A DNA stretch of 28,464 nt, from IMG/VR virus record IMGVR_UViG_3300000128_000013, positions 1 through 28,464 of that record; one strand, 5' to 3'. Under the pieces are notes generated by a model. The model saw only the letters and a list, made by a program, of their open reading frames with translations, had not been told where the DNA came from and made no database searches. This DNA comes from a virus. A program made the position numbers and the translations under genes. How positions within the stretch are numbered: position 1 is the first letter of the stretch; the number at the start of each line of letters is the position of its first letter. This document shows, in pieces, positions 1 through 28,464 of the stretch.

Positions 1-473
1 CTACGTTAAACGCATTGTCAACTGGTCAAGTTAGAGTTGGTAACTCATCAGGTGCAGCAACAGCGAGAACTCTTAGTGGGGCTTTCTCAATGAATAACAC
101 TGGGGTATCCACATTAAATCCTATTACAAGTAATTTAAAAATACAAGGGTACAGCCCAGTATCCGTAATTGGGGGAGCAAGCCACACAATAAGCCAGGAA
201 AATGAATTAGGATTTACCTTGGTTTTTACTGCTGGCTCAGAGGTACAAGTACTATTAGAAGATTCAGAAACGACACCTATTGGAACAGAATTTCATTTAA
301 TTAATGCTAGCACAAATAATGCTGCACAGGTTACTCTTGTAGTAGGTGGTATAACTACTACAAATGGGGACACTAGTGACATTGAAATGACTAATGAGTT
401 TGGGCGGATAACTTGTAAAAAATATTCTGCTGACAACTACATTGTATTTGGTGACAGACCAGTACTAACATAA
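1..473 (+). CDS. Tail-fibre-like structural protein, C-terminal part (5' truncated)
   Basis: The reading frame is open from base 3 to the TAA at 471-473 with no in-frame stop before it, so the gene begins upstream of the window; the TTG at 15 is only the first start-like codon and should not be taken as the true start. The visible part is rich in Ser, Thr, Asn and Gly and is predicted mostly beta. It has a transition segment (GAFSMNNTGVSTLNP) followed by a compact domain with a hydrophobic strand pattern ending FGDRPVLT. This resembles C-terminal domains of phage tail fibres, in which an 'expected value' strand pattern (GTEFHLINAS) recurs. It lies directly before a small partner and a BspA/PKD adhesin, which supports a role in host recognition. 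The exact role is an inference. Confidence 0.55.
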   Translation, partial: TLNALSTGQVRVGNSSGAATARTLSGAFSMNNTGVSTLNPITSNLKIQGYSPVSVIGGASHTISQENELGFTLVFTAGSEVQVLLEDSETTPIGTEFHLINASTNNAAQVTLVVGGITTTNGDTSDIEMTNEFGRITCKKYSADNYIVFGDRPVLT

Positions 474-496
474 TATAAAACAAACAAATAAATAAG

Positions 497-808
497 ATGG
501 CAAACACAAGTAAGGGGATAGCCCCAGATAGATTAACAGGTATATTCGGTAGTCAGTACATAGCAGCAACAGATACTGATTTAAGAATCTACGCATTTAT
601 AGCCCAAGAAGATACGATTATAACTGGAATAAAAGGTGGAGATGCATCATTGATAGGCACTACTCTCTTTGCTCTTGAAGACTATACTGCTAGTATGGGA
701 TTAAGTGGTTCTGTAACCCTAAAGCAAGGTGCTTTACTTACAGCACCAAGTGGAGAGGTATTTACAGAAATTACTATGACTTCAGGTGCAATAATCGGGT
801 ATAAGTAA
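497..808 (+). CDS. Small virion-associated protein of unknown function
   Basis: This 103-residue protein starts at ATG 497 behind an A-rich leader with no Shine-Dalgarno. It has no membrane segment or cysteine. The sequence alternates short hydrophobic and polar stretches, suggesting a small beta-sandwich such as those accompanying phage fibres. Its stop TAA shares one base with the ATG of the BspA/PKD gene that follows, so the two are probably translationally coupled. I do not recognise the family. Position between a fibre-like protein and an adhesin makes a structural or fibre-accessory role the best guess, not a demonstrated one. Confidence 0.5.
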   Translation: MANTSKGIAPDRLTGIFGSQYIAATDTDLRIYAFIAQEDTIITGIKGGDASLIGTTLFALEDYTASMGLSGSVTLKQGALLTAPSGEVFTEITMTSGAIIGYK

Positions 809-2124
809 TGCCGTTTATATCAGCATCGGCAATATCCCCTTATAATAGCATTAGGGGAGGAGCTGCGGGAGGAGTTGTACAGTTACCATTTATAACATCT
901 TGGAATACAGCTAACACAGGAGTAAGTAACTCAGACCAAGTTAAGTTGCCGATAATAGATGGCTCAGCAGTTGATTTTAGTATTAATTGGGGAGATGGAA
1001 ATGAGGAAACAATTACAGAAATTCCTGTTGGTGGAGTTACTCACACCTATGATTCTGAAGGAACTTACACTATTACAATGCTTGGAAGTTGTACAGGTTG
1101 GACATTTCAAAATGGAGGAGATAAACTAAAAATCCTTGACATCAGTCAATGGGGAACTTTGTTTACTGCCATTACAAATGATGGAGCATTTAAGAATTGC
1201 TACAATATGAATTTATCTGCAACAGATGGAGTTAAGTTTACTACGTTTTATGAAATGTTTATGAGTGATTCTAACACAAACGCATTTGTCGGTAATACAG
1301 GAATTGAATTGTTTGATGTTTCGGAATGCACAAGTTTTTACAAATCATTTAGAGGTCAAATATCGCTTGTAGATAGGGATTTTAGTTCTTGGGATACGTC
1401 AAGTGCAACAAATATGGAACAGATGTTCCTTAATGCACACTCACTTGTAAACCCATCATTTAATAATTGGGATGTGTCTAATGTGACTAACCTTAGTTTC
1501 TTTCTTTCAGGAGTTTACAATTTAAGTACTTTAAACACTCCTACTTTTTTAAATTGGGATACGTCAAGTTGTACTAATTTTGGAAGAATGTTTCTTAGAC
1601 AAGCGTTTTTTCAAGGAAATATTGACCATTTTAAAACAACTTTAGCTGCAAATTCAAGTGCGCTTTTTAGTATGTTTCAACTTAACTTGAATAACTTTAA
1701 CCCTAACCTTGTGTATGCCCCTGGGGTTGATGCCGATGTTTGGAATACATCTAACACAACTCACTTTGTAAATACTTTTAGGGACTGCAGAGCAATGACA
1801 GGAGGGTTTCTTGAAACTTGGGATGTTTCAAGTGCTACAAGTTTTCAGACTATGTTTTACTTCTGTCAGAACCTTACAGATGCAGATTTTAGTGGTTGGG
1901 ATATTACAAGTTTAACAACTGCCACTAATATGTTTTTATTTGGCTCTCTTACAACTGCAATATACGATGCTTTATTAATCGGTTGGGCTGAGCAAAATGT
2001 AAATAGTAACGTACCATTTCACGCAGGAGGTTCAAAATATACTGCAGGAGGAGAGGCAGAAGCTGCAAGAGATACATTAACTGACACCTACAATTGGACA
2101 ATCACAGATGGTGGTGAAGCATAA
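808..2124 (+). CDS. PKD plus BspA-like (DUF285) repeat adhesin
   Basis: The 438-residue protein has an N-terminal Ig/PKD-like domain at about residues 25-95, marked by WGDG at 61-64 and a HTYDSEGTYTITM-type closing strand at 79-91. From about 169 to 380 it carries seven copies of a WD(T/V)SxxTxxxxMF repeat, starting near residues 169, 195, 221, 250, 312, 338 and 364. This is the signature of BspA-like/DUF285 repeats, a leucine-rich-repeat-related family known from bacterial surface proteins. The C-terminal cap (LLIGWAEQN, then ARDTLTDTYNWTITDGG) is typical of the same surface proteins. There is no signal peptide, consistent with a virion rather than secreted protein. It is probably a tail-borne receptor-binding protein acquired from bacterial adhesins. 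Domain calls are firm; the virion role is inferred from its neighbours. Confidence 0.8.
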   Translation: MPFISASAISPYNSIRGGAAGGVVQLPFITSWNTANTGVSNSDQVKLPIIDGSAVDFSINWGDGNEETITEIPVGGVTHTYDSEGTYTITMLGSCTGWTFQNGGDKLKILDISQWGTLFTAITNDGAFKNCYNMNLSATDGVKFTTFYEMFMSDSNTNAFVGNTGIELFDVSECTSFYKSFRGQISLVDRDFSSWDTSSATNMEQMFLNAHSLVNPSFNNWDVSNVTNLSFFLSGVYNLSTLNTPTFLNWDTSSCTNFGRMFLRQAFFQGNIDHFKTTLAANSSALFSMFQLNLNNFNPNLVYAPGVDADVWNTSNTTHFVNTFRDCRAMTGGFLETWDVSSATSFQTMFYFCQNLTDADFSGWDITSLTTATNMFLFGSLTTAIYDALLIGWAEQNVNSNVPFHAGGSKYTAGGEAEAARDTLTDTYNWTITDGGEA

Positions 2125-2136
2125 TAAATAAAAAAT

Positions 2137-2358
2137 ATGGCAAAATCAATAATAAAACCAACAAGCAAGACTTGGTACTTAGCAAGTACAAGCGATATGG
2201 CTGTAATACATTGTGGATTCGTAGACGAGAATCAAGTAGTAGCAACAGGGCAGCCAATTTTAGAAGAGTTTGCGACTGAGGAATTACTCAGAGCAAGAGT
2301 TGATTCTTTAAAAGGTGATGGGTACTATCAAGATAATTTTTACGAGGAAGGAATATAA
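2137..2358 (+). CDS. Conserved-type small hypothetical protein
   Basis: A 73-residue protein starting at ATG 2137, 12 bases after the adhesin stop, behind the leader ATAAATAAAAAAT that is typical of this genome. It has a WYLASTSDMAVIHCGFVDENQVVATGQ-like N-terminal half that is probably beta and a helical C-terminal half (EEFATEELLRARVDSL). No catalytic motif, signal peptide or membrane segment is visible. The tight spacing to the adhesin gene suggests the same transcript, perhaps a tail accessory or chaperone for it. I do not recognise the function. Confidence 0.5.
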   Translation: MAKSIIKPTSKTWYLASTSDMAVIHCGFVDENQVVATGQPILEEFATEELLRARVDSLKGDGYYQDNFYEEGI

Positions 2359-2422
2359 AATAACAAAGCAACTTTATCTAATTAAATCTACTCTATGACA
2401 TAAACAATAAAAACAAAAGCAT

Positions 2423-2683
2423 ATGGATAGCGAGAGCCTTATATTAATAGTAAGTGGTTTAGCTGGTGCGTTTGGGATTAAAGAGGTTTGGAACATCATA
2501 AAAAAGAAGATGGATATCAACCACTCTGTTTCCTCAAGCCATAGCAGCTACAAGCAAAAAAGAATTGAAGAACTAGAGGATGAGCTGAAAGAAGCTAATA
2601 GAACTATACTTGAGTTAACGGTTAGGGTATCTAAATTAGAAGAAAGAATGCTGCACGTTGCAAAGAATAGAGTAAAAAAGTAA
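2423..2683 (+). CDS. Small membrane-anchored coiled-coil protein
   Basis: The 86-residue protein has one N-terminal hydrophobic segment at about residues 5-20 (LILIVSGLAGAFGI) followed by a basic stretch (IIKKKMD). After that comes a long heptad-rich helix at about 43-80 (RIEELEDELKEANRTILEL and on) that should form a coiled coil. This N-in membrane-anchor plus coiled-coil layout is seen in phage lysis accessories such as spanin-like or Rz-like proteins, and also in many unrelated small phage proteins. There is no lipobox partner nearby. It lies in the fibre-to-chaperonin interval, some 3 kb before the other lysis genes. Topology is well supported; a lysis role is speculative. Confidence 0.5.
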   Translation: MDSESLILIVSGLAGAFGIKEVWNIIKKKMDINHSVSSSHSSYKQKRIEELEDELKEANRTILELTVRVSKLEERMLHVAKNRVKK

Positions 2684-2729
2684 AAAAATAAGTAACTATA
2701 TATAACAACAATAACAAACAAAAATTAAA

Positions 2730-2981
2730 ATGGCAAACGAAGTAATTAACTTAAACACGGTATTTAGTGGTTTCAACAGTGGAACAGACTTACAACCAAA
2801 GAACACAAGAACAAACAACCAAGGTGTAAAAATCAATGACATCGCAGGGTTTATTAAATTTGTATCTGAAGAACCAACAGAAGGCGTTGCTGGAGATATG
2901 GTATTTGATTTAGGCGCAAACAAACTTTACGTTTGCATAGCAGCGAACTCTTTTGTTTTTGTACAACTAGGGACAGAGTAA
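2730..2981 (+). CDS. Small protein with fibre-like beta module
   Basis: An 83-residue protein starting at ATG 2730 behind an A-rich leader (ACAAAAATTAAA). The second half, from about residue 50, reads GVAGDMVFDLGANKLYVC then FVFVQLGTE. This resembles the short beta modules (GDxxYDxxxxxLYVC...W/F..L) that occur at the ends of phage fibre and head-fibre proteins. No cysteine pair, membrane segment or active-site motif is seen. It is the last gene before the chaperonin operon and is separated from it by 57 bases that include a weak hairpin. A virion decoration or fibre-tip role is possible, but I am not confident of it. Confidence 0.5.
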   Translation: MANEVINLNTVFSGFNSGTDLQPKNTRTNNQGVKINDIAGFIKFVSEEPTEGVAGDMVFDLGANKLYVCIAANSFVFVQLGTE

Positions 2982-2985
2982 AACC

Positions 2986-3008
2986 TTAACTCCAGGTCAA
3001 AGGAGTAA
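2986..3008 (+). promoter_or_regulatory. Weak hairpin between fibre block and chaperonin operon
   Basis: TTA(A)CTCC and GGAGTAA form a seven-base-pair stem with one bulged A and an eight-base loop, just after the stop at 2979-2981. The following sequence is AT-rich but has no real run of T. It might be a weak terminator or an RNA-processing or stability element setting apart the chaperonin operon; it may also be chance. Confidence 0.2.
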
Positions 3009-3038
3009 CAATTTAATTTAATCTAATCAAATATAATT

Positions 3039-4577
3039 ATGTCTAACGAAATCGTTAAGAAACTAAACTTCGGAGACGAAGGTAAAAATAAAGTCTTTCA
3101 GGGGGTCTCAAAGCTAACCAAGGCAGTAAGCTCTACATTAGGGGCAAGCGGCAAGTGTGTTATGCTTGAGGACTCATCTGGAAAACCATTAATCACAAAG
3201 GATGGGGTGACAGTAGCTAACTCAGTTACGCTTCTAGACCCTGTTGAAAATATGGGTGCTACACTTCTAAAGGAAGCCGCTAGACAAACCGTTAAAGAAG
3301 CAGGAGACGGAACAACAACTGCTACGGTACTAGCGCACTCTATTTTAAAAGAGGCATTTGAAACAAAGGACTATAACTCAAGAGAGGTAAGAGATGGAAT
3401 AAGCTCTGCTGTTGAAAAGGTTGTAGCGTACTTAGAAAGTAAAGCTGTAGACGTGAGTGGTGATATGCTAAAGCAGGTCGCTACAATATCATCTAACAAC
3501 GACTCAGATTTAGGGTCAATGATAGCCAAAGCTTTTGAAGACGTTGGCGAGAATGGTGTGGTAAGTATGGAAATATCTAATGACGAGGAAACATCTGTAG
3601 AGGTTGTTGACGGTGCGTCGCTAGACAAAGGCTTAAAGAACCATCACTTTATTAATAACAAAGAAAAAGGTTCCTGTGAGTTAAATAACCCACTGGTGCT
3701 AATCGTAGAGAGTAAGATACCTAACGTAAGAAAGGTTCAAAGCATTCTTGAACACGTTATTAAGAACAAGAAAGAACTATTAATTATTGGTGATGCTGAT
3801 GAACAACTAGTTACAGCAATCTCAATGAACGTATCTAAGGGGAACATCAAGGCTAACATTATTGATGCACCTGATTACGGCATTAATAAGAAGCAGACAT
3901 TGCAAGACTTTGCAGTTCTAACAGGGGCCACAGTAATAAACGAAGACCTTGGGGACGATATGGACCTAATTGATGTAAGTCACCTAGGAACGTGCTTGAA
4001 GTCAATAACAACATCTGACGAGACAATTATTCAAGTAGATGGGATGAGTGATGATGTCAAGTACTTAATCAAGCAGCTTAAAAAAGAATTAAAGACTACA
4101 AAGATTAACGGCAAGAAACACTTGCTTGAAAAAAGGCTTTCAAGGCTTGGAGGTAAGGTAGGAGTTGTTAAGGTGGGTGCAAACTCAGAGGTTGAGCTAA
4201 AAGAGAAGGCTGACAGAGTTGAGGATTCAATCTGTGCTACTAAAGCAGCAATTAAAGAAGGTATACTTCCAGGTGGAGGAATAGCTTTACTTAATGCTAG
4301 TGATAAGGTTAAGGCCAACGACATAGGAGAGGAGATATTACTAAAGGCGATAAAAGCACCGTTCCAAACGATAATGGATAATGCTGGCGTTAAGATAGGG
4401 CTTGTGAACTCAGAGGAGGGTTTAGGAGTCAACGTGATAACAGGAGAGATTGTTGATATGGTTAAGTCTGGAATAGTTGACCCACTACTTGTTACAAAGA
4501 GTGCATTAAAAAATGCGGCATCTGTAGCAAATACGATACTAGCAACTGATTGTGTAATTAATAACTTAAGAGCATAA
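3039..4577 (+). CDS. groEL: Phage-encoded GroEL-like chaperonin (Cpn60)
   Basis: The protein is a 512-residue group I chaperonin ATPase that should form a ring and fold client proteins with a GroES lid. The equatorial ATP-site motifs are intact: ITKDGVTVA with D55, GDGTTTATVL at 89-98 with D90, RVED with D396 (equivalent to the hydrolytic Asp398 of E. coli GroEL), and GGG at 412-414. The intermediate and apical domains are in order at about 137-376. It is shorter than the usual 540-550 residues, chiefly because the C-terminal Gly-Gly-Met tail is absent; it ends DCVINNLRA. Recalled against E. coli GroEL, the apical client/GroES-binding surface differs (Y199 to L, Y203 to H, L234 to Q). The stop overlaps the start of the GroES-like gene by one base. 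Folding of the capsid or other virion proteins is the likely job, by analogy with other phages. It is divergent enough from host-type GroEL to be a settled phage gene rather than a recent capture. Confidence 0.95.
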   Translation: MSNEIVKKLNFGDEGKNKVFQGVSKLTKAVSSTLGASGKCVMLEDSSGKPLITKDGVTVANSVTLLDPVENMGATLLKEAARQTVKEAGDGTTTATVLAHSILKEAFETKDYNSREVRDGISSAVEKVVAYLESKAVDVSGDMLKQVATISSNNDSDLGSMIAKAFEDVGENGVVSMEISNDEETSVEVVDGASLDKGLKNHHFINNKEKGSCELNNPLVLIVESKIPNVRKVQSILEHVIKNKKELLIIGDADEQLVTAISMNVSKGNIKANIIDAPDYGINKKQTLQDFAVLTGATVINEDLGDDMDLIDVSHLGTCLKSITTSDETIIQVDGMSDDVKYLIKQLKKELKTTKINGKKHLLEKRLSRLGGKVGVVKVGANSEVELKEKADRVEDSICATKAAIKEGILPGGGIALLNASDKVKANDIGEEILLKAIKAPFQTIMDNAGVKIGLVNSEEGLGVNVITGEIVDMVKSGIVDPLLVTKSALKNAASVANTILATDCVINNLRA

Positions 4578-4837
4578 TGAAGGCAGTAGGGAAATACATG
4601 TTGATAGAGCCTGTAAAAGAAAACGAAGTATCTACAAAGGGTGGTTTAATCTTAGGAGAGAGCCACAGGGAAGATATAAGATACAGGGAGGCTAAAGTAA
4701 AAACCATAGGAACATTAGTTGAAGGAGTACAAGATGGAGACACCATTTACTACGACAGGCACGCAGGGTTTGATATGGAGATAGATAAGGTTATATATAA
4801 GGTTATTAAAGAGTTTGACGTTGTTGTTGTTTTATGA
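4577..4837 (+). CDS. groES: Phage-encoded GroES-like co-chaperonin (Cpn10), short form
   Basis: This 86-residue protein begins at the ATG that overlaps the GroEL stop by one base. The fold pattern of Cpn10 is clear: N-terminal strand KYMLIEPV; mobile loop with the hydrophobic tripeptide LIL at 24-26 after GG (the IVL of E. coli GroES, which docks on GroEL); a long KTIG strand at 42-45; GDTIYYDRHAG at 54-64 (family GDxVxFxxxxG); and the closing strand DVVVVL. Between the KTIG strand and GDTIYY only about eight residues are present, where E. coli GroES has a much longer segment containing the roof hairpin, so the dome roof appears to be missing, as in T4 gp31. Its partner is almost certainly the GroEL-like protein upstream. 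The family call is strong; the roofless reading rests on this alignment by eye. Confidence 0.85.
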   Translation: MKAVGKYMLIEPVKENEVSTKGGLILGESHREDIRYREAKVKTIGTLVEGVQDGDTIYYDRHAGFDMEIDKVIYKVIKEFDVVVVL

Positions 4838-5280
4838 AACGTTTAGAGGCCAATGATATAAAGAATTTAAGCCTACTAAAGCATTACCGCATCATCAGGC
4901 GGTGGGCTTGCAGAAACAATGGGCTTTCTGATGCAGATCTAGAGTTATTAATTTATCTAGACTGCATTGGTCTTTTTAACAGACTTGATTTTATAGATGG
5001 AGCTTATTCTTACAGTTGGGATAATAGAAGATGGGCTAGATTAAAAGCGGATGATTGGATAAATGTGTTTGCGAAAAGAAACAGGACAACTACTAAAAGT
5101 AATGTGTATAAAGTTTCTTTCAAAGGCAAGCAGCTAATAAATAAAATATACCGCATAATGTTAGGAGAAGAAGACATTCCAACTAGTACAAAAAGAAATG
5201 TTATAATGAAGGGTAAAAGATACTCTGACAAAGTCCTTATAAAATCAATTAAAAACGTAAACAACGATAAATCAATATAA
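4834..5280 (+). CDS. Winged-helix (MarR-like) DNA-binding protein
   Basis: The 148-residue protein starts in a four-base overlap (ATGA) with the GroES-like gene. Residues 12-110 fit a winged-helix layout: helix LSLLKHYRIIRRWAC, helix LSDADLELLIYLDCIGLF, a short turn and recognition-type helix around SWDNRRWARLKADDW at 61-75, and then a basic wing INVFAKRNRTT...VYKVSFKGKQLINKIYRIMLGE. The basic tail (KRNVIMKGKRYSDKVLIKSIK) would suit DNA contact. I recall closely similar proteins in marine Bacteroidetes phages labelled MarR-like, but the target and role are unknown. Its place in the chaperonin operon, before the lysis and head genes, suggests a late-gene regulator or DNA-associated protein. 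The fold is fairly sure, the function is not. Confidence 0.65.
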   Translation: MKRLEANDIKNLSLLKHYRIIRRWACRNNGLSDADLELLIYLDCIGLFNRLDFIDGAYSYSWDNRRWARLKADDWINVFAKRNRTTTKSNVYKVSFKGKQLINKIYRIMLGEEDIPTSTKRNVIMKGKRYSDKVLIKSIKNVNNDKSI

Positions 5281-5289
5281 ATAACTATT

Positions 5290-5502
5290 ATGAATGAACT
5301 TGAAATGGAGCAAGCAAGGTTAGATGGAATGGCAAAAGCCGTACAGGAGGAAGCAAAGCCAGAAATTGCAATACCGCCAATAGCACCTGTAGCGCCTATT
5401 GTTGATCCGCTAGTACAAGCAACTAATAAAAATTTTTCACCACGAACCCAGTTTGCAGCTAATAATATTTTTGGCACTACAAATGATAGAGGGCTAGTAT
5501 AA
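5290..5502 (+). CDS. Small Pro/Ala-rich hypothetical protein
   Basis: A 70-residue protein that starts at ATG 5290, nine bases after the winged-helix stop, with leader AATAACTATT. It has an acidic, helical N-terminus (MNELEMEQARLDGMAKAV), a Pro/Ala/Ile-rich low-complexity middle at about 22-43 (AIPPIAPVAPIVDP), and a polar C-terminus (FSPRTQFAANNIFG). There are no cysteines or membrane segments. It is probably largely disordered and could be a virion-associated or linker peptide. I do not recognise a function. Confidence 0.45.
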   Translation: MNELEMEQARLDGMAKAVQEEAKPEIAIPPIAPVAPIVDPLVQATNKNFSPRTQFAANNIFGTTNDRGLV

Positions 5503-5512
5503 ATAAAAAGCT

Positions 5513-5734
5513 ATGAAAAGTAAAAATATGGTAAAGACAAAAAGAATGTATGCTCCAGCCCAAGGGTCTGACGCAATATGGGATGGTCCATTAAATATGG
5601 ATAACATGCCAAGGGGTAAAGGTTCTAGTAGTGGTGCAAATGGTATTCAACTATTAGCCAAAAACATGCCAGCATATATTCCAGGCCCAATCTCAAAGAT
5701 TGCTAAAGGCAAGGATGGAATGGGTATGAACTAA
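5513..5734 (+). CDS. Small basic Gly/Met-rich hypothetical protein
   Basis: A 73-residue protein with a basic N-terminus (MKSKNMVKTKRMYAP), a low-complexity Gly/Ser/Met-rich centre (MPRGKGSSSGANG), and a C-terminus with PAYIPGPISKIAKGKDG. ATG 5513 is the first start; a second Met at residue 6 is possible. Its stop TAA shares one base with the ATG of the holin-like gene that follows, so it is coupled to the lysis genes. Likely disordered. No function recognised. Confidence 0.45.
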   Translation: MKSKNMVKTKRMYAPAQGSDAIWDGPLNMDNMPRGKGSSSGANGIQLLAKNMPAYIPGPISKIAKGKDGMGMN

Positions 5735-5904
5735 TGGAAATGGGAGACTTGAAGTTATATGCAGCCAACATGCTAGTAATGATGATTACTATGTCTGATA
5801 TAGAAGTTATACTTAAAATACTTTTGCTATTGATAACCATAGGGTATACCGCATTTAAATGGATCTCAATTGCAAAAAAATATAAAAAACACAGCAAAAA
5901 ATAA
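5734..5904 (+). CDS. Short holin-like membrane protein
   Basis: I found this 56-codon frame by reading through the interval after 5734; it is shorter than a usual 60-residue cut-off. It starts at an ATG overlapping the upstream stop by one base and ends at TAA 5902-5904. The protein begins MEMGDLKLYAANMLVMM and has two hydrophobic segments, about residues 10-20 and 24-46 (IEVILKILLLLITIGYTAFKW). It closes with a basic tail (KKYKKHSKK). Short size, hydrophobic core, basic C-terminus and position two genes before a predicted endolysin all fit a holin that would hold and then open the inner membrane for lysis. Similar GDxKxYAxN...DIExxLKILL...GYT proteins are, as I recall, common in Bacteroidetes phages. 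A phage small-membrane accessory protein is the alternative. Confidence 0.7.
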   Translation: MEMGDLKLYAANMLVMMITMSDIEVILKILLLLITIGYTAFKWISIAKKYKKHSKK

Positions 5905-5908
5905 TATT

Positions 5909-6064
5909 ATGCCATATAAGAAAGTAGTAAAAAAAGCAGTAAAGAAAGGCGCAAAAGCAGGTGCAAAGAAAGCTACAAAAGCAGTAGTTAATAAAAAGCT
6001 AGATAAGCTGCCACCAGCATTAAAGAAAGCAATCTTAAAAGCGAAAGCTAAAAAGAAAAAGTAA
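5909..6064 (+). CDS. Lys/Ala-rich small basic protein (histone-H1-like composition)
   Basis: The frame is open from 5870, but that part overlaps the holin-like gene; the ATG at 5909, four bases after the holin stop and behind AATATT, is the sensible start and gives 51 residues. Nearly half of the residues are Lys and many of the rest Ala or Gly (for example KKAVKKGAKAGAKKATKAVV, then a LPPALKKAILKAKAK helix). There is no aromatic residue except Tyr3 and no acidic residue except one Asp. Such composition is seen in histone-H1-like, nucleic-acid-binding proteins, and also in cationic membrane-active peptides. It lies between a holin-like gene and an endolysin, so either a DNA-condensing virion protein or an amphipathic lysis factor is possible. 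No family is recognised. Confidence 0.6.
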   Translation: MPYKKVVKKAVKKGAKAGAKKATKAVVNKKLDKLPPALKKAILKAKAKKKK

Positions 6065-6069
6065 AAGCG

Positions 6070-6531
6070 ATGGATAAGATAAGTAAACACGTATCTTATA
6101 AAGAAGCTACAAGAAGTGCGACAGCCGCGCGAATGAACTTAAATAACGCCCCTGATGAGGCCCAACTTAAATGTATGGGTATTTTATCAGAAAAGGTATT
6201 TGAACCCCTTAGAAAGCACGTAGGAGGCCCTATACGGATCAATAGCTTCTTTCGTTCTCCAGAATTAAACAAATCTGTTGGTGGTAGTACAACCTCTCAG
6301 CATTGCAAAGGTCAAGCTATGGATTTAGACGATTCATACGGTCATGCAACTAATGCTGAAATGTATGAGTTTATAAAAGAGAACTTAGACTTCGATCAGA
6401 TGATATGGGAATTTGGGGATTATGATAATCCAGACTGGGTACACGTATCTTACGTATCTTCAAAGGCAAACAGGAATAGGTGCCTAGCAGCTTATAAAGA
6501 GCACGGCAGAACACGATATAAAATAATATAA
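6070..6531 (+). CDS. Peptidase M15-type endolysin (D-Ala-D-Ala/L-Ala-D-Glu carboxypeptidase-like)
   Basis: The 153-residue protein matches the M15 (VanY/M15_3) zinc peptidase family, which cuts peptide cross-links of peptidoglycan and is used by many phages as endolysin. The diagnostic zinc ligands are visible: H78 and D85 in SQHCKGQAMDLDD (H-x6-D), and H125 in PDWVHVSY, with D122 (and E114 in WEF) as likely catalytic helpers. The upstream strand pair with PIRINSFFRSPELNKSVGG is the family's standard lead-in. There is no signal peptide, so a holin is needed for access to the cell wall. Its stop overlaps the next ATG by one base. It sits just after the holin-like and Lys/Ala-rich genes, which makes a lysis cassette. 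A virion-associated role cannot be ruled out. Confidence 0.88.
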   Translation: MDKISKHVSYKEATRSATAARMNLNNAPDEAQLKCMGILSEKVFEPLRKHVGGPIRINSFFRSPELNKSVGGSTTSQHCKGQAMDLDDSYGHATNAEMYEFIKENLDFDQMIWEFGDYDNPDWVHVSYVSSKANRNRCLAAYKEHGRTRYKII

Positions 6532-6851
6532 TGGCATACACACAACCATCAAGCCCGTTTTTTGCAAAGAGCAAACCGCCGGCTCCGTCAAAAAAGAAAT
6601 CTTTAGGATATTATAATAAAGCAAATAAAACCGGAACTGGCGCCGCCGCTGGGGGTGGGATGACAGCAAAGGGAACCGCTAAGTATAGAAAGGATAATCC
6701 TGGTAGCAAGTTAAAGACTGCTGTTACAAAAGATCCTTCAAAACTAGATCCAGACGGTAAGCCTGCAAAGCGTAGAAAAGCGTTTTGTGCTAGGTCTAAA
6801 AGTTGGAAAAGCGAACGTGGCAGAGCCGCAAGAAGAAGATGGAACTGTTAA
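6531..6851 (+). CDS. Basic phage protein with GGGMTAKG...KYR...NPGSKLKTAVT signature
   Basis: The 106-residue protein has a Pro/Lys-rich N-terminus and a small core carrying GGGMTAKGTAKYRKDNPG at 41-58, then SKLKTAVT at 59-66 and KRRKAFCARS at 80-89, ending in a basic RRRW(N)C tail. This combination recurs in small proteins of marine phages (a DUF5872/DUF6321-type family, name from memory) whose role is not established. The two cysteines (86 and 106) could bind a metal or a partner. High Lys/Arg content suggests contact with DNA or RNA. It overlaps the endolysin stop by one base, so is co-translated. Possibly a virion or packaging-associated protein; not certain. Confidence 0.6.
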   Translation: MAYTQPSSPFFAKSKPPAPSKKKSLGYYNKANKTGTGAAAGGGMTAKGTAKYRKDNPGSKLKTAVTKDPSKLDPDGKPAKRRKAFCARSKSWKSERGRAARRRWNC

Positions 6852-6874
6852 TAATAAATAAATAAATAAACATT

Positions 6875-7177
6875 ATGAAAAAAAAGTACGATAACTCAGC
6901 AAAAGCTAAAATGATAAGAGTGGCAGCTGACGAAAAAGACAAGAAGAATGCTTCTGCCGCAGGCAAGAAAAGATTGGATTATGATATTAAAAGTATGATC
7001 AATATGAAAGGAACTTCTATGGGTTACGGTAAAATGTCAAAAAGCGGCATTATGCAGTGTGGAAGCTGTATTGGAAAACACATGAAAGGTAACAGTGGAC
7101 TTAAAATGAGTGCAGACCTTAAGTACATGCCAGTTATGGATAGAGAGAAGGATGCGATGAAAAAAGGCGATATGTAA
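6875..7177 (+). CDS. Met/Lys-rich small protein with one CxxC
   Basis: A 100-residue protein starting at ATG 6875 behind AATAAATAAATAAACATT. It is Lys/Met/Ala-rich with a basic, helical N-terminus (SAKAKMIRVAADEKDKKNASAAGKKRLDYDIKSM). The middle carries a CGSC pair at 62-65 within SGIMQCGSCIGKHMKG, and the protein ends with DREKDAMKKGDM. A single CxxC near a His could bind zinc or be redox-active, but one pair is not enough for a standard zinc ribbon. I recognise no family. It belongs to the same dense run of small genes as the endolysin and HExxH genes. Confidence 0.5.
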   Translation: MKKKYDNSAKAKMIRVAADEKDKKNASAAGKKRLDYDIKSMINMKGTSMGYGKMSKSGIMQCGSCIGKHMKGNSGLKMSADLKYMPVMDREKDAMKKGDM

Positions 7178-7178
7178 T

Positions 7179-7529
7179 ATGGGGTTTAAGCTATCTAACC
7201 CGCCATATAAGACCGAACCCGCCCCAGTCTATGAAGCAGACTTGGGGCCTGGTGTTCTTGGGCAAAGTAATAACAACGGCACTATCATAATAAATGAGAA
7301 GCTAGACCCTAAGTTTCATAAAGAAGTTATTAGACACGAGGCCGTTCATATTAATCAAATGTCACGAGGTGACTTAGATTACGACGACAATAATATCTAT
7401 TGGAAGGGTAAAAAGTATTCAAAGAATAATCCTAAGATAGCTATGGCCAGCCCTGCCAATTCTCCTTGGGAAAAAGAAGCTTACAAAAAATCCAAAACTA
7501 AATATAAAGATACAAAATACAATGTCTAA
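7179..7529 (+). CDS. Small HExxH metallopeptidase-like protein
   Basis: The 116-residue protein carries a zincin motif HEAVH at 53-57 within EVIRHEAVHINQ. It is followed by DLDYDDNNIYWKGKKYS, whose beta hairpin is characteristic of the phage version of this family, and by PWEKEAYKK at 97-105, where Glu98 or Glu100 could be the third zinc ligand. The preceding strand (GTIIINEKLDP) matches the edge strand that binds substrate in gluzincins. At this size it is a minimal catalytic core. Its tail overlaps the next gene by eight bases. Substrate is unknown: cell-wall peptides, a prohead or scaffold protein, or a host protein are all possible. Motif presence is certain; activity is inferred. Confidence 0.65.
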   Translation: MGFKLSNPPYKTEPAPVYEADLGPGVLGQSNNNGTIIINEKLDPKFHKEVIRHEAVHINQMSRGDLDYDDNNIYWKGKKYSKNNPKIAMASPANSPWEKEAYKKSKTKYKDTKYNV

Positions 7530-7965
7530 AAAATTTAAGGATACAAAGCTCGGAACATTTTTAGGGAACACCGCTCCGCACATATTGGATATAGCGGGAG
7601 ATTTGCTTCCAGACGCGGGGGTGTTAGGTATGGTAAAAAACCTCATTGAAAAAGATGATAAGATTAAACCTGAGGATAAGAAGATAGCTTTAGCAAAGAC
7701 AAAGGAAATGTACGAGCTAGAGGTTAAAGACAGAGATTCTGCAAGAAGCAGGGAGGTTGAGGTAAAGAAGACTGGCAGCAAAGATATTATGATGATGCTT
7801 ACGGGAATTGTAGGTCTAGTGTCATTTTTATTTATCATATACGCAGTAGTTTATGAAGAGGGTGTTTTACATAATGAGCTCTTTGTGCATCTAATGGGTA
7901 TGGTCGAGGGAGTTGTTATATCTAACATCTTTGCATACTACTATGGTAGCAGTGCAGAAAAATAG
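7522..7965 (+). CDS. Two-helix membrane protein, holin-like
   Basis: The 147-residue protein has a soluble amphipathic N-terminus (FLGNTAPHILDIAGDLLPDAGVL), a charged helix with KDRDSARSREVE at about 69-80, and two hydrophobic segments at 90-111 (IMMMLTGIVGLVSFLFIIY) and 119-141. It ends in a short polar tail. This layout, including the DxxSAR charged helix before the membrane part, is that of a common family of phage membrane proteins often labelled holin (3TM-holin-like). It overlaps the HExxH gene by eight bases. If the short protein at 5734 is the holin, this one may be a second holin, an antiholin, or a structural membrane protein. Topology is well supported. Confidence 0.6.
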   Translation: MSKKFKDTKLGTFLGNTAPHILDIAGDLLPDAGVLGMVKNLIEKDDKIKPEDKKIALAKTKEMYELEVKDRDSARSREVEVKKTGSKDIMMMLTGIVGLVSFLFIIYAVVYEEGVLHNELFVHLMGMVEGVVISNIFAYYYGSSAEK

Positions 7966-8015
7966 TAAAAAGCGAGTGATAATAAGAAGTAAGTAATCAA
8001 ATTAAATTTAATATA

Positions 8016-8252
8016 ATGAGAATAACAGACGAAGAGCTAGAGCTAATCAGAGAGCAACAAACAAAAATTGCTCAAATTAAACAAGACATCGGAACACTAG
8101 AACTTAGAAAGCACGAGGTCATGGGTGTAATGCTTGATGTAAATCAAGAAGTTGAAGAAACAAAAACCACACTAGAAGAAAAGTATGGTCGTGTAAACAT
8201 TAACCTTGATGACGGCACTTATACCGCTGTTGAGGAAGAAGAATCTAAGTAA
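8016..8252 (+). CDS. Small coiled-coil protein of a conserved phage family
   Basis: A 78-residue protein. The leader (ATTAAATTTAATATA) has no Shine-Dalgarno. Residues 1-60 are one long helix with heptad pattern (EELELIREQQTKIAQIKQDI, then a second segment to EETKTTLEEKYG) that should form a coiled-coil hairpin or dimer. It closes with a short beta strand pair (RVNINLDDGTYT) and an acidic tail. I recall closely similar proteins (ELxxIxxLQxxIxQ...DIGxLE...EDKYGxVxxxLxDGxY) as conserved in flavobacterial phages just before terminase, with no known function. Its stop overlaps the next start by one base. Confidence 0.6.
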   Translation: MRITDEELELIREQQTKIAQIKQDIGTLELRKHEVMGVMLDVNQEVEETKTTLEEKYGRVNINLDDGTYTAVEEEESK

Positions 8253-8479
8253 TGAGTAGTGTTGTAAGAAAAATCAGCATAGGATCTGATTACAAAAATG
8301 ACGCAATGCACTATTCTGTAGGACAGCAAGTGTATGGTGGTCACGAAATATCTAATATTCTTCTTGACGAGAAAGATAGCTCTTACAACATCTATATAAA
8401 AAAGGGTGACGAAGTGCTACCTTGGAAAAAGTTTAATAGCAATATGGCTATCTCAGTTGAGTACGACTTGCAGTATTAA
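8252..8479 (+). CDS. Conserved small phage protein, beta-rich
   Basis: The 75-residue protein is coupled to both neighbours by one-base overlaps. It begins VVRKISIGSDYKNDAMHYSVGQ and continues with alternating strands (VYGGHEISNILLDE, YNIYIKKGDEVLPWKKF, ISVEYDL). No cysteine or membrane segment is present. The pattern, with the KISIG.DYK..AMHY lead, is one I recall as conserved in this genome location in marine Bacteroidetes phages, but no function has been assigned to my knowledge. It might be a packaging or head-assembly accessory, judging only by the run of genes into the terminase. Confidence 0.55.
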   Translation: MSSVVRKISIGSDYKNDAMHYSVGQQVYGGHEISNILLDEKDSSYNIYIKKGDEVLPWKKFNSNMAISVEYDLQY

Positions 8480-9075
8480 TGAAAAGTATTCACGATTTTA
8501 TCGTAAAACCCACAGAGGGTCGATACAATAATACTGTTAAGGTTGACGAGGTTGACCTTATAGTCAATACAAGAATTGAGGAATTTAAAAGCGTGAGTAA
8601 AGTTGCCGAGGTGGTAGCTTTACCATTAGCTGTAAATACTAACATAAAAGTTGGGGATAAAGTCATAGTGCACCACAACGTATTTAGAAGATTCTATGAC
8701 ATTAGAGGAAACGAAAAAAACAGTAGAAGTTTTATTAAAGAAGATATGTATGCTTGCTCACCTGAGCAGATATATATGTATGGAACAAATAAGACTAATC
8801 TTGATTATTGTTTTGTAAAGCCCTTAGTAAGCTACGATATTTTTTCTTTAGATAAAGAAAAGCCGCTTGTTGGAATATTAAAGTTTGGGAACAAAGGTTT
8901 AGCCAGCCTAGGAATAAATGAAAAAGATTTAGTATCTTTCAGGCCAACATCAGAATTTGAGTTTATCATTGATGGCGAGCTATTATATTGTATGAAATTA
9001 ATTAACATTGTTGCGAAACATGAACGTAAAGGAAACGAAGAAGAATATAATCCTAGCTGGGCAAAGAGCAGTTGA
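8479..9075 (+). CDS. Tandem GroES-like (Cpn10-fold) protein
   Basis: The 198-residue protein reads as two Cpn10-like halves. The first (about 20-103) has VAEVVALP...VKVGD-type pattern: KVAEVVALPLAVNTN, then IKVGDKVIVHHNVFRRFYDI at 57-75 (family GDxVxF), then MYACSPEQIYMY as the closing strand. The second (about 112-181) repeats this: VGILKFGN, then INEKDLVSFRPTSEFEFIIDG at 146-166 and LLYCMKLINIVAKHE, close to the IDNEEVLIMSESDILAIVE end of E. coli GroES. Only the first half has a hint of a mobile loop (DLIVNTRIEE at 26-35). A two-domain Cpn10 is known in chloroplast Cpn20. It overlaps the preceding gene by one base and the candidate small terminase by 56 bases. If right, it may be a second co-chaperonin or a head-assembly protein using the fold. 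Fold assignment is by eye and needs structure prediction. Confidence 0.5.
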   Translation: MKSIHDFIVKPTEGRYNNTVKVDEVDLIVNTRIEEFKSVSKVAEVVALPLAVNTNIKVGDKVIVHHNVFRRFYDIRGNEKNSRSFIKEDMYACSPEQIYMYGTNKTNLDYCFVKPLVSYDIFSLDKEKPLVGILKFGNKGLASLGINEKDLVSFRPTSEFEFIIDGELLYCMKLINIVAKHERKGNEEEYNPSWAKSS

Positions 9076-9304
9076 GGAATTAATAAAGGTAGCTAAAGAG
9101 GCTATTGTTGATTCAGATGATGACTTAACGGCAGACAAGCTAAAGAATGCCGCAGCGACTAAGAAGCTAGCTATTTTTGATGCTTTTGAAATCCTAAACA
9201 GAATTGAGCAAGAAGAAGAGATGCTAGACGAAACTCCTAAAGACGACACTAAGAAAAAGAGCGAGTTCAAAGGGTTTGCAGAAGGTAGGGCTAAATTCAG
9301 TTAG
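9020..9304 (+). CDS. Candidate terminase small subunit
   Basis: An open frame runs from 9008, but ATG 9020 is the first ATG and gives a 94-residue protein; upstream codons TTG are unlikely here. It overlaps the tandem GroES-like gene by 56 bases and its TAG (9302-9304) is one base before the large-terminase ATG. The sequence is helical and charged: KETKKNIILAGQRAVEELIK, then DDDLTADKLKNAAATKKLAI, then FDAFEILNRIEQEEEML, and a basic, disordered C-terminus (DDTKKKSEFKGFAEGRAKFS). Helical content, size and position directly upstream of the large terminase fit a small terminase, which binds DNA at the packaging start site. It lacks an obvious helix-turn-helix in my reading, so this is an inference chiefly from position. 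Confidence 0.5.
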   Translation: MNVKETKKNIILAGQRAVEELIKVAKEAIVDSDDDLTADKLKNAAATKKLAIFDAFEILNRIEQEEEMLDETPKDDTKKKSEFKGFAEGRAKFS

Positions 9305-9305
9305 T

Positions 9306-11519
9306 ATGTACGAACAGACACTATATAAAGTTTTAGACAACTACATAAAGGCATCTACTATAAAAAAGAAAAACAGGCACAAGACCTGGAAGTATGGTTA
9401 TGATGAGGATCATGACATGGTCATTATAAGTAAAACGGGTAAGATAGGAGAGATTTATGAGATACAAAATCTTAAGATAGCTTTGCCTGCTGAGTTTGAA
9501 ACTCATAACTTTAAAGACAAAAAGTGGTCTCATGCAGAGTACCCAAAAGAATTAAGTAGAATAAAAACAATATTTGATTGGAAGGAGTATCCTGAAGATT
9601 TTAAAGAACAATGGTACGATTATATTGAGAAAGAATTTGAAAGAAGAGAACAAGGATTTTGGTTTAATAATAAGAGTAATCCTACTTATATTACTGGCAC
9701 TCATTATATGTACTTGCAGTGGTCAAAAATTGATGTTGGGCCACCCGATTTTAGAGAATCAAACAGATTATTCTATATATTCTGGGAAGCCTGCAAGGCA
9801 GACTATAGATGTTTTGGAATGGACTACCTTAAAAATAGACGGAGTGGGTTTTCGTTCATGTCGTCTGGAGAAATTGTCAACCTTGCAACCATATCAACAG
9901 ATTCAAGATATGGAATACTTTCAAAGTCAGGGCCTGATGCAAAAAAAATGTTTACCGACAAAGTTGTGCCAATCTCAGTTAACTACCCGTTTTTCTTTAA
10001 ACCCATACAAGATGGTATGGATAGACCAAAAACAGAGCTTGCATATAGGATACCTGCTTCAAAACTTACAAGAAGGAAACTTGATGCTAATGAAAACCCA
10101 GAGGATCTCAAAGGGTTGGATACTACGATTGACTGGAAAAATACAGGTGACAACTCCTATGATGGAGAAAAATTAAAACTGCTTGTGCATGATGAATCAG
10201 GTAAATGGGAAAGGCCTAATAACATACTAAATAACTGGAGAGTTACAAAGACTTGTCTTAGATTAGGTAGTAGAATTATTGGGAAGTGTATGATGGGTTC
10301 AACATCTAACGCTTTAGACAAAGGAGGAGATAATTTTAAAAAATTATATTATGCGTCAGACGTTACGAGAAGAAACAGCAATGGACAGACTGCTTCAGGA
10401 CTATATTCTTTGTTCATACCTATGGAATGGAACTACGAGGGATACATTGATTCTTATGGACTACCTGTATTCGATACACCAGAAGAGCCAGTAGAAGATC
10501 CTTATGGAATGCCAATTAAGCAGGGTGTTATCGAATTTTGGGATAATGAAGTTGCAGGTTTAAAAGAGGATCAAGACGGGTTAAATGAATTTTATAGACA
10601 GTTTCCAAGAACAGAGCAGCATGCTTTTAGAGACGAAGCAAAAGAATCTTTATTTAATCTAACAAAAATATATCAGCAAATAGATCACAATGAATCAATG
10701 GAGGCTAGCACCCTAGTCACTAAAGGAAATTTTCAGTGGGAGAATGGCATTAAGGATACTAAGGTAATGTTTATGCCAAATAAAGATGGGAGATTTTATG
10801 TTTCATGGATACCCCCTATTAGTTTACAAAATAGGATTATATCTAAGCACGGAACAAATTACCCGGGCAATGAACACTTGGGAGCATTTGGGTGTGACAG
10901 TTACGATATATCAGGAACAGTAGATAGCAGAGGGTCAAATGGGGCGTTGCACGGATTAACAAAGTTTAGTATGGAAGAAGCCCCAACTAATCATTTCTTT
11001 TTAGAGTATATTGCTAGGCCGCAAACTGCAGAGATATTTTTTGAAGATGTATTAATGGCTTGCGTATTTTACGGTATGCCAATACTAGCAGAAAATAACA
11101 AGCCTAGATTATTATATCACCTTAAGAACAGAGGGTATAGAGGCTATTCAATGAATAGGCCAGATAAATCACATACTAAGCTATCAGTAACAGAAAGAGA
11201 AATAGGTGGTATACCTAACTCAAGCCAAGACATAATGCAAGCGCATGCTGCTGCAATAGAAACATATATAGAGGAACTTGTTGGAATTTTAGGTGATGAT
11301 GAAATGGGGGACGTTTACTTTCAAAGGACGTTAGAAGATTGGGCAAGATTTAATATAAACAATAGAACGAAGCACGATGCTTCTATTAGTTCCGGCTTGG
11401 CTATTATGGCTTGTAATAGAAACAGGTACGCACCAGTAAATAAAGTAGTAAGAAAAAATATAAATCTAGGAATGAAGAGATACGACAATTCTGGGAATTA
11501 TTCAAAAATAATAAATTAA
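9306..11519 (+). CDS. terL: Terminase large subunit (packaging ATPase/nuclease)
   Basis: The frame is open from TTG 9276, but ATG 9306, one base after the previous stop, is the natural start and gives 737 residues. The ATPase domain has a degenerate Walker A-like segment KNRRSGFSFMSSGE at 177-189 and a Walker B KLKLLVHDE ending with D296-E297. A coupling-motif stretch GSTSN at 331-335 follows. The nuclease domain starts near GAFGCDSYDISG, with the metal-binding Asp at about 531. The Arg-rich loop KNRRSG in place of a classical GKT is usual in this flavobacterial-phage terminase family, as I recall it. The protein pumps phage DNA into the prohead and cuts the concatemer. The portal gene begins at the base after its stop. 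No frameshift or truncation is seen. Confidence 0.88.
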   Translation: MYEQTLYKVLDNYIKASTIKKKNRHKTWKYGYDEDHDMVIISKTGKIGEIYEIQNLKIALPAEFETHNFKDKKWSHAEYPKELSRIKTIFDWKEYPEDFKEQWYDYIEKEFERREQGFWFNNKSNPTYITGTHYMYLQWSKIDVGPPDFRESNRLFYIFWEACKADYRCFGMDYLKNRRSGFSFMSSGEIVNLATISTDSRYGILSKSGPDAKKMFTDKVVPISVNYPFFFKPIQDGMDRPKTELAYRIPASKLTRRKLDANENPEDLKGLDTTIDWKNTGDNSYDGEKLKLLVHDESGKWERPNNILNNWRVTKTCLRLGSRIIGKCMMGSTSNALDKGGDNFKKLYYASDVTRRNSNGQTASGLYSLFIPMEWNYEGYIDSYGLPVFDTPEEPVEDPYGMPIKQGVIEFWDNEVAGLKEDQDGLNEFYRQFPRTEQHAFRDEAKESLFNLTKIYQQIDHNESMEASTLVTKGNFQWENGIKDTKVMFMPNKDGRFYVSWIPPISLQNRIISKHGTNYPGNEHLGAFGCDSYDISGTVDSRGSNGALHGLTKFSMEEAPTNHFFLEYIARPQTAEIFFEDVLMACVFYGMPILAENNKPRLLYHLKNRGYRGYSMNRPDKSHTKLSVTEREIGGIPNSSQDIMQAHAAAIETYIEELVGILGDDEMGDVYFQRTLEDWARFNINNRTKHDASISSGLAIMACNRNRYAPVNKVVRKNINLGMKRYDNSGNYSKIIN

Positions 11520-13925
11520 ATGAACGTAGGCGCAAATCCAAACAGTGTATTCCCTAGCCAAGTAGTTAGTGATGAGGAAAAATCAAGCTATGAATATGGC
11601 GTTCAGGTTGGTAGAGCAATCGAAGCAGAATGGTTTCAACAAGGGGGAGTTGGCAATAGATTTGCTACAAACACCAATCATTTCCATTCGCTTAGATTAT
11701 ACGCGAGGGGTGAACAGCCGGTACAAAAATATAAAGACGAATTAGCAATAAACGGTGATTTATCTTATTTAAATCTTGATTGGAAACCAGTACCAGTAAT
11801 TTCAAAGTTCGTGGATATAGTATCTAACGGGATAACAGAAAAGGAATACGAAATAAAAGCTTACGCGCAAGATCCTGGCTCTACAAAGAAAAGAACTGAC
11901 TATGCTGAAAAGATGTTGCAAGACATCATAATGAAGGAACAGTTGCTTAAGCTAAAGGAACAAACTGGGATTGACGCATTTAATACAGATAACCCTGACA
12001 AGCTTCCTGATACACCGGAAGAGTTAGCTACTCATATGCAGCTTGATTATAAGCAATCAATAGAGATAGCTGAAGAAGAGGTTATAAACCAAGTGCTTGC
12101 TAAAAACAAGTTTAATGAGATTAGAAAAAGATTTAACTACGATTTAACCGTATTAGGAATAGGTGCAGTAAAAACAACTTGGAACAAGGCTAATGGTGTT
12201 GTTACTGAGTATTGCGACCCATCAAATATGGTTTACTCTTACACTGATGATCCAAACTTTGAAGACATATACTATGTTGGCGAAGTAAAATCAGTGTCAA
12301 TACCAGAACTTAAAAAGCAATTTCCAAACATACCAGAGGAAGAACTTAAGCGTATTGAAGAAATGCCAGGCAATAGAAACTATGTTTCAGGATGGCAAGG
12401 GTACGACGAAAATACAGTGCAAATATTATACTTTGAATACAAGACATACAACAATCAAGTATTTAAAATAAAGCAGGGCGCTAACGGATTAGAAAAAGCA
12501 ATACAAAAGACGGATAGCTTTAACCCACCAGAAAATGATACATTTAAAAGAGTATCAAGAAGTATAGAGGTATTATATAGTGGAGCAAAAGTATTAGGTA
12601 ATAATCAGATGCTAGAATGGAAGCTTGCGGAGAATATGACAAGACCATTTGCAGACACTACTAAGGTAGAGATGAATTATGCAATATGTGCGCCAAGAAT
12701 GTACAATGGAAGAATTGAGTCTGTTGTAAGTAAGATTACGGGGTTTGCTGATATGATTCAGTTAACTCATCTTAAGCTGCAGCAAGTAATGTCTAGAATG
12801 GTTCCAGACGGAGTATTCTTAGATGTTGACGGCTTAGCAGAAGTTGATTTAGGAAACGGAACAAACTATAATCCTGCAGAAGCACTTAATATGTATTTCC
12901 AAACAGGTAGTGTTTTAGGTAGGTCTATGACACAAGATGGCGAATTAAACAGAGGAAAGGTGCCAATTCAAGAATTGCAGACATCGAGTGGTGGTGCAAA
13001 AATACAATCGCTAATACAAACCTATCAATACTATTTACAAATGATACGGGATGTTACGGGATTAAATGAAGCAAGAGATGGTTCTGCCCCGGCTAAAGAT
13101 GCACTCGTAGGGCTGCAAAAGATGGCCGCTAATCAATCTAATGTGGCAACCAGACATATATTGCAAGCAAGCTGCTATTTAGCTCTTAGAACGTGCGAAA
13201 ACGTTTCAAGAAGAATAGCTGATTCATTAGAATACGCTTTAACTGCAAATTCATTAAAGAACAGTATAACGCATTTTAATGTTGCTACGTTGGATAGTAT
13301 AAAGGAGCTTAACCTACATGACTTCGGTATATTCTTAGAATTAGAGCCAGATGAAGAAGAAAAAGCACAGCTAGAACAAAATATACAAGTTGCCTTACAA
13401 TCAGGGGGTATTAATCTAGAAGATGCTATTGACATTAGGCAAGTGAAGAATTTGCAGTTAGCAAACGAGATACTAAAAACTAGAAGAAAAGAAAAAGCGC
13501 AGGCCGCGCAACAAGCACAACAAGCTAACATACAAGCGCAAGCGCAAGCGAATGCGCAGCTAGCGGAGCAAACAGCTATGGCCGAAGTGCAGAAGCAGCA
13601 GGCATTGACAGCAGAAAAAGTTAATCTTGAGCAAGCTAAATCACAGTTTGAGATACAAAGAATGCAAACAGAAGCCCAAATAAAGAGAGAGCTTATGACT
13701 GAAGAGTTTAACTTTAACATGCAACTAGCCCAAGCGCGAATCAAGTCTGAGTCTGAAAGAGAAAAAGAAATAGAGGACAGAAAAGATAAGCGTGTAAAAA
13801 TAACAGGTACACAGCAGTCCGAAATGATTGACCAAAGAAAAAATAACCTATTACCGAAAAACTTTGAAAGTTCAGGTAATGATGTATTAGGGGGCTTTGG
13901 GCTAGAGAAGTTCGGGCCTAAATAG
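11520..13925 (+). CDS. Portal protein
   Basis: The 801-residue protein starts on the base after the terminase stop, the classical terminase-portal order. The N-terminal half contains the portal pattern: RLYARGEQPVQKYKDEL, then WKPVPVISKFVDIVSNGI at about 90-108, EYCDPSNMVYSY with a following D and YYVGEVKSV, and a long helical stem/crown region after about 540. The C-terminal part, from about 655 to 745, is an Ala/Gln/Glu-rich coiled coil with QAQAQANAQ-type repeats, as often found in long portals of short-tailed phages. The dodecameric ring forms the DNA entry vertex. The long Q/A helix may form a barrel extending into the capsid. I am confident of the call from order, length and motif; the subfamily is not fixed. 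Confidence 0.85.
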   Translation: MNVGANPNSVFPSQVVSDEEKSSYEYGVQVGRAIEAEWFQQGGVGNRFATNTNHFHSLRLYARGEQPVQKYKDELAINGDLSYLNLDWKPVPVISKFVDIVSNGITEKEYEIKAYAQDPGSTKKRTDYAEKMLQDIIMKEQLLKLKEQTGIDAFNTDNPDKLPDTPEELATHMQLDYKQSIEIAEEEVINQVLAKNKFNEIRKRFNYDLTVLGIGAVKTTWNKANGVVTEYCDPSNMVYSYTDDPNFEDIYYVGEVKSVSIPELKKQFPNIPEEELKRIEEMPGNRNYVSGWQGYDENTVQILYFEYKTYNNQVFKIKQGANGLEKAIQKTDSFNPPENDTFKRVSRSIEVLYSGAKVLGNNQMLEWKLAENMTRPFADTTKVEMNYAICAPRMYNGRIESVVSKITGFADMIQLTHLKLQQVMSRMVPDGVFLDVDGLAEVDLGNGTNYNPAEALNMYFQTGSVLGRSMTQDGELNRGKVPIQELQTSSGGAKIQSLIQTYQYYLQMIRDVTGLNEARDGSAPAKDALVGLQKMAANQSNVATRHILQASCYLALRTCENVSRRIADSLEYALTANSLKNSITHFNVATLDSIKELNLHDFGIFLELEPDEEEKAQLEQNIQVALQSGGINLEDAIDIRQVKNLQLANEILKTRRKEKAQAAQQAQQANIQAQAQANAQLAEQTAMAEVQKQQALTAEKVNLEQAKSQFEIQRMQTEAQIKRELMTEEFNFNMQLAQARIKSESEREKEIEDRKDKRVKITGTQQSEMIDQRKNNLLPKNFESSGNDVLGGFGLEKFGPK

Positions 13926-13953
13926 AATTTTTTAATTTATATTATATTATATT

Positions 13954-15147
13954 ATGCCAGAAGAAGTAAAACAAGAGGGGGACTTTAAAATAAAAAGTAA
14001 ACCTAAAATGAAAAAGTTTAATAAAGAAACCGAGACTATTAAAGTAGATTTATCTGCTAAAGGTAAAGTTGAGGAGGATGTTATTAAGGTTGATTTAAAA
14101 AAAGACAATGCCGATAAAGAGCAAGAAACAACAACAGTGGTTGCAGATAAACCAGCCGAAACTGTACAAGAAGTGGATACAGAAGTACCATCAGGGAAAA
14201 GCGCCATTCAAGATGAAGGGTTTGCTGGCATCCAAGAAATAACTGAAGAAGAAGCTAAAGAAGTAAAAGAAGTTGTAAAGGAAGCTAAAGAAGCAATCAG
14301 AGACGAAAAGATTACGGGTAAGCCGTTGCCTGAGAACGTTGAGAAGCTTGTTGCCTTTATGGAAGAAACGGGAGGAAATGTAGAAGACTATGTTAGGCTT
14401 AATGCAGATTACTCAAACGTGGACAATGATGTACTTTTAAAAGAGTACTATAAAAAAAGTAAACCTCATCTAAACGATGAAGAAATAAAATTCCTTTTAG
14501 AAGACAATTTTTCGTATGACGAAGATATTGATGAAGAAAGAGATATACGTAAAAGAAAATTAGCGTATAAAGAAGAAGTTGCAGAAGCCAAAAGCTTTTT
14601 AGAAACCTTGAAGGGTAAATACTACGATGAGATTAAGTTAAGACCAGGCGTAACCCAAGAGCAGAAAAAAGCAATGGACTTTTTCAACCGATACAATGAA
14701 GAAGCAAGCTTAAGCGAGCAGAAGCGCGATAGGTTTAAAAAAGCTACATCTAATCTTTTAAACGACAATTTCAAAGGTTTTGAATACGAAGTCGGAGGAA
14801 AGAAATTTAGGTATGGCATTAATAACCCAAGTAAAATTGCTGAGCAACAATCTAGTATTGATAATTTTGTCAAAAAGTTTGTCGACGAACAAGGCGAGAT
14901 AATTAATCACGAAGGTTATCACAAAGCAATGTATGCTGCTCAAAATATGGATCAGATTGCTAATCACTTTTATGAACAAGGCAAAGCAGACGCTGTTAAG
15001 GATGTTGTAGATAGTTCTAAGAACATATCAAACACTCCAAGACAAACAGCTGGCGATGCAGTTTTTGTAAATGGTATTAGAATTAAGTCCGTAACCGGAG
15101 CGGATTCTTCAAAACTAAGAATTAAAAAATCACAATTTAACAATTAA
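13954..15147 (+). CDS. Capsid scaffolding-like protein
   Basis: A 397-residue, strongly charged protein, Glu/Lys-rich, with a disordered N-terminus (KQEGDFKIKSKPKMKKFNKE and on to about 90) and helical middle (EEEAKEVKEVVKEAKEAI). A conserved-looking region (ENVEKLVAFMEETGGNVEDY, then YSNVDNDVLLKEYYKKSKPH, then RDIRKRKLAYKEEVAEAKSF) runs at about 125-225. The C-terminus is basic. It has no cysteine. Size, charge and position between portal and major capsid protein are those of an internal scaffold that directs prohead assembly and leaves before packaging. The start ATG 13954 follows an unusual ATATT-repeat leader. The call is by position and composition plus recalled relatives. Confidence 0.65.
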   Translation: MPEEVKQEGDFKIKSKPKMKKFNKETETIKVDLSAKGKVEEDVIKVDLKKDNADKEQETTTVVADKPAETVQEVDTEVPSGKSAIQDEGFAGIQEITEEEAKEVKEVVKEAKEAIRDEKITGKPLPENVEKLVAFMEETGGNVEDYVRLNADYSNVDNDVLLKEYYKKSKPHLNDEEIKFLLEDNFSYDEDIDEERDIRKRKLAYKEEVAEAKSFLETLKGKYYDEIKLRPGVTQEQKKAMDFFNRYNEEASLSEQKRDRFKKATSNLLNDNFKGFEYEVGGKKFRYGINNPSKIAEQQSSIDNFVKKFVDEQGEIINHEGYHKAMYAAQNMDQIANHFYEQGKADAVKDVVDSSKNISNTPRQTAGDAVFVNGIRIKSVTGADSSKLRIKKSQFNN

Positions 15148-15161
15148 AAAAACAAAACAAA

Positions 15162-16658
15162 ATGGGACAATTTTTTCCAACAGCTAACGATCCACTAGGA
15201 AAGTTTAGCTTACAACCGATGCCTACTAAAAGCGCATCAACTTCCAATTATTTAGATTTTACAGGTAACGCTGCAGGCGGAGACCCAGTAAATAACTTCG
15301 CACAACAATATTTACCAGAGCTTTACGAAGCTGAGGTAGAGCGATACGGAAATAGAACTCTATCAGGATTCTTAAGAATGGTAGGTGCTGAAATGCCAAT
15401 GACTTCTGACCAAGTTGTATGGTCTGAGCAAAACAGATTGCACATTGGATATGAAAATGGAGCAGGTGATTTATCTGTTACTGTTACAGATGCTGCTAAC
15501 GGAGCAATTACTTTAGGAGCAGATCACATTAACTCAATTAGAATAGGTGCAACTATCGTTGTTCAAAACAAAGTAGCTTCACCTGATGCTGATGCAGGGA
15601 AAGTAGTTAAAGCTTATGTTAGCGGTGTTACTGGTAATGTTGTTACAGCTTTACCTTACACAGAAGCTAGCTTAAACGTTTCTTTTGATACCTCTGATCC
15701 AGTAAATTTATTTGTATTTGGTTCAGAGTTTGTTAAAGGATCTGACAGAATGGGAGGTTCTTTAGAAGCTTCATTTACACAGTTCAATAACAAGCCAATT
15801 ATCATTAGAGACAATTACGAAGTAAATGGTTCTGATGCTGCACAAATTGGATGGGTTGAAGTTGCTGCTGAAGATGGAACATCAGGGTACCTATGGTACT
15901 TGAAGTCTGAAGGAGAAACAAGATTACGTTTCCAAGACTATTTAGAAATGGCAATGGTTGAAGGTGAGTTAAATACAAATGGAACAACTGCAGGAACTGT
16001 TGGTGCTCTTTTAGGAGATAACTCTGGTACTGAAGGTCTTTTTGCTGCTATTACTGCAAGAGGTAACGTATACCAAAACTATGCAAGCGGCGCTGGAGCC
16101 GGTGGTGCTGGAACACGAAGTGCTTTAGGAGACTTTGATTTAATTTTAGCAAATCTTGATAAGCAAGGGGCTATTGAAGAGAACATGTTATTCTTAGACA
16201 GAGCTACTTCTTTAGACTTTGATGATATGTTAGCTGCACAAAATTCTTACGGAGCAGGTGGTACATCTTACGGTGTATTTGAAAACTCTGAAGAAATGGC
16301 ATTGAACTTGGGATTTGACGGTTTCAGAAGAGGTTCTTACGACTTTTACAAGACTGATTGGAAATACTTAAACGATGCTACCACTCGTGGTTTAGTTGAT
16401 GATGTAGAAGGTGTATTAGTTCCAGCAGGAACAAGCACAGTATACGATCAAATGCTAGGTACTAACATCAGACGACCATTCTTACACGTACGTTATAGAG
16501 CTTCAGAGGCTGACGACAGAAGAATGAAGTCTTGGATTACTGGATCTGTTGGGGGTGCTGCTACTTCTAGCTTTGATTCAATGACAGTAAACTTCTTATC
16601 TGAAAGATGTTTAGTTACACAAGCTGCTAACAACTTTGTATTATTTACAAAATCATAG
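15162..16658 (+). CDS. Major capsid protein
   Basis: The 498-residue protein starts at ATG 15162 behind AAAACAAAACAAA. It carries the conserved-looking entry segment NFAQQYLPELYEAEVERYGN followed by RTLSGFLRMVGAEMPMTSDQ, then a shell-forming beta/alpha core and a Gly/Ala-rich loop (AGGAGTRSALGDF). It ends VNFLSERCLVTQAANNFVLF, a typical last strand of this family of Bacteroidetes-phage capsid proteins. An HK97-type fold is assumed. Rich in Ala, Gly, Thr and Asn, as usual for highly expressed capsid proteins. A strong intrinsic terminator follows directly, which fits separate, high-level expression. No scaffold protease is evident in the window, unless the HExxH gene serves. Confidence 0.82.
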   Translation: MGQFFPTANDPLGKFSLQPMPTKSASTSNYLDFTGNAAGGDPVNNFAQQYLPELYEAEVERYGNRTLSGFLRMVGAEMPMTSDQVVWSEQNRLHIGYENGAGDLSVTVTDAANGAITLGADHINSIRIGATIVVQNKVASPDADAGKVVKAYVSGVTGNVVTALPYTEASLNVSFDTSDPVNLFVFGSEFVKGSDRMGGSLEASFTQFNNKPIIIRDNYEVNGSDAAQIGWVEVAAEDGTSGYLWYLKSEGETRLRFQDYLEMAMVEGELNTNGTTAGTVGALLGDNSGTEGLFAAITARGNVYQNYASGAGAGGAGTRSALGDFDLILANLDKQGAIEENMLFLDRATSLDFDDMLAAQNSYGAGGTSYGVFENSEEMALNLGFDGFRRGSYDFYKTDWKYLNDATTRGLVDDVEGVLVPAGTSTVYDQMLGTNIRRPFLHVRYRASEADDRRMKSWITGSVGGAATSSFDSMTVNFLSERCLVTQAANNFVLFTKS

Positions 16659-16675
16659 TAGTTCATTATTGTAAT

Positions 16676-16722
16676 GTTACCCTCGTCAATTAGGCGGGGG
16701 TAACTATTACTTTTATTTTTTT
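16676..16722 (+). terminator. Intrinsic terminator after major capsid gene
   Basis: GTTACCCTCG (16676-16685) pairs with CGGGGGTAAC (16695-16704) over ten base pairs with one G-U wobble, loop TCAATTAGG, followed after a few bases by a T-rich tract TTTTATTTTTTT at 16711-16722. This is a standard rho-independent terminator on the + strand, placed 17 bases after the capsid stop codon. Confidence 0.85.
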
Positions 16723-16742
16723 ATTAAATTTTATTATATATT

Positions 16743-17615
16743 ATGGCAACAAAAGCCCCAAAAAGAAAAGCAGTACAAGCAAGTGCTGCCCCAAAAAAAG
16801 AAATTATTATTGAAGAGACTATAGTACAAGAAGAAGCTATAGCTCACCCCGTTAGTACTGAGCAAGAAAGCGCAGACCCTAGGTGGGAAATTAAAGACAG
16901 AAGATATTACTTAACAAGCAATAGGTCCCCGTTAAGCTTTACTTTAGCTGCTAAACATTCACAAAGACATCCTTTAATGTACTTTGATGAAGAGTTAGGT
17001 TACGAAAGAGAACTTAGGTATGCAACAAACCAAATATCTCCTTTTGTAGATGAACAAAAAGGTCCATCAACATTAGCTCATATTGTGTTTAAAGATGGCG
17101 TACTAATGGTACCTAGAAAAAAACAAAGCTTACAAAAGTTATTATCTTTATATCATCCACAAAAAGGAATGACATATGCGGAGCAAGATGAGGTTGCTGA
17201 AGCGGTAGATGATCTAGAAGATATTAACCTTGAAATAGAGGCTTTAGTATTAGCACAAGGGTTAGACGTAGATCATGCGGAAGCAATTCTTAGAACAGAA
17301 CTAGGAAGCAATGTAAACAAAATGACAAGCAAAGAGCTTAAGCGAGACTTAATGTTACTTGCTAAAAGTAATCCGGCTTTATTTATAAGCTTAGCAAATG
17401 ACGAAAACGTAGAGCTTAGAAGCTTTGGTATTAGAGCTGTTGAAGCAGGCGTACTATCTATATCGGGTGATCAAAAAACCTTTATGTGGGCATCAAATGG
17501 GAAGAAACTTATGACAGTTCCTTTTGAAGAGCATCCATACTCTGCATTAGCTCGTTGGTTTAAAACTGATGAGGGTATGCAGGTATATTCGAGCATAGAG
17601 AAAAAGTTTGGATAA
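16743..17615 (+). CDS. Conserved-type virion protein of unknown function
   Basis: A 290-residue protein with a basic, disordered N-terminus (MATKAPKRKAVQASAAPKKE to about 40), then a folded domain with DPRWEIKDRRYYLTSNRSPLSF. Next come strand and helical segments (HIVFKDGVLMVPRKKQSLQK, then a long helix about 150-215), and it closes with PYSALARWFKTDEGMQVY. The C-terminal half is acidic and helical. It is the first gene after the capsid terminator and the start of the tail/connector block, so it is presumably transcribed from its own promoter upstream or by read-through. Relatives I recall in marine phages are uncharacterised. A head-tail or decoration role is likely but unproven. Confidence 0.55.
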   Translation: MATKAPKRKAVQASAAPKKEIIIEETIVQEEAIAHPVSTEQESADPRWEIKDRRYYLTSNRSPLSFTLAAKHSQRHPLMYFDEELGYERELRYATNQISPFVDEQKGPSTLAHIVFKDGVLMVPRKKQSLQKLLSLYHPQKGMTYAEQDEVAEAVDDLEDINLEIEALVLAQGLDVDHAEAILRTELGSNVNKMTSKELKRDLMLLAKSNPALFISLANDENVELRSFGIRAVEAGVLSISGDQKTFMWASNGKKLMTVPFEEHPYSALARWFKTDEGMQVYSSIEKKFG

Positions 17616-17634
17616 CACGTAACTATATTTATAA

Positions 17635-17664
17635 GGGTAGGCTAACTTAAATGTTGGTCTACCC
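17635..17664 (+). promoter_or_regulatory. Long hairpin between virion gene and connector gene
   Basis: GGGTAGGCTAAC (17635-17646) pairs with GTTGGTCTACCC (17653-17664) over twelve base pairs including two G-U wobbles, loop TTAAAT. No U-tract follows (downstream is ATATAATAAAAC). It is thus a poor intrinsic terminator and may be an attenuator, an RNA-processing/stabilising site, or a terminator that needs a factor. It begins 20 bases after the preceding stop. Confidence 0.5.
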
Positions 17665-17687
17665 ATATAATAAAACAAAATAAAAAT

Positions 17688-18743
17688 ATGGCAATAAATG
17701 TAAATACCGTATATAGAACTGTACTGCTAATCCTTAACAAGGAAGAAAGAGGCTATGTAACTCCAGATGAGTTTAATAAGATCTCAGCGCAAGTGCAATT
17801 AGAAATATTCGGCAATTATCACAACGATTTAAATCAACAATTAAGAGTGCCACAAAGCGATACAGACTATGCTGACCGTGTGGCTTCAGTTGATGAACAT
17901 TTGTCTATATTTAAAACAGAAGGACCAGCAACATATGTTCCTACAGCTGGAACAATACCGGCTCACTTTTCTTTGCCAACTACAGATATTTATGGCAACA
18001 CAGTAGAGCTATTCACATTGGGGACTGTGTCTTATAAAGAACAAGTTGAATTACAAAGGCTTCAAAGAATGGAGTTCTATAACATTCAAAAATCTCCATT
18101 AACAAAATCTACAGAATCATTTCCAACGTACTTACTTGAGAACGACAGACTTTATGTAAAGCCTGATACGGTTACTAGCCAAATAAATGTAAACTTTTTA
18201 AGAAAGCCAAAAGACCCTAGATGGGGATATGCTATTGGAGCCGTCGGGCAATACATTTACGACCCAACCGTTTATGGATCAAGCTTAATAAACACAGGAG
18301 CTGGAACTTTAACATCTAGCATTAGTACAAATCCAGCAAATAAAAACGTAACAACATCAAGTGGAGTTACGCAAAGTTCTACATCTGGTTCAGGGGCTGG
18401 GTTAACTGTGACAATTACTACTTCAGGAGTTAATGGTTCAGCAAATGTTACAACTATAGATGTTACTAGTTCTGGAGCAGGCTACATTTCTGGAGATACG
18501 GTTACTTTTGCTGGATCTAGTTTTGGTGGGGGAGTTGGGGGTGACTTAGTAATAACTCTAACAGCCGCTAACTTTAATGCTAATAGCACATACGGTTCTA
18601 CACAAATAGAGCTTGATGTATCTGAGCAAACAGATGTAATACTTAGAACATTGTTTTACTTTGGAGTTGTTGTTAAAGACCCACAAATAATACAGGTTGC
18701 AGCAAGTCAAGTGCAAAGAGAAGAAATGAACGAAAAAAGCTAA
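17688..18743 (+). CDS. Connector (head-closure or tail-adaptor) protein with a Ser/Thr/Gly-rich insert
   Basis: The 351-residue protein has an N-terminal helical domain (INVNTVYRTVLLILNKEERG, then DEFNKISAQVQLEIFGNYHN) and strand region to about 195 (LPTTDIYGNTVELF, TYLLENDRLYVKPD, VNFLRKPKDPRWGYAIG). It ends with a helix, VILRTLFYFGVVVKDPQIIQ. The shared form of this family, as I recall it, goes directly from YIYD to the STQIELDVSEQTD strand; here a roughly 100-residue Ser/Thr/Gly-rich, beta-type insert lies at about 197-300, with the motif SSGAGYISGDTVTF at 261-274. Position right after the capsid block and before a similar-size structural gene suggests a ring between portal and tail. Assignment as connector is from position and helical/strand layout. 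Confidence 0.55.
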   Translation: MAINVNTVYRTVLLILNKEERGYVTPDEFNKISAQVQLEIFGNYHNDLNQQLRVPQSDTDYADRVASVDEHLSIFKTEGPATYVPTAGTIPAHFSLPTTDIYGNTVELFTLGTVSYKEQVELQRLQRMEFYNIQKSPLTKSTESFPTYLLENDRLYVKPDTVTSQINVNFLRKPKDPRWGYAIGAVGQYIYDPTVYGSSLINTGAGTLTSSISTNPANKNVTTSSGVTQSSTSGSGAGLTVTITTSGVNGSANVTTIDVTSSGAGYISGDTVTFAGSSFGGGVGGDLVITLTAANFNANSTYGSTQIELDVSEQTDVILRTLFYFGVVVKDPQIIQVAASQVQREEMNEKS

Positions 18744-18749
18744 TAAGAT

Positions 18750-19931
18750 ATGTCAAATCCAAATGGTGGTTTAATCACCGAAACTAATGCACAATACTAC
18801 GCTGGACAGCAGTCTTTTAAAGGAACTGGAACTCAGTCAGACTTTGTTTGCACATTTAATACTGATTTAATTGCAACTATTCCAGGAGTTTCTAATACAA
18901 ATTTTTTTGTAACACTTAGTGGAATTGTTGTAACTAATTATCAATTAGTAGGAAATGATACTATAAGATTTTCAGCCGAAACACCTCCAGATGAATTACC
19001 CCCTAATGGGTCTTCTATAGTTGTATTTCTTATTGAGACTGCAAAAGAAAGCAACTATGGAGGATATCAGTACACCTCGTTAAATGATGTTATCAATAAC
19101 TTTATGGTTGCTTACGTTGGGGCAGGCAAGCTTATACTAAGTGCTAAAAGAACTGACATAATATTTCACGCAAAACGTGGGATGCAAGAGTTTAGTTACG
19201 ATACATTGAGAACTATTAAGTCTCAAGAGTTAACTATATCTCCAAGTTTAACCGCGGTTATACCGCAAGACTACGTAAACTACGTTAGATTATCTTGGAT
19301 TGATGATTCTGGTGTAAAGAGAATTATATATCCAAATACAAACCTTACAATAAATCCAGCACAAGCTCCAGAACAAGACTCAACAGGGCAAATAGTTCAA
19401 GACAACCTTGAAGAAAACGTAGACACAGATCCACCACAAACAGTGGAAAGATGGAGATCTGCTGAAGATAAAAAAATAACAGGATTGTTTAATGCGGACT
19501 CTGTTAATGCAGGGTTTGACATTGATGGAATTAATATGGGTAACATATATTGGGGAGGAGCCTACGGTCAAAGATACGGTTTGGACCCATCGTTAACTCA
19601 AAGCAACGGATGGTTTGGTATTGATGAAGTAAGAGGAGTATTTACATTCTCAAGTAATTTAAAGGATCGTTTAATCGTTATAGAGTACATCTCAGACGGT
19701 TTAGCGTACGATTTGGATACTAGGGTCCCTAAAATGATAGAGGACGCTATGTACGCCCATATAAGCCATGCGATCATCTCTACCCGTATTAATCAGCCAG
19801 AGTACATTGTTCAGCGATTACGAAGAGAAAGAAGCGCTAAACTAAGGAATGCAAAGATAAGATTATCTAATATTAAAATAGAAGAGCTTACTCAGATAAT
19901 GAGAGGAAAATCTAAATGGATAAAATCATAA
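18750..19931 (+). CDS. Connector/tail structural protein
   Basis: The 393-residue protein has an N-terminal beta region (to about 95) and a mixed core with SLNDVINNFMVAYVGAGKLI, then LSAKRTDIIFHAKRGMQEFS, then YDTLRTIKSQELTISPSLTA, a beta-rich linker, and a basic helical C-terminus (VQRLRRERSAKLRNAKIRLS and on). The block around AKRTDIIFHAKRGMQEFSYD is one I recall as highly conserved in uncultured marine Bacteroidetes phages. It starts six bases after the previous stop. Probably a head-tail joining or tail-ring protein; the exact counterpart in model phages is not clear to me. Confidence 0.55.
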   Translation: MSNPNGGLITETNAQYYAGQQSFKGTGTQSDFVCTFNTDLIATIPGVSNTNFFVTLSGIVVTNYQLVGNDTIRFSAETPPDELPPNGSSIVVFLIETAKESNYGGYQYTSLNDVINNFMVAYVGAGKLILSAKRTDIIFHAKRGMQEFSYDTLRTIKSQELTISPSLTAVIPQDYVNYVRLSWIDDSGVKRIIYPNTNLTINPAQAPEQDSTGQIVQDNLEENVDTDPPQTVERWRSAEDKKITGLFNADSVNAGFDIDGINMGNIYWGGAYGQRYGLDPSLTQSNGWFGIDEVRGVFTFSSNLKDRLIVIEYISDGLAYDLDTRVPKMIEDAMYAHISHAIISTRINQPEYIVQRLRRERSAKLRNAKIRLSNIKIEELTQIMRGKSKWIKS

Positions 19932-19934
19932 AAT

Positions 19935-22900
19935 ATGGCAGAGATTAAAAATCTTTTTCTAGGGGCTAAGATGAATAAAGATCTTACTCCTAGGCTGGTT
20001 TCAAATAAAGAGTATATAGATGCAAGAAATGCTGTTATAATAAACTCTGAGGGAGGAGACTCCGGGCAGCTACAAAATGTTCCTGGGAATATAATAGAAA
20101 CAGATTTTGGTCTTACAGATAAAGGTCTTGAAATAATAGGTTTTTATATAGATACTACAGGAGATAGATTATTTTGCTTTATTACGAACTGGAATGATAC
20201 ATCAGCTAATGGTTTAGATAACTTTGCGGCAAGTGCAAAGATTGTTGAAAATGTAGGGGATTTTACTGGATCAAGCCATTACATATGCATGTACGACGTA
20301 AACAAGGTGCAGGGCAGTGTACTTGTTAGTGGATCGTTTTTAAATTTTTCAAAGACAAAGCCAGTGCTTGGCATAAATCTATTAGAAGAGTTATTGTTTT
20401 TTACAGACAACAGAAATCAACCAAGGAAAATAAACATTCAAAAGGCCCTAGAAGTTCCAGGATATTATAGTAATGAAGATAACATATCTGTTGCTAAGTA
20501 TTACCCGTGGCAGCCACCTATGTTAGCATCAAATAGTCCTATAGGTAGCTTATTAGATAACAGCCCAATGCGGGTTGAACTGCAGCCAGCAAACATTGAT
20601 AATGGTCAATACTTTGGAACTTTTGCAGATGGTGGTGGAGCTGACGGCCAGTTTGCAATATATGCAGAAAATAATGAAGTAATAGCTGCAACCGTATATG
20701 CCACTAACTACCCTACGTACACAACTGGTACTGGTTACGCAGCAGGGCAAAAGGTTACAATAACTGCTGCTAGGTTAGATGCTGCAATAGGCCCTGTATC
20801 TAATATGATAGGGGAAATAAAGTTATTGGTTCGGGATGGTAATCTTTTTAAAGATTCCACAATGAAGGACGTGACCTCTGAAGGTTTGCCTGGTATGCAA
20901 TACTGGGAAATATCAAATGTTGATAATGCCAGTAAAACATTTGAGATAGCCGACTTAAGCTTCGGGCCTCCTAATTACGGTAAGCTTAATAATTGGATTG
21001 GCGCATATATTACTTCTAATGATACAGCTTTAAGTCCTGGAACAAAAATAACCCAAGTTAGGTCTAAAAATTTTAATAAGCCTTTTCCTCCCATAGCCAC
21101 AAGCCTTCCAGCTGCCATACCTACTACCAGACCGGGAGTATGCATAATATATCATGATAGCCTCACAACAATTCCTGAAAATCCTGATAAACCAATAAAA
21201 ATTCTTATAGGTGCTAACCCATACTACGATGCTAATTTTAGAGGGGATAGTGAATATCTTTCAGATAAATTTGTTAGATTTAGCTACAGGTTTAAGTACG
21301 ACAACGACGAGTACTCCCTTACGGCGCCATTCACGCAGGCAGCATTTATACCAAAGCAAGATGGATATTTTTTAGATAAACAAAGTGATACAGGCGGAGG
21401 GCCAACTAATATAAATGATGATGCGGCTCAGTCAGACGAGGTTAATGCTGTGCAGAGCACAATAGTGTCATTTATGGAAAACAAAGTAAACACTGTTGGT
21501 ATCGTTATTACTATGCCAGAGGGTGTCTCAACAGTTAGTGCACTACCAGATGACTTGCATGTAAAAGAAATTGACATTTTATATAAGGAGTCAGACCAGG
21601 TAGCCATCAAGGTTGTTAACACTATTACGACTGAAGAGTTGCGGGCAATAACAGACACAAATAGAATAACGTACAATTATACATCTCAGGCCCCTATAAA
21701 AACCTTACCATCAAACGAAACATCAAGGGCTTCAGACAAAGTGCCAATTAGAGCTAAGGCTCAAGAAGTCGCTGGCAACAGGGTGATGTACGGAAATTAT
21801 TTAGTAAGAACTGCTAGGCCAAAAACTTTAGGGTATACCATAGCTTTAGGCGAAAAAGCAAAGCTAGGCCAGCTTGGTTCTTACAGCGAAATAGAGTATC
21901 CAAACCACGTATTAAAACAAAACAGGTCATACACACTTGGGGTGGTATTATCTGATAGGTTTGGAAGGCAATCCGATGTAATCCTATCTGATTTTTCAAC
22001 TGGGTACAATAATTATAATGTTGGTAATACAGATTTCATATCAGGGCAAGGCCAGCGGCCAAATGTATATAGAGGAAGTTCAATTAAAGCTTTGTGGTTA
22101 AAATTAATACCATCTGAAATTTCCTCTCCAGGATATGCTGGTTTATATAGCTCAGAAAATCCATTGGGTTGGTACAGCTACAAGTTAGTGGTACAACAAA
22201 AAGAGCAAGAATATTACAATGTATATTTGCCAAGCATACTAAATAACTCACCCCAATTTGGTACTCCCACTACTGCAAGAATAGTATCAAACAGTGTAGC
22301 TTTTATAACATTATTTTCTGACAATATAAATAAAGTTCCAAGAGACTTAAATGAGGTTGGCCCAAATCAAGTGCAGTTTTCAAGCTCTGAAAGGTTGTTT
22401 GGTAGAGTTACTAACTCAATATATATAGAAAGACAATCCAATTCTTTTCAGTTTATACCTAGTACTACTCCAGACAAAGTTGTAAGCATAGGATTAAGAG
22501 ATGAAACAGGATTAGATGAAGATGTAGACGGAGTAGCTTATACTAAGTCCCCGTTTTATGGTATGCCAAAGGTTAATGCTGTGGGTCTCAATCCACTTAT
22601 AGGTAGAATATCTACTCAAAAAACAATTGGTGCTATTGGTGGGTTTCCCGCATCAACGTCAAATCCGTCAGTTCCATCAGATTTCCCTATAACGTTTAAG
22701 AAAACAACATTAAACGTTTACGAAACAGCCCCAACGAGGTCTGAAATAGATATATTTTATGAGACCAGCACATCAGGATTAATATCTGAGCTTAACACGG
22801 ATATAGAATTTGGGGATGCTGGATTAACGGCTGTTGAAATTAAAAATTGGTCTTTCAATCTTAATGAAAGTGACCTCCCCAACACTATATTAAATAATGC

Positions 22901-23930
22901 TGGAAGCGCGTTTATTGTTAATAATTACCAAGGACTTAACTTACAAACCGTTGAGGGTGTAACTGTTATTGCAAAAATAGTATCTGTTTTTACAGGGAAA
23001 GATGAAGACATAGATATAACGGGTAGTAATCTTTTTGAATTACAACCTAGTGATACTGTTGGGTGGTTTATAAAAACATCTTCAAGTGCTAGTTTTGTTT
23101 ATACAGCTAATAGTCGCAATAACGACAAATACAAGTTTACAATAGAGTTTACCGTTACACAAGAAGGTGCTACAGAAGTATTAAAGAGTACTGTAACTGT
23201 AAATGCGTCAGAAAGTATATTAAAAAATTCACCACCTATATCTGACACAGGTAACAACACTAGAATTGCTAACCCAGGCATAATGGGATATGCTATTGAA
23301 ATGAACAGTGACTTATCTTTAGGTGTACAAATACCCTCTACTGGTAACTCAATATTCTGGGGTTCATACAACTTTGATCTCCCCGCGACAGGTAATAATG
23401 GGTTTATTGATACAGGGTTTAAATTTGATTTTAGAAATGGGGCAAGAAGTAACTTACTTGACAAACAAGGGCTTTCAATAAAAATAAAAAATGTTTTTAT
23501 AAGACTCCCAAACCTCCCAGCTGGCTTTACTCATTTTTGGGATAGTAGAAGGACTGCATCGGACTATGTAAGACTTGTTGATAATTCTTCAGGAAGTGCA
23601 AGTTCTTTACCAGAGTCGTTAGAAATAAATTTAGCTCAGGTACGGGTATTTAATCCGAATGTTACTTCTTTGTTAAGAAGATTTGAGGAAGATAGAAATA
23701 CAGGGGAATACATTGAATTTCCAGGATTGTACACCCCAGGTCAAAATCTTCAAAATTCAAGCGTGACAACAGAATACTTAATAAATATGGAGATATTTGA
23801 TGCGGCTTATAACAATATAGTTACGACTTCACCAAACAGTCCTCCAACACTTGTTGCCAATAGAGGTGCTGGGTCTAAAATTATACAAAACTTTCTCTTT
23901 ACCTTAAAAGTAAACAACCCTGACCTGTAA
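19935..23930 (+). CDS. Large tail/structural protein (stabilisation-type)
   Basis: The 1331-residue protein begins with LGAKMNKDLTPRLVSNKEYI (8-27) and the DARNAVIINSEGGDSGQLQNV segment; the MNKDxxxRLVxNxEYxDAxN pattern marks a common phage family of tail or head-stabilisation proteins, some with propeller folds. It continues with repeated strand-turn blocks. An insert near 250-300 contains TTGTGYAAGQKVTI at 263-276, and the long tail has a TLNVYETAPTRSEIDIFYET segment at about 925-944 and Ig-like strands after 1000. It starts three bases after the previous stop. It is much larger than most relatives' core, suggesting inserted decorations. A role in tail hub or head closure is inferred from the N-terminal family signature. 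Confidence 0.6.
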   Translation: MAEIKNLFLGAKMNKDLTPRLVSNKEYIDARNAVIINSEGGDSGQLQNVPGNIIETDFGLTDKGLEIIGFYIDTTGDRLFCFITNWNDTSANGLDNFAASAKIVENVGDFTGSSHYICMYDVNKVQGSVLVSGSFLNFSKTKPVLGINLLEELLFFTDNRNQPRKINIQKALEVPGYYSNEDNISVAKYYPWQPPMLASNSPIGSLLDNSPMRVELQPANIDNGQYFGTFADGGGADGQFAIYAENNEVIAATVYATNYPTYTTGTGYAAGQKVTITAARLDAAIGPVSNMIGEIKLLVRDGNLFKDSTMKDVTSEGLPGMQYWEISNVDNASKTFEIADLSFGPPNYGKLNNWIGAYITSNDTALSPGTKITQVRSKNFNKPFPPIATSLPAAIPTTRPGVCIIYHDSLTTIPENPDKPIKILIGANPYYDANFRGDSEYLSDKFVRFSYRFKYDNDEYSLTAPFTQAAFIPKQDGYFLDKQSDTGGGPTNINDDAAQSDEVNAVQSTIVSFMENKVNTVGIVITMPEGVSTVSALPDDLHVKEIDILYKESDQVAIKVVNTITTEELRAITDTNRITYNYTSQAPIKTLPSNETSRASDKVPIRAKAQEVAGNRVMYGNYLVRTARPKTLGYTIALGEKAKLGQLGSYSEIEYPNHVLKQNRSYTLGVVLSDRFGRQSDVILSDFSTGYNNYNVGNTDFISGQGQRPNVYRGSSIKALWLKLIPSEISSPGYAGLYSSENPLGWYSYKLVVQQKEQEYYNVYLPSILNNSPQFGTPTTARIVSNSVAFITLFSDNINKVPRDLNEVGPNQVQFSSSERLFGRVTNSIYIERQSNSFQFIPSTTPDKVVSIGLRDETGLDEDVDGVAYTKSPFYGMPKVNAVGLNPLIGRISTQKTIGAIGGFPASTSNPSVPSDFPITFKKTTLNVYETAPTRSEIDIFYETSTSGLISELNTDIEFGDAGLTAVEIKNWSFNLNESDLPNTILNNAGSAFIVNNYQGLNLQTVEGVTVIAKIVSVFTGKDEDIDITGSNLFELQPSDTVGWFIKTSSSASFVYTANSRNNDKYKFTIEFTVTQEGATEVLKSTVTVNASESILKNSPPISDTGNNTRIANPGIMGYAIEMNSDLSLGVQIPSTGNSIFWGSYNFDLPATGNNGFIDTGFKFDFRNGARSNLLDKQGLSIKIKNVFIRLPNLPAGFTHFWDSRRTASDYVRLVDNSSGSASSLPESLEINLAQVRVFNPNVTSLLRRFEEDRNTGEYIEFPGLYTPGQNLQNSSVTTEYLINMEIFDAAYNNIVTTSPNSPPTLVANRGAGSKIIQNFLFTLKVNNPDL

Positions 23931-23949
23931 TATCCAAAAAAATATATAA

Positions 23950-25731
23950 ATGAGCGCTACTACAGAAGTACAATACTTTAATTCTTTTTTATTAAAAAAG
24001 GTTGCCACAGGGGTGGGGGAGAACATTTCCACTCAATCCTCAGGGGCCGCTGTCTGGCCTGGTTTAGCCTGGAGCAATATGGATGGATACCCAGTATTCC
24101 CTTTATATGTTTTAGATGGATCATCTTACGAGGATAACTATTGGTATATAGAAGAGTCTAGAATACGAGGGGGATACAATAATACATCGGTAGATTTTGG
24201 AGTAAAGGCATACATAACAGAGTCTGAAGACTCAGAGTTAATACTTAGCAATGGAATAATATATTCTGGTTTATATAATCAATTAACTGGATTAAACGAA
24301 ACCAATGTTTTTTCTACTGGGGAAAATATAACAAAGGAAGTTGACCCAAGATACGGAGGCATACAAAAGTTATACACCACTGACACTAACTTAATAATAT
24401 TTCAAGAAGATAAAGTTAGTAATGCTTTAGTAGACAAGGATGCAATATACACCGCCGATGGCAATCCTGCATTAACGGCGTCAAGACTTGTTTTAGGACA
24501 GATTAATCAGTACTCTGGCGAGTATGGTATTAGTCAAAACCCAGAATCTTTTGCCTTTAAAGGATACAGAATGTATTTTTCAGATAGAAGCAGGGGGGCT
24601 ATATTAAGGTTATCAAGGGATGGTATAACGGAAATAAGCTCGTATGGAATGAGGGACTTTTTTAGAGATGACCTATCTACTGTTACCACTATAAATAAAT
24701 CAAAAGAAAATACTTTTACGGCTGAATTAACTGATCCTGTAGATAAAAGAGCTATTAAATTATTTTTAGATGGAGCTTATTTAACACAGGAGGAGTTAGA
24801 AAAACAAACAGGCAATATAGAGATAGGTATGGGTATAATTGGGGTTACACCTAACAACCTTTATGTTCAAGGTATAGATCTTTTCTTTGCAACAGGTGCA
24901 ACACCCTATGTAGTTATATATGTTGGGGAGAATGATATAGATATTATTTTTGATAATCCTATTTTAGTAAATGGTATTATTCAAGGGGAAGTATCTTTAT
25001 TTAGCTATGTTAACGATAAAATTGTGGGGGCATACGATAACTACCATGATAAGTATGTTGTATCAATGCAAGTGTTTGATGATGTTAATGATGTAGAGAC
25101 ATACAACACAGTGTCATTTAATGAAGCAAATAATGCATGGACTAGTTTCTGGGATTACGACCCTAGATTTGGAGGCACATTAAATAGTAGTTATTATACT
25201 TGTAATGGCCCGTCTATTTGGAAACATTACGATGAACAAGTAATTAATAATAGAGGGACTTTCTATGGAACGTATTATCCAACATCTGTTACATTGTCTT
25301 TCAATCCTAATGTTTCTATATCTAAAAATTTCCAAACGGTGAATTATGAAGGGTCTAACGGATGGCAGTCAGATTATTTTTTATCAGATCCCACAGGACT
25401 TAGTCTAGAATCAATTAACTACCAAGACACAACGGCCCTTGTGTACAGTTACGATGAGGGTGCATACATAGAAGGTGGCGTAACATACAGAGCTGGTTTT
25501 GATAGAAGAGAAAATAAATATTACGCTAATTTAGTTAACAAGGGTGTTGAATCTACGGGAGCTGTGACGCAGCCTATCTCTTTTGGAATGCCGGGTCAAG
25601 TTCTTCCAGGAGCTAGTATGAGTGGAATTAAAGGGTACTTTGCAACAGTAAAAATAAGTACGGATAGTACAACAGATGTAGGTGGAACTAAAACTTTATT
25701 TGCAGTATCATCAAACTATGTTAAATCTTAA
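23950..25731 (+). CDS. Large structural protein, tail-hub-like
   Basis: The 593-residue protein starts at ATG 23950, 19 bases after the previous stop. It has YFNSFLLKKVATG, then WPGLAWSNMDGYPVFP, then NYWYIEESRIRGGYNN (about 60-78), NLIIFQEDKVSNALVDKDAI (about 152-171), the strongly patterned GYRMYFSDRSRGAILRLSRD (203-222), and a C-terminus GIKGYFATVKISTDST then LFAVSSNYV. Repeated strand blocks with Tyr-rich turns suggest a beta-propeller. I recall this family, including the closing segment, as conserved beside the MNKD-type protein in marine Bacteroidetes phages. It may form a tail ring or muzzle on the short tail. The function remains inferred. Confidence 0.6.
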   Translation: MSATTEVQYFNSFLLKKVATGVGENISTQSSGAAVWPGLAWSNMDGYPVFPLYVLDGSSYEDNYWYIEESRIRGGYNNTSVDFGVKAYITESEDSELILSNGIIYSGLYNQLTGLNETNVFSTGENITKEVDPRYGGIQKLYTTDTNLIIFQEDKVSNALVDKDAIYTADGNPALTASRLVLGQINQYSGEYGISQNPESFAFKGYRMYFSDRSRGAILRLSRDGITEISSYGMRDFFRDDLSTVTTINKSKENTFTAELTDPVDKRAIKLFLDGAYLTQEELEKQTGNIEIGMGIIGVTPNNLYVQGIDLFFATGATPYVVIYVGENDIDIIFDNPILVNGIIQGEVSLFSYVNDKIVGAYDNYHDKYVVSMQVFDDVNDVETYNTVSFNEANNAWTSFWDYDPRFGGTLNSSYYTCNGPSIWKHYDEQVINNRGTFYGTYYPTSVTLSFNPNVSISKNFQTVNYEGSNGWQSDYFLSDPTGLSLESINYQDTTALVYSYDEGAYIEGGVTYRAGFDRRENKYYANLVNKGVESTGAVTQPISFGMPGQVLPGASMSGIKGYFATVKISTDSTTDVGGTKTLFAVSSNYVKS

Positions 25732-25745
25732 AAAAATAAAATAAT

Positions 25746-26465
25746 ATGGCACTAATGGGGGCAATGTTAGCCGTACAAGCGGGAGCAGCTATAACTAATA
25801 CTATAGTAGGCATGTCTAATGCAAAAAAAGATGAAAAAGACGCTAAAGCTAAAAGAGAAGCTTTGGAGACTACTTTAACTAACCTAGAACAAGAAAGAAG
25901 AGATGTTGTAGATAATTTTGAAGGGCAATTTAGTAATACCTATGCTAACCTGGGTGTTGCAACACAAGCCGCAGAAATGCAAATTGAGCAAACAGATATT
26001 GCTTTAGCAAATACATTAGATACAATTAGGGCAACGGGTGGAGCAGCAGGTGGTGCTACAGCATTAGCACAAGCAGCTTTGTCAAGTAAAAAAGGTGTTT
26101 CTGCTAGCATAGAAAAACAAGAGGTAGCTAATGAAAAATTAAGAGCTGAGGGGGAAGCAGTTTTACAACAGAAAAAATTAGAAGAAGGATTAAGAGCAGA
26201 GGCCCGTGTTGTGGAACAATTAGATAGAACACAAGCATTAGCTGATGAGCAAAGAGCAAGAGAAATGCAAGCGGTAGTTGATCGTAGAGGGGCCTTTTCT
26301 AGCGGTATTGGTGCATTAGGAGATATGGCCGGTAGTTTAGCAGGGGCAGGAATTAGCAGTGGGCAGTTTGACCTTGGTAGCCTTGGTAAGAAAAGCAGTG
26401 CAAGTATACCTAGCACAGGCTTTGGTAGTGGAAATATAAGCAAAGGCTTTGGGGGCTTGGGTTAA
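25746..26465 (+). CDS. Internal virion/ejection-type coiled-coil protein
   Basis: The 239-residue protein has a hydrophobic N-terminus (ALMGAMLAVQAGAAITNTIV, about 2-21), then a long Ala/Glu/Gln-rich coiled coil from about 27 to 180 (KKDEKDAKAKREALETTLTN, with a GGAAGGATALAQAAL hinge near 98-112), and a Gly/Ser-rich tail. This layout, a hydrophobic start, coiled coil and flexible tail, fits the small ejection (internal core) proteins of short-tailed phages such as T7 gp14, although no clear sequence homology is visible. It precedes a further 564-residue protein and another large one, which would complete an ejection set. Composition-based, so only moderate confidence. Confidence 0.55.
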   Translation: MALMGAMLAVQAGAAITNTIVGMSNAKKDEKDAKAKREALETTLTNLEQERRDVVDNFEGQFSNTYANLGVATQAAEMQIEQTDIALANTLDTIRATGGAAGGATALAQAALSSKKGVSASIEKQEVANEKLRAEGEAVLQQKKLEEGLRAEARVVEQLDRTQALADEQRAREMQAVVDRRGAFSSGIGALGDMAGSLAGAGISSGQFDLGSLGKKSSASIPSTGFGSGNISKGFGGLG

Positions 26466-26483
26466 TAAAAATAATAAATAAAC

Positions 26484-28178
26484 ATGGGCACATATAGAAA
26501 ACCAGCATCGCTAGTTGATACACAATCAGGAAAAATATCTAGAGCTACAACAGAAAAACTTTCTGCTAATTTTAATAAAATTTTGCAAGTTTCATTGGCA
26601 CAATCCAAAATAAGAGCTAAACAAAAAGAAGAAAGCGATAAAGCTATAAGAAAAATTTATACAGAGGAAGCTAGTCGCCTTGCTATTGGAAATTCAAACA
26701 TTAAAAATAGTACAATTAACGCTCAAAGTATTACGAATACTACTAGAAGCATTTCAGAACAAACTGCTGCAGCAAGGATAAGACTTTTGGCGGGCGGGGC
26801 AGTACCTGGCACAGAGGAATTTAATAGATTAGCTACAAAAGCTGCAAATGGTCAACAATTTTTTAATAATATGCCAAAAAGGCTAGCTGACTTAGAAGCA
26901 TCAGATAGCCAAATAGTTACCGATATATCAAAAGGAGTTGGAAGCAAGGCAGGAATGATTTCTGCTGCCTCGGTTAAGGATAGCCGCTTTTTAGAAGCAT
27001 ACTCCCCTGGAACTGGGTGGGAATCAGGCTATGGTGCTGAGCTAGGCGATGACGGAGAATACCACGATTACCTTCTGCGTGAAAAAGATGGGGTTAAAAT
27101 AAAAGACTATGCTAACTTTCTAGGTGGCTCTACCCCCGAAACAACATTTAATAGAGTTAGCTATAGAATAAACCCTGATGTTGTTGGGGGGACTCAAACG
27201 ATACTAAAAGAGTTAAAAATTTTAAATTCGGACAGCACACCCGCTGATATGTTTATAAAAAAGTCAACCACAGAAGACGCAGGGGAAGTGCCAGGAAGGG
27301 GCTTTGTACAAGCTATATATAATGTGGAAAGCATTGATTCAGATAAGCTATATTCTTCTGTTGATGCAGCCGCTTCGGGGTATGGCGAATTGATTATAAA
27401 AAATGGGGTGGGGTCAATGCTAGACCTTTTACAAGAAAAGGGAATAGGGGAGAGTATCCCTGGCAGTGATGCTATAGGATACAGATTTTTTAAAAGAAAT
27501 AAAGATGGATCTATATATAAAAATGCGGAAGGCAAAGCGGAGCGGGAGGACAAACCAACCCCAATTACCAACCAATTTGGGGAGTTTATTATAGACCCAG
27601 AAAATAATTCGCCGGATACAGCTTTCTTAAGTGACGACGAATACGATGGTTTTATGCGAATGGTACATGAAATCTCTGCCAATGGAGCTGGAGCATTTAG
27701 CAACCCTAAAAGAGAGCTTGACGCTACTGCAACTGAAAGACTTATAAAATCTAGAGCTAACATAGCCAAACCCCCTAAACTTACTGATAAGCAAGAAATT
27801 CAAAACTTTAACTTAACAGAAATAAATAAGTACAAAGAAAGACAGCTTGATGAATTACCTTGGGGACAAAAATTTAAGGCTGATGAAGTAGACGTTAATA
27901 AAGCTAATACCCTGCTAGCTGAAACCCTTAATGGATTATCATATGTTGGGGATTTAACTGGAACTTTAGAAGTTAAATATGTAGAAAAGCCAACTGGCAT
28001 TGGAGGGAAAGCAGGTCTTGATGGATTTATAGAAGTATATCGAATATCCAATACAAGAAGAACTAAAGAGGATGAGTTTAAATTAAGCGATGGCGGACAA
28101 ATGGAAAGTTTTGATCAATATCTTAATAAAAATCTTTACGGTAAAGTAGGATCAACAAATAAAACAAACGCATATTAA
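26484..28178 (+). CDS. Putative internal virion/ejection protein
   Basis: The 564-residue protein starts at ATG 26484 behind AATAATAAATAAAC. It opens with KPASLVDTQSGKISRATTEK, then a helical Lys/Ala/Glu-rich region to about 110 (FNKILQVSLAQSKIRAKQKE), followed by mixed alpha/beta segments. There are no catalytic motifs I recognise, no cysteine and no membrane segment. It lies between a coiled-coil ejection-type protein and the start of another large gene, the usual place of internal virion proteins in short-tailed phages. Relatives I recall from marine phages are uncharacterised. Whether it has an enzyme activity is unknown. Confidence 0.5.
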   Translation: MGTYRKPASLVDTQSGKISRATTEKLSANFNKILQVSLAQSKIRAKQKEESDKAIRKIYTEEASRLAIGNSNIKNSTINAQSITNTTRSISEQTAAARIRLLAGGAVPGTEEFNRLATKAANGQQFFNNMPKRLADLEASDSQIVTDISKGVGSKAGMISAASVKDSRFLEAYSPGTGWESGYGAELGDDGEYHDYLLREKDGVKIKDYANFLGGSTPETTFNRVSYRINPDVVGGTQTILKELKILNSDSTPADMFIKKSTTEDAGEVPGRGFVQAIYNVESIDSDKLYSSVDAAASGYGELIIKNGVGSMLDLLQEKGIGESIPGSDAIGYRFFKRNKDGSIYKNAEGKAEREDKPTPITNQFGEFIIDPENNSPDTAFLSDDEYDGFMRMVHEISANGAGAFSNPKRELDATATERLIKSRANIAKPPKLTDKQEIQNFNLTEINKYKERQLDELPWGQKFKADEVDVNKANTLLAETLNGLSYVGDLTGTLEVKYVEKPTGIGGKAGLDGFIEVYRISNTRRTKEDEFKLSDGGQMESFDQYLNKNLYGKVGSTNKTNAY

Positions 28179-28179
28179 T

Positions 28180-28464
28180 ATGAACGAAGAAATTTTATTA
28201 AAATTATATAATAATGCAGAAGTGCATTTTACTATGCCTAGCTTTGAGGATTTTAAAGCCGATATGGAAGATGAGGATAAGCTATCTAAATTCAGGGAGT
28301 CCATGTCCACTCATTATAATATCCCTGATATTGTTACATTGAAAGAAGATCTAGGGTTTAAGCCGGGAAAGAAAGATGTTGTTGTGGAGGAAGATGTGGT
28401 CACAGCAACGGAAGAGAGTTCAGCATCTGGGGTTGGACCTTTAGCGTTAGAAGAAGAGGGGGAT
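28180..28464 (+). CDS. Start of a large internal virion-type protein (3' truncated by window)
   Basis: ATG 28180, one base after the previous stop, opens a frame with no stop to the window end (95 codons visible). The protein starts MNEEILLKLYNNAEVHFTMP, then SFEDFKADMEDEDKLSKFRE and the MSTHYNIPDIVTLKEDLGFK segment. It then becomes acidic and low-complexity (VVVEEDVVTATEESS). A short domain of this type (FxxF...M..D.xxxxFRxxMxxxY.IxDIxTLxEDxG) at the N-terminus, followed by a disordered linker, is what I recall from very large internal or polyvalent proteins of Bacteroidetes phages. Only the N-terminus is visible, so neither length nor enzyme content can be judged. Confidence 0.6.
   Translation, partial: MNEEILLKLYNNAEVHFTMPSFEDFKADMEDEDKLSKFRESMSTHYNIPDIVTLKEDLGFKPGKKDVVVEEDVVTATEESSASGVGPLALEEEGD

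Follow-up and report, generated by a model that had tools for sequence, protein, structure and literature searches.

A phage-encoded GroEL, a roofless GroES and a tandem Cpn10 protein predicted to work as one chaperonin set

The chaperonin genes and their conservation

The window, i.e., the whole stretch of DNA analyzed here, is the entire 28,464-nucleotide record IMGVR_UViG_3300000128_000013 (positions 1 to 28,464). This DNA, from a marine phage, carries a groEL gene, a groES gene and a third chaperonin-family gene that the earlier note on this DNA had overlooked (Table 1).

Table 1. Features of the window discussed in the text
Feature	Position	Strand	Basis
groEL, 512-aa group I chaperonin without GGM tail	3039..4577	+	ORF, profiles, catalytic residues, tree
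GroEL residues 420-455, equatorial segment with canonical inter-ring contacts deleted or replaced	4296..4403	+	Alignment
groES, 86-aa single-domain co-chaperonin without roof hairpin	4577..4837	+	Pfam Cpn10
GroES mobile loop, residues 15-35, conserved G-G-L-[IL]-L	4619..4681	+	Model and conservation
148-aa protein, function unassigned, gene overlapping groES by 4 bases	4834..5280	+	phrog_17028, E 2.2e-6
198-aa tandem Cpn10 (Cpn20-like), upstream of terminase	8479..9075	+	phrog_13932, Pfam over the family, fold
Predicted mobile loop of tandem domain 1, residues 17-40, core L-I-V-N	8527..8598	+	pLDDT and conservation
Tandem domain 2, residues 106-183, no mobile loop	8794..9027	+	hhalign E 7.9e-8; Z 7.9 to 8wuc_a
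Terminase large subunit, conserved neighbor of tandem Cpn10, phylogenetic anchor	9276..11519	+	phrog_6681, E 9.4e-162
498-aa (53.5 kDa) virion structural protein, probable major capsid protein, candidate client	15162..16658	+	phrog_13704, E 4.4e-96

The groEL product was recognized as a full-length Cpn60 by Pfam Cpn60_TCP1 (E 4.4e-56 over residues 26-508), by phrog_5725, the PHROG groEL family (E 2.6e-135), and by NCBIfam PRK12849 (462 bits, cut-off 352); the PRK00013 cut-off was likewise passed. Its score against the GroEL equivalog TIGR02348, 457 bits, lay below the cut-off of 582, which tests close equivalence and not group I membership, indicating a divergent GroEL. The ATP-site residues D55, D90 and D396, equivalent to D52, D87 and D398 of E. 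coli, were unchanged in 32/32 close relatives, and the GDGTT motif was also present and invariant in the family. These data confirm the initial description of a 512-residue group I chaperonin with intact catalytic aspartates. The absence of the Gly-Gly-Met tail, which had also been pointed out, is real. However, it is not distinctive, as none of the 24 phage GroELs compared has the tail, versus 65 of 79 bacterial ones, and we discarded it as a special trait.

As the earlier note had stated, a GroES-like partner follows with a one-base overlap (TAATG). The protein matched Pfam Cpn10 with an E value of 1.7e-10 (41.2 bits, cut-off 21.1). Its mobile loop forms a low-confidence, mostly unstructured stretch in the predicted model and contains a near-invariant hydrophobic tripeptide motif (G23 in 40/40, L24 in 38/40 and L26 in 39/40 sequences). 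The roof beta-hairpin is missing, with a gap of 9 columns in all 30 phage rows of the alignment. This feature is not decisive for GroES membership, since T4 gp31 also lacks it (PMC6318259). Because groES in turn overlaps the next gene, the groEL/groES pair lies within a longer same-strand array. Homologues of the 148-aa product of that next gene were found in 85 loci; it belongs to the same array and is at most a candidate member of the chaperonin system.

The N-terminal half of the third protein matched phrog_13932, "co-chaperonin GroES" (E 2.2e-21). This profile has 200 positions, and its other half is matched by the window GroES. When the halves were aligned with bacterial GroES by hhalign, the match was clear for the C-terminal half (Table 1) and weak for the N-terminal half (E 1.5e-3). 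A Pfam search of the window protein itself gave no Cpn10 match; among its relatives, 42 of 61 matched Pfam Cpn10 at E<=1, with a best value of 1.2e-4. A profile search against PDB sequences returned one irrelevant match and nothing else, and the identification therefore rests on the phrog profile, family-wide Pfam matches, hhalign and the fold. The profiles of the two halves did not align significantly with each other, the halves having diverged too far. We built an AlphaFold2 model from 61 sequences (mean pLDDT 84.6). Its best PDB match was Chlamydomonas Cpn20 (7ekq_R; Foldseek E 4.7e-5; VIA Z 10.0 over 155 residues, 17% identity). Taken separately, residues 1-103 matched 1wnr (Z 8.1), and residues 103-182 matched 8wuc. 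Given the predicted fold and the half-by-half GroES matches, we thus consider the product to be a tandem Cpn10, with two Cpn10 domains in one chain.

The two domains differ in their loops. In domain 1, the blocks spanning the predicted mobile loop have pLDDT values of 56-72, and the loop core, L27-x-x-N30, is highly conserved (N30 61/61, L27 58/61). Domain 2 is well ordered and devoid of a mobile loop, and we therefore describe the protein as Cpn20-like in architecture without filing it as a Cpn20. The gene is just upstream of the terminase gene in 80 of the 85 loci with enough downstream sequence. In three relatives (L166, L177 and L180), the tandem gene has a stop codon two residues before the usual C terminus, and in another (G011), there is one in-frame TAA within the matched stretch.

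All three chaperonin genes are under purifying selection. Among close relatives, dN/dS was 0.03-0.08 for groEL, about 0.01 or less for groES (saturated, with no value computed, against the most distant of the four relatives) and 0.04-0.14 for the tandem gene, and the genes are therefore maintained. One related contig has intact groES and tandem genes but a groEL (L031:2314-3851) broken up into three reading frames, through either true pseudogenization or a sequencing error.

The terminase of the window is 64% identical to that of the uncultured Manatee Spring podovirus MW202828, 44% to that of Elemovirus (Flavobacterium), 41% to that of Maribacter phage Panino and 36-37% to those of Cellulophaga phages of Callevirus and Baltivirus. 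Based on this kinship with Bacteroidota phages, the hosts of the window virus are likely Bacteroidota, which supports the attribution of the complete GroEL/GroES pair to a podovirus-type phage of Bacteroidetes. That the virus is small, as initially proposed, is doubtful, as the window is a 28.5-kb fragment and the genomes of the relatives are about 60-79 kb. Elsewhere in the window, positions 808-2124 encode a BspA-like protein of 438 aa, with a PKD domain and DUF285 repeats (E 1.9e-25), that is possibly a host-binding fiber protein, and positions 6070-6531 encode an M15-family peptidase (Pfam E 5.2e-15, phrog_894 E 1.6e-28), a probable endolysin. The terminase large subunits of two relatives (L063:2252-5491 and L064:2512-5751) contain a Hint/LAGLIDADG insert of approximately 320 residues after residue 308, following "LLVHDE," which is a probable intein.

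The three genes also occur together in related phages. The set of GroEL, single Cpn10 and tandem Cpn10, with one copy of each, is found in Elemovirus, MW202828, phi38:1 and Panino. For 32 distinct loci of the tandem gene, the upstream sequence reached 8.5 kb or more, and groEL and groES were within range in 29 of them; the other three (L127, L140 and L143) were considered as tandem loci without groEL and rejected, as groEL is located further upstream in all of them. Of 12 contigs chosen for the tandem gene, 11 contain groEL, and the twelfth (L090) ends 4.2 kb upstream of the tandem gene. The complete genome of Baltivirus phi18:3 (71,443 bp) encodes an 84-aa GroES and a 200-aa tandem Cpn10, and no Cpn60 was detected in it by HMM or BLAST. 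In Tenacibaculum phage Gundel_1, the most distant by terminase, neither was found in HMM and BLAST searches. Sub-threshold Cpn10 matches were detected beside the terminase of the crAss-like cr108_1 (L277, record 14073-14255; E 0.004) and in Bacteroides phage DAC20 (record 71079-71186; E 0.001). These weak matches fall in ORFs distinct from that of the main co-chaperonin and point to possible further second co-chaperonins.

Divergence and origin of the phage GroEL

The residues that we take, from established structural work, to make the inter-ring contacts of E. coli GroEL, K105, A109, R452, E461, S463 and V464, were conserved across the 79 bacterial GroELs of our alignment. The window protein has E at position 105, Q at 452 and K at 461, and positions 109 and 464 are deleted; at S463 it has G or a deletion, depending on the alignment. 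The segment comprises 33-37 residues in the window family versus 45-49 in bacteria, about 10 residues being deleted relative to the canonical protein in what is a gapped region of the alignment. K105 or E/D461 is kept in some relatives; A109, R452 and V464 are lost or altered family-wide. The window GroEL thus does not have the canonical bacterial contacts, which argues against a classical double ring. From its sequence, we predict a single heptameric ring or a weak, different interface between rings; by analogy with phage EL, such a different interface could exist. Mitochondrial Hsp60 can likewise form single rings, and inter-ring contacts are not needed for group I membership.

Changes were also found at residues that bind clients and lids. 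Y203H, L234Q and V263S replace residues that are hydrophobic in bacteria with polar ones; most relatives have A or S at position 263. As residues needed in E. coli GroEL are changed, client and lid binding may be weaker or specialized. The polar residues suggest that the range of clients has narrowed or that GroEL has co-adapted with the phage lids.

We addressed the origin of the family with a tree of 84 rows, built by a quick method with SH-aLRT support only and containing long phage branches. Host operon capture does occur in phages of this host phylum, since groES still precedes groEL, as in bacteria, in phages DAC20 and immuto, and the DAC20 GroEL is nested among those of Bacteroidota; in the same tree, that of Vibrio phage Va1 lies beside Vibrio. 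In contrast, the window family formed one clade (SH-aLRT 99) outside the bacterial GroELs sampled, and its best identity to the cellular GroELs retrieved was about 42%. The gene order is reversed as well, with groEL before groES in 68/68 window-family loci (overlaps of 1 to 20 bases), versus groES first at 73/73 bacterial groES matches examined. A phylogeny had initially been proposed as a check for near-identity to a single host clade, and on identity, tree and gene order, we rejected recent capture of a host groESL operon as very improbable. In a tree without phage EL, the window family grouped with Elemovirus, Panino, MW202828 and phi38:1, with an SH-aLRT support of only 82.

Proposed function and rival readings

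We favor, with a probability of about 0.68, a phage-owned three-gene set in which an ATP-driven GroEL, working as a single ring with two kinds of lids, is dedicated to folding phage proteins. GroEL would bind ATP, capture a client with its apical domains, be capped through the mobile loop of a lid, and release the client after folding. A single heptameric ring is predicted as the working form because the inter-ring contacts are missing. GroES, co-translated with GroEL, would be a lid whose missing roof leaves the dome open or enlarges it, as in T4 gp31. An alternative lid would be provided by the tandem Cpn10. The clients would be phage proteins made in large amounts or too big to fit the host cage. 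We infer such a role for the 53.5-kDa probable capsid protein, and dedicated folding of capsid or packaging proteins is likely. Arguing for this model are the invariant aspartates, the GroES loop motif, the missing roof hairpin, the altered inter-ring residues, the Cpn20 fold match, the GroES match of each half of the tandem protein and its conserved loop core, the co-occurrence of the genes, their low dN/dS and the production of GroEL during infection by the relative phi38:1. The weak match of the N-terminal half of the tandem protein, its failure to match Pfam Cpn10 in the window, the loopless domain 2, the gapped alignment from which the contact loss is read, the changed binding residues and the absence of a detectable GroEL in phi18:3 argue against it.

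It may be that both co-chaperonins act mainly on host GroEL, as T4 gp31 does. In that case, the phage GroEL would serve as an accessory or as a spare barrel, and its subunits might mix with those of the host. phi18:3, with both lids and no Cpn60, fits this reading, as does the conserved hydrophobic loop kept in both lids. In that branch, the lids presumably use the host barrel, and host GroEL is thus probably used in part of this phage group. For the window family, however, we consider this unlikely, as groEL is present in nearly all the contigs and overlaps groES in every locus, and the strong constraint on it is ill suited to a spare part. In light of the second co-chaperonin and of phi18:3, whose lids come without a GroEL, the private folding chamber independent of the host that the earlier note envisioned was an over-reading.

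The tandem protein could instead use its Cpn10 fold for packaging or assembly and be functionally unrelated to groEL and groES. Its gene lies directly upstream of that of the terminase, only one of its two domains has a loop, and its sequence similarity to Cpn10 is weak. On the other hand, the loop core is nearly invariant and the whole-protein fold match is a true co-chaperonin. Furthermore, the phi18:3 tandem protein was annotated by sequence similarity and the structural proteins of that phage by MS/MS, so it is no abundant component of the virion there. Altogether, we find a packaging function rather doubtful. A role of the locus in anti-phage defense was rejected, as there was no PADLOC match.

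Within the favored model of a dedicated three-gene set, a more specific version of the two-lid, single-ring arrangement is conceivable, though tentative. The tandem Cpn10 would enter a mixed ring with GroES or form a taller dome of two tiers, giving the cage more room for large chains of the capsid, portal or terminase. Because a single domain of the phage protein bears a loop, a two-tier lid made of seven copies and a mixed ring are equally plausible. If correct, the two-lid arrangement would represent viral convergence on that of the chloroplast.

Previous reports and comparison with known systems

Phage-encoded groEL/groES pairs are already known. Marine et al. 2017 (ISME J) is reportedly a survey of viral chaperonins. 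A structural paper of 2020, citing it, notes that certain phages encode GroES as well as GroEL (PMC7185714). Nishimura et al. (2017) reported GroEL proteins related to those of Cellulophaga phages in 36 marine environmental genomes from the phi38:1 group; the passages concerned mention neither the tandem co-chaperonin nor the loss of ring contacts (PMC5332604). Bartlau et al. listed chaperonin cpn10 among the Pervagoviridae core genes (PMC8776804), both GroEL and GroES were noted for Panino (PMC11590407), and infected cells were found to contain peptides of the phi38:1 GroEL (PMC13288928). The claim that these operons are little studied is thus fair for biochemistry, none of which was found in the literature for any member of the family, but not for the genes as such, which have been reported or annotated. 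The tandem co-chaperonin has been annotated, but we found no description of it as such in the literature searched. What is new here is the combination of lost ring contacts, a lid without a roof and, next to the terminase gene, a second lid resembling Cpn20.

Most work on lid-barrel matching and on the enlargement of the cage by phages has used T4 gp31 with E. coli GroEL. The present family provides a complete viral set, in which the barrel has apparently lost its inter-ring contacts, one lid is roofless and the other is double and Cpn20-like. The family has cultivable relatives, Elemovirus on Flavobacterium and Callevirus on Cellulophaga. It makes it possible to test whether a natural single-ring group I chaperonin with its own lids is sufficient, and whether tandem co-chaperonins evolved independently in viruses and plastids.

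The systems most like that of the window are those of Elemovirus elemoF_6-3D (NC_055853), Callevirus phi38:1 (NC_021796), Panino and MW202828, with related terminases and the same three-gene set. Their tandem Cpn10 proteins, of about 180-194 aa, are also encoded next to the terminase; that of MW202828 is annotated merely as hypothetical. However, their GroELs are only 35-39% identical to the window protein, and in phi38:1 an extra gene lies between groES and groEL, which are in the opposite order.

T4 gp31 is, like the window GroES, a phage lid without roof loops; this widens its opening and is believed to help fold the 56-kDa gp23 (PMC6318259). Unlike gp31, which works with host GroEL, the window GroES is shorter and clearly recognized by Pfam Cpn10. 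For the tandem protein, gp31 was a weaker fold match than Cpn20. The phage-encoded GroEL relatives gp146 of EL and gp246 of OBP were observed as single rings (PMC7185714, PMC5934643). The EL chaperonin works without a co-chaperonin and is very distant from the window GroEL, with 29% identity over part of its length, whereas the latter, a much closer group I member, has lids of its own.

The plastid Cpn20 proteins (7ekq_R in the chloroplast, PfCpn20 in the apicoplast) have two head-to-tail Cpn10 domains per chain, as does the tandem protein. Chloroplast Cpn20 also occurs beside a single-domain Cpn10, as in the window, and the two form mixed rings with seven domains (PMC5780408, PMC3542282). PfCpn20 has mobile and roof loops in both domains (PMC3542282), in contrast with the phage protein, whose loop is in domain 1 only. 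The phage tandem Cpn10 probably arose independently of its plastid counterpart.
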